DNA from: Pseudonocardia sp. C8
GTDB lineage: Bacteria > Actinomycetota > Actinomycetes > Mycobacteriales > Pseudonocardiaceae
Assembly: GCF_014267175.1 (NCBI RefSeq)
Contig: NZ_JACMTR010000002.1
Location: 4,365,501 to 4,429,500, forward strand
Direction: 5' to 3'
Length of the DNA: 64,000 nt
The notes under the pieces were generated by a model, which searched no databases, had not been told where the DNA came from, and saw nothing but the letters and a program-made list of their open reading frames with translations. A program made the translations under genes and the position numbers. This document shows positions 1 to 64,000 of this stretch, one piece after another (within the stretch, counting starts at the first letter, position 1; each line of letters begins with the position of its first letter).

Positions 1-2
1 TC

Positions 3-1355
3 GTGGTCTCCGGCGGCGCCACCGGCGCTGCCGGGCTCGACCTCGTCGTGAGCGACCTGGTCGGGCGGGCGGGGACCGTCCCGGCGTCGGCGGTGACCCG
101 GTTCCGCGAGCACTACGTCGAGGTCACCGAGAGCAGCCCGGACGGCGGCGGCCGATCCCGACCGCAGCCCGCCGGGCACTTCCCGGACGTGCTGGTCCCG
201 TTCACCGACCCGGACACCGGTGTCGCACTCCACGGGCGCGTCCGGGCGGCGGGTGCCAGCGTGGCCGCCGGCCGCAACCAGCCGTACTGGGTGGACGTCA
301 CGGTGCCGCCGGACGCGGCACCGGGCGAGTACACCGGGCGCTGGACGGTCCGCGGCACGGGTGGCTTCACCGCGTCCGGCACGGTGCGGCTGAGCGTGGT
401 GGACGCCGCCCTACCGGCGCGGCCCGCGCTGCACAGCGCCGTCCTGAACGGGTCGGGGCGGCCGGCGGTGAGCCGGGAGCTGCTGCGCAACCGGATCACG
501 CCGACATCGGCGCGCCCCGGCCCCGGTGATCCGCTCTCCGCGGCGGTCACGACGACCGACACCGGTTTCTTCAGCGGCGCCGACCAGTACGTCTGCCGGC
601 TCGACCCGCCCCCGACCCCGGCCGAGGTCGCGGCGGTGGCCGCACGGGCGGCTCCCGGCACGCTCCTGTTCAACTACACGGCCGACGAGATCGGCAACTG
701 CCCGGATCTGCGGGCCGAGGTGCAGGCGTGGGGCCGGGCGCTGCACGGGGCCGGCGTCGCGCAGCTCCTCACCCAGACCCCGGACCCGGCGCTGTTCGAC
801 GACGGCACCGGGCGGACCGCGGTCGACATCTGGGTGGTGTTGCCCAAGCAGTACGACGCCGATCCCGCCGCCGTGCGGGAGGCACTCGACCGTGGCATGC
901 AGGTGTGGTCGTACAACGCGCTCGTCCAGGACGGCTACTCGCCGAAATGGCTCATCGACTTCCCGCCGGTCCACCTGCGGGTCCAACCGGGGTTCCTCAA
1001 CCAGGCACTCGGCCTGACCGGGCTGCTCTACTGGCGGGCCGACAACTGGGTGCAGGACGTGTGGACGGACGTGCACACCTACGCCGGTGGCTATCCGGGC
1101 GAGGGTGTGCTCGTCTACCCCGGCGAGGAGGTGGGCCTGCCCGGCGGCGCGGTCCCGTCGATCCGGCTGAAGTGGCTCCGCGACGGCGTCGACGACTACG
1201 ACTACATCGACCTGGCCCGGGCGGGCGGCCACGAGCGAGCGGTCACCGAGATCGTGTCGACGGTCGCACGGTCATGGTCGGACTGGTCACCCGACCCGGT
1301 GGTCCTGCGGGCGGCCCGGGCCGAGCTCGTGCCGCTCGTCACGAACGCCGGCTGA
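3..1355 (+). CDS. DUF4091-type glycoside-hydrolase-like protein (5' end missing)
   Basis: The frame is open at the left edge, so the N-terminus lies outside the window; 450 codons are visible. The last 150 residues carry the aromatic, acidic pattern of the DUF4091 C-terminal domain: YWRADNW, the PGEEVGLPG loop and LKWLRDGVDDYDYI. The preceding part reads as a beta-rich domain followed by a barrel-like segment with FNYTADEIGNCPDL, where the acidic residues could be catalytic. Family members are predicted glycoside hydrolases or carbohydrate-binding enzymes with no well-established substrate. The gene is convergent with the FemAB-like gene and overlaps its 3' end by 17 bp. Neighbouring rfbF and the LCP gene suggest a cell-surface polysaccharide locus. 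The substrate is unknown. Confidence 0.7.
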   Translation: MVSGGATGAAGLDLVVSDLVGRAGTVPASAVTRFREHYVEVTESSPDGGGRSRPQPAGHFPDVLVPFTDPDTGVALHGRVRAAGASVAAGRNQPYWVDVTVPPDAAPGEYTGRWTVRGTGGFTASGTVRLSVVDAALPARPALHSAVLNGSGRPAVSRELLRNRITPTSARPGPGDPLSAAVTTTDTGFFSGADQYVCRLDPPPTPAEVAAVAARAAPGTLLFNYTADEIGNCPDLRAEVQAWGRALHGAGVAQLLTQTPDPALFDDGTGRTAVDIWVVLPKQYDADPAAVREALDRGMQVWSYNALVQDGYSPKWLIDFPPVHLRVQPGFLNQALGLTGLLYWRADNWVQDVWTDVHTYAGGYPGEGVLVYPGEEVGLPGGAVPSIRLKWLRDGVDDYDYIDLARAGGHERAVTEIVSTVARSWSDWSPDPVVLRAARAELVPLVTNAG

Positions 1356-2157
1356 GCGCGCCCCGGGTGCGCTCGGCCGCATGCAGGACGGACTTGGCCG
1401 TGGTGCGCACCCGGGGCGGGCCGAACTGCACACGGTGCTTGGCCGCGACCAACGCGACCCGGACCGCGAACCGCACGGCCCCGGCCACCGTCCGCGGCTC
1501 GTCGATCCGGTAGACGATCGGCCTGCTCTCGACGCCCCATTCGCGTTTGTAGTCCGACTCACCCGTCATGAAATCGAACTCCACGCATCGCGGACGCTCC
1601 ACCAGGTCCTCGATCAGCTTGGTCACGAGAATCTTTCCCACGCTGTGTCGGCGGTACTTCTCGCGCTGCGTGGCGGCGTGCTGATAGAAGTAGTAACACC
1701 CGTCCTCGACGAGCGCGTAGACGAACGACAGGACGATTCCGTCGCCCTCCAGGACGGCGAGCTCGGCCCGGCCGTCCGCTGCCAGGTCGACCATCGCGTC
1801 GGCGTAGGGCGCGAAGCCCTCCGGGGTCTTCCAGCAGAACGAGGTGTACTCCCCGGCCCAGCGCTCGGCGAAGAGATGCTGCACTTTCGGCAGGACGTCC
1901 CGAAGCTCGTTCTCCCTGGTCACCACCCTGAAGCGAAGGTCGTCCACATCGGCGCGCAGGCGGCGTTCCTTGCGTCGGACCGTGGCCCACCACTTCCGGC
2001 CGTGGCAGGCCTCGAGTGCCGACCGGTCGGCCGGGACGCGAAACGAGAGCGCCCGCGAGTACGGGAGGTCGCGCACCCAGCGCCCGGCCGGGCGGGCTCC
2101 CGGGTCGAGCACGAGAACGGGACTCGGATTGTACTCGTTCCGGATGTACTCGAACAT
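1339..2157 (-). CDS. FemAB/CelD-like GNAT acetyltransferase
   Basis: The product is 272 aa and resembles the BioF2-like (Acetyltransf_6) branch of the GNAT superfamily, found in exopolysaccharide and peptidoglycan modification proteins. The core is roughly residues 60-220: a basic segment (KWWATVRRKERRL), LAVLEGDGIVLSFVYALVEDG as the central sheet, and YRRHSVGKILVTKLIEDL followed by FDFMTGESDYKREWG, a strongly conserved ending in this family. The ATG start gives a normal N-terminus, with an acidic purine-rich stretch just upstream. Its role is probably acylation of a sugar or an amino-sugar intermediate, inferred from the adjacent rfbF. The substrate cannot be read from sequence. Confidence 0.7.
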   Translation of the reverse strand: MFEYIRNEYNPSPVLVLDPGARPAGRWVRDLPYSRALSFRVPADRSALEACHGRKWWATVRRKERRLRADVDDLRFRVVTRENELRDVLPKVQHLFAERWAGEYTSFCWKTPEGFAPYADAMVDLAADGRAELAVLEGDGIVLSFVYALVEDGCYYFYQHAATQREKYRRHSVGKILVTKLIEDLVERPRCVEFDFMTGESDYKREWGVESRPIVYRIDEPRTVAGAVRFAVRVALVAAKHRVQFGPPRVRTTAKSVLHAAERTRGALSRRS

Positions 2158-2590
2158 CGCGACCTCGGATTCCCGTGACCCTGCGGACCCGATCCTACCG
2201 TCTCCCGGAGTTCCGGAACACCATTACGGGTCGAATTCGAGAACTGCGCGATCCGGCCGCCGTGGCACACCACGCCGTCCGGATCCGCCCAGGTGCGGGG
2301 CGCCGCCCGGTATCCGGCTGACGTGGCTGCTCCGGTCGACGCAGCGCCCGCCGAGGCCGTCGCTTCCGGACCGGAAGCATCCGGCCAACCGAGAGCCCCC
2401 GACCGCTTCCGCCTCCCACCACCACCCGCGTGACCAGCTGTGACCATCCCCGCACGACGCGTGCCCGGAACGCCCCGGTGTGACCCGGTTCGCTGGCCGT
2501 GATCGATAACAATGCGGTAGTGGTGTTCGGTTGGACAACCAGACGCAGCCGGCACCCGGCACGCTCCCCAGCAGTCACGGAGAGGACCGC
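2158..2590. other. Divergent intergenic region, about 430 bp
   Basis: The region separates the FemAB-like gene and rfbF, so it must hold two divergent promoters. On the + strand an AT-richer stretch, GATAACAAT at 2505-2513, could be a -10 region for rfbF. On the - strand TAGGAT, about 25 nt before the FemAB-like start, fits an actinobacterial -10. I see no convincing -35 boxes, no ORF with coding character, no RNA gene and no repeat. Confidence 0.4.
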
Positions 2591-3388
2591 ATGAACCCCG
2601 AGACCCCCGTCGTCATCCTCTGCGGAGGCAAGGGCACCCGGATCCGGGAGGCCAGCGAGAGCCTCCCCAAGGCCATGGTCGAGATCGGCGGCCGCCCGAT
2701 CGTCTGGCACATCATGAAGATCTACCGCCAGCACGGCTTCCGCCGCTTCGTGCTCTGCCTCGGCTACAAGAGCTGGGCCATCAAGGAGTACTTCCTCGAC
2801 TACCGGGCCCGGCTCTCCGACTTCACCCTCTCCATGGCCGACCGCCACCGCATCGACTTCCACAACGGCGTCGACGAGGACTGGGAGATCACCTTCGCCG
2901 AGACCGGCCTCGAGGCCGCCACCGGCTCCCGCATCCGCAAGATCGCCCCCTACATCGACACCGACCACTTCTTCCTCACCTACGGCGACGGCGTCGCCAC
3001 CGTCGACGTCGCCGCGCTCGCGAAGGCACACGAGGAGTCCGGCAAGATCGGCACCGTCACCGGCGTCCACCCGACGTCGAAGTTCGGCGAGATGCACACC
3101 GACGGCAACCGCGTCGTCGAGTTCAACGAGAAGCCCACCCAGGTCTCCGGCTACGTCTCCGGTGGCTTCTTCGCGTTCCGCCGCGAGTTCCTCGAGAACT
3201 ACCTCGGCGCCGAGGGCGACGACAACGTGTGGCTCGAGCACGAGCCGCTGCAGAAGCTCGCCCGCGACGGCGAGCTCAACGTGCGCCCGCACGAGGACTT
3301 CTGGTCCGCCATGGACACGTTCAAGGACTACGAGCACCTCAACGGTCTGTGGGCCAAGGGCGAGGCGCCCTGGAAGATCTGGGACTGA
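2591..3388 (+). CDS. rfbF: Glucose-1-phosphate cytidylyltransferase
   Basis: The enzyme makes CDP-glucose from CTP and glucose 1-phosphate, the first step towards CDP-3,6-dideoxyhexoses or other CDP-sugars for surface glycans. The 265-aa protein opens with the nucleotidyltransferase signature CGGKGTRIREASESLPKAM (residues 10-28), followed by GGRPIVWHIMKIY and the acceptor-side TYGDGVATVD. The ATG at 2591 is chosen because GGAGAGGA lies directly before it; an upstream in-frame ATG at 2531 would add 20 unlikely residues. Codon use is strongly C-ending, as in highly expressed genes. No CDP-glucose 4,6-dehydratase is seen in the window; if it exists, the rest of the pathway lies elsewhere or to the left. 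Confidence 0.9.
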   Translation: MNPETPVVILCGGKGTRIREASESLPKAMVEIGGRPIVWHIMKIYRQHGFRRFVLCLGYKSWAIKEYFLDYRARLSDFTLSMADRHRIDFHNGVDEDWEITFAETGLEAATGSRIRKIAPYIDTDHFFLTYGDGVATVDVAALAKAHEESGKIGTVTGVHPTSKFGEMHTDGNRVVEFNEKPTQVSGYVSGGFFAFRREFLENYLGAEGDDNVWLEHEPLQKLARDGELNVRPHEDFWSAMDTFKDYEHLNGLWAKGEAPWKIWD

Positions 3389-3399
3389 CCCGCGCGGCG

Positions 3400-3430
3400 C
3401 CGGCGGGCCCGTGCAGGGTGGGCCCGCCGG
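3400..3430. terminator. Bidirectional terminator hairpin between rfbF and the LCP gene
   Basis: A perfect 11-bp G+C stem (CCGGCGGGCCC / GGGCCCGCCGG) with a 9-nt loop sits between two convergent stop codons. There is no U-tract, as is common in actinobacteria. Confidence 0.65.
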
Positions 3431-3433
3431 GCG

Positions 3434-4447
3434 TCACGACGGCGTGCCGCTCAGCGTCTGCGCCGGATTCAGGTCCGCGAACTGCCGCACGCTGCCGTTG
3501 CGCACCGCGTCCCACAGCGACCGCCCGCGCGCCTCGTCCAGGTACACGACCGACTGCGCCCCTTCCCGGCCCAGCCCGGCCACCGGCGCGGTCACGAAGG
3601 TGACGTCCGAGCCGCGCAGGTTCCGGTTCGCCAGCGCCAGCTGCACCAGCCCGGTGTTGGACAGCGAGTCGTCGATGCTGACCGCGTCGCCGACGCTGGT
3701 GGCGAACGCGTACAGCGACGCCGGGTCGGTGCTCGCCGTGGCCTGCACCTTCTCGAGCAACGCCTTCATCGCGTTCTGCTGGCGCGCGGCTCGGTCGAGG
3801 TCGCCGTTCGGCAGGTCGTACCGCTGGCGGACGTATGCCAGTGCCTCCGCGCCGTCGAGGTGGTTGGTGCCCTCGGTGAACTCGACGCCGTCGTTGCTGG
3901 TGGCCCGCGCGACGGTCACGTCGATCCCGCCGACCGAGTCGACCAGGCTCGTGAAGCCGGCGAAGTCGACGACGCCGAAGTGGTCCACCCGCACCCCGGT
4001 CAGCTGCTCGACGGTCCCGATCAGCAGCGGCGCGCCACCGAACGCGTACGCGGCATTGATCTTGTTCGGGCCGTGGCCGGGGATCTCGACCCAGGAGTCG
4101 CGCGGGATCGAGACGACGCTCGCCGACGCGCCGTCCGGGGCGAGCGTCCCCAGCATGATCACGTCGGAGCGCTGGGACCCGGGGTCCGCGCTCGCCGCGG
4201 CCCCCGTCGTCGGTTCCGCGGAACGCGAGTCGGTGCCGACGAGCAGGAACGTGGTGCCGCCGAAGCTCGCCGGACGCTCGGTGTTCTCGAGCCCCTTGAA
4301 CGCGTCGGGGATGCGGGGGACGTCGTTGCCGACCGACGCCACGAGCCAGGCGATCCCGCCGGCGACCAGCAGCAGGAGGGCCACGACGAGCGCCAGCAAG
4401 GTCCACAGGACCTTCCGCGTCCGTGTCGCGGGCGGGGCGGTGCGCAT
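3434..4447 (-). CDS. LytR-CpsA-Psr (LCP) family glycopolymer ligase
   Basis: LCP proteins sit in the membrane with their catalytic domain outside and transfer polyprenyl-phosphate-linked glycopolymers onto peptidoglycan. In this 337-aa protein residues 12-35 form one transmembrane helix. The LCP domain follows with FLLVGTDSRS, SDVIMLGTL, VSIPRDSWVEIPGHGPNKINAAYAFGG and LDGAEALAYVRQRY. The Asp and Arg residues in these blocks match the pyrophosphate- and metal-binding positions of the family. The length is on the short side because no LytR_C domain follows. Next to rfbF and the FemAB-like gene, it supports an envelope polysaccharide function. Confidence 0.9.
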   Translation of the reverse strand: MRTAPPATRTRKVLWTLLALVVALLLLVAGGIAWLVASVGNDVPRIPDAFKGLENTERPASFGGTTFLLVGTDSRSAEPTTGAAASADPGSQRSDVIMLGTLAPDGASASVVSIPRDSWVEIPGHGPNKINAAYAFGGAPLLIGTVEQLTGVRVDHFGVVDFAGFTSLVDSVGGIDVTVARATSNDGVEFTEGTNHLDGAEALAYVRQRYDLPNGDLDRAARQQNAMKALLEKVQATASTDPASLYAFATSVGDAVSIDDSLSNTGLVQLALANRNLRGSDVTFVTAPVAGLGREGAQSVVYLDEARGRSLWDAVRNGSVRQFADLNPAQTLSGTPS

Positions 4448-4524
4448 GGGTGTCCTCCCGGGACCGGGTCAGGAGGTCCCGGGTGTCCTGTCGGGATCGG
4501 ACGCGCGACGTTACCGTCCCGGCG

Positions 4525-5217
4525 TCACGCCGCCGACAACCACGGCTCCCAGGCCGGCAGCGGCTCCACGGCGAGCACCAGCACCCCGCCCCCGTTCCGC
4601 GACGGCGGCGCGGGCTTCGTCCGCAGCGTCCAGCCGAGCTCCTCGACGAGGCGGTCGGCCTTGCGCGAGTTGCACGCGCGGCAGGCGGCGACGCAGTTGT
4701 CCCAGCTGTGCGTGCCACCCCGGCTGCGGGGGACGACGTGGTCGATGGTGTCAGCACGCCGCGTGCAGTAGGCGCAGCGGCGGCCGTCGCGGCGCAGCAC
4801 CCCGGCCCGGGTCATGGGGACCGCACGCCGGTAGGGGACGCGGACGTAGCGGGACAGGCGGAGCACCGACGGTGCGGGGAGCGAGAGGTTCTCGGAGCGG
4901 AAGGCGGCGCCCTCCAGGGTTTCCTGGAGGCACTCGGCCTTACCGGCGAGCAGGAGGCAGATCGCCCGCTTGGAGGTGACGACGGCCAGGGGCTCGAAGC
5001 TGGCGTTGAGGAGCAGGACCCGCGACCCCGCAGGGATCCCCGCGACCGAGCCCGGGGTGGGCCGCTCGGTCGCCGGTGCCGGGGAGCCGTCGTCGGGGAG
5101 CGGATCGACCGCTCTCAGGTCGGGGGCGGCGACGGTCTCGGCACCACTGGGAAAGGGTTGTCGGTAAGGCACGCGACCACCTCCGCGAACGCTCGGGTCC
5201 GTGATGTAGTCGACCAT
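4525..5217 (-). CDS. HNH endonuclease family protein
   Basis: The 230-aa product has an HNH/McrA-type domain at about residues 145-195: RRCAYC, then DTIDHVVPRSRGGTHSWDN, then CRAC. Two CxxC pairs bind zinc and DHV...N carries the catalytic His. The N-terminal 50 residues are Pro/Glu-rich and probably disordered; residues 65-110 (SRVLLLNASFEPLAVVTSKRA) match the conserved domain that precedes HNH in many actinobacterial homologues. Such proteins are widespread single-copy genes of unproven role, possibly in DNA repair. Nothing nearby indicates a mobile element or a restriction system. Confidence 0.85.
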   Translation of the reverse strand: MVDYITDPSVRGGGRVPYRQPFPSGAETVAAPDLRAVDPLPDDGSPAPATERPTPGSVAGIPAGSRVLLLNASFEPLAVVTSKRAICLLLAGKAECLQETLEGAAFRSENLSLPAPSVLRLSRYVRVPYRRAVPMTRAGVLRRDGRRCAYCTRRADTIDHVVPRSRGGTHSWDNCVAACRACNSRKADRLVEELGWTLRTKPAPPSRNGGGVLVLAVEPLPAWEPWLSAA

Positions 5218-5395
5218 ACGGAAGCGAGGTTTCGCGAGTGTGATATCGGGGCCGACGGTACGTGACCGGCCGGTTCCCGACGATCACCGGTTGCGGGCCC
5301 TGACCGCGGTCATCTCGCTGCAACGAGCGGAAACACCCACGTCACAGGGGGCGTGGAGTCGGCCACAGCGGCGTGTCCGTACCCGATCGGGCAGC

Positions 5396-5408
5396 TATAC
5401 AGGTGTAC
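5396..5408 (+). promoter_or_regulatory. Putative -10 element for a leaderless transcript
   Basis: TATACA at 5396-5401 ends 7 nt before the ATG at 5409. That spacing would place the transcription start at or one base before the start codon, so the message is likely leaderless. No good -35 box is visible. A weak AGGT within the gap could instead act as a ribosome binding site. Confidence 0.5.
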
Positions 5409-5600
5409 ATGGACGACAACGCCACGCACACGGAGCCGACGACGCGGGCCGCGACCTGCGCCTGCTGCGGCCGTCGCGGCGTCCACCAGCGGCTGCTCGT
5501 GACGGGCCCGGGGGCGCCCCGGGTCGTCACCGCCTGCCCCTACTGCGACCTCCGGCCGGCCGAGCTGCAGGGCTGGCTCGCCGACTTCCCCCGCGCCTGA
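5409..5600 (+). CDS. Small CxxC zinc-ribbon-like protein, 63 aa
   Basis: The protein contains CACCGRRG near residues 16-23 and TACPYC near residues 40-46. These two cysteine pairs are spaced as in a small zinc ribbon, and the tail is short (LQGWLADFPRA). I do not recognise a named family and cannot assign a function. The ATG start is preferred over an upstream GTG at 5373 because a clear -10 hexamer lies between them. It is convergent with the cystathionine gamma-lyase gene. Confidence 0.6.
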   Translation: MDDNATHTEPTTRAATCACCGRRGVHQRLLVTGPGAPRVVTACPYCDLRPAELQGWLADFPRA

Positions 5601-5612
5601 CGACGCGGCCGG

Positions 5613-6734
5613 TCACACGGCGGCCCGGACCGCCCCGAGCACGTCGGCGACCAGGTCGTCGGTGTCCTCGATCCCGCAGGACAGCCGCACCAGCCCGTCC
5701 GGGACCGCGTCGCCCCACCGCGCCCGCCGGTCGGCGGCCGTGCGGAGCCCGCCGAAGCTGGTCGCCGAGTCCACCAGCGTGGTGCGGGACAGGAACTCCG
5801 AGACGGCGTGCACGTCGGCCAGGGTGAACCGCAGGACGCCGTTCCAGCGGCGCATCTGCCGGGCCGCGAGCGTGTGGGCCGGGTCGTCGGGCAGGCCGGG
5901 CCAGCGGACGTCGTGCACGCCGCCGGTCTCCCGCAGCGCCAGCGCGAGCGCGCGGGCGTTGTCGGCCTGCCGGGCCAGGCGCAGGTCGAGGGTGCCGAGG
6001 CCGCGCAGCGCCAGCCAGGTCTCCATCGGCCCGGCGATCGCCCCGCCGCGGGTGCGGAAGCCCCGGATCCGCTCGGCGTGCAGCGGGTCGGCGGCGCTGA
6101 CGTGCCCGAGCAGCAGGTCGCCGTGGCCGCCGAGGGCCTTCGTGTCCGAGGCGACGACGAGGTCCGCCCCGAGATCCAGGGGCCGCTGGCCGAGCGGGGT
6201 GGCGGTGGTGTTGTCGACGGCGACGACCGCGCCCACCTTGTGCGCGGCGGTCACGACCGCGGCGATGTCGCACACCTCCAGCCCCGGGTTGGACGGGGTC
6301 TCCAGCAGGACCAGCGCCGGACGGTGCCGCACGATGGCCAGCTCCCAGTCCCCCGCCGTCGCGCAGTAGGCGACCGGGACGCCCAGCGGCCGCAGCTCCT
6401 CGTCGGCCAGCGCCCGGGCGACGTAGTAACCGTCCGCGGGGAGCAGCACGCCGCGCTCCGGGGTCCCGAACGCCCGCAGCACGGCCGCGATCGCCGCCAT
6501 GCCGGACGGGAACACCGTGCACGGGCCGCCGTCCAGCTCGCCGACGGCCGCCTCGAACTCCCGCCAGGTCGGGTTGCCCGCACGGGCGTAGAAGTCCGAG
6601 CCGTCGCCGGCGTCCTCCGGCCGGCCGAGGTGGTACGTGCTGGTCAGCACGGGTCCACGGTGGACGGGGTCGCCGATCTCGTGGGTACCGGGCTCGCCGC
6701 CGCGCACGCACCGGGTGCCATCGCCGCTCATCAC
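5613..6734 (-). CDS. Trans-sulfuration PLP enzyme, cystathionine gamma-lyase type
   Basis: This is a Cys/Met-metabolism PLP enzyme of 373 aa. Conserved features are YARAGNPTWREFEAAVGELDGG, VFPSGMAAI (cofactor phosphate binding), LLETPSNP, VAVDNTTATP (Asp contacting the pyridine ring), and ASDTKALGGHGD with the Schiff-base Lys. LVRLSCGIEDTDDLV closes the fold. Cystathionine gamma-lyase, which gives cysteine from cystathionine, is the best reading because of the short length and the DTKALGGHGD motif, but gamma-synthase or methionine gamma-lyase activity is not excluded. It stands alone; a palindromic repeat separates it from gpsA upstream. Confidence 0.82.
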   Translation of the reverse strand: MMSGDGTRCVRGGEPGTHEIGDPVHRGPVLTSTYHLGRPEDAGDGSDFYARAGNPTWREFEAAVGELDGGPCTVFPSGMAAIAAVLRAFGTPERGVLLPADGYYVARALADEELRPLGVPVAYCATAGDWELAIVRHRPALVLLETPSNPGLEVCDIAAVVTAAHKVGAVVAVDNTTATPLGQRPLDLGADLVVASDTKALGGHGDLLLGHVSAADPLHAERIRGFRTRGGAIAGPMETWLALRGLGTLDLRLARQADNARALALALRETGGVHDVRWPGLPDDPAHTLAARQMRRWNGVLRFTLADVHAVSEFLSRTTLVDSATSFGGLRTAADRRARWGDAVPDGLVRLSCGIEDTDDLVADVLGAVRAAV

Positions 6735-6748
6735 GGGCCGGACGCTAC

Positions 6749-6794
6749 CCCGTGAGTGGTTAGCAGGGCCGGAACCCTGCTAACCACTCACGGG
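6749..6794. repeat. Palindromic repeat copy A (20-bp perfect stem)
   Basis: Two 20-bp arms, beginning CCCGTGAGTGGTTAGCAGGG, are exact reverse complements around a 6-nt loop (CCGGAA). The right arm abuts the gpsA stop codon (6795-6797). This is the best-preserved of six family copies in the window and would form a strong terminator for gpsA on the minus strand. Confidence 0.9.
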
Positions 6795-7841
6795 TCACTC
6801 GGGTTTCGGCGCCCGGCTGATCAGCTCCTTGGCCATCTGGCGGGCCGTCATCCCCTCGTGGCACAGCCGGCGCACCGCGTCGGCGATCGGGAGCTCGACG
6901 CCGTGGCGGTCCGCCAGCTCGCAGATCGACAGGCAGGACTTCACGCCCTCGGCGACCTGCCCGTGGTTGGCCCGCTCCGCCTCGGCCAGGCTGGCCCCGC
7001 GCCCGAGCTGCTCCCCGAAGGTGCGGTTGCGGGACAGCGGCGAGCTGCACGTCGCCACGAGGTCGCCCATCCCGGCCAGGCCGGCGAACGTCAGCGGGGA
7101 GGCACCCAGCGCCACCCCGAGCCGCGACATCTCGGCCAGCCCGCGGGTGATGAGCGACGCCCGCGAGTTGTCGCCCAGCCCCATCCCCGCCGCGACGCCG
7201 ACGGCCAGCGCGATCACGTTCTTGCCGGCGCCACCCAGCTCCGCGCCGACGACGTCGGTGTTGGTGTAGGAGCGGAAGTAGCCGGTCGCGCACGCCGTCT
7301 GCAGGGCCACCGCGCGCTCGTGGTCGACGCAGGCGATGACGGTGGCCGTCGGCTCCTCGTGCGCGATCTCCGCGGCCAGGTTCGGCCCGGAGACCACGGC
7401 CAGCCGGTCGGGGCCGACCCCGGTGACGTCGTCGATCACCTCGGTCATCCGCTTCAGCGTCCCGAGCTCGACACCCTTCGCGAGGCTGGTGAGCGTGACC
7501 CCGTCCGGGATCAGGTCCCGCCACTGCTCCAGGTTGGCGCGCAGCGACTGCGAGGGCACCGCGAAGATCACCGCGTCGGCGCCGTCGAGCGCCTCGGCCG
7601 GGTCGTGGGTGGCGGACAGCTTCGCCGGGAGCTCGACGTCGGACAGGTAGTCGGGGTTGTGCCGGGTCTCGTTGATCGCGTCGGCCACCTCGGCGCGGCG
7701 GGCCCAGAGCCGGACGCCGCGGCCGGCGTCGGCGAGGACCTTCGCGAACGCGGTGCCCCAGCTGCCGGCGCCGAGGACGGCGACCCGCGCGATGTCGTGC
7801 ACCGGCTCGTTGACCGGACGCTCCTCGAACGCCCGGCTCAC
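6795..7841 (-). CDS. gpsA: Glycerol-3-phosphate dehydrogenase [NAD(P)+]
   Basis: The enzyme reduces dihydroxyacetone phosphate to sn-glycerol 3-phosphate for phospholipid synthesis. The protein is 348 aa with the Rossmann motif [15 protein letters not shown] near the N-terminus. The substrate-binding Lys lies in [14 protein letters not shown], followed by [29 protein letters not shown] and [13 protein letters not shown]. The GTG start overlaps the plsC stop in a GTGA arrangement, so the two lipid genes are translationally coupled. The open frame continues far upstream, but only this start fits the family length. Confidence 0.93.
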
Positions 7842-8557
7842 CGGCCGGCCTCCCGCTCGGAGCTGCGCCGGTAGAACTCGGCCGGCGCGGCCTCGCCCCG
7901 CACCTCGGCCAGCAGGTCGCGCACCCTGCTCATGATCAGGTCCGTCACCTCCCGCAGCACGACGGCGTCCGCCGGGCGCCCCCGGTACGCCGACAGGTCC
8001 ACCGGATCGCCCGCGCGCAGCACCAGGTCGGTGCGCGGGAGCGGCCGGAACCTCTTCCCGTAGTGGTCGTACACCTCGCGGGTACCCCAGTGCACCATCG
8101 GAACCACCGGCACGTCCGAGGCCAGCGCCATCCGCGCCACACCGGTGCGCGACCGCATCGGCCAGCCCTCCGGGTCCCGGGTGATCGTGCCCTCCGGGTA
8201 GATGATCACGATTTTCCCGTCGGCGAGCGCCCGGGTGCCGGCGGCCAGGCTGTTCTGGGCGTCGGCGGTGTCCCGGAACACCGGGATCTGCCCGCTGCCG
8301 CGCAGGATCGCGCCCAGGAGCGGGACGCCCCACAGGCTGTTCTTCGCCATGAACCGCGGCACCCGGCCCGCGGTGTGCACGAACAGCGCGGTGTGCACCG
8401 GGTCCAGGTAGGAGATGTGGTTGCCGACGAGCAACGCACCACCGGTGGAGGGCAGGTGTTCGCGGCCCTGGTAGCGCTGCCGGCCCGTCAGCCACCCCAG
8501 CGGGTAGAAGACGGTCGCGGCCAGCCCGATCCAGAATCCGCCCTTCTCGCGGGCCAC
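7838..8557 (-). CDS. plsC: 1-acyl-sn-glycerol-3-phosphate acyltransferase
   Basis: This PlsC-type membrane acyltransferase converts lysophosphatidate to phosphatidate. In 239 aa it has NHISYLD (the HX4D catalytic motif, around residue 46), the [13 protein letters not shown] segment and YPEGTITRD (the EGT motif), plus a hydrophobic N-terminal stretch ([15 protein letters not shown]). The GTG at 8557 is chosen because GGAGGAGG sits 6 nt upstream; longer readings are frame extension. It forms an operon with gpsA, which makes the glycerol 3-phosphate that starts this pathway. Confidence 0.9.
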
Positions 8558-8708
8558 CGGCGGCCTCCTCCCACCCGCCGGAGCGGGTGCCTCGGTCCCG
8601 AACCAGCATGATCCGGTCGTGGGAGTCTCCCCACAAGACGCCCCTGCTGTGAACCCGGCCCCGGCGATCGGCCGGGGGAACCCTCCGGCGAGGTGCGACG
8701 ATGGGCGC

Positions 8709-9461
8709 GTGACCCTGCGGGTGGACCTGGTCGTCCCGGTGAAGCCGCTGCCCGGCGCGAAGACCCGGCTGCGCGGCGCCGCGGACGGTGGCGTCGGCGA
8801 TCTCGGCGCGCACCTCCGGCTGGCACTGGCGCTGGCCCGGGACACCGTGCACGCCGCGGTGTCGGCCGCGGCCGTCCGGGACGTCGTGGTCATCTCCTCC
8901 GACCCGGCGGTGGCCCTGGAGGCCGGCCCGCTCGGCGCGGAGGTGGTCACCGACCCGGGGCGGGGGCTCAACGGCGCGCTGCGGCACGGCGCCGGCATCC
9001 TGCGCTCCCGGGACGCCGGCTCCGCGATCGGGGCGCTGCAGGCCGACCTGCCCGCGCTGCGCCCGTCCGAGCTCGACGACGCCGTCGCCCGGGCCGCGGC
9101 ACTGTTCGCCACCGGGGTGCAGCGGGTCTTCCAGCCGGACGAGCCCGGCACCGGAACCACCCTGCTGATCGCCGCTCCGGGGCTCGACCTCGCCCCGCGG
9201 TTCGGCGGGGCCTCGGCGGCGGCGCACCGGGCGTCCGGGGCGGTCGTGCTGCCCGGCGACCGGCCCGGCCTGCGCCGCGACGTCGACACCGCGGCCGACC
9301 TCGACGCCGCCGCCGTGCTCGGGGTCGGGGACTGGACCCGGGCGGTGATCGCGAGCCGGGACGGCGGGACGCACCGGCGCGGCCATCCAGAATTCATCTG
9401 TGACGTCGGGTGTCTGTTTGGCCCGCACGACCCGGGTGCGAAACAATCGCCACGTGAGTGA
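8709..9461 (+). CDS. fbiD: Phosphoenolpyruvate / 2-phospholactate guanylyltransferase (F420 biosynthesis)
   Basis: The CofC/FbiD family activates 2-phospho-L-lactate or phosphoenolpyruvate with GTP for coenzyme F420. Actinobacterial members use PEP (established for the mycobacterial enzyme). The N-terminus [19 protein letters not shown] is the guanylyl-binding loop with its Lys/Arg. [16 protein letters not shown] carries the metal-binding Asp, and [11 protein letters not shown] and [15 protein letters not shown] follow. GTG start. At 250 aa it is longer than usual because the last 30 or so residues run into the ppk start; the family fold ends around residue 220. The position next to ppk matches Rv2983-ppk. 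Confidence 0.88.
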
Positions 9462-11826
9462 CGACTCGGCTGCCCCGACCGGACGGAACGGCGCCTCTCC
9501 CTCCGGAGGGCGACCCCGGGCCGGGGGCCGGCGCGCACCACGTCCCGCCTCCCGCCGGGTGCACACCGCCGGACGCGCCGTCACCGAGCAGAAGGCGCCG
9601 GCGGCCGAGATCCCGGTCCAGCAGGCCCAGGCCGGCCCGCCCGCGCCGCCCGCCGCACCGACCACACCGCCGCCGAACCTCGGGGCCGCCCCGATCGCGC
9701 CGCCCGCGGGCGCGACCGCGCCGACGGCCGTGCAGGACGTCCTGCCCGACGACCGCTACCTCAACCGCGAGCTGTCCTGGCTGGACTTCAACGCGCGGGT
9801 GCTGGCGCTCGCCGAGGACTCCAGCCAGCCGCTGCTCGAGCGCGCCAAGTTCCTGGCGATCTTCGCGTCCAACCTGGACGAGTTCTACATGGTCCGGGTG
9901 GCCGGGCTGAAGCGGCGCGACGAGACCGGCCTGTCCGTCCGCAGCGCCGACGGGCTCACCCCGCGCCAGCAGCTGGCCCGGATCGCGGAACGCTCGCGGG
10001 CGCTGTCCCGGGCGCACGCCGAGGTCTTCATGGACGAGCTGCGCCCCGAGCTGGACGCCGCCGGCGTGCACATCCGCGCCTGGGACGACCTCACCGACGC
10101 CGAGCGGCTGCGGCTGTCCGACTACTTCTCCGAGCACGTCTTCCCGGTGCTGACCCCGCTCGCGGTCGACCCGGCGCACCCGTTCCCGTACATCTCCGGG
10201 CTGTCGCTCAACCTCGCGGTGACGGTGCGCGACCCGGAGGGCCGCACCGAGCGGTTCGCCCGGGTGAAGGTCCCGAACAACGTGCCGCGGCTGGTGACGG
10301 TCGACCCGCCCGACTCCGACGCCCGGGCCGGGAGCCGGCACGTGACGTTCCTGCCCATCGAGGACCTCATCGCCGCGCACCTCGGTGACCTGTTCACCGG
10401 CATGGAGGTCGCCGAGGTCCACCCGTTCCGGGTCACCCGCAACGCGGACCTGGAGGTCGAGGAGGACCGTGACGAGGACCTCCTGCAGGCACTGGAACGG
10501 GAGCTCGCCCGGCGGCGGTTCGGCCCGCCGGTGCGGCTCGAGGTGCTCGACACCATGTCCGAGCACGTGCTGGAGCTGCTGCTGCGGGAGCTCGACGTCG
10601 ACCCCAACGACGTCGTCACCGTTCCCGGCCTGCTGGACCTCACCGGGCTGTGGCAGGTGCACGGCGTCAACCGGCCGGACCTGAAGGACGACCCGTTCCG
10701 CCCGGCCACGCACCCGGCGTTCGCCGAGCGGGAGACCCCGCGCAGCGTGTTCGCGACGCTGCGCGAGGGCGACGTGCTGGTGCACCACCCGTACGACTCG
10801 TTCTCCACCAGCGTCCAGCGGTTCATCGAGCAGGCCGCCGCCGACCCGAACGTGCTGGCGATCAAGCAGACGCTGTACCGGACCTCCGGTGACTCCCCGA
10901 TCGTCAACGCGCTGATCGACGCCGCCGAGGCCGGCAAGCAGGTCGTCGCGCTGGTCGAGATCAAGGCGCGGTTCGACGAGCAGGCCAACATCCGCTGGGC
11001 CCGCCAGCTGGAGAAGGCGGGCGTGCACGTCGTGTACGGCCTGGTGGGGCTCAAGACGCACTGCAAGACCTGCCTGGTCGTGCGCCAGGAAGGGTCGGAG
11101 ATCCGCCGGTACTGCCACATCGGCACCGGCAACTACAACCCGAAGACGGCCCGGCTCTACGAGGACGTCGGGGTGCTCACCGCCGACCCGACGATCGGGG
11201 CCGACCTCACGGATCTGTTCAACTCGCTGACCGGCTACTCGCGCCAGACGTCGTACCGGAGCCTGCTCGTCGCGCCGTACGGGATCCGGCGCGGCATCGT
11301 CCGGCGGATCGAGGACGAGATCGAGGCGCACCGGGCCGGGGAGCCCGGCGCCCGGGTCCGGATCAAGGTGAACTCGATGGTCGACGAGGCCGTGATCGAC
11401 GCCTGCTACCGCGCGTCCCGGGCCGGTGTGCCGGTCGACATCGTCGTCCGCGGGATCTGCGCGATCATCCCCGGGCGCGAGGGCCTGTCGGAGAACATCA
11501 CGGTGCGCTCGATCCTCGGCCCGTTCCTCGAGCACTCCCGGGTGCTGCACTTCGGCTCGGCCGACGAGTACTGGATCGGCAGCGCGGACATGATGCACCG
11601 CAACCTGGACCGCCGGGTCGAGGCGATGCTGCGGGTGGCCGACCCGAAGCTCGCCGACCAGCTCGGGGAGATGTTCGACTCCTGCCTCGACCCCGCCACC
11701 CGGTGCTGGACGCTCGGGCCGGACGGCTCGTGGACGCCGTCGCCCGCTACCGGGGGCGACAACGTCCGGGTTCGCGACCACCAGATCGAGATGATGAACT
11801 CCCGCCGCGGGACGGACGAGGACTGA
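9454..11826 (+). CDS. ppk: Polyphosphate kinase
   Basis: The enzyme makes inorganic polyphosphate from ATP. The protein is 790 aa. An unusual first 85 residues, rich in Pro and Ala, precede the canonical [21 protein letters not shown]. Conserved PPK1 blocks follow: [40 protein letters not shown], the phospho-acceptor His (about residue 555) in [18 protein letters not shown], and [24 protein letters not shown]. The GTG at 9454 is used; it overlaps the fbiD stop by 8 bp, while an ATG at 9400 is an alternative. The gene ends in a TGATG overlap with mutT1. Confidence 0.93.
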
Positions 11827-12773
11827 TGCGCGTGCTGTCCCCGCTGCGCACCGACGGCGCAGAGGTCGACCCTGCCGGTCTCGCCGACGTCGTGGCCGCC
11901 GGGACGCTGCCCTACCGGCGTACCGCGGACGGGTCGGTCGAGGTCGCGCTCGTGCACCGCCCGCGCTACCACGACTGGTCGCTCCCCAAGGGACACCAGG
12001 ACCCGGGCGAGCCGCTGACCCTGGCCGCGCTGCGCGAGACCGCCGAGGAGACCCAGCTGCACTGCCGGCTCGGCGGGCGGCTGGGGCACACCACCTACGA
12101 GGTGACCGGCAAGGGCCGCAAGGTCGTGCACTACTGGGCGGCCGAGGTCGTGCACGACGACGGGTTCGTCCCGAGCGACGAGGTCGACGCGCTGCGCTGG
12201 GTGCCGGTCCGGCTCGCCGGTGACATGGTCAGCTACGAGCACGACCGCTCCCTGATCACGCGGCTCGCGACCGTGGGGGTGCCGACGGCGACCGTGGTGT
12301 TCGTCCGGCACGCCAAGGCCGGCAGCCGCGACGACTGGGACGGCGACGACGACCTGCGCCCGCTGTCCGGGACCGGGTTCAGCCAGGCCGACCGGCTCGC
12401 CGACTTCCTGCCGCGGTTCGGGCCGGACCGGCTGTACAGGGCACCACCGCTGCGGTGCGCGCAGACCATCGCGCCGCTCGCCGAGAAGCTCGGCCTCCCG
12501 GCCCCGGTCGCGGAGCCGCGGCTCGGGGAGCGCGGGTACTGGGTCGACCCGGGCGCCGGCCGTGCCCGGTTCCGGGAGCTGGCGGCGCAGCCCGGGGTGA
12601 CGCTGATCTGCAGCCAGGGCGGGGTGATCCCGGACGTCGTCGAGGACCTGCTCACCGGGTCCGGCACGGACCACGCCGGCGTGCCGTCGCACAAGGCGAG
12701 CACGTGGGTCCTGGGGTTCGACGCCGGCGAAACCCTGCTCTTCGCCGACTACTACCGCCGCCCGCCCGCCTGA
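11826..12773 (+). CDS. mutT1: MutT1-like Nudix hydrolase fused to a histidine phosphatase
   Basis: The fusion is 315 aa. The N-terminal half has a complete Nudix box, G56-x5-E62-x7-REtxEE ending near residue 77 (KGHQDPGEPL...LRETAEETQ). The C-terminal half begins near residue 155 with VVFVRHAKAGSRDDW, the RHG-type phosphohistidine motif (here RHA), with a later CSQGGVIPDVVEDLL. Mycobacterial MutT1 has the same layout, hydrolyses 8-oxo-GTP and diadenosine polyphosphates, and follows ppk in the same way. Stop and start overlap (TGATG) with ppk, so the two are co-translated. Confidence 0.9.
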   Translation: MRVLSPLRTDGAEVDPAGLADVVAAGTLPYRRTADGSVEVALVHRPRYHDWSLPKGHQDPGEPLTLAALRETAEETQLHCRLGGRLGHTTYEVTGKGRKVVHYWAAEVVHDDGFVPSDEVDALRWVPVRLAGDMVSYEHDRSLITRLATVGVPTATVVFVRHAKAGSRDDWDGDDDLRPLSGTGFSQADRLADFLPRFGPDRLYRAPPLRCAQTIAPLAEKLGLPAPVAEPRLGERGYWVDPGAGRARFRELAAQPGVTLICSQGGVIPDVVEDLLTGSGTDHAGVPSHKASTWVLGFDAGETLLFADYYRRPPA

Positions 12774-13205
12774 CGGCGAGTCCGGGTGGGGCCGCACCGG
12801 GATCGATCAGCACGAAGCCGACCCGGGAGGGGCGCCAGGGTTCGGACGCGCCCTCGGCTGTCGATCATCACGATGGCGCCCGGGGTACGGCCAGAACGCG
12901 CGCCTCGAGCACCCCGCGCCCGTCGATCATCACGAAACCGCCCCGAGAAGGGCGCCAACGTGCGTCTCGACATGCCACACGTCGGTCGATCAGCACGGTC
13001 CCGCCTCCGCCACGGCCACAACGCGCACCGCGAGCACCCCGTGCCGATCGACCAGCACGATCTTCCCCCGCGACGGGCGCCAAAGTGCGTCTCGAAGATC
13101 GCGCGCCCGAGGCCGAGCGGCAGGTCATCGCCGGGCCAGGCCGGACGCGCGTCTCGTCTGTCGGCGGGGCGACCGGGCCAGTCCGCGCTCGCCGCGGCGG
13201 GACAG
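12774..13205. repeat. 62-bp tandem repeat array 1
   Basis: The convergent gap between mutT1 and hup holds about five degenerate units. The anchor GATCATCACG/GATCAGCACG begins near 12805, 12863, 12925, 12988 and 13050, that is steps of 58, 62, 63 and 62 bp. Between anchors lies a conserved GGGCGCC-x-ACGTGCGTCTCGA-like block. The period is not a multiple of three and no reading frame is conserved, so it is non-coding. Read on the reverse strand, the unit matches array 2 at 45.1-45.6 kb. Confidence 0.8.
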
Positions 13206-14048
13206 CTACTTCTCGGCGGTCGCCCTCTTCCGCGGGGCGGGTTTCTTCGCCGCGGACGACTCGGTCGCGCCGGGAGCGCTGGTGTCGGGTGGGATCGTCT
13301 TCTTGGTGGCCGTCGTGCGGCTGGTGCCCGCCGGCTTCGCGGCGCGCTGCCGGGTCCCGCCCTTCGCGGCCGCAGCCTTACCGGAGGAGTTCGACGACGC
13401 GGTCCCCTTCGTGGCGGTGCCCTCCGCCGCAGCCGTCCTCGCGGTGGCTCCCTTCGCCGCGCCGTCCTTCGCGGTGGCGCCCTTCGCGGCGGTCCCCTTC
13501 GCGCTCGTGCCCTTCGCCGCGGCACCCTTCGCGCTCGTCCCCTTCGCCGCGGCACCCTTCGCGCTCGTCCCCTTCGCCGCGGCGCCCTTCGCGCTCGTCC
13601 CCTTCGCGGAAGTCCCCCGCGCCGCGCGGCTCGTCGCGGTGGTTCCCTTGCCCCCCTTGGCCGACACGCTCGCCGACGCGTCGGAACGGGACCGGCGGGT
13701 GCTCGCCGGGGCGGATCCGGAGGTGTCGCGCGGGGCCCGGCGGGGCGCGCTCGTCGCCCCCTCCGCGGCGGCCTCGCTACCGGCCACCCGCTCCTTGAAC
13801 GCAGCCCCCGGCCGGAACGACGGCACCACCGTCTCGGCGACCGGGACGGTCTCGCCGGTGCGGGGATTCCGCGCGGTCCGCGGCGCCCGACGGCGCGGCT
13901 CGAAGACCCCGAACCCGGTCAGCGTGACCGAGCCGCCCGAGCCGACCGTGTCCACGATCACCTCGACCATCGCGTCCACGGCGGCCGCCGCAGCACGACG
14001 GTCACCGAGCCGGGTGGTCAGCGCATCGACGAGCTGAGCCTTGTTCAT
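13206..14048 (-). CDS. hup: HU-family nucleoid protein with long Lys/Ala tail
   Basis: Residues 1-90 are a full HU domain: [36 protein letters not shown] (the DNA-binding arm) and [12 protein letters not shown]. Residues 91-280 form a basic, Ala/Thr/Ser/Lys-rich tail with repeated [10 protein letters not shown] units, like the PAKKA-type tail of mycobacterial HupB but longer. Such tails compact DNA and are often acetylated (family knowledge). The ATG at 14048 gives the standard HU start; an upstream extension is not needed. The order hup-leuD-leuC matches Rv2986c-Rv2988c. Confidence 0.93.
13501..13612. repeat. 30-bp in-frame tandem repeat in the hup tail
   Basis: Nearly identical 30-bp units starting GCGCTCGTCCCCTTCGCCGC repeat about 3.7 times. 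On the coding strand each unit encodes one ten-residue [10 protein letters not shown] block. Copy number is likely to vary between strains. Confidence 0.85.
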
Positions 14049-14135
14049 GGTCACGAACGGTAGGGCTGCGGCCCTGCCCTGCACCAGATCCCGCCGGAAG
14101 TCCAGGACGCATACCCCCCGGTCGGGCAGGTCCAT

Positions 14136-14180
14136 CCGGGTGGTCGCGCCACCGGCCGATCCGGCGGGACGACCACCCGG
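14136..14180 (-). terminator. Terminator hairpin downstream of leuCD
   Basis: Perfect 11-bp arms (CCGGGTGGTCG / CGACCACCCGG) with an inner 4-bp CGCC/GGCG stem lie 8 nt beyond the leuD stop codon. There is no U-tract. Confidence 0.6.
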
Positions 14181-14187
14181 AGCGACC

Positions 14188-14777
14188 TCAGACCGTGGTG
14201 CGCGGCATCCGCGCGGGGCGGGCTCCCTCGAACGCCGTGATCGCGTCCTCGTGGCGCAGCGTGAGCCCGATGTCGTCCAGGCCCTCCAGCAGCCGCCACC
14301 GGGCGTAGTCGTCGATCTCGAACGAGACGGTCAGGTCTCCCGCCTGGACCGTCTTCTCGACGAGGTCGACGGTCACCTCGGTGCCCGGCTCGTTCTCGAG
14401 CTTCTTCCAGAGCAGCTCGACGTCCGGCTGCTCGACCTGCGCGGCAACCAGACCGGCCTTCGCCGAGTTGCCGCGGAAGATGTCCGCGAACCGCGACGAG
14501 ATCACGACCCGGAAGCCGTAGTCCATCAGGGCCCAGACGGCGTGCTCGCGCGACGACCCGGTGCCGAAGTCCGGCCCGGCGACGAGCACGGACCCGCGGT
14601 CGTACGGCTCGTTGTTCAGCACGAACGACGGGTCCTGCCGCCACGCGGAGAACAGGCCGTCCTCGAAGCCGGTCCGCGTGACCCGCTTCAGGTACACGGC
14701 CGGGATGATCTGGTCGGTGTCTACGTTGGACCAGCGCAGGGGCACGCCGATCCCGGTGTGGGTCTCGAACTTGTCCA

Positions 14778-14778
<1 letters not shown>
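14188..14778 (-). CDS. leuD: 3-isopropylmalate dehydratase small subunit
   Basis: LeuD is the swivelling subunit of isopropylmalate isomerase, which interconverts 2- and 3-isopropylmalate in leucine synthesis. The 196-aa protein starts [29 protein letters not shown] and carries [17 protein letters not shown], the substrate-binding loop, then [16 protein letters not shown]. The ATG overlaps the leuC stop (ATGA), so translation is coupled and the complex can form stoichiometrically. Confidence 0.96.
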
Positions 14779-16205
<1,427 letters not shown>

Positions 16206-16244
16206 GCCGCCTCCTTCTCTCGCGTGGGTCACAACGTGGTGGAC

Positions 16245-16260
16245 TTCCCAGATATTGGAA
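16245..16260. promoter_or_regulatory. Candidate operator in the leuC / IclR-regulator gap
   Basis: The near-palindrome TTCCCAGATATTGGAA (arms TTCC/GGAA, inner CCA/TGG) is the only AT-rich symmetric element in the 70-bp divergent gap. By position it could be the binding site of the neighbouring IclR regulator. I did not match it to a known consensus. Confidence 0.4.
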
Positions 16261-16275
16261 AGTTAGTATCGGAAC

Positions 16276-16980
16276 GTGGGACAGTCTAGCGGGATCGGCG
16301 TGCTCGACAAGGCGGTGGGGGTGCTCCGTGCGACGGCGGAGGGGCCCTGTGGGCTGGCCGAGCTCTGTGAGCGCACCGGCCTGCCCCGCGCGACCGCGCA
16401 CCGGCTGGCCGTCGGCCTCGAGGCACACGGCATGCTGCTGCGCACCCCCGACGGCCGCTGGCACCCCGGCCCCACGCTCGGCCAGCTCGCCGGAGGCCGC
16501 CCGGACCCGCTGCTCGACGCCGCGGCCGGCGTCCTGCCCCGGCTGCGCGACATCACCGGCGAGAGCGTCCAGCTCTACCGGCGCGACGGCGTCCACCGGA
16601 TCTGCATCGCGCACGCCGAGCCCCCGTCCGGGCTGCGGGACACGGTGCCCGTCGGCTCGCGGCTGCCGATGACGGCCGGGTCCGGCGCCAAGGTGCTCGC
16701 CGCCTGGTGCGACCCGGCGACCCAGCGGCTCATCCTCGCCGACGCCACCTTCTCCGAGCGGGTGCTGATCGACGTCCGCCGGCGCGGCTGGGCCCAGAGC
16801 GTGGCCGAGCGGGAGGCCGGGGTCGCCTCGGTGTCCGCGCCGGTCCGGGACGGCACCGGCCAGGTCGTCGCCGCGGTGTCGGTGTCCGGGCCGGTCGACC
16901 GGATCGGGCGCCGCCCCGGCGTGCGGTGGGCGGCCGATCTGCTCGCCGCGGCCGACGCCCTGCACCACCGCCTCGCCTGA
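16276..16980 (+). CDS. IclR-family transcriptional regulator (NdgR/LtbR type)
   Basis: The 234-aa protein has an N-terminal winged helix (VLDKAVGVLRATAEGPCGLAELCERTGLPRATAHRLAVGLEAHGML, residues 9-54) and a C-terminal IclR effector domain (GESVQLYRRDGVHRICIAHAEPPSGLRDTVPVG, then TAGSGAKVLAAW). The GTG start lies close to the divergent leuC. Homologues in Streptomyces (NdgR) and Corynebacterium (LtbR) regulate leuCD and other amino acid genes from the same position. The ligand is unknown; leucine-pathway control is inferred from context. Confidence 0.88.
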   Translation: MGQSSGIGVLDKAVGVLRATAEGPCGLAELCERTGLPRATAHRLAVGLEAHGMLLRTPDGRWHPGPTLGQLAGGRPDPLLDAAAGVLPRLRDITGESVQLYRRDGVHRICIAHAEPPSGLRDTVPVGSRLPMTAGSGAKVLAAWCDPATQRLILADATFSERVLIDVRRRGWAQSVAEREAGVASVSAPVRDGTGQVVAAVSVSGPVDRIGRRPGVRWAADLLAAADALHHRLA

Positions 16981-17066
16981 GGTCCGGGATCACACCTCCA
17001 CTACCGTGTGGGGGTCCGGCACCGGGCCGGACCCGTGGCGACGGTGGAGTGCATTCCGGGGAGACA

Positions 17067-18908
17067 GTGCAGACCAGCACATCGGCGGGTTACCTGCTGG
17101 GCATCGACGTCGGCACGACCAGGACGGCGGCCGCCGTCCTGCGCTCCGGCACGTCCGGCCCCGAGATGGTCACCCTCGGCGACCACTCGGTGGACGTCCC
17201 GTCCGTCGTGTACGTCGCCGCCGACGGCTCGCTGTTGTTCGGCGACGCGGCCGAGCGGCGCGCGCTGACCGAACCGGACCGCGTCGCGCGCGAGTTCAAG
17301 CGGCGCATCGGCGACCCGACCCCGATCCCGCTCGGCGAGCACTCGTTCACCGCCGAGCAGCTGTCCGCGCTGCTCACCGAGCACGTCGTCGACATCGTCT
17401 CCCGGGTCGAGGGCGGCCCGCCGGAGCGGGTGGCGGTGTCCCATCCCGCGTCGTGGGGCTCGCACAAGTGCGACCTGTTCGCCGACGCGCTCGCCGAGCG
17501 CGGGCTGGCCGTCACCTTCCTCACCGAGCCGCAGGCCGCGGCGCTGCACTACGCGACGAACGAGCGGGTCGAACCCGGCGCGACCGTCGCCGTCTACGAC
17601 CTCGGCGGTGGGACGTTCGACGCCGCGGTCGTCCGCAAGGAGGCCGCCGGCACGACCGACACCGGTGGCACGGTGGTCGGCGGGACGCTGTTCACGCTGC
17701 TCGGCCGGCCCGACGGCGTCGAGCAGCTGGGGGGCGCGGACTTCGACCAGGCCGTCGTCGACCACGTGCGCGACGCGGTGCCGCAGGCGTTCGAGGGGCT
17801 CGACGAGGCCGACCCGGACGTCCTCGCCCAGATGGCCCGGCTGCGGCGCGAGTGCCGCGAGGCCAAGGAGGCGCTGTCCGCCGACACCGAGGTGTCCATC
17901 CCGGTGTGGCTGGGCGAGGTGCGGACGACGGTGCGCCTGCACCGCAGCGACCTCGAGGACCGTATCCGGCCCCGGCTGGAGGAGTCGGTGGAGGCGCTGC
18001 AGCGGGCGATCGCGTCGGCCGGGCTGGCCGCGTCCGGCCCGTCGGTCGTGCTCCTGGTCGGCGGCTCGTCGCGGATCCCCCTGGTGGCGCAGCTGGTGTC
18101 GTCCGAGCTGGAACGCCCGGTGCAGGTCGACGCCGACCCGAAGAACGCCATCGGCAAGGGCGCCGTCCTGGCGCTGGGCCCGGTCGACCCGGTGACGGCG
18201 GCACCGTCCGGCACCGGGACCGCCCTGCCGGCGACCGCGCTCGGCGCGGCCGCCGCGGGCGGCGGGACCGTGCTGGCCCCCGACCCGGGTCCGCTGCCGT
18301 GGGAGGAGCCCGGCGCCGCCGCACCGGCGGCGTACGACGAGGGGCCGACCGCGCACCTGACCGGCGCGGACGCCGACCCGCCGACCCAGCCCGTCCCGGT
18401 CGTCCCGGCGTACGGCGGGACGGAACCGGCGACCGCCCTGTACGGCGACGGCTACACCGACCCCTACGACGACGCCGACGGGGACACGGCCGTCTCCCCC
18501 GAGCCGTCACTGGCGCGCCGGTCCCCCGGCATGCTGATCGGGGCCGGTGGGGCCGTCGCCGCGGTGGCCGTGCTGGGCGCGGTGTTCTTCTGGCCGCAGG
18601 ACCGGAACGTGAGCAACGCGACCCCCGAGCTGCCGGCGATGCCGACGACGACCGTGGCGCCGCCGCCCCCGACGGAGGAGCAGGAGCCGGTGGAGCAACC
18701 GGAGCCGACCCGGGAGCGGACCAGCACGCCGCGGACGACGTCCGACACCCCGGCACCGGCGCCCCCGCCGCCTCCGCCGGTGACGACGCCGGCGCCCCCG
18801 CCGGTCACCTCGTCCAACCCGCCGCCGACCACCCCGCAGCCGACCCCGACGTCGACGTCCACGACCGGCGACGTCAGCATCCAGCCAGTTCCTCCCGAAC
18901 AGCGGTGA
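17067..18908 (+). CDS. Membrane-anchored Hsp70/DnaK-like ATPase with Pro-rich tail
   Basis: The 613-aa protein has an Hsp70 ATPase fold: phosphate-1 motif GIDVGTTRTAAAV (from residue 12), EPQAAALHY, phosphate-2 motif VYDLGGGTFDAAVV (about 175), GGADFDQAVVDHV and adenosine motif LLVGGSSRIPLV (about 327). The substrate-binding beta domain and lid of DnaK are absent. Instead, an acidic linker leads to one transmembrane helix (about 489-511, GMLIGAGGAVAAVAVLGAVFFW) and a roughly 100-residue Pro/Thr/Glu-rich segment predicted to be outside the cell. GTG start after GGGGAGA. The function is unknown; a membrane-linked sensor or assembly factor is possible. Confidence 0.8.
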   Translation: MQTSTSAGYLLGIDVGTTRTAAAVLRSGTSGPEMVTLGDHSVDVPSVVYVAADGSLLFGDAAERRALTEPDRVAREFKRRIGDPTPIPLGEHSFTAEQLSALLTEHVVDIVSRVEGGPPERVAVSHPASWGSHKCDLFADALAERGLAVTFLTEPQAAALHYATNERVEPGATVAVYDLGGGTFDAAVVRKEAAGTTDTGGTVVGGTLFTLLGRPDGVEQLGGADFDQAVVDHVRDAVPQAFEGLDEADPDVLAQMARLRRECREAKEALSADTEVSIPVWLGEVRTTVRLHRSDLEDRIRPRLEESVEALQRAIASAGLAASGPSVVLLVGGSSRIPLVAQLVSSELERPVQVDADPKNAIGKGAVLALGPVDPVTAAPSGTGTALPATALGAAAAGGGTVLAPDPGPLPWEEPGAAAPAAYDEGPTAHLTGADADPPTQPVPVVPAYGGTEPATALYGDGYTDPYDDADGDTAVSPEPSLARRSPGMLIGAGGAVAAVAVLGAVFFWPQDRNVSNATPELPAMPTTTVAPPPPTEEQEPVEQPEPTRERTSTPRTTSDTPAPAPPPPPPVTTPAPPPVTSSNPPPTTPQPTPTSTSTTGDVSIQPVPPEQR

Positions 18909-18990
18909 TCCTCCGATCGGTGCCGGACCCTGCAGCGGACGGCACCGAACCCGTGTTCCCGGCGTGCCCGGGCGCGACTCCCACGCACGA

Positions 18991-19024
18991 CGAAGGCCCC
19001 CGCTCCGGAGAGCGGGGGCCTTCG
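18991..19024. terminator. Strong terminator hairpin, probably bidirectional
   Basis: A perfect 14-bp stem (CGAAGGCCCCCGCT / AGCGGGGGCCTTCG) with a 6-nt loop is followed by TTT on the + strand. It lies between the Hsp70-like gene and the tRNA genes reading the other way, and can end both transcripts. Confidence 0.85.
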
Positions 19025-19031
19025 TTTCCGG

Positions 19032-19104
19032 TAGTCCCGACGGGATTTGAACCCGCGCTACCGCCTTGAGAGGGCGGCGTCCTAGGCCGCTAGACGACGG
19101 GACC
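19032..19104 (-). tRNA. tRNA-Glu (anticodon CTC)
   Basis: This 73-nt cloverleaf reads GGTCCCG...CGGGACT plus discriminator A. It has the tRNA-Glu D-arm GTCTAGCGGCCTAGGAC, anticodon loop CTCTCAA and T-arm GGGTTCAAATCCC. CCA is not encoded. It is near-identical to the next copy apart from a compensated acceptor base pair. Confidence 0.95.
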
Positions 19105-19149
19105 AGGGACATCGATATTCATCTGTCGTGTGCGCGACATCTCGCGTAG

Positions 19150-19222
19150 TAGCCCCGACGGGATTTGAACCCGCGCTACCGCCTTGAGAGGGCGGCGTCC
19201 TAGGCCGCTAGACGACGGGGCC
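19150..19222 (-). tRNA. tRNA-Glu (anticodon CTC), second copy
   Basis: A 73-nt tRNA with acceptor GGCCCCG/CGGGGCT and the same body as the copy 45 bp away, including anticodon CTC. The acceptor third base pair differs (C-G instead of T-A), so pairing is kept. Confidence 0.95.
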
Positions 19223-19290
19223 GAGACGAGATGATGTCGATGTCAGAAACCGGGATCCGCGGAACTGGATGAACCGGGAGGCGGTTTCCG

Positions 19291-19362
19291 CTGGGGTACC
19301 AGGACTCGAACCTAGACTAACTGAACCAGAATCAGTCGTGCTGCCAATTACACCATACCCCA
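19291..19362 (-). tRNA. tRNA-Gln (anticodon CTG)
   Basis: A 72-nt cloverleaf with acceptor TGGGGTA/TACCCCA, discriminator G, anticodon loop TTCTGGT and T-loop GGTTCGAGTCC. It is the first tRNA after gltX on the minus strand. With gatCAB in the window it is probably first charged with Glu by GltX and then amidated. Confidence 0.95.
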
Positions 19363-19456
19363 CCGAAAATCGGGGCTCAGCCGCTCAGTATCTGATCACA
19401 CTCAGTGTCTGGTCACTGCGTGCGGGCCGCGCCCCGATCTCCGTGATGCCAGTACT

Positions 19457-20941
19457 CTAACCCATGCCCTGAGAGCGCCTGACACCGGCCCCCAGGCGGG
19501 CGAGCGAGCGCTCCCGTCCCAGCAGCTCCATGCTCTCGTACAGCGGGGGCGACACGGTCCGGCCGCTGATCGCGACCCGCACGGGGGCGAACGCCTTCCG
19601 TGGCTTGAGGCCCAGGCCGTCCACCAGCGAAGCCTTGAGCGACTCCTCGATGGCGGCCGCGTCCCACGAGGTGAGCTCGCTCAGCCCGGCCACGGCGGCG
19701 GTGAGGACCGGCTCCGCGTCGGCGTTCAGGTTCTTCGCGGCGGCGTCCTCGTCGGGGGCGAAGGTGTCCTCGTCGCGGAACAGGAACGCCAGCATCCGGG
19801 CGGCGTCGGAGAGCACCTGGCTGCGCTCCTGGACCAGCGGTGCGGCCGCGGCGAGCAGCTTCTCCTCCTCCGGCCCGACGGCGACGCCCTCCGCCTCCAG
19901 GTAGGGCACGATCCGCGCCGCGAAGTCCTCCGGCGCCAGCAGCCGCAGGTGCGCCGCGTTGATCGCCTCGGCCTTCTTGAGGTCGAACCTGGCGGCGTTG
20001 CCCGACACCCGGGAGACGTCGAACGCCGCCACCATCTCGTCGAGCGTGAACACGTCGCGGTCCTCGGCGATCGACCAGCCGAGCAGGGCCAGGTAGTTGA
20101 GCAGCCCCTCCGGCACGAACCCGCGGTCCCGGTAGTGGAACAGGTTCGACTGCGGGTCCCGCTTGGAGAGCTTGCGGCTGCCCTCGCCGGTCACCAGCGG
20201 CAGGTGCGCGTAGGTGAAGGGCCCGTGGCCGATGCCGACCCGCTCCAGCGCCTCGAGCAGCGCGATCTGCCGCGGCGTCGAGGCCAGCAGGTCCTCGCCG
20301 CGCAGCACGTGCGTGATCTCCATCAGGGCGTCGTCGACCGGGTTGGTCAGCGGGTACAGCGGGGTGCCGTCGCCGCGGGCCAGCACGAAGTCCGGCACCT
20401 GGCCGGCGCGGAAGGTGACCTCCCCGCGGACCAGGTCGGTGAACGTGATGTCCCGGTCGGGCATCCGCAGCCGGTAGACGGGCGTGCGCCCCTCGGCCCG
20501 GAACGCGGCCCGCTGGTCCTCGGTGAGGTCGCGGTCGGCGTTGTCGTAGCCCAGCTTGGGGTCGCGGCCGGCGGCGCGGTGCCGGGCCTCGATCTCCTCG
20601 GCGGAGGAGAACGACTCGTACACCTCGCCGCCGTCGATCAGCCGGCGCAGCGCGTCGGCGTAGAGCTCGCCGCGCTCGCTCTGCCGGTACGGGCCGTGCG
20701 GGCCGCCCTTGACCACGCCCTCGTCCCAGTCCAGGCCGAGCCAGTTCAGCGCGTCGAGCAGGGCCTCGTACGACTCGGCGGAGTCCCGCTGGGCGTCGGT
20801 GTCCTCGATGCGGAACACCATGGTGCCCCCGTGGTGGCGGGCGTGCGCCCAGTTGAACAGGGCGGTGCGGATGAGGCCGACGTGCGGGATTCCGGTCGGG
20901 GACGGCGAGAACCGGACCCGGACCTGGGCAGGAGTACTCAT
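19457..20941 (-). CDS. gltX: Glutamate--tRNA ligase
   Basis: Class I synthetase, 494 aa. The N-terminus [24 protein letters not shown] holds the HIGH-type motif (HVGL), and [14 protein letters not shown] is the KMSKS-type loop. [11 protein letters not shown] and [20 protein letters not shown] are typical GluRS blocks. The ATG at 20941 follows AAGGA by 8 nt; the longer open frame upstream is not coding. Its own substrates follow on the same strand: tRNA-Gln and two tRNA-Glu. Since GatCAB is encoded here and no GlnRS is seen, the enzyme is presumably non-discriminating. Confidence 0.95.
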
Positions 20942-20959
20942 GAGGTGGTCCTTCGGACT

Positions 20960-21001
20960 CGTGAGTGGTTGTGAGGGCTCTGGCCCTGCTAACCACTCAC
21001 G
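20960..21001. repeat. Palindromic repeat copy B, overlapping the leuB stop
   Basis: Outer arms CGTGAGTGGTT / AACCACTCACG are perfect; the inner stem has mismatches before AGGG/CCCT. The TAG stop of leuB (20989-20991) lies inside the right arm, so the leuB C-terminal VSG and the stop are repeat-derived. It separates leuB from gltX. Confidence 0.85.
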
Positions 21002-22032
21002 GGCGCCTCGTGCGAGGACACCAGCGCGGCCAGCCGGTCCCCGATCGACGACGTGTTCCCGGTCGCCGAGTGGTCCCGGGTGGCGAGGTCGAACGCGACC
21101 GCCGCCTCGATCCGGCGGGCCGAGTCGCGGTGGCCCAGGTGGTCGAGCATCAGCGCCACGGACAGCACCGCGGCCGTCGGGTCCGCGATCCCCTGGCCCG
21201 CGATGTCCGGCGCCGAGCCGTGCACCGGCTCGAACATCGACGGGTTGGTCCGGCTCGCGTCGAGGTTGCCGCTGGCGGCGAGCCCGATGCCGCCGGTCAC
21301 CGCGGCCGCGAGGTCGGTGAGGATGTCGCCGAACAGGTTGTCGGTGACGATCACGTCGTAGCGACCCGGGTCGGTGACCATGTGGATCGTGGTCGAGTCG
21401 ACGTGCTGGTAGGCCACCGACACCTCGGGGTACTCCAGCGACACCTCCTCCACGATCCGCGACCACAGCGCGCCGGCGTAGCTCAGCACGTTGGTCTTGT
21501 GCACCAGGGTCAGGTGCTTGCGCGGGCGCCGCTGGGCGCGGGCGAACGCGTCGCGCACGACCCGCTCGATGCCGAACGCGGTGTTCTGGCTGACCTCGGT
21601 CGCGATCTCGTGCGGGGTGTCCTTGCGGAGCAGGCCGCCGGTGCCGACGTACGGCCCCTCGGTGCCCTCGCGGACCACCACCATGTCGATCTCCGGGTTG
21701 CCGGCCAGCGGGCCGCGCACGCCCGGGTACAGCCGGGCCGGGCGGAGGTTCACGTGATGGTCCAGCTCGAAGCGCAGCCGCAGCAGCAGGCCGCGCTCCA
21801 GGATGCCGCTGGGCACCGACGGGTCACCGACCGCTCCCAGCAGGATCGCGTCGTGCTGCTTGATCTCGGTCAGCACCGACTCGGGGAGCAGCTCTCCCGT
21901 GGAGTGCCAGCGGGAGGCGCCGAGGTCGTACTCCGTCGTCTCCACGTCGCCCGCGACCTCACCGAGGACCTTGAGTGCCTCAGTGATCACTTCCGGGCCG
22001 ATGCCGTCACCAGGGATGACCGCAAGGCGCAT
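20989..22032 (-). CDS. leuB: 3-isopropylmalate dehydrogenase
   Basis: The enzyme oxidises and decarboxylates 3-isopropylmalate using NAD+ in leucine synthesis. The protein is 347 aa and starts [15 protein letters not shown] after GAGGACGAGG. It carries [11 protein letters not shown], ENTEGxY-equivalent [17 protein letters not shown] (catalytic Lys), [28 protein letters not shown] and [19 protein letters not shown]. The last residues (APVSG) and the TAG stop come from palindromic repeat B. It sits between serA and gltX, as in mycobacteria. Confidence 0.95.
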
Positions 22033-22250
22033 GACCTCGTCCTCTCGTCGTACTGCAAGACCGCACGCTACCGCCTGCCGACGCAGGGTCATCGGCTGGC
22101 CACCTGGTGGGGCGTACTCGACCGGGTGAGAGCTGCGCCTCACCCGGTCGGCGCGCCGCCGTACCCAGGCCGGACGGGTCCGGCGTCCGGGCGCCGGGTT
22201 CCCCCGGCCGGTCGGCCGCCACCCGTTCGGGGGCCGCCGGGTCCGATGGC

Positions 22251-23861
22251 TCAGCCGTCGAACGAGATCAGCCGGACCGTCCGCGCCCCGACCGACGCCC
22301 CGATCGGCTCCAGCACCGCCGGGTCGATGCGCCGGTCCACCCGCAGCAGCATGATCGCATCGGTGCCGTCGGTGGTCTGCGAGATCTGCGCGGCCTCGAT
22401 GTTCACCGCCGCCTCGCCGAGCAGCGAGCCGACCCGGCCCATGACACCCGGACGGTCGGCGTACTCCAGGAGCATGACCTCGCCCTCGGCCCGCAGGTCG
22501 AAGTGCCGGCCGTTGATCTCGACGAGCTTCTGCACCTCGGCCCGGCCGGTCAGCGTGCCGGAGACGGTGATCGACTCACCGTCCGGCATGGCGCCGCGCA
22601 GCTGCACGACGCTGCGGTGGTTCGCGCTCTCCGGGGTGGTCGTCAGGTCGACCGAGACCCCGCGCTCCTCGGCGAGCTGGGGCACGTTGACGAACGTCAC
22701 CTGGTCCTCGACGACGTGGGTGAACACCCCGCGCAGGGCGGCCAGCGACAGCACCGACACGTCCTCGCCTGCCAGCTCGCCCGCCACGTCGACGGTGACC
22801 GAGCTCGGGGTGCGCCCCGCGACGGCGTGCAGCGTGGTGCCCAGCTTCTGCACCAGTGGCAGCCACGGCCGGACCTCCTCGCCGACCGCGCCGTGGGCCT
22901 GCACGTTGACCGCGTCCGGCACGAACTCGCCGGCCAGCGCCAGCTGCACCGACCGTGCGACGTCCGTCCCGGCCCGGTCCTGCGCCTCGGCGGTGGAGGC
23001 CCCCAGGTGCGGGGTGACGACGACGTTCTCCAGCTCGAACAGCGGGCTGGCGGTGGTCGGCTCGGTGACGTAGACGTCGATCCCGGCGCCGGCCACGTGC
23101 CCGGACCGGACGGCCTCCGCGAGCGCGACCTCGTCGATCAGGCCGCCACGGGCCGCGTTCACGATCAGGACGCCCGGCTTGGTGAGCGCGAGCTGGTCCT
23201 TGCCGATCAGGCCGACGGTCTCGGGCGACTTCGGCAGGTGGACCGTGATCATGTCGGCGGTCCGCAGCAGCTGCTCGAGCTCGACCAGCTCGATGCCGAG
23301 CTGGGCGGCGCGGGAGGGCGCGATGTACGGGTCGTAGGCGACCAGCTTCATGCCGAACGCGGCCAGCCGCTGCGCGACCAGCTGCCCGATCTTGCCGAGG
23401 CCGACGATGCCGGCGGTCTTGCCGTTCAGCTCCACGCCGCCGTACGCCGACCGCTTCCACTGGCCCTGGCGCAGCGACGCGTCCGCGGCCGGGATGCGCC
23501 GGGCGGCCGCCAGCAGCAGGGCGATCGCGTGCTCGGCGGCGGAGACGATGTTCGAGGTCGGCGCGTTGACCACCATCACGCCGCGGGCGGTCGCGGCCGG
23601 GACGTCGACGTTGTCCAGGCCGACACCGGCCCGGGCGACGACCTTCAGCCGGGTGGCGGCGGCGAACACCTCGGCGTCCACCTGGGTCGCGGAACGCACC
23701 AGCAGCGCGTCGGCGTCGGCGATCTCCGTCAGCAGCGCCTGCCGGTCGGTGCCGTCGACGTGGCGGATCTCGACGCCGTCGCCCAGCTGCTCCACCGCGG
23801 ACGGCGCGAGCTTCTCGGCGAGCAGGACGACGGGACGAAGGGGGGTGGCGACTGTGCTCAC
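22251..23861 (-). CDS. serA: D-3-phosphoglycerate dehydrogenase
   Basis: This is the first enzyme of serine synthesis. It is the long actinobacterial form, 536 aa: the catalytic domain ([13 protein letters not shown]), the NAD domain with [28 protein letters not shown] (from about 146), [10 protein letters not shown] (catalytic Arg), HLGAST (catalytic His), then an allosteric substrate-binding domain (about 320-450) and a C-terminal ACT domain ([34 protein letters not shown]). The ACT domain binds serine for feedback control in homologues. It is downstream of ilvC, separated by a terminator. Confidence 0.96.
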
Positions 23862-23979
23862 GGTGTGAACGTGCTCCCGGGGCTCGGGTGGTGGTCGTAC
23901 GGGGTCGGGACTGGCTCCATCCTAGAGCCAGCCGGTCGGTCGGCGGAGGCGTCGGCGTCGGCCGATGCCCCGTTACACG

Positions 23980-24015
23980 GGAAACCCCCGCCCGGTGTGC
24001 CGGTGCGGGGGTTCC
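23980..24015 (-). terminator. Terminator hairpin downstream of ilvBNC
   Basis: Arms AACCCCCGC / GCGGGGGTT (9 bp, extended by GG/CC with one bulged A) enclose 13 nt, about 70 nt after the ilvC stop codon on the minus strand. Confidence 0.65.
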
Positions 24016-24086
24016 ACGTGTGCCTGCCCGAGTGGGTGCGCCCGGGTCAGACGTCCGCGGGCCGTCCGGCCCGCGAGCTCATCTTC

Positions 24087-25643
<1,557 letters not shown>

Positions 25644-25647
<4 letters not shown>

Positions 25648-27575
25648 TTGTCGCCCTCCAGGGCCTTCCCGGCGACGTTCGCGACGTCCTCCACGGACGC
25701 GGCCAGGTCGTCGTCGTCGTACTCGGGCCGGATGTCCCGGGCCACCTTGATCTCGTCGTTGCTGGTGCCGGCGGCGACCATCGGCCACACCTGGGCGTCT
25801 GCACCGACCACGAACTCGACCACGACCGGCCGGTCGTTGATCTCCATGGCCTGGTGGATGACCCGGTCGACGTCCTCCTTGGACTCGACCCGCAGCCCCA
25901 CGCAGCCCATGGACTCGGCCAGCATCGGGAAGTCCGGGATGCGCAGCTTGTGCGTGTTGAGGTCGGTGTTGGAGTACCGCTCGCCGTAGAACAGGTTCTG
26001 CCACTGCCGGACCATCCCCAGGTTGCCGTTGTTGATCACGGCGACCTTGATCGGGATGCCCTCGATCGCGCAGGTGGCCAGCTCCTGGTTGGTCATCTGG
26101 AAGCAGCCGTCGCCGTCGATGCACCAGACGACGGTCTCCGGCTCGCCGACCTTGGCGCCCATCGCGGCCGGCACCGCGTAGCCCATCGTGCCGAGGCCGC
26201 CGGAGTTCAGCCAGGTGCGCGGCTTCTCGTACTTGACGAACTGTGCCGCCCACATCTGGTGCTGGCCGACGCCGGCGGCGTAGATCGCGTCCGGGCCGGC
26301 GATGGCGCCGATCCGCTCGATGACGTACTCCGGCGACAGCGAGCCGTCGGCCGGCTCGGTGTAGCCGAGCGGGTACCGGTCGCGCAGCCCGCCGACCTGC
26401 TTCCACCAGGCCGACAGGTCCGGCGCGCCCTGCTCGGCCCGGTCGGCCCGGACCGCCTCGATCAGCTCGGTGATGACCTCCTTGCAGTCACCGACGATCG
26501 GGACGTCCGCCCGCCGGTTCTTGGAGATCTCCGCCGGGTCGATGTCGGCGTGCACGATCTTCGCGTCCGGCGCGAAGCTCTCCAGCTTGCCGGTGACCCG
26601 GTCGTCGAACCGGGAGCCGAGCGCGACGAGCAGGTCGGAGCGCTGCATCGCCGCGACCGCCGCCACCGTCCCGTGCATGCCGGGCATGCCCAGGTGCTGC
26701 GGGTGGCTGTCCGGGAACACCCCGCGCGCCATCAGCGTGGTGACGACCGGTGCACCGGTCAGCTCGGCCAGCTCCCGCAGCTCCGCGGCCGCCTCCGCCT
26801 TGAGCACCCCGCCGCCGACGTAGAGCACCGGCTTGCGGGACTCGCGGATGAGCCGCGCGGCCTCCCGGATCTGCTTGCCGTGCGGCCGGGTCGTCGGCCG
26901 GTAGCCGGGCAGCTGCAGTGCCGGGGGCCAGGAGAACGTGGTCTGCTCCTGCAGCACGTCCTTCGGGATGTCCACCAGGACCGGCCCGGGCCGGCCGGTG
27001 GACGCCAGGTGGAACGCCTCGGCGATCGCCCGCGGGATCTCCGCCGGGTCGGTCACCAGCACGTTGTGCTTGGTCACCGGCATGGTGATGCCGGTGATGT
27101 CGGCTTCCTGGAAGGCGTCGGTGCCGATCAGCGCCCGGGTCTGCTGGCCGGTGATGGCCACGAGCGGCACCGAGTCCATGTGGGCGTCCGCGATCGGGGT
27201 GACCAGGTTCGTGGCCCCCGGCCCGGACGTCGCCATGCAGACCCCGACCTTGCCGGTGGCCTGCGCGTAGCCGGTGGCGGCGTGCCCGGCGCCCTGCTCG
27301 TGCCGGACGAGGATGTGCCGCACCTTCGTCGAGTCCAGCAGCGGGTCGTACGCCGGCAGGATGGTGCCGCCGGGAAGCCCGAAGACCACCTCGCAGCCGA
27401 TCTCCTCGAGCGAGCGCACCAGGGACTGGGCGCCCGTCATGGGCTCGTCGACGATCCGCGGGCCCGGCACGGTCGCGTCGCCGCGGGGGGACTCGGTCCG
27501 CGGCGCCGCGGCCCGGCCCGGGGGCGGGCCCGGTTTCGGGCCGGTCGAGCCGGACTTGGAGGGGGCGGTGGTCAT
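25644..27575 (-). CDS. ilvB: Acetolactate synthase large (catalytic) subunit
   Basis: ThDP- and FAD-dependent enzyme that starts valine, leucine and isoleucine synthesis. The protein is 643 aa. A Pro/Gly-rich N-terminal extension of about 45 residues precedes [34 protein letters not shown]. The catalytic Glu lies in [34 protein letters not shown]...VAVINN is the ThDP motif, and [15 protein letters not shown] is the FAD region. The ATG at 27575 is used; GTG/ATG starts nearer MTGAQ are possible. Transcription starts upstream of a leader peptide and terminator. Confidence 0.95.
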
Positions 27576-27629
27576 CTCGGTCTGCCTCGCTGGAGATCGT
27601 ATTTGTCGATCAGAGCCTGTGCTGGACAC

Positions 27630-27656
27630 AAAAAAGCCCCCGCCGCCCGGTGGGCT
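27630..27656 (-). terminator. Attenuator terminator upstream of ilvB
   Basis: On the minus strand AGCCC...GGGCT forms a stem around a G+C-rich loop and is followed directly by a TTTTTT tract, rare in this genome. It lies 47 nt beyond the leader peptide stop and about 55 nt before the ilvB ATG, as expected of a transcriptional attenuator. Confidence 0.75.
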
Positions 27657-27702
27657 GGTGCGAGGGTGAGCGCGTCGTCGGGTGCGTTCGAGTACGTCGA
27701 AC

Positions 27703-27750
27703 TCAGGCGGCGACGCGCCCGGGAAGTACGGTAATTCGAACGGCGAACAT
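27703..27750 (-). CDS. ilvB leader peptide, 15 aa
   Basis: ATG to TGA encodes [15 protein letters not shown]. Five of the fifteen residues are branched-chain amino acids (Val4, Ile6, Val8, Leu9, Val13), in a run ahead of a terminator and ilvB. Ribosome stalling here when branched-chain aminoacyl-tRNA is scarce would prevent the terminator from forming. Attenuation of ilvB by such peptides has been predicted in other actinobacteria. The ATG is 7 nt from a -10 element, so the peptide is probably translated without a leader. Confidence 0.75.
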
Positions 27751-27757
27751 GGCGGCG

Positions 27758-27788
27758 ACGCTAGCACGGATCCCACGCGCGGCGTCAA
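27758..27788 (-). promoter_or_regulatory. Promoter of the ilvBNC operon
   Basis: On the minus strand, TTGACG (27788-27783) and TAGCGT (27763-27758) are separated by 19 nt. The expected start point falls at or just before the leader peptide ATG. Confidence 0.6.
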
Positions 27789-27844
27789 TCGGCCCCGCGC
27801 ATCCGGGCCGTGAACCGGCCGTCCGGCGGTGTCACACTGGGGAC

Positions 27845-28360
27845 GTGAGCAGCACCGACGATCGCGAGGCCGACCACGTCACACGGGCGGGCGACCCCAC
27901 CCCCGCACCCGCGCCGTCCCGCGATGTGGACCTCGGTGTCGCGGCCACGCCCCGGGTCCGGAACGAGGGCCGCCAGGTTCGCGAGGGCGCCCGCGCCCTC
28001 GTGTTCAAGCCGTCCCGGCTGACGATCGTGGTCGCGCTGGTCGCCGTCGTCGGCGGGCTGCCGCTGCTGTTCAGCGTGCCGTACTTCTGGCTGGCGCTGG
28101 TCGTCCCGGCCGGGATCGCGGTCTGGGTCCTGCGGACCCGGACGACCGTCGACCCCGACTCGCTCACCGTCCGGACCGTGACCGGGTCGCGGACCGTGCA
28201 GTGGGACGACGTCCGCGGGCTGCGGCTGGGGAAGCGGTCCTCGGTGAGCGCGGTGCTGGCCGACGACGCCGAGCTGACCCTGGCCGCGGTGAAGGTGCGG
28301 GACCTGCCGGCGCTGTCGCTCGCCAGCGCCGGCAGGGTCGCCGACCCGACCGGGGGCTGA
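27845..28360 (+). CDS. PH-domain membrane protein (Cfp6-like)
   Basis: The 171-aa protein has a polar N-terminus and two transmembrane helices at about residues 60-98 ([18 protein letters not shown] and [14 protein letters not shown]). These are followed by a bacterial PH-like domain ([33 protein letters not shown]). Mycobacterial Cfp6 (Rv3004) has the same layout and the same position next to ilvB. GTG start. The function of this family is unknown. The gene is divergent from ilvB. Confidence 0.75.
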
Positions 28361-28691
28361 ACGCCACCGGCTCGCTCGCCGGACCGCGCCGCGGCGCCTC
28401 GGACCACGTCTCGCGACGGGGCCGCATCTCGTGGGCTCTGTCGCCGGGCTCGCAGACACTGTCGCCGGCTGCACGGGCCGGCGTCCCCGGTCCGGGCCCG
28501 GCGCCGCGGGGCGTACCGTTACGGGCGACCTGCACGCGCGCGGCCCGGGGCGCGGACCCGTCCCGCCGGCCGCCGCGCGCCGATCCCGGGCCGGCCCGCG
28601 CGCCCACCACCCCTGTGCCGCGCCCACCCGGCGTCACCGCGCGACCGGCCCCGGCCGTCCCCGACCCGACACCCGCTGGAGACCCGACCAC
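28361..28691. other. Intergenic region upstream of ilvD, 331 bp
   Basis: A very G+C-rich gap between two co-directional genes. It must carry the ilvD promoter, but I see no convincing -35/-10 pair, leader peptide, hairpin with U-tract or repeat. Confidence 0.4.
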
Positions 28692-30533
28692 ATGCCCGCC
28701 CTGCGTTCCCGCGTCACCACCCACGGCCGCAACGCCGCCGGAGCGCGCTCGCTCTGGCGCGCCACCGGGATGGGCGACGACGACTTCGGCAAGCCGATCG
28801 TCGCCATCGCCAACTCCTACACCCAGTTCGTGCCCGGCCACGTGCACCTCAAGGACATGGGTGACCTCGTCGCCGGTGCGGTGAAGGAGGCCGGCGGGAT
28901 CGCGCGGGAGTTCAACACGATCGCCGTCGACGACGGCATCGCCATGGGGCACGGCGGGATGCTCTACTCGCTGCCGTCGCGCGAGATCATCGCCGACGCC
29001 GTCGAGTACATGGTCAACGGGCACGCCGCGGACGCGCTGGTCTGCATCTCCAACTGCGACAAGATCACGCCCGGGATGCTGAACGCCGCGATGCGGCTCA
29101 ACATCCCCACCGTCTTCGTGTCCGGCGGGCCGATGGAGGCCGGCAAGGCGGTCGTCGTCGGCGGGGTCGCGCAGGCACCCACCGACCTGATCACCGCGAT
29201 CGCCGCGTCGGCGTCGTCCGAGGTGGACGACGCCGGCCTGACCGAGGTGGAGCGCTCCGCCTGCCCGACCTGCGGGTCGTGCTCGGGCATGTTCACCGCG
29301 AACTCGATGAACTGCCTGACCGAGGCGCTGGGGCTCTCGCTACCCGGCAACGGGTCCACTCTGGCCACCCACGCCGCGCGCCGCGAGCTGTTCCTGAACG
29401 CCGGCCGGACCGTGATGGACCTGGCCACCCGCTGGTACCGGGACGACGACGCGTCCGCGCTGCCGCGCAACATCGCGACCCGCGCGGCGTTCGAGAACGC
29501 GATGGCGCTCGACGTCGCGATGGGCGGCTCGACGAACACCGTGCTGCACATCCTGGCCGCCGCGCAGGAAGGCGAGATCGACTTCGACCTCGCCGCCATC
29601 GACGAGGTCTCGCGCCGGGTCCCGTGCCTGTCCAAGGTGGCCCCGAACTCCGACTACCACATGGAGGACGTCCACCGGGCCGGCGGCATCCCCGCCATCC
29701 TGGGCGAGCTGTGGCGCGGCGGGCTGCTCCACGAGGACGTCCACAGTGTCCACTCGCCGTCGCTGGCGCAGTGGCTCTCCGAGTGGGACGTCCGCGCGGA
29801 GAACCCGTCCGGGACGGCGATCGAGCTCTACCACGCGGCGCCGGGCGGGGTCCGGACCACCGAGGCGTTCTCGACCGAGAACCGCTGGTCCTCCCTGGAC
29901 CTCGACGCGGCCGGCGGGTGCATCCGCGACGTCGAGCACGCCTACTCCGCCGACGGCGGACTCGCCGTGCTGCGCGGCAACCTGGCCGTCGACGGCGCGG
30001 TCATCAAGACCGCCGGGATCCCGGAGGACATCTGGCAGTTCGAGGGCCCGGCCGTCGTCCTGGAGAGCCAGGAGGAGGCGGTCTCGGCGATCCTCAACAA
30101 GGAGATCACGCCCGGCGACGTGCTCGTCATCCGCTACGAGGGCCCGTCCGGCGGGCCGGGGATGCAGGAGATGCTGCACCCGACCGCGTTCCTCAAGGGA
30201 GCGGGCCTCGGCAAGGTGTGCGCGCTGATCACCGACGGCCGGTTCTCCGGCGGGTCGTCCGGCATCTCGGTCGGCCACATCTCGCCCGAGGCGGCCGACG
30301 GCGGGACGATCGGCCTGGTCGAGAACGGCGACCGGATCCGGCTCGACGTCCGCGCCCGCTCGCTGGAGCTGCTGGTCGACGACGCCGTGCTCGCCGACCG
30401 CCGCGCCAAGATGGAGGCGAGCGAGCGGCCGTGGCAGCCGAAGGACCGACAGCGCCCGGTGAGCAAGGCGCTGCGGGCCTACGCGCACCTGGCGACGAGC
30501 GCCGACACGGGGGCGGTCCGGCGCGTTCCCTAG
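28692..30533 (+). CDS. ilvD: Dihydroxy-acid dehydratase
   Basis: Fe-S enzyme of valine/isoleucine synthesis, 613 aa, the usual length. Cluster cysteines occur in [21 protein letters not shown] and [55 protein letters not shown] is the C-terminal signature, and [15 protein letters not shown] is conserved. The ATG at 28692 matches the family N-terminus ([24 protein letters not shown]). With ilvBNC and leuBCD, only leuA and the transaminase of the leucine/valine route are missing from the window. Confidence 0.97.
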
Positions 30534-30543
30534 GGTGGCCGCC

Positions 30544-31521
30544 ATGGCCCTCGGAACCAGGACGCTCGGCTCGCTGACCGTCTCCGCGCAGGGACTCGGC
30601 TGCATGGGCATGAGCCAGAGCTACGGCGCCGGCGACGAGGCCGAGTCGATCGCGACGATCCACCGCGCGCTCGACCTCGGCGTCACCCTGCTCGATACCG
30701 CGAACGTCTACGGCGACGGCGCCAACGAGGAGCTCGTCGGGCGCGCGATCGCCGGCCGCCGGGACCGGGTGGTGCTCGCGACCAAGTTCGGGATCGTGCG
30801 TGACGCGTCGGGGGCCCAGGCCGCGCAGGGTGACCCCGCGTACGTGCGACGGTGCGTCGAGGAATCGCTGCGCCGCCTCGGCGTCGACCACATCGATCTC
30901 TACTACCAGCACCGGGTCGACCCGGACACGCCGATCGAGGAGACCGTCGGCGCGCTCGTCGAGCTGATCGAGGCCGGCACGATCCGGCACTACGGCCTGT
31001 CCGAGTGCAGCGCCGAGACCGTCCGCCGGGCGCACGCCGTGCACCCGCCCGCGGCGGTCCAGTCGGAGTGGTCCCTGTGGACGCGGGGCATCGAGGAGTC
31101 GGTCGCGCCGGTGTGTGCCGAGCTCGGCGTCGGGATCGTGCCGTTCTCGCCGCTCGGCCGCGGCTTCCTCACCGGCGCGATCACCTCGACCGGCCAGCTC
31201 GCCGAGGGCGACATGCGCCGCGGCCTGCCCCGGTTCAGCGACCAGAACCTGACCGCGAACCTGGCCATCGTCGAGGCGCTCACGGTGATCGCCGCGCGCC
31301 GGGGCGTGACGCCCGGCCGGCTCGCGCTGGCCTGGGTGCAGGGCCGGGGCGAGCACGTCGTCCCGATCCCGGGGACGAAGCGGCGCCGCTACCTGGAGGA
31401 GAACGTCGAGGCCGCGTCGCTGGAGCTCTCGGCCGGGGAGCTGGCGGAGATCGAGTCCGCGGCCGCGACCGTCGCCGGGGAGCGGTACCCGGCGCACCTG
31501 CAACGCAACGTCGGGCGCTGA
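30544..31521 (+). CDS. Aldo/keto reductase
   Basis: A 325-aa TIM-barrel NADPH oxidoreductase of the YhdN/AKR13-like group. It has [33 protein letters not shown] (catalytic Asp and Tyr), VVLATKFGI (Lys), [19 protein letters not shown] (His), [10 protein letters not shown] and [17 protein letters not shown] (cofactor binding). It starts 10 bp after ilvD and may be co-transcribed. The substrate is unknown. An in-frame GTG at 30535 is an alternative start. Confidence 0.9.
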
Positions 31522-31534
31522 TCCCGGCCGGCGG

Positions 31535-32452
31535 TCAGCGGCGGGCGCTCGCGAGCAGATCGCCCAGCTCGTCGACCGCGGCCGCCGCCACCCGCACCAT
31601 CGACGCGACCCGGTCCGGCCCCTGGTGGTCGGCCGCGAACGGCAGGTACTGGACGTGCGCCTGCGCCCGCGCCCACACCGCCTCGACCGCGACCATCGCG
31701 GGCGGGTCGGGGGCGCCGAGCGCCTCGTGCAGCGTGTCCCGGTACAGCGCCGGGACCGCTGCCGGTGCGGCGTCCGCGGGGCCGTCGTCCGGCGGTGCGG
31801 TGAGGACGACCGTGTCCAGCGACCCGGCGGCGACGCGCGCGTTCCCCCAGTCCAGCAGCAGCGCGCCGCCCGGTCCGGTGTGGATGTTGGCGCGGTGCGC
31901 GTCGCCGTGGCACAGGGTGCGCGGCAGCACCCGCAGCGCCAGCCCGACGCGGTCGTCGCGGGCCCAGGCGCGGACGGCCGCGTCCGCGTCGAGGTAGGCC
32001 CGCGCCCCGGTCCGGTCGGCCGCCGACCGCAGCCGTTCGGAGGCCAGCCCGCACAGCCGTTCCCACCAGCCGGCGTCGACGACCGGCACCCCGCGCGGGC
32101 GGTTCCGCCGCCAGTGCGCGTGGACCAGGGCCAGGGTCCGCCAGACGTCGTCCGGGACCGGGGCGCCGGCCGGCAGCGGGCCACCCGGCTCGTGCGCGAG
32201 CAGCACCCACCCGTCGCCGTGGGCGAGCATGCGGGGCAGCCGGACCGGGCCGTTCACCACCGCGACGGCCCGCAGCGCGGCGGCCTCGACCGGCCCGCCG
32301 TGCTTGAGGACGACGGCCGTGCCGTCGTCCAGGTCGATCCGCTCGGCGCCCCCGGAGGCGTAGCCCCCGCCCAGCGGCGTGCGGGCCGCCACCCGCACCT
32401 CGCGGCGCAGCCGCCGCGCGAGCGGGCGCAGCCAGGCGTCGTCGCCGCTCAC
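31535..32452 (-). CDS. Aminoglycoside phosphotransferase / fructosamine kinase-like protein
   Basis: A 305-aa protein-kinase-like fold: TPLGGGYASGGAERIDLDDGTAVVLKHG (nucleotide loop and Lys), LLAHEPGGPLP (hinge), LCHGDAHRANIHT (catalytic HGD.H..N) and LLDWGNA (DFG-equivalent Asp). Such APH-family enzymes phosphorylate small molecules; resistance should not be assumed. The GTG start overlaps the doxX stop (GTGA), so the two are coupled. Convergent with the aldo/keto reductase, 13 bp apart. Confidence 0.8.
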   Translation of the reverse strand: MSGDDAWLRPLARRLRREVRVAARTPLGGGYASGGAERIDLDDGTAVVLKHGGPVEAAALRAVAVVNGPVRLPRMLAHGDGWVLLAHEPGGPLPAGAPVPDDVWRTLALVHAHWRRNRPRGVPVVDAGWWERLCGLASERLRSAADRTGARAYLDADAAVRAWARDDRVGLALRVLPRTLCHGDAHRANIHTGPGGALLLDWGNARVAAGSLDTVVLTAPPDDGPADAAPAAVPALYRDTLHEALGAPDPPAMVAVEAVWARAQAHVQYLPFAADHQGPDRVASMVRVAAAAVDELGDLLASARR

Positions 32453-33057
32453 GTGCGCAGCACGAACAGGACCAGCAGTGCCACGCCCACCGCGACGACC
32501 AGGCAGAGCACCGACCACGGCAGCGGGCGGCGCTGGTAGGTACGGCCGGCGTCGAGCGCGATCCGCCCCGCCCCCGCGAACAGCAACGCGGCGGCGCCCG
32601 CGCCGAGCAGCAGGTGCAGCTCGAGCGAGTTCGGGCCGTCCGCGGCGAACAGCGGGACGGCCGGCACCCCGCCCGGGCCGAGCGACAGAACGATCGCGAC
32701 GAGCTTGACGGCGAGCAGGCCCGCCGCGGCGAACGGCGTCAGCAGGCCGAGCACGAGCAGCGCGCCCAGTGCGAGCTCGCCGACCCCGAGCAGCCACGCC
32801 AGCGGGCCCGCGAACGTCGTGAACCCCAGCCCGTCCAGGGCGGCCGCGGTGCCGGCCGGACCGAGCCCGCCGAGCAACCCGAACACCTTCTGCGCGCCGT
32901 GCGCGGCGAAGATCCCGCCGACGACGACGCGCAGGATCAGCAGCCCGATGTCCGACGACACGTGGGCGGGCACCGGCATGCGCTCCGGCCGGGTCCGCTC
33001 CCGCGGTTCGTCGCCGGAGATGCTGCCCCAGTCGTAGTGCTCGGTGGGCCCGCTCAT
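32449..33057 (-). CDS. DoxX-family membrane protein
   Basis: A 202-aa protein with a 35-residue polar N-terminus and four or five helices. The DoxX pattern is seen in LLILRVVVGGIFAAHGAQKVFGLLGG, GVGELALGALLVLGLLTPFAAAGLLAVKLVAIVLS and LLLGAGAAALLFAGAGRIALDA. The mycobacterial homologue at this locus (Rv3005c) forms a membrane oxidoreductase complex in oxidative stress. A further helix at the end (VLCLVVAVGVALLVLFVL) is extra. It is coupled to the downstream kinase-like gene. Confidence 0.87.
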   Translation of the reverse strand: MSGPTEHYDWGSISGDEPRERTRPERMPVPAHVSSDIGLLILRVVVGGIFAAHGAQKVFGLLGGLGPAGTAAALDGLGFTTFAGPLAWLLGVGELALGALLVLGLLTPFAAAGLLAVKLVAIVLSLGPGGVPAVPLFAADGPNSLELHLLLGAGAAALLFAGAGRIALDAGRTYQRRPLPWSVLCLVVAVGVALLVLFVLRT

Positions 33058-33116
33058 ACCCCTGGACCCTACCGGCGTTCAGCCCGGCGACCTGGGGGTT
33101 TCCCCCGGCGAGTCCC

Positions 33117-34034
33117 CTAGTAGGCCCCGGTGACGAGGTTCGGGGGCCGTTCCCCGCGGGCGAACACAGCCAGCTGCTCGGCGGCCACCCCGTACGCGCG
33201 GCGCATCGCCAGCGGCACGCTCCCGCCGACGTGCGGGGTCAGCAGCAGGCCCGGTGCGGAGAACAGCGGATGTCCCTCGGGCAGCGGCTCCGGGTCGGTG
33301 ACGTCGACGGCCGCGCGGATCCGGCCGGACTGCAGCTCCGCGAGCAGCGCGTCGGTGTCGCAGACCGGGCCGCGGGCCCCGTTGACCAGCAGCGCGCCGT
33401 CCGGCATGGCGGCCAGGAACTCGGCGTCGATCATGCCCCGGGTCTCGTCGGTCAGCGGGACGACGACCACGGTGGCGTCGTGCTCGCCGAGCAGCCGGGG
33501 CAGCTCGTCCCAGCCGTGCACGCCGTCGCGGGCGGTGCGGCCGACCATCGTGACCTCGACGTCGAACGGGGCGAGCCGGGCCCGGGTCTTCTCCCCGACG
33601 TCGCCGGCCCCGACCAGGAGGATCCGCTTCCCGGCGAGCTCCTCGGTCTGGTGGTAGTCCCAGACGCCGCGGTCCTGGGCGCGGACGAACCGGTCCAGGT
33701 GCCTGTAGACGGCCAGCAGCACCGATACCACCCACTCGGCGGTGGCGCCGCCGTGGGCACCACGGCCGTCGGAGAGGGCGATGCCGTCGCGCAGCCGCCC
33801 GATCCACGCCTCGGCCCCGGCGGTGAGCAGCTGCACGATCTCCAGCTGCGGCATCGTCGTGGTCAGCTCCACCGCATCCGAGCTCGCGAGGAACGGGGCG
33901 ACCAGGGCCCGGGCGGTGGCGGCCTCGTCGGGCAGCGGCTTCTCCGGGTCGTAGACGACCGGATGCAGGCCGTCCACCTCGGACAGGATCTCGGCTCCTT
34001 GGGCGTGCGGCACCAGAACGGTCACAGGGCTCAT
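33117..34034 (-). CDS. D-isomer-specific 2-hydroxyacid dehydrogenase
   Basis: The 305-aa protein has the Rossmann motif LVGAGDVGEKTRARL (about 145), a shortened catalytic domain, NGARGPVCDTDALLAEL (catalytic Arg), DPEPLPEGHPLF (Glu) and TPHVGGS (His). HGGATAEWVVSVLLAVYR is the helix typical of the family. The substrate could be glyoxylate/hydroxypyruvate or another 2-ketoacid. It is divergent from the lipoprotein gene with 54 bp between starts. Confidence 0.88.
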   Translation of the reverse strand: MSPVTVLVPHAQGAEILSEVDGLHPVVYDPEKPLPDEAATARALVAPFLASSDAVELTTTMPQLEIVQLLTAGAEAWIGRLRDGIALSDGRGAHGGATAEWVVSVLLAVYRHLDRFVRAQDRGVWDYHQTEELAGKRILLVGAGDVGEKTRARLAPFDVEVTMVGRTARDGVHGWDELPRLLGEHDATVVVVPLTDETRGMIDAEFLAAMPDGALLVNGARGPVCDTDALLAELQSGRIRAAVDVTDPEPLPEGHPLFSAPGLLLTPHVGGSVPLAMRRAYGVAAEQLAVFARGERPPNLVTGAY

Positions 34035-34088
34035 GTCCCGCGACCGTACTCACCTGCCGCTCACGCCGGGCCGCCTAGCGTGGCCGGT

Positions 34089-35201
34089 GTGACCGCCCGC
34101 CTGACGCTGCTGGTCGCGGCGCTGCTCGCGTCGCTGGTGCTCGTGTCCGGCTGTGCGACGTTCCCCGACCAGGGTGCGCGGGAGTGGCGGCCGAAGGCCG
34201 AGGGCGAGGGCGAGCTGGGCGGGCCGCCGGAGCTGGCGCCGACCGAGGAGCCACCGTCGTCCGGCCCGGCGCCGCCCCAGCAGCCCGGGGCGCAGCCGCC
34301 GCCCGGGCCCTGCGAGGACCCCGACCCGCAGGTCGTCGCGGCCTGCCTCGGTCCCGTCGGCGCCGTCGCCGTACTGCCGCCCGGGGATCGGGCCCTCGTC
34401 GCCGAGCGCCGCACGGGCCGGGTGCTGCAGGTCCGGAAAGGCGCCGACCCGGCGCCGGTGGCGACCGTCCCGGTCGATCCCGCCACCGGGATCAGCGGTC
34501 TGGTGCTCTCCCCCGGGTACGCCGAGGACCGCCTCGTCTACGTGCTCGCCGGCACGCCGTCGGGGGGCCAGGTGCTGCGGATCGCGCCGGGGGAACCGCC
34601 GAAGCCGGTGCTCACCGGGCTGCCGAACGGCGGGGGCGCGCTCGCCGTCGACGGGTCGGCGCTGGTCGTCGCCACCGGTGCGGGCGCCGGCCCGCTGGCC
34701 GGCGCGGTGCTGCGGATCGACACGCTCGGGCGCCCTGCGCCCGGCAACCCGGACCCGGCGTCGCCGGTGCTGGCCCGGGGGCTGGCCGCGCCGGGCGGGG
34801 TGTGCGTCGACCCGGCCGCGCGGACGACCTGGGTGACCGACCGGACGCCGGGGCGCGACGTCCTGTACCGGGTCTCCCCCGGCCGGCTCGGCGCACCGGC
34901 GTGGACGTGGCCGGACCGCCCCGGTGTCGCCGGGTGCACCGTCCTGCCGGGGACCCTCGTCGTCGCCCAGCGGACCGCCGGGGCGCTGTTCGTGCTGACC
35001 CCGGGCCAGGACGGCACCTTCACCGGCGACCCGATGCCGGTGCTGCAAGGCGTCTACGGGTCGATCGGCCCGGTCGCCGTCGCCCCGGACGGGCTGCTGT
35101 GGCTGGGCACGGTCAACCGCGACGGCGCCGCGCCCGGCCGCACGGACGACCGCGTGGTGCGGATCCAGCCGCCTGCGGGGGGCGGGGAGTCGGCGGCGTA
35201 G
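34089..35201 (+). CDS. LppZ-like lipoprotein with PQQ/sorbosone-dehydrogenase-type propeller
   Basis: The 370-aa protein begins with a lipoprotein signal, LTLLVAALLASLVLVSGC (Cys about residue 22), then a Pro/Glu linker (30-75) and a beta-propeller domain of the glucose/sorbosone dehydrogenase class. The latter shows CLGPVGAVAVLPPGDRALVAERRTGRVLQV, ATGISGLVLSPGYAEDRLVYV, PGGVCVDPAARTTWVTD and APDGLLWLGTVNRDG. It resembles mycobacterial LppZ (Rv3006), which follows the DoxX gene in the same way. It lacks obvious full catalytic metal sites, so enzyme activity is uncertain. GTG start. Confidence 0.82.
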   Translation: MTARLTLLVAALLASLVLVSGCATFPDQGAREWRPKAEGEGELGGPPELAPTEEPPSSGPAPPQQPGAQPPPGPCEDPDPQVVAACLGPVGAVAVLPPGDRALVAERRTGRVLQVRKGADPAPVATVPVDPATGISGLVLSPGYAEDRLVYVLAGTPSGGQVLRIAPGEPPKPVLTGLPNGGGALAVDGSALVVATGAGAGPLAGAVLRIDTLGRPAPGNPDPASPVLARGLAAPGGVCVDPAARTTWVTDRTPGRDVLYRVSPGRLGAPAWTWPDRPGVAGCTVLPGTLVVAQRTAGALFVLTPGQDGTFTGDPMPVLQGVYGSIGPVAVAPDGLLWLGTVNRDGAAPGRTDDRVVRIQPPAGGGESAA

Positions 35202-35202
35202 C

Positions 35203-35252
35203 CGCCCGTGAGTACTTAGGCGGGCTCTGACCCTCGGAACCACTCACGGGCG
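35203..35252. repeat. Palindromic repeat copy F, forming a gene's 3' end
   Basis: Outer arms CGCCCGTGAGT / ACTCACGGGCG (11 bp) are perfect; the centre is diverged. It lies 1 bp after the stop of the lipoprotein gene. On the other strand it encodes the last 12 residues of the AbiEi-like protein and its TAA stop (35216-35218). Confidence 0.8.
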
Positions 35253-36232
35253 ACGCAGTCGCTGCACGGCCTCAGCTGCCCCGTCCACCCTCGCCGATGC
35301 AGGACGGCAGCGATGTCCCAGGCTGCAGCGCACGGATCCGACGCCAGATCGCGCCAGCCGAACACGAGCCGGGACCGGCCACGGAGCTCTGCCGCGTTGT
35401 CCCGGCGCCGGTCCCGGAAGGCCACGTCGGCACGCAGATGGGTGCGGCCGTCGAGTCTGACGGTGAGTGCACATCCGCTGTCGTCGTACGTGACGTCCTC
35501 CCAGCAGGTGATCCCGTCCACCGAGAACGGTGTCTGTCTCCGGCCCACCGGCAGACCGTGCGCCTGCTCCACCGCCGTCAGATAGAGGTCCTCCAGTGCC
35601 GACTGCACTCCGTCGCGCACCGTCCGGATCGCGGATTCCATTGCGCGGCGGTACCGGCGAGGTGGACGTTCGACGAGGCGTTGCTCGACCTCGAGCGGCG
35701 ACACCCGCCCGCCGGTGAGCAAGGACAGGAGCACGCCGCGCGCTTCGCGTGCAGACGGTTCCTCGACGGCGAGATCGATCGCCGTGTCCGCCCGAGAGGT
35801 CCGCGGCGGGTGCGTCTTGACGGCGATGTGCCGGTGGGCGCGGGAACGGTGAACCACGATCTCGGGTTGGCAGACGGCCGACGAGGTGTAGGGCACCGTG
35901 AGGTGGACCGGCCCCGCCACCACGGGAACCAGCCCCCACTCCTCGGCCGCGGTCCGGTGACTCAGCACGGCGACGGGGCCGCCGTAGAGGAGTGCCCCGG
36001 CAATGAGCGACTCGCGAGGCAGCGGACCGGTGAAGGTCGCGTACACCGCACGGACGAATCCGTTCCAGCGGCCGGCCGCCACCTGGGCCAGCACGTCGTC
36101 CTTCGTCAGCCCGAGGGTTCGGAGCTGCTCGATGTGCACCATCCCGGCCTGGGCAAGCAGCAGGTGACGCCACTCGCCGTCGCGGCCGCCGTCGCGGACG
36201 GCTCGGGGGACGACGGGCCGATTCGTTCGCAT
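35216..36232 (-). CDS. AbiEi-type winged-helix protein with Vsr/DUF559-like nuclease domain
   Basis: The 338-aa protein has an N-terminal AbiEi antitoxin-like domain (LLAQAGMVHIEQLRTLGLTKDDVLAQVAAGRW, residues 26-57), a middle section and a C-terminal Vsr/PD-(D/E)XK-like domain (LTVRLDGRTHLRADVAFRDRRRDNAAELRGRSRLVFGWRDL). VRLDGRTH replaces the usual E-x-DG-x-xH, so the metal site may be altered. No AbiEii toxin is adjacent. Codon use is less G+C-biased than its neighbours, suggesting transfer. The C-terminus from about residue 327 is encoded by repeat F. Confidence 0.72.
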   Translation of the reverse strand: MRTNRPVVPRAVRDGGRDGEWRHLLLAQAGMVHIEQLRTLGLTKDDVLAQVAAGRWNGFVRAVYATFTGPLPRESLIAGALLYGGPVAVLSHRTAAEEWGLVPVVAGPVHLTVPYTSSAVCQPEIVVHRSRAHRHIAVKTHPPRTSRADTAIDLAVEEPSAREARGVLLSLLTGGRVSPLEVEQRLVERPPRRYRRAMESAIRTVRDGVQSALEDLYLTAVEQAHGLPVGRRQTPFSVDGITCWEDVTYDDSGCALTVRLDGRTHLRADVAFRDRRRDNAAELRGRSRLVFGWRDLASDPCAAAWDIAAVLHRRGWTGQLRPCSDCVAREWFRGSEPA

Positions 36233-36303
36233 GGGAAGACTGTGCGACCGGATCGGCCCGTCGGACCCCGCGACTTCGCAGCCTGTGGATAGGTCTTCGC
36301 CCT

Positions 36304-36343
36304 GTGAGTGGTTAGGAGGGTCCAGGCCCTCCTAACCACTCAC
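36304..36343. repeat. Palindromic repeat copy C, containing the gatB stop
   Basis: Perfect 17-bp arms (GTGAGTGGTTAGGAGGG and its complement) with a 6-nt loop. The gatB stop codon TAG is at 36332-36334 inside the right arm, so gatB ends with repeat-derived VSG. The hairpin would terminate gatCAB. Confidence 0.9.
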
Positions 36344-37846
36344 GGGCGCGCAGCGCTCGATCACCAGCTCCCGCACCCGCTTGGCGTCGGCCTGCCCGCG
36401 GGTGGCCTTCATGACCGCCCCGACGATCGCGCCGGCCGCCTGGACCTTCCCGCCGCGGATCTTCTCCACGACGTCGGGCTGCTCGGCCAGGGCCGCGTCG
36501 ACGGCGGCGACCAGCTCACCCTCGTCGGAGACGACCTTCAGGCCGCGGGCGGCGACCACCTCGTCCGGGGAGCCCTCGCCGGCGAGCACGCCGTCGACGA
36601 CCTGCCGGGCGAGCTTATTCGTCAGCTCCCCGGCCGAGACCAGCTCGATCACCCGCGCGACCTGCTCCGGGGTGATCGGCAGGTCGGCCGGCTCGATCTC
36701 GCGGGCGTTGGCCTGCTGGGCCAGGTAGGAGACCCACCAGGACCGGGCCTCCTGGGACGGCGCCCCGGCCGCGACGGTCGCCTCGACCAGGTCGAGCGCG
36801 CCCGCGTTGACCAGGTCGCGGATCTCCTCGTCGGACACGCCCCACTCGGCCTGGATCCGGCGGCGCCGCTCCCACGGCAGCTCCGGCAGGGTGCCGCGCA
36901 GCTGCTCGATCCACTCGCTCGACGGGGCGATCGGGACCAGGTCGGGCTCCGGGAAGTACCGGTAGTCCTCCGAGGTCTCCTTGCGGCGCCCGGCGCGGGT
37001 GTGCCCGGTCTGCTCGTCGAAGTGCCGGGTTTCCTGCACGATCTCGCCGCCGGCGTCGAGCACGGCGGCCTGCCGGCTCATCTCGTGCCGGACCGCACGC
37101 TCCACCGACCGCAGCGAGTTGACGTTCTTCGTCTCGGTGCGGGTGCCCAGCAGGCCGGACCCGCGCGGCGACAGCGAGAGGTTCACGTCGGCGCGCATCG
37201 AACCCTGGTCCATCCGGACGTCCGAGACGCCCAGGGACTTCATCAGGTCACGCAGCGCGGTGACGTAGGCGCGGGCGACCTCGGGCGCGCGGGCGCCGGT
37301 GTCGGGGATCATCTTCGTGACGATCTCGATCAGCGGGACGCCGGCCCGGTTGTAGTCGAGCAGCGAGTGGTCGGCACCGTGGATCCGGCCGTCGGCGCCG
37401 CCGACGTGCAGCGACTTGCCGGTGTCCTCCTCCATGTGCGCGCGCTCGATCCCGATCCGGACGACCTCGCCGTCGTCGAGGGTCAGGTCCAGGAACCCGT
37501 CGGTGGCGATCGGCTCGTCGTACTGCGAGGTCTGGAAGTTCTTCGGCATGTCCGGGTAGAAGTAGTTCTTCCGGGCGAACCGGCCCCACGGGGCGATCTC
37601 GCAGTTCAGGGCCAGCCCGATCCGGATCGCGGACTCCACCGCGGCCCGGTTGACGACCGGCAGCGCCCCGGGCAGCCCCAGGCACACCGGGCAGACCTGG
37701 GTGTTGGGCTCGGCGCCGAACCCGGTCGGGCAGCCGCAGAACATCTTGGTGGTCGTGGACAGCTCCACGTGCACCTCGATGCCCATCACCGGATCGAAGC
37801 GGGCGACGACGTCGTCGAAGTCGACGAGCTCGACAGCCGCGGTCAT
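36332..37846 (-). CDS. gatB: Asp/Glu-tRNA amidotransferase subunit B
   Basis: GatB binds the misacylated tRNA and activates Glu (or Asp) for amidation. The 504-aa protein has [19 protein letters not shown] and [16 protein letters not shown] (zinc site), [38 protein letters not shown] and the C-terminal YqeY-like tail. Family proteins end near VRELV...; here APVSG is added by repeat C. ATGA overlap with gatA. Confidence 0.96.
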
Positions 37847-39342
37847 GCGGACACCTCCGGAACCCGGGCGATCAGCGGTCCGCCCTCGTCGGCGTCGCGG
37901 GCGGCCTCGAAGGCGGCCCCGACGCGGTACATGACGGCCTCGCCCAGCGCGGGCGCCATCACCTGCAGCCCGACCGGCAGCCCGTCGGCCAGGCCGGACG
38001 GCACCGACATGCCGGTGACCCCGGCGAGGTTGGTGGGGATCGTGGCCAGGTCGTTGAGGTACATGGCCAGCGGGTCGTCGACCTTGTCCCCGATCGGGAA
38101 CGGCACCGTCGGGGTGGTCGGCGACACCAGGACGTCGGCCTGCTCGAACGCCTTCGCGAAGTCCCGGCTGATCAGCGTGCGGACCTTCTGCGCCTGGCCG
38201 TAGTAGGCGTCGTAGTAGCCGCTCGACAGCGCGTAGGTGCCGAGCATGATCCGGCGCTTGGCCTCGGCGCCGAAGCCCTGCTCGCGGGTGTTCGCCATGA
38301 CCTCCTCGGCGCTGCGGCCCTCGGCGGCGCGCAGGCCGTAGCGCATGGCGTCGAACCGGGCCAGGTTCGACGACACCTCGCTCGGCAGGATCAGGTAGTA
38401 GGCGGCCAGCCCGTACTCGAAGTGCGGGCAGCTCACCTCGACCATCTCGGCGCCGAGCTTCTCCAGCAGCCGCAGCGACGCCTCGTACGCGGCGCGCACG
38501 CCCGGCTGGTAGCCCTCACCGCCCAGCTCCCGGACGACGCCCACGCGCAGCCCGGACAGGTCCCCGCGCGCACCGCTGCGGGCGGCCGCGACGACGTCGG
38601 GCACCGGGCGGTCGATCGACGTCGAGTCCCGCGGGTCGTGCCCGGCGATCACCTCGTGCAGCAGCGCCGCGTCCAGCACGGTGCGCGCGCACGGGCCGGC
38701 CTGGTCCAGCGACGACGCGCAGGCGACCAGGCCGTAGCGGGAGACCCCGCCGTAGGTGGGCTTGACGCCGACGGTGCCGGTGAAGGCGGCCGGCTGGCGG
38801 ATCGAGCCGCCGGTGTCGGTGCCGATCGCCAGCGGCGCCTCGTAGGCGGCCAGCGCGGCCGCCGACCCGCCGCCGGACCCGCCGGGGACCCGCGTGGTGT
38901 CCCACGGGTTGCGGGTGACGCCGTACGCCGAGTGCTCGGTCGACGAGCCCATCGCGAACTCGTCCATGTTCGTCTTCCCGAGGACGGTGACCCCGGCCGC
39001 GCGCAGCCGCTCGGTCACGGTCGCGTCGTACGGCGGCTGCCAGCCCTCGAGGATCTTCGACCCGCAGGTGGTGGGCATGTCCGAGGTGGTGAACACGTCC
39101 TTGAGCGCCAGCGGCACCCCGGCCAGCGGCGACGCCGGCGCGGCACCACGGGCGAGCGCGGCGTCGACCCGCTCGGCGGAGGCCAGCGCGGCCTCGCTGC
39201 CGATGTGCAGGAAGGCATGCACCCGGCCGTCGACGGCGGCGATCCGGTCCAGGTGGGCCTGCGCGGCCTCGACCGCGGAGACCTCCCGCGAGTGGATCTT
39301 CTCGGCGAGCTCGGCTGCGGTGAGGCGGATCAGCTCGCTCAC
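37843..39342 (-). CDS. gatA: Asp/Glu-tRNA amidotransferase subunit A
   Basis: The glutaminase subunit of GatCAB, 499 aa, amidase-signature family. The triad is visible as PLALKDVF (Lys), [13 protein letters not shown] (cis-Ser) and [14 protein letters not shown] (nucleophile Ser). The C-terminus [28 protein letters not shown] is typical. GTG start overlapping the gatC stop (GTGA). In Mtb pfkA lies between gatA and gatB; here they are directly coupled. Confidence 0.96.
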
Positions 39343-39662
39343 TGCTCCTCCCCCAGGATCCGCGGCACCATGAAGCGGCCGTCCTCGGCGGCGGGCGCGC
39401 CGGCGAGTGCCTGCTCCTGGCTCAGGCCGGGGCGGTGCTCGTCGGGCCGGAAGACGTTCTCCAGCGGGACGGCGTGCGAGGTCGGCGGGATGTCGTCGGC
39501 GGCGACCTCCCCGACCCGGGCCACCGCCCCGATGATCACGTCGAGCTGGCCGGCGAACACGTCCAGCTCCTCCTCGGTGACGGCCAGGCGGGCCAGCCGG
39601 GCGAGGTGCGCGACCTCGTCACGGGTGATGGCCCCGCCCGGAGCGGGGGAATCGGCGGTCAT
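39339..39662 (-). CDS. gatC: Asp/Glu-tRNA amidotransferase subunit C
   Basis: A 107-aa subunit that wraps around and stabilises GatA-GatB. It shows [55 protein letters not shown] and the end [10 protein letters not shown]. The ATG at 39662 has AGGAGG upstream. First gene of gatCAB. Confidence 0.95.
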
Positions 39663-40048
39663 GCCCCTCCTCGGGATGATTCGGAAGTCGCGCCCGGGGC
39701 CGTCCGCGGCCCCGGCTGCCCGGTCGTTCCGGGCCGGAGCCGCGACGGCGGCGGTGCGGCGACGACGATGCTGCGGCCCACCCGGAACACCGCCCGACAC
39801 GCCTCGCGGGCGGACGGGTGCGCCGGTGCGCATCCAGTCTATTCCCGCCGGTCCGGCGCCCGGCCGCCCCCCGGTGACCGGCCGCCCGCCCGCACCGGCG
39901 GGGGGAGATGGTGACCGGCGCGCGCCGGGGGTGGCAGGATCACGGTTCCCGCCCGGAACTCCGCACCCGCGGAGGCGGCGCCGTCGTCACCCGCGCGGGG
40001 TCACCGGCATGCCGCGAAGGCGTCCGCGCCGAGGGAGAGGATCCGTTC
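39663..40048. other. Divergent intergenic region between gatC and the ACT gene, 386 bp
   Basis: On the minus strand TAGACT (39841-39836) could be a -10 for gatCAB, with a long leader of about 170 nt. No clear -35, no hairpin with U-tract and no tandem repeat seen. Confidence 0.4.
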
Positions 40049-40705
40049 GTGTCGTTCCTGCTCCGGGTCATCCTCCCGGACACGCCCGGAAACCTCGGAG
40101 CCGTCGCCTCGGCACTCGGCGGCGCCGGCGCGGACATCCTCAGCATCGACGTCGTCGAGCGCAGCGGCGGGCAGGCCGTCGACGACATCGCGATCGAGCT
40201 GTCCGCGAACCGCCCGCCGGACGTGCTGATCACCGCCGCCGAGTCGGTGCCGGGCGTGACGGTGGAGTCGGTCCGCCCGCACACCGGCCTGCTGGACACG
40301 CACCGCGAGCTGGAGCTGCTCGACGAGATCGCCGGGAACCCCGGCCACGGGCTGGACCTGCTCACCGCGGAGGTGCCGCGGCTGTTCCGGGCCGGCTGGG
40401 CCCTCGTCGCGGTCAGCGAGCTCGGGCGGTCCTACCGGATCGCGGAGAGCTCCACCGCGCCGGAGACGCGCACCGGTGACCTGCCGTGGCTGCCGCTGGA
40501 CCGGACGATCGCGCTCGACGAGAGCCACTGGGTGCCCGAGCCGTGGCGAGCGATGGACACCGAGCTGGCGGCGGCGCCGTTCGGCACCGGGGCCCCGCCG
40601 AAGACGCTGGTGGTGGGGCGTCCGGGCGGCCCGGTGTTCCGGCCCTCGGAGCTGGCGCGGCTGGCGCACCTGGCCGGGATCGTCGCGACCGTGCTGAAGG
40701 CCTGA
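40049..40705 (+). CDS. ACT-domain amino-acid-binding protein
   Basis: A 218-aa protein with an N-terminal ACT domain (LLRVILPDTPGNLGAVASALGGAGADILSIDVVERSGGQAVDDIAIEL, residues 4-51), a helical middle (GLLDTHRELELLDEIAG) and a C-terminal region of unknown fold. The homologue at the same site in mycobacteria (Rv3013) is also uncharacterised. The GTG start is chosen because GGAGAGG precedes it and the ACT domain starts immediately. A ligand-sensing role is inferred from the ACT domain only. Confidence 0.75.
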   Translation: MSFLLRVILPDTPGNLGAVASALGGAGADILSIDVVERSGGQAVDDIAIELSANRPPDVLITAAESVPGVTVESVRPHTGLLDTHRELELLDEIAGNPGHGLDLLTAEVPRLFRAGWALVAVSELGRSYRIAESSTAPETRTGDLPWLPLDRTIALDESHWVPEPWRAMDTELAAAPFGTGAPPKTLVVGRPGGPVFRPSELARLAHLAGIVATVLKA

Positions 40706-40772
40706 GGTCCGGCGGTCGAGGGCCGAAGCAGCGGCACTGAGGCCCGGCGGTCGAGGGCCGAAGCAGCGGCCC
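40703..40772. repeat. 35-bp direct duplication after the ACT gene
   Basis: Two adjacent 35-bp units beginning TGAGGTCCGGCGGTCGAGGG differ at two positions. The first contains the TGA stop of the ACT gene, so this is a duplication of its 3' end. Confidence 0.85.
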
Positions 40773-40783
40773 TGAGCCCCCGG

Positions 40784-41503
40784 TCAGACCCGGATGGACA
40801 GGGCGGTCCGGACGAGGTCGTCGTTGCCGGTGGCCAGCCAGCCGTCCGGGCGGACCAGCACGTCCTCGAACCCGATCCGGGTGTCGATGTTGACCCGGGT
40901 CGCGTACTCGAGGACCGGCCAGGCGCCCTCCTCCTCGCCGTGCAGCAGCACCGGCACCGGGGGCTGACCGAGCGCGCGCAGGATGCGGATCCCCTCGGCG
41001 ACCGCGGTCTCCGGGTCGACGACGGTCGACTCGGCGATCACCCGCCGGGTCCCGGGCGGCAACCCGTTCTGGCGGAGGGTCACGGCGTCGCCGCTGGTCC
41101 AGACGCCCAGCTCGACGGCGATGCCGACCGACCATGCGGCCTGGCAGACGTCGGTCCAGCCGAGCTCGTGCACGTTCACCCCGCACACGTCGGGCTTGCC
41201 GGATCCGAGCCGCCCCCAGGCCCGCACGGTCTCGACCCGGTCCTGCGGGTCGGGCACGATCCAGCGCCCGGTCGGCACACCGATCTCGACGCCGGGCGCC
41301 TCCTGCCGGATGAGTGCCACCACGTCCCCGATGACGGCCGGGTCCAGCGTCTCCGCACCGCTGTCGTCGCGCGGGTGGACGTGCACCGAGGTGACGCCGA
41401 GCCGGGCGACCGCGCGGGCGTCGCGAGCGAGGTGGCGGGGCAACACCGGGAGGGCGGGATGTGCGTCCGCCGGCCGTGACCCGTTGAGTGCCGCCTGCAG
41501 CAC
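40784..41503 (-). CDS. BKACE-family (DUF849) beta-keto acid cleavage enzyme, short form
   Basis: The 239-aa protein has the metal-binding pattern of 3-keto-5-aminohexanoate cleavage enzymes: GVTSVHVHPRDDSGAETLDPAVI (HxH), GVPTGRW, CGVNVHELGW and VLLHGEEEGAWPVLEYA. These enzymes condense a beta-keto acid with acetyl-CoA. It is shorter than the usual 270-310 aa, and the N-terminal LNGSRPADAHPALPVLPRHLARDARAVARLG replaces the normal N-G-x-RT...hPAiPvtPeE start. The GTG start follows GGGGGAA. The substrate is unknown. Confidence 0.75.
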   Translation of the reverse strand: MLQAALNGSRPADAHPALPVLPRHLARDARAVARLGVTSVHVHPRDDSGAETLDPAVIGDVVALIRQEAPGVEIGVPTGRWIVPDPQDRVETVRAWGRLGSGKPDVCGVNVHELGWTDVCQAAWSVGIAVELGVWTSGDAVTLRQNGLPPGTRRVIAESTVVDPETAVAEGIRILRALGQPPVPVLLHGEEEGAWPVLEYATRVNIDTRIGFEDVLVRPDGWLATGNDDLVRTALSIRV

Positions 41504-41611
41504 CGTGTTCCCCCGCTTCGTCGTGCCGGCTCCGGGCCGAACGGCCCGGTGACCCCGAGAGTAGGCGCCGGATCCCGGGTGGGGACGGCCGGGCGCGCTC
41601 GTCGGGCGGGG

Positions 41612-41652
41612 GTGTCGCCGTCCGGCGGAGTTCCCGCGCCGGACGGCGACAC
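41612..41652. terminator. Perfect 16-bp hairpin between ligA and the BKACE gene
   Basis: GTGTCGCCGTCCGGCG and its exact complement flank a 9-nt loop. A third partial copy (GCCGTCCGGCGAC) follows within 60 bp. It could terminate ligA transcription or be part of a small repeat element. Confidence 0.5.
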
Positions 41653-41750
41653 GCCGGGTGAGCGGGCGATCACGCACGGCGTGCCGTCCGGCGACGCCAC
41701 CCGGACGCGCCGTCTCCCCGCCCGACCGGTGCCGGTCGAACCGCCGCGGC

Positions 41751-44378
<2,628 letters not shown>

Positions 44379-44474
44379 TTAGCCGCGACCGCCGACAGTC
44401 CACCCGTCCAGACGGCGAGCCGCACGCGTCGCGGTGGGAGGCTGCATGCCCGTTCTCGAGGAAAGGACAGTGAC

Positions 44475-44864
44475 ATGGGTGGTCGGGTCGTGCACTTCGA
44501 GATCCCGTTCGACGACGGGGACCGCGCCCGCGCGTTCTACCGGGACGCGTTCGGGTGGAACGTCCAGGAGATGCCGGAGTTCAGCTACACCATGGCGGCC
44601 ACCGGACCGGCCACCGAGCAGGGGATGCCGAGCGAGCCGGGCTTCATCAACGGCGGGATGTTCGCCCGGAGCGAGGAGTGGCCCGCGGCCGGACCCGTGA
44701 TCGTCGTCGACGTCGAGAGCATCGACGACACGATGGCCCGGCTCACCGAGCTCGGGGCGACGTCGGTCGTGGACAAGCAGCCCGTCGGGGAGATGGGATT
44801 CGCGGCGTACTTCCGGGACCCCGAGGGCAACGTCATCGGGCTCTGGGAGAGCGCCGCGGCGTGA
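44475..44864 (+). CDS. VOC (glyoxalase/bleomycin-resistance fold) family protein
   Basis: A 129-aa single VOC unit: VVHFEIPFDDGDRARAFYRDAFGWNVQEMPEFSYTM at the start, PVIVVDVESIDDTMARLTELGAT in the middle and AAYFRDPEGNVIGLWES at the end. It resembles the SgaA/YesE-like group of unknown function. ATG after AAGGA. Divergent from ligA. Confidence 0.85.
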   Translation: MGGRVVHFEIPFDDGDRARAFYRDAFGWNVQEMPEFSYTMAATGPATEQGMPSEPGFINGGMFARSEEWPAAGPVIVVDVESIDDTMARLTELGATSVVDKQPVGEMGFAAYFRDPEGNVIGLWESAAA

Positions 44865-44873
44865 ACCCGCGGG

Positions 44874-44902
44874 TTGACAACCAGGTAAGCCTTACCTAAT
44901 GT
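44874..44902 (+). promoter_or_regulatory. Promoter overlapped by a DtxR/IdeR-type iron box
   Basis: TTGACA (44874-44879) and TAATGT (44897-44902) are exactly 17 nt apart. The spacer holds AGGTAAGCCTTACCT, a perfect 7-1-7 palindrome (44883-44897). Read on the minus strand as TTAGGTAAGGCTTACCTGG, 15 of 19 bases match the DtxR/IdeR consensus TTAGGTTAGGCTAACCTAA. A bound repressor would cover both promoter elements, so transcription should rise when iron is low. Confidence 0.8.
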
Positions 44903-44908
44903 CTGCGG

Positions 44909-44985
44909 TGTCGCTTCGTGGTGGGAGCGGCGCGTCAGTTCGGGACGGACGGCCCGGTCGCACCCCGGTGCGGCCGGGCCGTCGA
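44909..44985 (+). ncRNA. Candidate iron-regulated small RNA, about 75 nt
   Basis: The iron-box promoter predicts a start near 44909. The only structure downstream is a 16-bp hairpin (44948-44983; GACGGCCCGGTCGCAC, loop CCCG, one G-U pair) with no U-tract, which could end the transcript. No gene longer than about 46 codons follows for 770 bp. Mycobacteria have an IdeR-repressed small RNA (MrsI); this could be an analogue, though no sequence relationship is claimed. The alternative is a 46-codon leaderless frame from the GTG at 44908 that reads through the hairpin, with no recognisable family. Confidence 0.5.
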
Positions 44986-45099
44986 ACGTCGGCGGGATGG
45001 GCCGGGATCTCGGTGAGCACGACGTCCGGGCCGGAGTCCGGCGGGTGACGGCCCCGGAGCTGCGCCCGGACGCGCAGCACCGCGCGACCGTCGCTGAGA

Positions 45100-45660
45100 T
45101 GCGCGATGTGGGCCCGACGGGGACGGATTCGCGGTGATCGACTCCGTGGGGCCGGTCGAGGCGCACGTTCCCGCCGCGACCCAGGCGCATTCGCGCTGAT
45201 CGACTCCGTCGAGGCCGATCGAAACGCACGTTCTCGCCCCAGGCCCGGCAAGTTCGCGCTGATCGACTCCCCGACGCCGGCCGAAGCGCACCTTCTCGCC
45301 CCAGCCCCGGCGAGACCGCGCTGATCGACTCCCCGACGCCGGCCGAAGCGCACCTTCTCGCCCCAGCCCCGGCGAGATCGCGCTGATCGACTCCCCGACG
45401 CCGGTCGACGCGCACGATATCGCCGCCGCAACGGCAGGTTCGCGCTGATCGACTCCCCGAGGCCGGTCGAAACGCACGCTCTCGCCCCAGCCCGGCAGAT
45501 TCGTGCTGATCGACCCGCCGAGGCCGGTCGAGGCGCACACCCTCACCCCCACCCCCGGCGAGATCGCGCTGACCGATTCCCGACGCCGGTCGAGGCGCGC
45601 GATCTCGCCGCATCCCGGGCGCATCCGCGCTGATCGCATCCCTTGGAGCCACGCCGGATG
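45100..45660. repeat. 62-bp tandem repeat array 2 (nine units)
   Basis: The anchor GATCGACTCC (or close variants) starts at 45136, 45198, 45261, 45323, 45385, 45447, 45508, 45571 and 45632, giving steps of 61-63 bp. A second conserved block, GTCGAAGCGCACGTTCTCGCC-like, lies mid-unit. The 62-bp period excludes a conserved frame. The reverse complement of array 1 fits the same unit. Confidence 0.9.
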
Positions 45661-45677
45661 CCCGGCAGAGTCGTCGC

Positions 45678-46058
45678 ATGTTGCGTCTCGGGTTCCCCGT
45701 CGTCGGCGTCACCGATCCGGACCGCGCCGCCGCCTTCTGGTCGGCCGCACTGCACCTCGAGGTCTCCGACGAGTGGGCGAGCCCGCGCTGGCGCACCCTG
45801 ACCGGCCCGGACGGCACCCATGTCCTCGGCCTCATGCGCAGCGACTCCCCGCCCGAGCCACGACCCAGGCTGCACCTGGATCTGCTGGTCGACTCCACCG
45901 ACGAGCAGGCCGCCGAGGTGGAGCGCCTGACCGGCCTGGGCGCCACCGTTCCCGACTGGAACGGCTATCCGGCCGATCCGGACTTCGTGGTGCTGGCGGA
46001 CCCGGACGGCAACCTGTTCTGCGTCGTCGACCTGAGCCGGGCGCCGTCGTCCGGCTGA
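45678..46058 (+). CDS. VOC family protein
   Basis: A 126-aa protein with one VOC half-unit pair: LGFPVVGVTDPDRAAAFWSAALHLEVSDEW, RLHLDLLVDSTDEQAAEVERLTGLGAT and FVVLADPDGNLFCVVDL. It is close to the glyoxalase-like (Glyoxalase_6) group. Function unknown; 26 bp before prfC, possibly co-transcribed. Confidence 0.85.
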   Translation: MLRLGFPVVGVTDPDRAAAFWSAALHLEVSDEWASPRWRTLTGPDGTHVLGLMRSDSPPEPRPRLHLDLLVDSTDEQAAEVERLTGLGATVPDWNGYPADPDFVVLADPDGNLFCVVDLSRAPSSG

Positions 46059-46084
46059 GGATCGCCGCACCTATCCTGGTGAGC

Positions 46085-47686
46085 GTGACCGACCCGCAGG
46101 ACGCCCATGTGATCGGCGAGACCGCGCGCCGGCGCACCTTCGCCGTCATCTCCCACCCGGACGCCGGCAAGTCCACCCTCACCGAGGCGCTCGCCCTGCA
46201 CGCCGAGGTGATCGACTCGGCGGGAGCGGTCCACGGCAAGTCCGGCCGCAAGGGCGTGACCAGCGACTGGATGGAGATGGAACGCGCCCGCGGCATCTCG
46301 GTGTCGTCGGCGGTGCTGCAGTTCGCCTACCGCGACTGCGTGATCAACCTGCTCGACACCCCCGGCCACGGCGACTTCTCCGAGGACACCTACCGGGTGC
46401 TCGCCGCCGTCGACGCCGCGGTGATGCTGCTCGACGCGGCCAAGGGCCTCGAGCCGCAGACCTTGAAGCTGTTCGACGTCTGCCGGTCCCGCGGCGTCCC
46501 GGTCATCACGTTCGTCAACAAGTGGGACCGGCCCGGCCGCGAGGCACTGGAGCTGCTCGACGAGGTCGAGCAGACGATCGGGCTGCGCCCGATGCCGCTG
46601 ACCTGGCCGCTCGGGATCGCCGGCCAGTTCAAGGGCCTCATCGAACGCGAGACCGGCGAGTACACCGCGTTCACCCGCGCCGCGGGCGGCGCGACGAAGG
46701 CCACCGCGACCGTCGTGGACGCCGGCACGATCGCCGCGGCCGAGCCCGAGTACTGGCAGACCGCGCAGGACGAGCTGGGCCTGCTCGACGAGATCGGCGC
46801 GAGCTGGGACGAGAAGGACTTCCTGTCCGGCACCGCGACCCCGGTGCTGTTCGGGTCGGCGCTGTCCAACATCGGCGTCGCCCGGCTGCTCGACGCGCTG
46901 GTCGATCTCGCGCCCGCCCCCGCCGCCCGGCCGGACGCCGAGGGCAACGACCGCCCGCTGGACGCCCCGACCGCCGGGCTGGTGTTCAAGGTGCAGGCCG
47001 GCATGGACAAGGCGCACCGAGACCGGATGGCGTTCCTGCGGATCTGCTCCGGCCGCTTCGAGCGCGGCATGGTGCTCACCCACGCCGCGACCGGCAAGCC
47101 GTTCGCCACCAAGTACGCCCAGTCGGTGTTCGGCGCCGAACGCAAGACCGTCGAGGAGGCCTTCCCCGGCGACATCGTCGGGCTGGTCAACGCGACCGCG
47201 CTGCGCCCGGGCGACACCCTCTACGCCGCGGACCGGGTGGAGTTCCCGTCGATCCCGGCGTTCGCCCCCGAGTACTTCGCGGTGGTCCGCGCCCGCGACG
47301 CCGGCAAGTACAAGCAGTTCCGCAAGGGCATCGAGCAGCTCGGCAACGAGGCCGTCATCCAGGTCCTGCGCTCCGACCTGCGCGGCGACCAGGCCCCGGT
47401 GCTGGCCGCGGTCGGGCCGCTGCAGTTCGACGTCGTCACCGGCCGGCTGGAGACCGAGTTCAACGCCCCGGTCACCCTGGACCGGCTGCCCTACCAGATC
47501 GCCCGGCTGACCGAACCGGACGCCGTGGAGGTCCTGTCCGGGCAGTCCGAGTGCGAGGTGCTGCGCCGCGACTCCGACGGTGCCCACCTCGCCCTGTTCA
47601 GCAACAAGTGGCGGATGGACATCATCCAGCGCCGGTTCCCGGACCTGCGGTTCGAGGCGATGCCGGCCGGTTCGACGATCACCTGA
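46085..47686 (+). CDS. prfC: Peptide chain release factor 3
   Basis: RF3 is a GTPase that removes RF1/RF2 from the ribosome after termination. The 533-aa protein has the P-loop SHPDAGKSTLTEAL, SDWMEMERARGISVSSAV (switch I), LLDTPGHGDFSEDTYR (G3), FVNKWDRPGRE (G4), KYAQSVFGAERKTVEEAFPGDIVGL (domain II) and the RF3 C-terminal domain (AVGPLQFDVVTGRLETEF). The GTG at 46085 matches the family N-terminus. Confidence 0.96.
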   Translation: MTDPQDAHVIGETARRRTFAVISHPDAGKSTLTEALALHAEVIDSAGAVHGKSGRKGVTSDWMEMERARGISVSSAVLQFAYRDCVINLLDTPGHGDFSEDTYRVLAAVDAAVMLLDAAKGLEPQTLKLFDVCRSRGVPVITFVNKWDRPGREALELLDEVEQTIGLRPMPLTWPLGIAGQFKGLIERETGEYTAFTRAAGGATKATATVVDAGTIAAAEPEYWQTAQDELGLLDEIGASWDEKDFLSGTATPVLFGSALSNIGVARLLDALVDLAPAPAARPDAEGNDRPLDAPTAGLVFKVQAGMDKAHRDRMAFLRICSGRFERGMVLTHAATGKPFATKYAQSVFGAERKTVEEAFPGDIVGLVNATALRPGDTLYAADRVEFPSIPAFAPEYFAVVRARDAGKYKQFRKGIEQLGNEAVIQVLRSDLRGDQAPVLAAVGPLQFDVVTGRLETEFNAPVTLDRLPYQIARLTEPDAVEVLSGQSECEVLRRDSDGAHLALFSNKWRMDIIQRRFPDLRFEAMPAGSTIT

Positions 47687-47701
47687 GGGCGGCGAGGGCG
47701 C

Positions 47702-48100
47702 TCAGTCCGCGTGGCAGCTCGCCGGCGCGCAGGCGAGCGTCCCGCCTGCCGGGGCGGGGTCGGCCGTACCGCCGCCGCCCAGCGTGACGATCACGAACAC
47801 GGCCAGCCAGATCAGCCCGCCGGCCAGCCCGGCCACCGCCACACCGGCCGCCGAGACCGGGATGCGGTTTCCCCGCCGTGGCCCGCGGACGGCGCCGATC
47901 GTGCCGAGCACCAGCCCGACGCCGTCGAGCATCAGCCCGGCGCAGACCAGCGCCAGGCCCCACATCGTGGGGGGCCCGGCGATCAACAGGGCCACCGCGA
48001 CGGCCACCAGCCCCGTGCCCAGCGCGGCGGACACGAGGGCGGGGCGCCCCGAACCGCCGCGCGGCGCGGGGCGCCGGGCGTCGGGACGGTCGCGGAGCAC
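47702..48100 (-). CDS. Small membrane protein, unknown function
   Basis: The product is about 132 aa. After a basic N-terminus come helices VSAALGTGLVAVAVALLIAGPPTMWGLALVCAGLMLDGVGLVLGTIGAV and VSAAGVAVAGLAGGLIWLAVFVIVTLGG, then a short tail with two Cys. The pattern resembles DUF4190-type proteins, but I cannot assign it. The start is uncertain: the GTG at 48100 has no clear ribosome site. Convergent with prfC. Confidence 0.5.
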   Translation of the reverse strand: MLRDRPDARRPAPRGGSGRPALVSAALGTGLVAVAVALLIAGPPTMWGLALVCAGLMLDGVGLVLGTIGAVRGPRRGNRIPVSAAGVAVAGLAGGLIWLAVFVIVTLGGGGTADPAPAGGTLACAPASCHAD

Positions 48101-48168
48101 GGCACCAGCATGAGGACCGGACCCCCGGCACGCGCCCGGGAGCCGAAGAGATCCACAGTTCTGGGTAC

Positions 48169-48235
48169 GGGGCGCTGCGCGCTCGTGAGTGGTGATGAGG
48201 GCCCTGGCCCTGTTTTCCACTCACGAGCCGGAGGC
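48169..48235. repeat. Palindromic repeat copy D with conserved flanks
   Basis: Palindrome arms CTCGTGAGTGG / CCACTCACGAG are at 48182-48192 and 48217-48227. A 67-bp stretch including flanks is identical to copy E except for one base. The ABC permease stop TGA (48221-48223) lies in the right arm, so the protein ends ASGS from repeat sequence. Confidence 0.92.
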
Positions 48236-49870
48236 ATTCAGGTCGCGCCGCCGGTAGCCGGCCGCACCGACAGCGGCGGCGACGAGCGCGACCACCGTCG
48301 TCACGGCCGCCGCGCGCGGGTCGGCCGGTTCCGCGGGCACCGCAGACAGGTGCGCGAAGGGCGACATCGCCCGCACCGGTGCCGGCGCGTCCACGCTGTC
48401 GGCCAGGACCTGCCAGAGGAACCCGCCGGCGCCGGGCAGCACCCCGGCCGGCAGGGCCATGCCCGGCCGTACGCCCAGCCCGAGCGCGGCGAACCCGGCA
48501 CCCAGCAGCGAGATCGGCACCGTGACCGCAGCCCCCGCCAGCACGTCCGCGACGCCCAGCGGGGCGCCCGCGGCCGCCATTCCCGCCCACAGCGCGAGAC
48601 CCCCGGCGACGGTCAGCGCGGTGGCCCCGGCCGCGGCGACGGCGAGGTACCCGGCCAGCAACCACGGCCGGGACAGCGGGCCGGCCAGGAGCAGCGGCAG
48701 CCGCGCCTCGGTCTCGTCCTGGGCGAGCACCGCGATCCGGCGGGCGGCGAACGCCCCGACCGGGACCGGCAGCAGCGCGAGCAGGGCCGCCGCGAAGCCG
48801 GCGGGGGTGCCGAGCGCGGCGAACCCGGCTCGCGCGGCGAGCTCCGCGAACGTCGGGTTCGCGGCCAGGAAGTCGGTCGCGGAGACCACCAGCAGGCCGA
48901 CCAGCAGGTAGTAGGCGGCGATCCCGGCGGCCCAGGCCGCCAGCGGCCGCAGCGCCGTCCGGGTGGCGAACCCCGGCACCGACCCCAGCAGGAGGAACCG
49001 GGACCGGCGCACCGATCGTCCGGCCAGCAGGCCGGATCCGGTGTCCCGCCGGCCGGACAGCAGCGCCGCCGTCACGAGCAGCACGACCCCGGCCGTGGCG
49101 AGCACCGCCAGCGGCCCGACCCTGTCCGCGTGGAACGGCGCCACCATCGCCGTGAGCCCGAACGGGCCGAGCCACCGCAGCCACCCGAGCTCGGGCACTC
49201 CGTCACCCACCATCCGCAGCATCAGGGTGACCAGCAGGACGCCGATCCCGGCCCCGGCGGCGCCCGCCCGGTTCCCGGCGACCTGGGCCGCGACCGCGCC
49301 CACCCCGGTGAAGACCAGCCCGGTCAGGCCGACCCCGGTCCCGTGCAGGACGGCACCCCGCGTCGTCGCCCCGGCCGCCACCATCGCCACCCCGACGGCA
49401 CCACCGGCGGCCAGCGCGAACACCGCCACCACACCGCCGGTGACGGCCACCGCGACCTCGCGCCGCACCCGTCCGGCCAGCATCAGGTTCCAGCGGCCGG
49501 CGTCCTCGGCTCCCCGCAGGACCACCGAGACGGCGAGGACCGCCCACACCCCGACCAGCACCCCCACGGCGACGCCGGTCCGCCACACCGCGAACCCGCC
49601 CGGGTCGTCGAGCGCCACCGGTTCCCCGAACAACGTCCGGATCGCCGGGTTGCCGGCGAGCACCGCGAGTGCCGCCGCGCCCCCGGGAGCCTGCCCGACG
49701 ACCGCGTCGTAGCTCGCCACGACGGCCGCGGTCATCCCCGCGGACGCCACGACGACGGCGACGCCACCGCGCCGGACGTCCCGCACGGCGACCCGGGCGA
49801 CCGACCGGGCGGGTCCCGTGCCGGACGCCGGGACGGCGGTGGCCCGCGGCCGACCCGTCACGGTGCTCAT
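48221..49870 (-). CDS. ABC-2 type transporter permease
   Basis: A 549-aa integral membrane protein with about 12 hydrophobic helices in two similar halves. Examples are VAVVVASAGMTAAVVASY, VWAVLAVSVVLRGAEDAGRWNLMLAGRVRR and AAYYLLVGLLVVSATDF. The motif EDAGRWNLMLAGRVRR and its second-half counterpart DETEARLPLLLAGPLSR are the cytoplasmic coupling segments of ABC exporters. The ATG overlaps the ATPase stop (ATGA). The substrate is unknown. Confidence 0.85.
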   Translation of the reverse strand: MSTVTGRPRATAVPASGTGPARSVARVAVRDVRRGGVAVVVASAGMTAAVVASYDAVVGQAPGGAAALAVLAGNPAIRTLFGEPVALDDPGGFAVWRTGVAVGVLVGVWAVLAVSVVLRGAEDAGRWNLMLAGRVRREVAVAVTGGVVAVFALAAGGAVGVAMVAAGATTRGAVLHGTGVGLTGLVFTGVGAVAAQVAGNRAGAAGAGIGVLLVTLMLRMVGDGVPELGWLRWLGPFGLTAMVAPFHADRVGPLAVLATAGVVLLVTAALLSGRRDTGSGLLAGRSVRRSRFLLLGSVPGFATRTALRPLAAWAAGIAAYYLLVGLLVVSATDFLAANPTFAELAARAGFAALGTPAGFAAALLALLPVPVGAFAARRIAVLAQDETEARLPLLLAGPLSRPWLLAGYLAVAAAGATALTVAGGLALWAGMAAAGAPLGVADVLAGAAVTVPISLLGAGFAALGLGVRPGMALPAGVLPGAGGFLWQVLADSVDAPAPVRAMSPFAHLSAVPAEPADPRAAAVTTVVALVAAAVGAAGYRRRDLNASGS

Positions 49871-50763
49871 CGGGCCTCCGCTCCGTAGTAGCCGAGGAAG
49901 ATCTCCTCGAGCCCGGGCTCGCGCACGCGCAGCGTTCCGACGTCGGCACCGGCGAGCGCGCGCAGGGCCGCGGACGGCGGTCCCGCGAGGGTGAACCGGA
50001 GCCGGCCGGCGTCCGGCCACTCCAGGTCGGCGACCCCGAGCACCCCGCCCAGGTCCGGTGGGGCGCCGGTGAAGGTGACCTCGACCTCGGTGCGGTGCAG
50101 GGCACGCAGCGCCGCGACGTCGGCGACGTCGACCAGCCGCCCGGCACGCAGCAGGCCGACCCGGTCGCAGACCGCCTCGACCTCGGCCAGCTGGTGCGAG
50201 CTGAGGAAGACCGTCTGACCCCGGTCACGGGCCTCCCGCACGGCGGCCCGGAATTCCTGCTCCATCAGCGGGTCCAGGCCGCTGGTCGGCTCGTCCAGCA
50301 CGAGCAGCGGCGCACGGGTGGCGAACGCGGCGACGAGCGCGACCTTCTGCCGGTTCCCGGTGGAGTAGGTGCGGGCCGGCTTACCCGGGTCGAGCGCGAA
50401 CCGTTCGACGAGCTCGTCGCGGTACCGCCGGTCGACGCCCGGGCCGAGCCGCCCGAGCAGCTCGAGGGTCTCGGCGCCGGTCAGGCGCGGCCACAGGGCG
50501 ACATCGGCCGGGACGTGGGCCAGCAGCGGGTGGGCCCGCACGACGTCGCCGCACGGAACGCCGAACACGTGCGCCGAGCCGGCCGTCGGGCGGGCCGCGC
50601 CCAGCACCAGCCGGATCGTGGTCGACTTCCCCGCCCCGTTGGGGCCGAGGAACCCGAACACCTGCCCGGCGGGGACGGCCAGGTCCAGCGGGTGGAGGGC
50701 GACGGTCGCGCCGTAGTGCTTGGCGAGCCCGTCGGTGCGCAGGGCGTCGACGCCGGGGATCAC
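49867..50763 (-). CDS. ABC transporter ATP-binding protein
   Basis: A 298-aa ABC-2 ATPase. Walker A is GPNGAGKSTTIRLVLG (about 40-55), Q-loop region LAHVPADVALWPRLT, signature YSTGNRQKVALVAAF (a variant of LSGGQ), Walker B LLVLDEPTSGLDP and switch SSHQLAEVEAVCDRV. The C-terminal domain is like drug-resistance ABC ATPases. It is paired with the following permease as a two-gene exporter. Start ATG at 50763. Confidence 0.92.
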   Translation of the reverse strand: MIPGVDALRTDGLAKHYGATVALHPLDLAVPAGQVFGFLGPNGAGKSTTIRLVLGAARPTAGSAHVFGVPCGDVVRAHPLLAHVPADVALWPRLTGAETLELLGRLGPGVDRRYRDELVERFALDPGKPARTYSTGNRQKVALVAAFATRAPLLVLDEPTSGLDPLMEQEFRAAVREARDRGQTVFLSSHQLAEVEAVCDRVGLLRAGRLVDVADVAALRALHRTEVEVTFTGAPPDLGGVLGVADLEWPDAGRLRFTLAGPPSAALRALAGADVGTLRVREPGLEEIFLGYYGAEAR

Positions 50764-50844
50764 GGTGGCCTCCGAGGGACGGCAGGGCAGGACCTGCCGA
50801 CCAGGCTTCCCGGCTCACCTGGACGGAGACGTGACTCCCTCCGA

Positions 50845-50911
50845 GGGGCGCTGCGGGCTCGTGAGTGGTGATGAGGGCCCTGGCCCTGTTTTCCACTCAC
50901 GAGCCGGAGGC
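50845..50911. repeat. Palindromic repeat copy E with conserved flanks
   Basis: Same 67-bp sequence as copy D with one difference (CTGCGG versus CTGCGC). Arms are at 50858-50868 and 50893-50903. The MetE-like gene's TGA (50897-50899) is inside it, so that protein also ends ASGS. Confidence 0.92.
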
Positions 50912-52060
50912 CTCGTCGGGGTCGGCGAACGCCTTCCCGAGCTCGCGGGACAGGGACAGTGCCCGGCGCGCCCACGCCGGGGTCGCCCCGGCCAGCCCGC
51001 ACGCCGGTGTCGGGACGGCGAGCCGCGCGAGCCGCTCCCGGGCGAAGCCCAGGCGGTCGGCGAGGTCGTAGCCGGCCCGGGCGAGGTCACCGATCGCGGG
51101 CTCGCGGTCGGGCGCCGTGCCGGGCACCAGCCCGAGCAGCAGCGGGATGCCCTCGTCCCAGGTCTCGCCGACGGCGTCGAGCGCGCGGGGCTCGGCGGTC
51201 GCCCCCGTGAACGCGGGCCGGGTCGCGTCGATCCCGACGGCCGCGGCGCCGGTGCCGGCGAGCAGCCGGATCGGCGGCCGGTCCGCGCAGCAGTGCACGA
51301 CGACCGGCGCGTCGATGTCCGCGATCAGGTCCCGCAGCAGGTCCTGGGCGTCCGGTGCGCGGACCGCGCGCACGGTCCCGTAGCCGGACGCGGTGGGCAG
51401 CGACCCGGCGATCACCGCGGGCAGGCCGGGTTCGTCGAGCTGGACGACGACCCTCGCCCCGGTCCGCTCGGCGATCTCCGCGACGTGGGACCGCAGCCCC
51501 TCACCGAGGCTGGCCGCGAACTCGCGGACGGCGCCGCGATCGGTGAGCACGCGGTGCCCGGAGGCCAGCTCGACCGACGCCGCGAGCGTCCACGGACCGG
51601 CGACCTGGATCTTGACCTGGCGGGGGTGGATCCGGTCGCACGCGTCGTCGAACGCGTCGACGTCGCCGGCCAGCAGGTCGCGGGCCCGGCGCAGGTCACG
51701 CCCGGGCCGCGCGGTGACCCGCCAGCCGGTCGGGACGACCTCGACGGCGAGGTCGACCAGCAGGCCCGCGGTGCGGCCGATCATGTCCGCGCCGACGCCG
51801 CGGGCGGGCAGCTCGGGCAGCGCCGGGAACTCCGGGGTCTCCCCGGTGACCAACGCCGACGACTCGCGCGGGTCGGTCCCGGGCAGCGAACCGACACCGG
51901 TGGCGACGCCCTCGGGCCACCGCTCGCGCGGGGCGGGCGGCTCCTCCGGCTCGTCGTGGGAGACCTCGATGCGGGGCTCGGGCGGCCGGGTCTCGCCGGG
52001 GCGGACGTCGCCCAGGCCTGCGGCGGCGAGCGCGGCGGCCAGCGGGTCTTCGGAACTCAC
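50897..52060 (-). CDS. MetE-like (cobalamin-independent methionine synthase fold) protein
   Basis: A 387-aa protein matching only the C-terminal catalytic half of MetE. Features are GSLPGTDPRES, KIQVAGPWTLAASVEL, VVVQLDEPGLPAV and zinc ligands in VVVHCCAD (His and Cys) and PTPACGLAG (Cys). It lacks the N-terminal barrel of MetE. The homologue next to ligA in mycobacteria (Rv3015c) is uncharacterised. It may transfer methyl groups from an unusual donor; this is inference. GTG start. Confidence 0.75.
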   Translation of the reverse strand: MSSEDPLAAALAAAGLGDVRPGETRPPEPRIEVSHDEPEEPPAPRERWPEGVATGVGSLPGTDPRESSALVTGETPEFPALPELPARGVGADMIGRTAGLLVDLAVEVVPTGWRVTARPGRDLRRARDLLAGDVDAFDDACDRIHPRQVKIQVAGPWTLAASVELASGHRVLTDRGAVREFAASLGEGLRSHVAEIAERTGARVVVQLDEPGLPAVIAGSLPTASGYGTVRAVRAPDAQDLLRDLIADIDAPVVVHCCADRPPIRLLAGTGAAAVGIDATRPAFTGATAEPRALDAVGETWDEGIPLLLGLVPGTAPDREPAIGDLARAGYDLADRLGFARERLARLAVPTPACGLAGATPAWARRALSLSRELGKAFADPDEASGS

Positions 52061-52114
52061 GTGCCCAGTCTGCCCCGCAGCCGGCACGATCCGTGCCCGG
52101 GGAGCGGGAGCGGG

Positions 52115-53197
52115 TCAGGCGGTCGCGGCGATCGTGGCGCTGCCCAGGACGACGTCGCCGCCCGGGTCCGGCCGGTAGAACGCGACCGCCTGGCCGGGCG
52201 CGACACCGCGCAGCGGCTCGCCGAGGGCGACGCTCACCCCGTCCCCCGCCGGCGTGACCTCGGCCGGTGCGGTCCCGCCGTGCGCCCGCACCTGGACGAC
52301 GCAGCCGAACGGGCCGTCCGGCGCGGCCCCGGAGGTCCACACCGGTCCCCGGGCGGTGATCGAGGTGACGTCGAGCGCCGAGTCCGGGCCGACCCGCACG
52401 GTGCCGCTGACCGGCTCGATCCCCAGCACGTAGCGGGGCCGGCCGTCGGCGGCGGGCCGGTCGACCCCGAGCCCCTTGCGCTGGCCGACGGTGAACCCGT
52501 GCACGCCGTCGTGGGTGCCGAGGACCTCGCCGGTGGCGTCGTCCACCAGCGACCCGGGCGTGCTGCCCAGCCGGTCCCGCAGGAAGCCCTGGGTGTCCCC
52601 GGTCGGGATGAAGCAGATGTCGTGGCTGTCCGGCTTGCGCGCGACCCGCAGCCCGAGCCGCTCGGCCTCGGCGCGGATCTCCGGCTTCCTGGTGTCGCCG
52701 ACCGGGAACATCGCGTGCCGCAGCTGGTCGGCGCGCAGCACGGCGAGGACGTAGGACTGGTCCTTGCCGTCGTCGGCCGACCGGCGCAGCTCCGGGACCG
52801 ACGGGTCGAGCCGGGCGTAGTGGCCGGTGCAGACCGCGTCGAAGCCCAGCGCGAGCGCCCGGTCCAGCACCGCCGCGAACTTGATCTTCTCGTTGCAGCG
52901 CAGGCAGGGGTTCGGGGTCTCACCGGCGGCGTAGGCGGCGACGAAGTCGTCCACCACGTCCCGGGCGAACTCCTCGGAGAGGTCCCAGACGTAGTACGGG
53001 ATACCGAGCACGTCGGCGGCGCGGGCCGCGTCCGCCGCGTCCTCCCGGGAGCAGCAGCCGCGGGAACCCGACCGCATCGCGTCCCGGGTGCGGGACAGCG
53101 CCAGGTGCACCCCGACGACGTCGTGCCCGGCGGCGACCGCCCGCGCGGCCGCGACCGCGGAGTCGACGCCACCGCTCATCGCAGCGAGGACGCGCAC
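52115..53197 (-). CDS. mnmA: tRNA-specific 2-thiouridylase
   Basis: MnmA places sulfur at position 2 of the wobble uridine in tRNA-Glu, -Gln and -Lys, using ATP. The 360-aa protein has [17 protein letters not shown] (PP-loop, SGGVDS at 8-13), catalytic Cys in [12 protein letters not shown] and [11 protein letters not shown], and GYxxGxRKG-type [13 protein letters not shown]. It lies directly downstream of iscS, its sulfur source. Confidence 0.96.
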
Positions 53198-53200
53198 GGC

Positions 53201-54406
53201 TCAGCCCGTCACCGTGGCGGGCGTCCGGCCGGCGCGGCGGGCGCGCTCGACCACGGAGGCGATCGCGCCGGCCAGCGCGGCCACGTCGTCCCGGCTGCTG
53301 GTGTGCCCGAGCGTGAACCGCAGCGAGCCGCGGGCGGTGGCCTCGTCGGCGCCCATCGCGAGCAGCACGTGGCTCGGCTGCGAGACCCCCGCGGTGCACG
53401 CGGAGCCGGTCGAGCAGTCGATGCCGTGCGCGTCGAGCAGCATCAGCAGGCTGTCGCCCTCGCAGCCGGGGAACGACAGGTGGGCGTTGCCCGGGAGCCG
53501 GCCAGGGCCGCCGTCGATCCGGGAGTCGAGCGCGTCGCCGTTGAGGACGGCGGTGGGCACCTCGGCCAGGACGGCGCCGACGAGCTCGTCGCGCAGCGCC
53601 GCCAGCTCGGCGCGGCGCCGCGGCGCGGCGGCGACCGACTCGGTGACCGCCGTTGCCAGCCCCACCAGCGACGGGACGTCGAGCGTCCCGGAGCGGACGT
53701 CGCGTTCCTGGCCGCCGCCGTGCAGCAGCGGGGTGCAGGCGACGTCCCGGCCGAGCAGCAGCGCACCGGCGCCGTACGGGCCGCCGAGCTTGTGGCCGGT
53801 GAGGGTGAGCGCGTCGGCCCCGGAGGCACCGAAGTCGACGTCGAGGATCCCGACCGCCTGGACCGCGTCGGTGTGGAACGGCACCCCGAACTCGTGCGCC
53901 ACCTCGGCGAGCTCCCGCACCGGGTTCACCGTGCCGACCTCGTTGTTGGCCCACATCACCGAGACCAGCGCGGTGCCGTCCGGGTCCTCGGCGAGCGCGG
54001 CCCGCAGCGTCTCGGGCCGGACCCGCCCGAACTCGTCGACCTCCAGCAGCCGCAGCCGGGCGCCCTCGTGCGCGACCAGCCACTCGGCGGCGTCGATCAC
54101 GGCGTGGTGCTCGACCGCGGACACCAGCACCCGGCTGCGGCGCGGGTCGACGGTGCGCCGCGCCCAGAACAGGCCCTTGACCGCGAGGTTGTCGCTCTCG
54201 GTTCCGCCCGTGGTGAACACGACCTCGGACGGGCGCGCACCGGTCACCTCGGCGATCCGCTCGCGCCCCTCCTCGACCTCGCGCCGGGCCCGGCGGCCCG
54301 ACGAGTGCAGCGACGACGCGTTGCCGGTGCGGCCGAGCGCCTCGCTCATGGCGGCGACGGCGGCGGGCAGCATCGGAGTGGTCGCCGCGTGGTCCAGGTA
54401 CGTCAT
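53201..54406 (-). CDS. iscS: Cysteine desulfurase
   Basis: A PLP enzyme that mobilises sulfur from cysteine. The 401-aa protein has [81 protein letters not shown] (ring-binding Asp), [16 protein letters not shown] (Schiff-base Lys) and STGSACTAG (active Cys). Three bases separate it from mnmA, supporting joint tRNA thiolation. No iscU/suf genes nearby. Confidence 0.94.
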
Positions 54407-54446
54407 CGACGACCAGGGTAATCCCCGCGCCCGGCGACCGGTCCGC

Positions 54447-55484
54447 TCACCCGGTACCACCACCGGCCCCGCCGTGCCGGACCCGGTCCCGGGCGCGCGC
54501 CGCCAGCGCCCGCCGGTCCCCGGCCCCGGGCTCGATCAGCGCGCCGACGGTGACCTCGCAGACCAGCCCGGGCAGCCGCAGCACCCGCCCGACGGTGTCG
54601 CCCAGCGTCTGCTCGCCGACGAACGCGGCGGCCGTCGTCGGACGGCCGTCCCGGGTGGTCAGCGCGACCGTCACCGGGCGGACCGGGGCCCCGGCGTCGA
54701 TGGCGGCCTGGAACGGGGCCCGCCGGTAGTCGCCGCCTGCGGCGCCGCACCAGGTCGTCGCCTCCGGGAAGACACCGACGAGTACCCCGGACCGCAGCGC
54801 GTCCGCGGTCGCGGCGACGGTGCCCGGCAGCCCCGACAGGCCCTCCCGGTGCACGAACAGCGTCCCGGTCCGGGCCGCGAGCGGGCCGATCAGCGGCCAG
54901 TCCCGCACCTCCTGCTTGGCCAGCATGGTGAGCGGGCCGAGCGCGCCGAGGGCCGGGACGTCGATCCAGGACGTGTGGTCGGCGACGACGAGCGCGCCCC
55001 GCCCGTCGGCCGGGGCCAGCGGCCCGCCCCGGACGACCAGCCGTACCCCGGCCGCGGCGAGCACCCCGCGGTGCAGGGCCCGCAGCACGGGGCCGAGCAC
55101 CCGGCCGCCGAGCAGCGCGGCGAGCGGGACCAGCACGGTGGCGGCGGCGAGCACCGCCAGCAGGGCCACGGTGCGCCGGGCGAGCCGCCACCGGCCGGTC
55201 CGTGCCCGCGCCGGGAGGCACTCGCCGGGGGTGCACGGCGACCAGATCGCCCACGGCCCGCCCGGGCGTTCGGTCGCGGGCAGGGTGGCCGGGTGGGTGG
55301 GGTGCTCGATCCCCGCAGGGGTGCGGCCGGTGGGCCCGGCCGGGCGGGCCGGAGCGACCGGTGATGCGGGTTCCGGCGACGGGCCGCGAGCCGGCGCCGG
55401 GGGGTGGTGCGTGGTGGTGAGCAGGGCAGAGCGGGCCGGCTCGGGGGCGGTGCGATCCGCTCCCGGCCCGGCCGTGAGCGTCAT
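54447..55484 (-). CDS. Lysophospholipid / lyso-ornithine lipid acyltransferase
   Basis: A 345-aa PlsC-family protein. The N-terminal 100 residues are Pro/Ala-rich; a helix pair ([22 protein letters not shown]) precedes [14 protein letters not shown] (HX4D) and [10 protein letters not shown] (substrate motif). It overlaps the preceding GNAT gene by ATGA. A GNAT-PlsC pair like this is the OlsB-OlsA arrangement, and OlsA adds the second acyl chain to lyso-ornithine lipid. The assignment rests on gene pairing. Confidence 0.75.
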
Positions 55485-56257
55485 GCGGGCACCCCCGGGC
55501 CGGCGGCTTCGCCGAGGAAGAACCGCAGGTAGCGCTGGTCGATGTGGTCCATGCCGAGCAGGATCGGGAAGTCGGCGACCCCGAAGTCCGGGTCGTGCGC
55601 GGGCGGGCCGCACACCCAGGTCCCGAGCCGGAGGTAGCCGCGCAGCAGCGGCGGGACGGTGGTCGTGCGGTGCGGCGGCGCGCCCGCCGGGTCCCACGGC
55701 CGGTGCGGCGTCGTCCGGTACTCCTCGGGCGCCAGGTGCTTCGCCCGCACCTTCTCCCAGACGCCCGCGGCCCGCATGCCGCCGTCGGCGAGCGGGACGC
55801 TGGCGCAGCCGATCAGCCAGCGGTGCCCGGTGAGCAGCATGTAGCGCGCGATCCCGGCCCACACGAGGCCGACGACGGCGCCGGCCCGGTGGTCGGGGTG
55901 CACGCAGGAGCGCCCGGTCTCCACCATGGAGGCGCGCAGCGGGTCGAGCCGGGACAGGTCGAACTCGCCGTCGGCGTAGAGCCCGCCGGCCGCGTGGGCG
56001 CGCTGCGGCGGGAGCATCCGGTAGGTGCCGACGATCTCGCCGGTGGCGTCCTCGCGGACGACGAGGTGGTCGCAGAACCCGTCGAAGCGGTCGGTGTCCC
56101 GCCCGGGTTCGGCGACGTCCAGGCGGGCACCGAGTTCCTCGGCGAACACCCGGTACCGCAGCGCCTGCGCCGCGGCGACGTCGTCGGCGTCGGTCGTGAG
56201 CAGCAGGGAGTACCGCCGGGCCGCGGTCTCCGGGGTCGAGACGATCACCTGGTTCAC
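55481..56257 (-). CDS. GNAT N-acyltransferase (OlsB-like)
   Basis: About 258 aa. The conserved N-acyltransferase pattern is seen in AAQALRYRVFAEELGARLDV, FDGFCDHLVVREDATGEIVGTYRML and ASMVETGRSCVHPDHRAGAVVGLVWAGIARYMLLTGHRWLIGCASV. This is the hemolysin-like/OlsB family that N-acylates ornithine or similar amino acids from acyl-ACP. Start is uncertain: GTG at 56257 fits the alignable part, ATG at 56326 would add 23 residues; neither has a clear ribosome site. Confidence 0.75.
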   Translation of the reverse strand: MNQVIVSTPETAARRYSLLLTTDADDVAAAQALRYRVFAEELGARLDVAEPGRDTDRFDGFCDHLVVREDATGEIVGTYRMLPPQRAHAAGGLYADGEFDLSRLDPLRASMVETGRSCVHPDHRAGAVVGLVWAGIARYMLLTGHRWLIGCASVPLADGGMRAAGVWEKVRAKHLAPEEYRTTPHRPWDPAGAPPHRTTTVPPLLRGYLRLGTWVCGPPAHDPDFGVADFPILLGMDHIDQRYLRFFLGEAAGPGVPA

Positions 56258-56385
56258 GCCGGTGTTGGTACCGGTCCCCCGCGACGCCCGGACGGTTCCG
56301 CGACGACACGGTGATGGCGTCCGCATGAACGCCGTCCGACGCGTGTCGTCGCAGGTAGCGCCAGGTGAACGGGCCCGTCATACGC

Positions 56386-56422
56386 GGCGACGCCCGGGTG
56401 CACGCGGCACCCGGGCGTCGCC
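56386..56422 (-). terminator. 16-bp perfect terminator hairpin downstream of etfA
   Basis: GGCGACGCCCGGGTGC pairs exactly with GCACCCGGGCGTCGCC around a 5-nt loop, 20 nt after the etfA stop on the minus strand. Confidence 0.8.
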
Positions 56423-56441
56423 GGAAGGGGCTCGGAGTGGG

Positions 56442-57389
56442 TCAGCCCTTGCGCTTGGTGACCTCGTCCTGCAGCTGCGGTGCGACCTTGAACAGGTCGC
56501 CCACGACGCCGAAGTCGGCGATCTCGAAGATCGGCGCCTCCTCGTCCTTGTTCACCGCGACGATCGTCTTCGAGGTCTGCATCCCGGCCCGGTGCTGGAT
56601 CGCACCGGAGATCCCGAGCGCGATGTAGAGCTGCGGCGACACCGACTTGCCGGTCTGGCCGACCTGGAACTGGGGCGGGTAGTAGCCCGAGTCCACCGCC
56701 GCCCGGGACGCACCCACCGCGGCACCCAGCGAGTCCGCCAGGGCCTCCACCACCGAGAAGTCCTCGGCCGAGCCGACACCCCGCCCACCGGAGACGATCA
56801 CCGTCGCCTCGGTCAGCTCCGGGCGCGACCCGCCCTGGATCGGCTCCCGGCCGGTCACGGTCGCCTGCCGCCCGGACGGCGCCGGCACCTCGACCGACTC
56901 GCGCGCCCCGGCACCGGTGGACTCCTCCACGTCGACCGCACCCGGCCGCACGGTGATCACCGGGTGCGCGGTGTTGGCCTTCGCCTCCGCGGTGTACGCG
57001 CCACCGAAGATCGAGTGCTGCACACCCTCGGCGGTCACCCCGACCACGTCGGAGAGCAGCCCCGAGTTCGTGCGCACCGCCAGCCGCCCGGCGACCTCCT
57101 TGCCGTTCGCCGACGCGGTGATCAGCACCCCGGCCGGATCCACCGACCCGACCAGGGACTCCAGCACCCCCACCTCGGGTGCGAGGAAGTCGGTGGAGTC
57201 GGTCTCGGCGACGTAGATCTTCTCCGCGCCGTGCGCGGCCAGCCCGTCGGCCAGCTTGTCGGCCACCCCGGCCGCGCCCACGACCACCGCGGACGGCGAT
57301 CCGAGGGCCTTCGCGGCGGTCAGCAGCTCGTAGGTGGTCTTCTTGACATCCCCGTCGACGTGGTCGACGAGAACCAGAACCTCAGCCAT
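56442..57389 (-). CDS. etfA: Electron transfer flavoprotein alpha subunit
   Basis: The FAD-binding subunit, 315 aa, that takes electrons from acyl-CoA dehydrogenases. The N-terminal domain ([26 protein letters not shown]) is followed by the FAD domain with [88 protein letters not shown]. Codon use is heavily C-ending, suggesting strong expression. 42 bp after etfB. Mtb fixB (Rv3028c) holds the same place. Confidence 0.97.
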
Positions 57390-57431
57390 GACTCTCTATC
57401 TCCAAACCAAGCAGGTACAGGGGGACGGGGC

Positions 57432-58217
57432 TCAGATCAGCTTCTGGCCGACCAGGTACTCGGCGATCTTCGCGCCGCCGTCGCCCTCGTCGGTGACCTT
57501 CTCACCGGCCTGCTTCGGCGGCTTCGGCGCCGAGCTGGTCACCGTGACCAGCGCGTTCGCCAGCCCGACCTGCGACGACTCGATCCCGGCACCGGCCAGG
57601 TCCAGCTTCTCGACGGGCTTCTTCTTCGCCGCCATGATCCCCTTGAAGCTGGGGTAGCGCGGCTCGGTCGACTTCTCGCCCACCGACACCACCGCCGGCA
57701 GCTCCGCCGACAGCCGGGTCACGCCGTCGTCGGTCTCCCGCTTCACCGACACCGTCGACCCCTCGACCGACAGCTCGTTCGCCCACGTCAGCGCCGGCAC
57801 CCCGAGCAGGTCGGCGATCATCGCCGGCACCGCGGCCACCTGCCCGTCCGAGGCCGAGTTCCCGGCGATCACCAGGTCCCAGCCCTCGACCCGGCCGATC
57901 AACGCCGCCAGCGCCCGCGCGGTCTGCACCGCGTCCGAGCCGTGGATCGCCTCGTCCGACAGGTGCACCGCCGAGTCCGCGCCCATCGACAGCGCCTTGC
58001 GGATCGCGTCCGACGCGCCGTCCGGGCCCATGCAGACCACGACCACCTCGCCCTCGCCGGCGGCCTCCTTCAACTGCAGCGCCTGCTCCACGGCCCGCTC
58101 GTTGATCTCGTCGATGACCGCCTCGGTCCCCTCCCGGTCGAGGGTGTGGTCAGTCCCGGACAGCTTCCGCTCCGAGTAGGTGTCAGCCACCTGCTTCACC
58201 AGGGCCACGATCTTCAT
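57432..58217 (-). CDS. etfB: Electron transfer flavoprotein beta subunit
   Basis: The AMP-binding partner of EtfA, 261 aa. It has MKIVALVKQVADTY at the start, DEINERAVEQALQL, VVCMGPDGASDAIRKALSMGADSAVHL, VIAGNSASDGQVAAVPAMIADLLG and the ETF beta signature KRETDDGVTRLSAELPAVVSV. The ATG at 58217 is the family start. First gene of etfBA. Confidence 0.97.
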   Translation of the reverse strand: MKIVALVKQVADTYSERKLSGTDHTLDREGTEAVIDEINERAVEQALQLKEAAGEGEVVVVCMGPDGASDAIRKALSMGADSAVHLSDEAIHGSDAVQTARALAALIGRVEGWDLVIAGNSASDGQVAAVPAMIADLLGVPALTWANELSVEGSTVSVKRETDDGVTRLSAELPAVVSVGEKSTEPRYPSFKGIMAAKKKPVEKLDLAGAGIESSQVGLANALVTVTSSAPKPPKQAGEKVTDEGDGGAKIAEYLVGQKLI

Positions 58218-58608
58218 AGGACCTCTTCGACCTCCTGCCGCGGCGGCCTGCGCCCGTGCGCACACCGCGTCGTCCTCGTTCGCGGTGACCGGCCCCGGTC
58301 GCCCGGTTCCGGCCCCGCATCGCGTCACCGCGACGGTGCTGGGCCGCGCGCTCGTTGCGAGCGGAGGTGGGCCGCGGCGTCGCGCCCGTCGTGTAGCCGA
58401 TGACTCTGCCAGCGTCGTGCCCTAATGGCACGCCGTGCCACTGTGACGTTCATTGTTACCAGTGAGTAGCCTGCGGGCGAAATGCCCGCACCCGGTGACC
58501 GTACTCACGCGCGCCGCCGGTCACCGCGGGACGTGCGACGTCACACCCGGCCGGACGGCGCACCTTCGCTACCGTCGGGACCTCGCGCACCGGCAGGAAG
58601 GAACCGAC
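58218..58608. promoter_or_regulatory. Divergent control region between etfBA and the acyl-CoA dehydrogenase operon
   Basis: The 391-bp gap holds three symmetric elements within 65 bp. They are TGGCAC-GCC-GTGCCA (58426-58440), a partly symmetric GTTACCAGTGAGTAGC (58455-58470) and a TGCGGGC-GAAAT-GCCCGCA hairpin (58472-58490). The first two could be regulator sites; the region must contain promoters in both directions. No ORF with coding character was seen. Confidence 0.45.
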
Positions 58609-58899
58609 GTGCAGGTGACGGGGTTCGACGATCGCTCGGGGACCGGCTACGTGCTGAGCACGGGCACGCACGCGGACGAGGACGTGCCCGGCAGCCGGGT
58701 CGTGCACCACGACGGGGTGACGATCCGGGCCACCGAGGGCCTCGCCGCACTCCTCGAGGACGCGCTGGCCCACCGGCCGACCACCCAGCTCGCCTGGGGT
58801 GGACCGGAGGTGCCGCTGACGCTGGACGACGCCACCCTCCTGGCCTGGCTGCGCAACGACGTCGGCGGCGTGGTGACCGTCACGGGCGAGCCCGGCTGA
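58609..58899 (+). CDS. Small conserved-looking protein of unknown function, 96 aa
   Basis: Sequence VQVTGFDDRSGTGYVLSTGTHAD...TIRATEGLAALLEDALAHRPTTQLAW is soluble, acidic and without known motifs. GTG start after AGGAAGGA. Its stop overlaps the acyl-CoA dehydrogenase start (TGATG), so translation is coupled and a role with that enzyme is possible. I do not recognise a family. Confidence 0.6.
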   Translation: MQVTGFDDRSGTGYVLSTGTHADEDVPGSRVVHHDGVTIRATEGLAALLEDALAHRPTTQLAWGGPEVPLTLDDATLLAWLRNDVGGVVTVTGEPG

Positions 58900-60686
58900 T
58901 GGCCGCGTCCTCGCTGCTGCTGTCCCGCGCCGACCTGGACTTCCTGCTGCACGACTGGCTCGACGTCGGCTCGCTGACCGCCCGGACGCGCTTCGCCGAG
59001 CACTCCCGGGAGACCTTCGACGCCGTCCTCGACGTCTGCGCCGAGATCGCCGCCGAGCGGTTCCGCCCGCACAACAAGCGCAACGACACCGAGGAGCCCC
59101 GCTTCGTCGACGGCCGCGTGGAGCTGCACCCGGAGGTCCGCCCGGCCCTCGAGGCGCTGGCCTCGACCGGGCTGCTGGCGGCGACCGCGGACGAGTCCGC
59201 GGGCGGGCTGCAGCTGCCGCACGTCGTCCACTCGGCCTGCACCGCGTGGTTCGCGGCGGCCAACATCAGCACCTTCGCCTACGCGATGCTCACCACGGCG
59301 GGCGCCAACCTGCTGCTGGCCCACGGCTCCGACGAGCAGGTGGAGCGGTTCGTGCGGCCCATGCTGGCCGGCCGCTTCCACGGCACGATGTGCCTCTCCG
59401 AGACCCAGGCCGGCTCGTCGCTGGCCGACATCACGACGCGTGCCGAGCCCCGCGACGACGGCACCCACCGGCTGTTCGGGACCAAGATGTGGATCTCCGG
59501 CGGGGACCACGAGCTGGGCGAGAACATCGTCCACCTGGTGCTGGCCAAGATCCCCGGCGGGCCGGCGGGGGTGAAGGGGATCTCGCTGTTCGTGGTGCCG
59601 AAGTTCCTCGGCTCCGGGGAGCGCAACGACGTCGTCCTCGCCGGGCTCAACCACAAGATGGGCTACCGGGGCACCACCAACACCGTCCTGAACTTCGGGG
59701 AGGGCACGCACACCCCGGGCGGCGAGCCGGGCGCGGTGGGGTACCTGGTCGGCGAGCCGCACACCGGGCTCGCGCAGATGTTCCACATGATGAACGAGGC
59801 CCGGATCGGCGTCGGGGCCGGCGCGGCCGCGCTCGGCTACACCGGCTACCTCGCATCGCTCGACTACGCCCGGACCCGGCCGCAGGGCCGGCCCCTCGCC
59901 GGCAAGGACCCGCACGCACCGCAGGTGCCGATCGTCGAGCACCCGGACGTCCGGCGGATGCTGCTGGCCCAGAAGTCCTACGCCGAGGGCGCGCTGGCGC
60001 TGGTGCTGTTCTGCGGGCGGCTGCTCGACGAGCAGGAGACCGCGGAGGACCCGGCGGAGCGGGACCGGGCCGGGCTGCTGCTCGACGTCCTCACCCCGAT
60101 CGCGAAGAGCTGGCCGTCGCAGTGGTGCCTGCACGGCAACGACCTGGCGATCCAGGTGCTCGGCGGCTACGGCTACACCCGCGAGTACGACGTCGAGCAG
60201 CACTGGCGGGACAACCGGCTCAACCCGATCCACGAGGGCACGCACGGCATCCAGGCCGTCGACCTGCTGGGCCGCCGGACCGCGGTGCGCGGCGGCGCCG
60301 GGCTGGACGCCCTCGACGCCCTGCTCGCCGGGACGATCGCCCGGGCCCGCGCGCACGGCGGCGACCCGGCCGGGTACGCCGACGAGCTCGACGCCGCCCG
60401 CGCCCGGCTGGTCGAGGTCACCCGCGCGCTGCACGCCGAGCCCGACGTGACCGCCCGGCTCGCCAACGCCTCGATCCACCTGGAGGCGACCGGGCACGTC
60501 GTCGTCGCCTGGATCTGGCTGGAGCAGCTGCTCGCCGCCGGCGGCCGGGACGACGACCTGGGCCACGGCAAGCGGGCCGCCGCCCGCTACTTCTTCCGCT
60601 ACGAGCTGCCCCGGACCGGACCGCAGCTCGACCTGCTCGCCGCCCTCGACCGGACCACCGTGGACCTGGACCCGGCCTGGCTGTGA
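58899..60686 (+). CDS. Acyl-CoA dehydrogenase (long, about 600-aa class)
   Basis: The 595-aa FAD enzyme has an N-terminal helical domain, MCLSETQAGSSLADITTRAEP (substrate/FAD loop), KMWISGGDHEL, FFxV-type VLNFGEGTHT and FHMMNEARIGVGAGAAALGYTGY. The C-terminal ACAD domain has GGYGYTREYDVEQHWRDNRLNPIHEGTHGIQAVDLLGRR, where Glu of the IHEGT motif is the likely catalytic base. A roughly 150-aa C-terminal extension is typical of the FadE5/DmdC-like class. Electrons should pass to EtfBA, encoded divergently. Chain-length preference is unknown. Confidence 0.92.
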   Translation: MAASSLLLSRADLDFLLHDWLDVGSLTARTRFAEHSRETFDAVLDVCAEIAAERFRPHNKRNDTEEPRFVDGRVELHPEVRPALEALASTGLLAATADESAGGLQLPHVVHSACTAWFAAANISTFAYAMLTTAGANLLLAHGSDEQVERFVRPMLAGRFHGTMCLSETQAGSSLADITTRAEPRDDGTHRLFGTKMWISGGDHELGENIVHLVLAKIPGGPAGVKGISLFVVPKFLGSGERNDVVLAGLNHKMGYRGTTNTVLNFGEGTHTPGGEPGAVGYLVGEPHTGLAQMFHMMNEARIGVGAGAAALGYTGYLASLDYARTRPQGRPLAGKDPHAPQVPIVEHPDVRRMLLAQKSYAEGALALVLFCGRLLDEQETAEDPAERDRAGLLLDVLTPIAKSWPSQWCLHGNDLAIQVLGGYGYTREYDVEQHWRDNRLNPIHEGTHGIQAVDLLGRRTAVRGGAGLDALDALLAGTIARARAHGGDPAGYADELDAARARLVEVTRALHAEPDVTARLANASIHLEATGHVVVAWIWLEQLLAAGGRDDDLGHGKRAAARYFFRYELPRTGPQLDLLAALDRTTVDLDPAWL

Positions 60687-60735
60687 CCCGGGCCGGGTGG
60701 CCGGCGTCCCGGTGGCGCGTGATGGAGTCTCGACC

Positions 60736-61479
60736 GTGACCAGCAGCCTGCCCCTGACCGGGGAGCGGACCGTCCCCGGCGTCGCGCACGAGAACTACTG
60801 GTTCCGGCGCCACGAGGTCGTCTACGCCGCGATCGCCGCCGACTGCTCGGGTGCGGCGGTGCTCGAGGCCGGCTGCGGCGAGGGCTACGGCGCCGCCCTG
60901 CTCGCCGGGACCGCGCGGCGGGTGCTGGCGCTCGACTACGACGAGACGACCGTCGCGCACGTCCGCCGCCGCTACCCGCGGGTGGCCGTGGCCCGGGCCA
61001 ACCTGGTGGCGCTGCCGGTCCCGGACGCCGCCGTCGACGTCGTCGTCTCGCTGCAGGTCATCGAGCACCTGTGGGAGCAGGAGCGGTTCCTCGGCGAGTG
61101 CCGGCGGGTGCTGCGCCCGGGCGGGACGCTGATCGTCTCGACGCCGAACCGGATCACGTTCTCGCCGGGCCGGGACACCCCGCTCAACCCGTTCCACACC
61201 CGCGAGCTGGACCCGCGGGAGCTGGCCGGGCTGGTGCACGACGCCGGGTTCTCCCCGGTGGCGGTCCGCGGGCTGCACCACGGCCCCCGGCTGCGCGCGA
61301 TGGACGCCCGGCACGGCGGGCTGATCGAGGCGCAGACCCGGCTGGCGCTGTCCGGCACGCCGTGGCCCGCGGAGCTGGCCGCGGACGTCGCGGCCGTGAG
61401 GAGCTCGGACTTCGCGCTGCACGACCGCGACCTCGACCGCTCGCTCGACCTGCTGGTCACGGCGGTACGCCCACGATGA
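60736..61479 (+). CDS. SAM-dependent methyltransferase (Rv3030-like)
   Basis: A 247-aa class I methyltransferase: VLEAGCGEGYGAALLAG (SAM motif I, about 40-56), VLALDYDETTV, VARANLVALPVPDAAVDVVVSLQVIEHLWEQERFLGECRRVLRPGGTLIVSTPN (motifs II-III). In mycobacteria the gene at this position is thought to methylate glucose in methylglucose lipopolysaccharide. The GTG at 60736 has GGAG upstream. ATGA overlap with the GH57 gene supports one pathway. Confidence 0.85.
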   Translation: MTSSLPLTGERTVPGVAHENYWFRRHEVVYAAIAADCSGAAVLEAGCGEGYGAALLAGTARRVLALDYDETTVAHVRRRYPRVAVARANLVALPVPDAAVDVVVSLQVIEHLWEQERFLGECRRVLRPGGTLIVSTPNRITFSPGRDTPLNPFHTRELDPRELAGLVHDAGFSPVAVRGLHHGPRLRAMDARHGGLIEAQTRLALSGTPWPAELAADVAAVRSSDFALHDRDLDRSLDLLVTAVRPR

Positions 61480-62987
61480 CGCCGCCAGTCGGGACGTTCT
61501 GCCTGGTCCTGCACTCGCACCTGCCGCTGCTGGCCCGGCACGGGCGCTGGCCGGTCGGCGAGGAGTGGCTCTACCAGTCGTGGGCGCAGTCCTACCTGCC
61601 GGTGGTGGCGACGCTGCGCCGGCTCGCCGCCGAGGGGCACGGCCAGCTGGCGACGCTCGGGGTCACCCCGGTGCTGGCCGCCCAGCTCGACGACCCGTAC
61701 TGCCTGCGCGGGGTGCACGACTGGCTGGGCGGCTGGACGCTGCGGGCGCACTCGGCGGCGGCCCGGCTGCCCGACCTCGCCGCGCACGAGCACCGGGTGT
61801 CGACGGCCGCGACCGAGGAGTTCGAGGCGCACTGGCGGCACGGCGGCTCCCCGGCCCTGCGCGCGCTGCGCGACACCGGTGCGGTCGAGCTGCTCGGCGG
61901 GCCGGCCGCGCACCCGTTCCAGCCGCTCCTGGCGCCGCGGGTCCGGCGGTTCTCGCTGCGGGCGGGGCTGGCCGACCACGCGCTGCGGCTCGGCGCGCGG
62001 CCGGCCGGGATCTGGGCCCCCGAGTGCGGCTTCGCGCCGGGCATGGAGCACGACTACGCCGGCGCCGGCGTGCGCCGGTTCCTCGTCGACGGTCCCGCAC
62101 TGCGCGGCGACACCGCGCTCGCCCGGCCGGTCGGGGACTCGGACGTGCTGTGCGTGGGCCGCGACCTCGACGTCACCTACCGGGTCTGGTCGCCGCGCAA
62201 GGGCTATCCCGGATCGGCCGAGTACCGCGACTTCCACACCTGGGACCACCCGTCGGGGCTCAAACCGGCCCGGGTCACCGGGCGGCGGGTGCCGCCGGAA
62301 CGCAAGAAGCCCTACTCCCCCGCGCTCGCCGCCCGGGCCGTGGAGCGGGACGCGCAGGACTTCGTCGCCACCGTCGTCGCCCGGCTGCGGGCGCTGCGGG
62401 AGTCCACCGGGCGGCCCGCGCTGACCGTCGCCGCGTTCGACACGGAGCTGTTCGGCCACTGGTGGCACGAGGGCCCGGACTGGCTGGCGGCGGTGCTGCG
62501 CCTGCTGCCCGCGGCCGGGGTGGCGGTGCGGACGCTGGGCGGCGCGATCGACGACGGCCTGGTCGGCAACCCGGTGGCGCTGCCGGAGTGCTCCTGGGGC
62601 TCGGGCAAGGACTGGCGGGTCTGGGCGGGCCCGCAGGTCGCCGACGTCGTGGCGGGCAACGACGCGGTGCAGCACGACCTGCTGTCCGCCGTGGACGCCG
62701 ACCGGACGGGACCGGGCCGGGACCCGCTGGCGGACCTGCTCGCCGACCAGGCGTTGCACGCGCTGTCCAGCGACTGGGCGTTCATGGTCACCAAGGACTC
62801 CGCGGCCGGCTACGCCCGAGCCCGTGCGGCGCTGCACGCCGGCCGGGTCGCCGAGCTGTCCGGGCTGCTGCGGGCCGGCCGCCGGCGGGCGGCGCACCGC
62901 CGGGTCGCGCAGTGGGCCGACACCCCGGCACCCGCGTTCGGGCACGTCGACGCCCGTGACCTCGCCCACATCGCTACCCCGGGGTAA
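61476..62987 (+). CDS. GH57 alpha-glucan branching enzyme (Rv3031-like)
   Basis: A 503-aa family 57 enzyme. It has the N-terminal CLVLHSHLPLLARHGRWPVGEEWLYQSWAQSYLPV, the nucleophile region PAGIWAPECGFAPGMEHDYAGAGVRRFLVDG (Glu), the acid/base TVAAFDTELFGHWWHEGPDW (Asp) and a C-terminal helical domain (LLADQALHALSSDWAFMVTKDSAAGYA). Mycobacterial Rv3031 is the branching enzyme of the methylglucose lipopolysaccharide locus. It lies between the methyltransferase and the GT4 gene, as there. Confidence 0.88.
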   Translation: MTPPVGTFCLVLHSHLPLLARHGRWPVGEEWLYQSWAQSYLPVVATLRRLAAEGHGQLATLGVTPVLAAQLDDPYCLRGVHDWLGGWTLRAHSAAARLPDLAAHEHRVSTAATEEFEAHWRHGGSPALRALRDTGAVELLGGPAAHPFQPLLAPRVRRFSLRAGLADHALRLGARPAGIWAPECGFAPGMEHDYAGAGVRRFLVDGPALRGDTALARPVGDSDVLCVGRDLDVTYRVWSPRKGYPGSAEYRDFHTWDHPSGLKPARVTGRRVPPERKKPYSPALAARAVERDAQDFVATVVARLRALRESTGRPALTVAAFDTELFGHWWHEGPDWLAAVLRLLPAAGVAVRTLGGAIDDGLVGNPVALPECSWGSGKDWRVWAGPQVADVVAGNDAVQHDLLSAVDADRTGPGRDPLADLLADQALHALSSDWAFMVTKDSAAGYARARAALHAGRVAELSGLLRAGRRRAAHRRVAQWADTPAPAFGHVDARDLAHIATPG

Positions 62988-63019
62988 CCGGCGGTACGGC
63001 GTTTGCCAGTATCTCCACG

Positions 63020-64000
63020 ATGCGGGTGCTGATGCTCAGCTGGGAGTTCCCGCCGGTCGTCGTCGGCGGGCTGGGCCGGCACGTGCACGCGCTGGCCCGC
63101 GAGCTCGCCGTGGCCGGGCACGACGTCGTCGTCCTGTCCCGGGCGCCCACCGGCACGGACGCGGGCACCCACCCGACCGTCGCCGAGACCGTCGACGGTG
63201 TGCGGGTGCTGCGCGTCGCCGAGGACCCGCCGCACCTGGACTTCTCGCACGATCTCGTGGCCTGGACCCTCGGGATGGGGCACGGCCTGCTGCGGCACGC
63301 GCTCACCGAGCTCCTGCCGCGCTGGCGCCCGGACGTCGTGCACGCCCACGACTGGCTGGTCGCGCACCCGGCGATCGCGCTGGCCGACGTCGCGGGTGTC
63401 CCGCTGGTCGCGACCCTGCACGCCACCGAGGCCGGCCGGCACTCGGGCTGGCTGCCGGGCCCGATGAACCGCCAGGTGCACTCCACCGAGTGGTGGCTGG
63501 CCCACCGCGCGGACGAGGTGATCACCTGCTCGGCGGCGATGCGCGCCGAGGCGGCGACGCTGTACGACCTCGACGCCGGCGCCGTCCACGTGGTGCACAA
63601 CGGCATCGACCCCGGGCGCTGGCGGACCCGCTCCCGGGCGGCGCCACCGGTACCCGGCCGCGGGCCACGGCTCGTCTACTTCGGACGCCTGGAGTACGAG
63701 AAGGGCGTCCAGGACCTGATCGCGGCGCTGCCCCGGATCCGGCGCCGGCACCGCGGGACGCGGCTGCTCGTCGCCGGGACCGGCACCCAGCAGGAGATGC
63801 TGGCGGCCCGGGCGGCCGAGCACCGGGTGAAGACCGCGGTGGACTTCCTCGGGCACCTGCCCGACGCCGAGCTGACCGGGCTGCTCCGCGGCGCCGACGC
63901 CGTCGTGCTGCCCAGCCGGTACGAGCCGTTCGGGATCGTGGCCCTCGAGGCCGCGGCCGTCGGCGCGACGCTGGTCGCGTCCACCGCGGGCGGGCTCGGC
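63020..64000 (+). CDS. GT4 glycosyltransferase (Rv3032-like), 3' end missing
   Basis: Continuous open frame of 327 codons to the window edge. The N-terminal MLSWEFPPVVVGGLGRHVHALARELAVAGHDVVVLSRAPTG is the glycogen-synthase-like GT4 start (K/R-x-GG-L loop). WRPDVVHAHDWLVAHPA, VVHNGIDPGRW, LVYFGRLEYEKGVQDLIAALP and PSRYEPFGIVALEAAAVG (the E-x7-E donor motif) follow. Mycobacterial Rv3032 is an alpha-1,4-glucosyltransferase for methylglucose lipopolysaccharide and capsular glucan. ATG start 32 bp after the GH57 gene. The remaining C-terminus lies outside. Confidence 0.88.
   Translation, partial: MRVLMLSWEFPPVVVGGLGRHVHALARELAVAGHDVVVLSRAPTGTDAGTHPTVAETVDGVRVLRVAEDPPHLDFSHDLVAWTLGMGHGLLRHALTELLPRWRPDVVHAHDWLVAHPAIALADVAGVPLVATLHATEAGRHSGWLPGPMNRQVHSTEWWLAHRADEVITCSAAMRAEAATLYDLDAGAVHVVHNGIDPGRWRTRSRAAPPVPGRGPRLVYFGRLEYEKGVQDLIAALPRIRRRHRGTRLLVAGTGTQQEMLAARAAEHRVKTAVDFLGHLPDAELTGLLRGADAVVLPSRYEPFGIVALEAAAVGATLVASTAGGLG

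Follow-up and report, generated by a model that had tools for sequence, protein, structure and literature searches.

What does a promoter carrying an iron box do when it leads to a hairpin instead of a gene? Such an arrangement had been picked out in a 64,000-nucleotide stretch of the Pseudonocardia sp. C8 genome (hereafter the window) by a sequence-only reading, which proposed a candidate IdeR-controlled small RNA (sRNA). Comparison with relatives supports that proposal, as operator, core hairpin, linker and terminator-like hairpin are all kept. We think it very likely that the locus is the gene of a trans-acting, IdeR-controlled sRNA of about 75-80 nt that pairs with the leader of the aconitase gene acnA, which lies outside the window, to save iron. 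Our confidence is high that the RNA gene and its IdeR box are real, good for acnA pairing across the Pseudonocardiaceae, and moderate for acnA pairing in Pseudonocardia itself. The operator, the IdeR gene, the conserved non-coding core, its structure and the acnA antisense matches are direct outcomes of computation.

On the + strand, to which all window features belong unless noted, a -35 hexamer TTGACA (44874-44879) is separated by 17 nt from a -10-like hexamer TAATGT (44897-44902), and the -10 distance predicts a transcription start at 44908-44910. This promoter had been called ideal; its hexamers and spacer are as described, but TAATGT has three of the six letters of TATAAT and a strict sigma-70 scan came up empty. 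Other copies of the locus often read TAACCT or TAACTT in that place, and the T, T and G of the -35 position are kept in 93%, 77% and 73% of 44 genus copies. The IdeR-like palindrome reported for the promoter spacer, the 15-bp AGGTAAGCCTTACCT, was found where expected, and the IdeR/DtxR box CCAGGTAAGCCTTACCTAA (44881-44899) overlaps both spacer and -10. The 19-bp DtxR/IdeR pattern TWAGGTWAGSCTWACCTWA, at up to three mismatches, has a single match in the 64-kb window, this one (two mismatches), and had none in 100 dinucleotide shuffles. In two published studies, a 19-bp box TTAGGTTAGSCTAACCTAA over the promoter marks the IdeR/DtxR regulon (PMC1382209, PMC8464063), and the window locus has its box in that position. 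The regulator is encoded as well: a DtxR-type C-terminal domain occurs at three places in the genome, and its IdeR (L425:1309-2028; G000:C2:3735589) has both DtxR domains, PF01325 and PF02742, and matches PDB 7b1v at E 4e-95. That structure is the IdeR of Saccharopolyspora erythraea, with complexes solved on TTAGGTTAGSCTAACCTAA (PMC8464063); the genus Saccharopolyspora, among the matches listed, also carries the sRNA.

From 44910 the sequence runs as GTCGCTTCGTGGTGGGAGCGGCGCGTCAGTTCGGGA and then into the 16-bp hairpin. Its first 36 nt (44910-44945) form a conserved core, near-invariant in the genus and present family-wide. The core comprises a 5' hairpin (44910-44931), recognised by its fold and by compensatory changes, with an 8-bp stem and the loop GUGGUG (44918-44923), followed by a linker, GCGUCAGUUCGGGA (44932-44945), which antisense matches in acnA leaders mark as the predicted acnA-pairing seed in most genera. 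The long hairpin noticed earlier is real, with 16 pairs including one U-G wobble around a 4-nt loop (44948-44983); fold and alignment A3 show it as terminator-like and variable in sequence among copies, no U-run stands 3' of it, and a terminator scan returned no classical terminator. In the fold of 44905-44990 (-57.1 kcal/mol, z -3.74) a single-stranded linker joins the 5' hairpin to the long one. The loop GUGGUG is unchanged throughout alignments A2, A3 and A4. Across 36 sequences the 8-pair stem is paired in 99.3% of cells and two pairs have changes in both partners. Either value arose in 2 of 500 column shuffles, and slid alignments paired 43-66%. With so little variation in the core, covariation gives a thin signal: 42 of 500 shuffles of the genus alignment matched the observed result, and one slid family alignment scored 0.059 against 0.055 for the true stem. 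In one diverged copy (G128) the stem is, judged by eye, rebuilt further with the loop retained.

The genome of strain C8 holds three copies, at the window locus and at two other loci (L002 and L003) with an identical core, an equally placed box and different terminator hairpins; these two fold with z of -6.41 and -5.27. The sequence-only reading had passed over these two loci, the 5' hairpin and the conservation. A 118-nt query found a match in 59 of 60 Pseudonocardia genomes, and by our reading of the match table 31 of the 60 have at least two core-covering places, with a maximum of five. Some copies are paired closely, several pairs being separated by 150-300 nt or by about 1.0-1.1 kb. In the 44 genus copies (47 matches minus three sliding-match artefacts), conservation is 98-100% at 35 positions of the 36-nt core and 91% at the last. 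One Pseudonocardia draft (G046) has four copies of equal score and identity, on contigs C42, C41, C40 and C16 (L014 being the first), which may represent a segmental duplication or a mobile element. Diverged 62-nt repeat arrays with GATCGACTC-like motifs adjoin two of the three C8 copies, downstream of the sRNA in the window (45085-45642) and upstream of it at L003 (1647-1974).

How far does the RNA reach? Of 100 Pseudonocardiaceae genomes searched with a 38-position covariance model (R1), 94 gave a match at E<=0.01, and 90 of these did so at E<=1.5e-7. We count the sRNA in 92 of these genomes, representing 43 of 46 genera, a figure that omits two weak boxless matches (G061, G100) and includes two diverged boxed ones (G088, G128). 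A scan of named genomes matched at least 119 stretches; the 80 named stretches among the matches listed presumably all bear Pseudonocardiaceae names, the exceptions being a 'Nocardia sp.' and a 'Pseudonocardiales' record, and Amycolatopsis orientalis and A. rifamycinica are among the carriers there. An IdeR box with at most six mismatches lies upstream of all 83 copies at the 80 named loci among the matches listed. The mismatches number 2-6 overall and at most four in 77 of these 83 listed copies, and the box keeps its distance within 2 nt in 79; among mononucleotide-shuffled upstream sequences of the same listed copies, 8 of 4150 had a box with at most six mismatches.

Outside the family the trail ends. 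In a sample of 200 genomes from the order, R1 at E<=0.01 matched 57, namely 29 Pseudonocardiaceae and 28 others with weak scores; the best of the latter (L085, 2.2e-4), the only one of the 28 inspected, has no box and was rejected. Two of the weak boxless non-family matches, L117 and L085, share the linker letters GCGCGTCAGTTCGGG exactly. A box-plus-core model (R2) matched 15 of 121 order genomes, all Pseudonocardiaceae, and gave five weak matches in 61 genomes of another family of the order (f8), none credible on inspection. Among 394 genomes of the class, R1 at 1e-4 matched four: three Pseudonocardiaceae and one boxless 31-bit match (G417), which we treat as chance, though its linker letters agree. 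The order, f8 and class samples searched thus appear to hold no credible relative outside the Pseudonocardiaceae. A phage origin was also considered and set aside, with 0 exact pattern matches in viral_contigs.

The family is apparently new and undescribed. Rfam 15 places only three tRNAs above gathering score in the window, its seven sub-threshold matches at the locus fall far below gathering score, and it assigned no family to five relatives of the sRNA. A search for literature containing the core or linker letters found no paper, and titles and abstract openings yielded nothing on a Pseudonocardiaceae sRNA of this kind or on a link between IdeR, an sRNA and aconitase. For S. erythraea, 265 intergenic sRNAs have been predicted (PMC3827479); because the part of that source available does not include the full list, the sRNA may already stand there unrecognised.

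Could the locus encode a peptide instead? Leaderless genes are numerous in Actinobacteria, and a 49-aa open frame begins at 44899, so a short leaderless peptide from the ATG at 44899 or the GTG at 44908, with the hairpin merely a terminator, has to be weighed; the GTG had been named as the alternative in the sequence-only reading, which suggested asking whether hairpin or reading frame is conserved. The RNA features are conserved and the start codon and frame are not. Of the 44 genus copies, 3 have ATG at the 44899 position; at the 44908 position 18 have ATG, GTG or TTG, with GTG accounting for 12. Codon positions of the core are all equally near-invariant, and the stem has compensatory changes. 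Across genera the spacer between loop and linker measures 4, 5 or 6 nt (in 1, 64 and 18 of the 83 named copies among the matches listed), and therefore no frame is kept. Since start codon and frame, the marks of a leaderless small protein, are lost and the stem changes are mostly compensatory, the locus reads as RNA: judged by these alignments, a conserved peptide is refuted, and we hold a leaderless peptide of any kind to be extremely unlikely. Promoter, hairpin and terminator-like stem could also form a 5' leader or attenuator through which IdeR controls the gene downstream, with no independent RNA, and the downstream called ORF is indeed on the same strand in 14 of 74 loci among the matches listed. 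Yet in the other 60 of these listed loci the next ORF, as called by a simple ORF caller, lies on the opposite strand, and the downstream genes, named by eye among the matches listed, vary by genus (superoxide dismutase, a GH16 enzyme, others). In the window, as had been observed, no + strand gene follows soon: counting only ORFs with a family match, the next is a glyoxalase-like gene at 45678, 0.7 kb off beyond the repeat array, with shorter + strand ORFs in between. The upstream gene, a 129-aa VOC (glyoxalase/bleomycin-resistance-like) protein (44475-44864; PF00903, PF22677), lies outside the sRNA. Opposite-strand downstream ORFs and changing neighbours therefore make a leader very unlikely and a stand-alone RNA gene the most likely reading of the comparison.

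Outside Pseudonocardia, among the matches listed, the sRNA often sits between a same-strand MarR-MFS transporter pair and a convergent superoxide dismutase gene; the neighbour clusters, named by eye, hold 52 and 43 proteins, and the superoxide dismutase motif recurs in 38 of the 80 listed loci.

Which mRNAs might such an RNA reach? We scored acnA leaders (-100..+20) by the longest stretch perfectly antisense to the core, using the genus form of the core for two Pseudonocardia genomes and the common family form for the others. Both acnA and LeuC loci were taken from 16 genomes, followed by five further acnA leaders and then acnA from 30 chosen genomes; nine of the latter without a good model match (eight without the RNA, plus G128 with its diverged RNA) were kept apart from the final 35, one genome (G069) was dropped at a contig edge, and the leader of G061 came from the later leader set. 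Over the 35 RNA-bearing genomes the longest matches add up to 317, where dinucleotide shuffles give a mean of 222.4 and, in 1000 of them, a maximum of 242, a comparison that overstates independence because the genomes and their orthologous leaders are related. The mean longest match is 9.06 nt, and matches of at least 9 nt occur in 19 of the 35 leaders (shuffle mean 1.31, maximum 5 in 1000 shuffles); the best, TTCCCGAACTGAC, is 13 nt long. Outside Pseudonocardia (the tally of matched core positions excludes the two genomes of that genus), the longest matches of at least 8 nt all fall in the linker, extending about one base into the stem at most. Seven other 120-nt acnA windows, from -460 to +500, gave means of 5.2-6.4 nt, with 9 nt reached in 0-2 genomes; on its sense strand the leader averaged 5.0 nt and no genome came to 9 nt. 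These controls make a strong case that the acnA signal is specific in position and strand.

The signal is uneven among genomes. Thirteen of the 35 leaders have only 6-7 nt, individually at chance level. The acnA leader of strain C8 matches over 8 nt, CCCACCAC at -25, and does so to the loop (shuffle p 0.18); a second Pseudonocardia leader also reaches 8 nt (p 0.11), with CCCACCAC among its 8-nt matches. Duplexes of the C8 leader with loop and with linker both come to about -18 kcal/mol, energies calculated without shuffle control. In one genome (G070), among 1055 unselected ORFs in 1.6 Mb, acnA and a TetR-type gene share the longest match, 11 nt, and acnA ranks 182 of 1055 by duplex energy over the full core. 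Energy fails to single out acnA, and the claim therefore depends on how long the perfect antisense is, where it lies and that it is conserved. Antisense to the mRNA of an iron enzyme, the mark of the RyhB-like class, is thus present in acnA leaders as a prediction, weak in Pseudonocardia itself.

Two readings keep the RNA and question its target. The acnA motif might be the site of some other regulator and match the linker in antisense only by coincidence, the sRNA having its targets elsewhere: orthologous acnA leaders share ancestry, and near-identical stretches occur in G063, G070 and G083. Matches of at least 9 nt, however, stand anywhere from -82 to -23 relative to the start and differ in which parts of the linker they cover, and this variation in position and extent argues for selection. 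Moreover, the three genomes of genus g3, which amount to one evolutionary event, have neither the RNA nor the acnA site. We regard such a borrowed site as improbable. The RNA might instead act mainly by binding a protein, as a sponge or regulator RNA, with the acnA matches secondary; the loop GUGGUG never changes in A2, A3 and A4 while most acnA matches use the linker, and constraint extends over the entire core, beyond what a single seed requires. Against this, acnA gives a strong signal with positional and strand specificity, its longest matches lie in the linker, and the loop may serve as a second seed, so protein binding as the main role also seems unlikely to us.

Genus g42 weighs against pairing with acnA, our preferred reading. 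Its three acnA leaders (L399, L401, L403) match the loop in antisense over 9-13 nt, up to GCTCCCACCACGA, yet the three genomes yielded no RNA, the sole weak match examined (L406) being boxless; we predict from the leaders that g42 has a diverged RNA. Two further genomes with no RNA found (G075, G143) have acnA matches of 7 nt. A broader scheme, which we put forward tentatively and consider possible rather than probable, is that the RNA has two interchangeable seeds, linker to acnA in most Pseudonocardiaceae and loop to acnA in Pseudonocardia and g42, so that the target is kept while the pairing site moves, and that the Pseudonocardia copies, as many as five, drive a wider iron-sparing regulon.

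Other candidate targets fared less well. LeuC, an Fe-S enzyme of the window named earlier as a possible target, did not hold up: 2 of 15 leuC leaders, that of C8 included, have 9 nt or more (mean 6.7 nt; 15 of 19 leuC-type loci were scored, and single values shift with the start and core form chosen). The C8 leuC start region (window 16192, - strand) has CGAAGCGAC at +5, which could pair over 9 nt with the sRNA 5' end and is absent from the rest of the leuC leaders scored. Superoxide dismutase, the frequent neighbour, was rejected with at least 9 nt in 3 of 42 leaders; in one of its leaders (L128) the 10-nt CCCACCACGA stands immediately upstream of the ribosome binding site. In G070, 22 genes have at least 9 nt of antisense, 18 of which were Pfam-scanned. 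At 9-10 nt they include a 4Fe-4S FAD oxidase, a 2Fe-2S subunit, HemD, PhoX and a type 2A encapsulin, alongside an aldo/keto reductase, a DegT aminotransferase, a transporter, a MarR protein and a NUDIX protein. The presence of iron proteins in this set is only suggestive.

Taken together, these results suggest a course of events for which we infer transcription, an iron response, the direction and mechanism of control and any further targets. When iron is plentiful, Fe-loaded IdeR would sit on the box over the promoter and keep the gene silent; when iron falls, IdeR would leave and the sRNA be made. The transcript would fold into the 5' hairpin with its GUGGUG loop, the single-stranded linker GUCAGUUCGGGA and the terminator hairpin, and the linker (in Pseudonocardia possibly the loop) would pair with the 5' leader of the acnA mRNA. 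Pairing would block ribosome entry or expose the mRNA to RNases, and with less aconitase, a 4Fe-4S enzyme, iron would be kept for essential uses.

Similar logic is known elsewhere. RyhB of Escherichia coli, which is Hfq-dependent, and IsrR of Staphylococcus aureus are Fur-controlled, iron-sparing RNAs aimed at iron enzymes including aconitase; the Pseudonocardiaceae sRNA is likewise predicted to aim at aconitase, is unrelated to either in sequence, and would answer to IdeR, not Fur. PrrF1 and PrrF2 of Pseudomonas are iron-repressed, duplicated and Fur-controlled; some of our copies also lie close together, though only in some Pseudonocardia genomes, and we know of no sequence common to the two systems. 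In Corynebacterium glutamicum, acn is a target of the protein RipA, which there has the role that an RNA would fill in the Pseudonocardiaceae. DtxR controls RipA as a second regulator acting on iron-rich enzymes, and ripA and sdhCD boxes have been described (PMC1382209). The closest parallel is MrsI (ncRv11846), a mycobacterial IdeR-controlled sRNA of about 100 nt with an apical loop seed and a terminator, which adjoins blaI and has reported targets bfrA, hypF and fprA (PMC8628891, PMC11188477). Both RNAs have an IdeR box at the promoter and a terminator or terminator-like hairpin and are similar in length, and both would share an apical loop seed and iron-sparing logic, whereas here the predicted target is acnA and copies number up to five. 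Nor is blaI a neighbour: the window copy adjoins the VOC protein and repeats, and the main neighbour clusters elsewhere, judged by eye among the matches listed, are other genes. At three blaI loci (L109-L111), in genomes we take to be Mycobacterium, R1 with filters off scored at best 8.2 bits, with no match at the RNA, and the boxed stretch beside blaI differs in sequence from our sRNA; by these comparisons the two RNAs are unrelated in sequence. Near blaI in one of these presumed Mycobacterium genomes lies a Guanidine-III riboswitch (L111:361-428, - strand). By analogy, the Pseudonocardiaceae sRNA probably works like MrsI, RyhB, PrrF and IsrR, as an iron-repressed RNA against iron-using enzymes.

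Iron-sparing sRNAs are little known in Actinobacteria, mycobacterial MrsI being the one case we met in the literature. If our reading is true, the RNA would be a second such actinobacterial sRNA, unrelated to MrsI in sequence and spread across nearly a whole family, one that includes antibiotic producers such as Amycolatopsis orientalis, A. rifamycinica and Saccharopolyspora. The host bacteria are not known to have Hfq, and because its 36-nt core is near-identical across genera, the RNA would be a good model for sRNA action in such hosts. The S. erythraea IdeR regulon list left out any box lying over 500 bp away from a start codon (PMC8464063); the sRNA family may explain orphan IdeR boxes, and its conserved predicted target, acnA, makes the proposed iron-sparing role readily testable.
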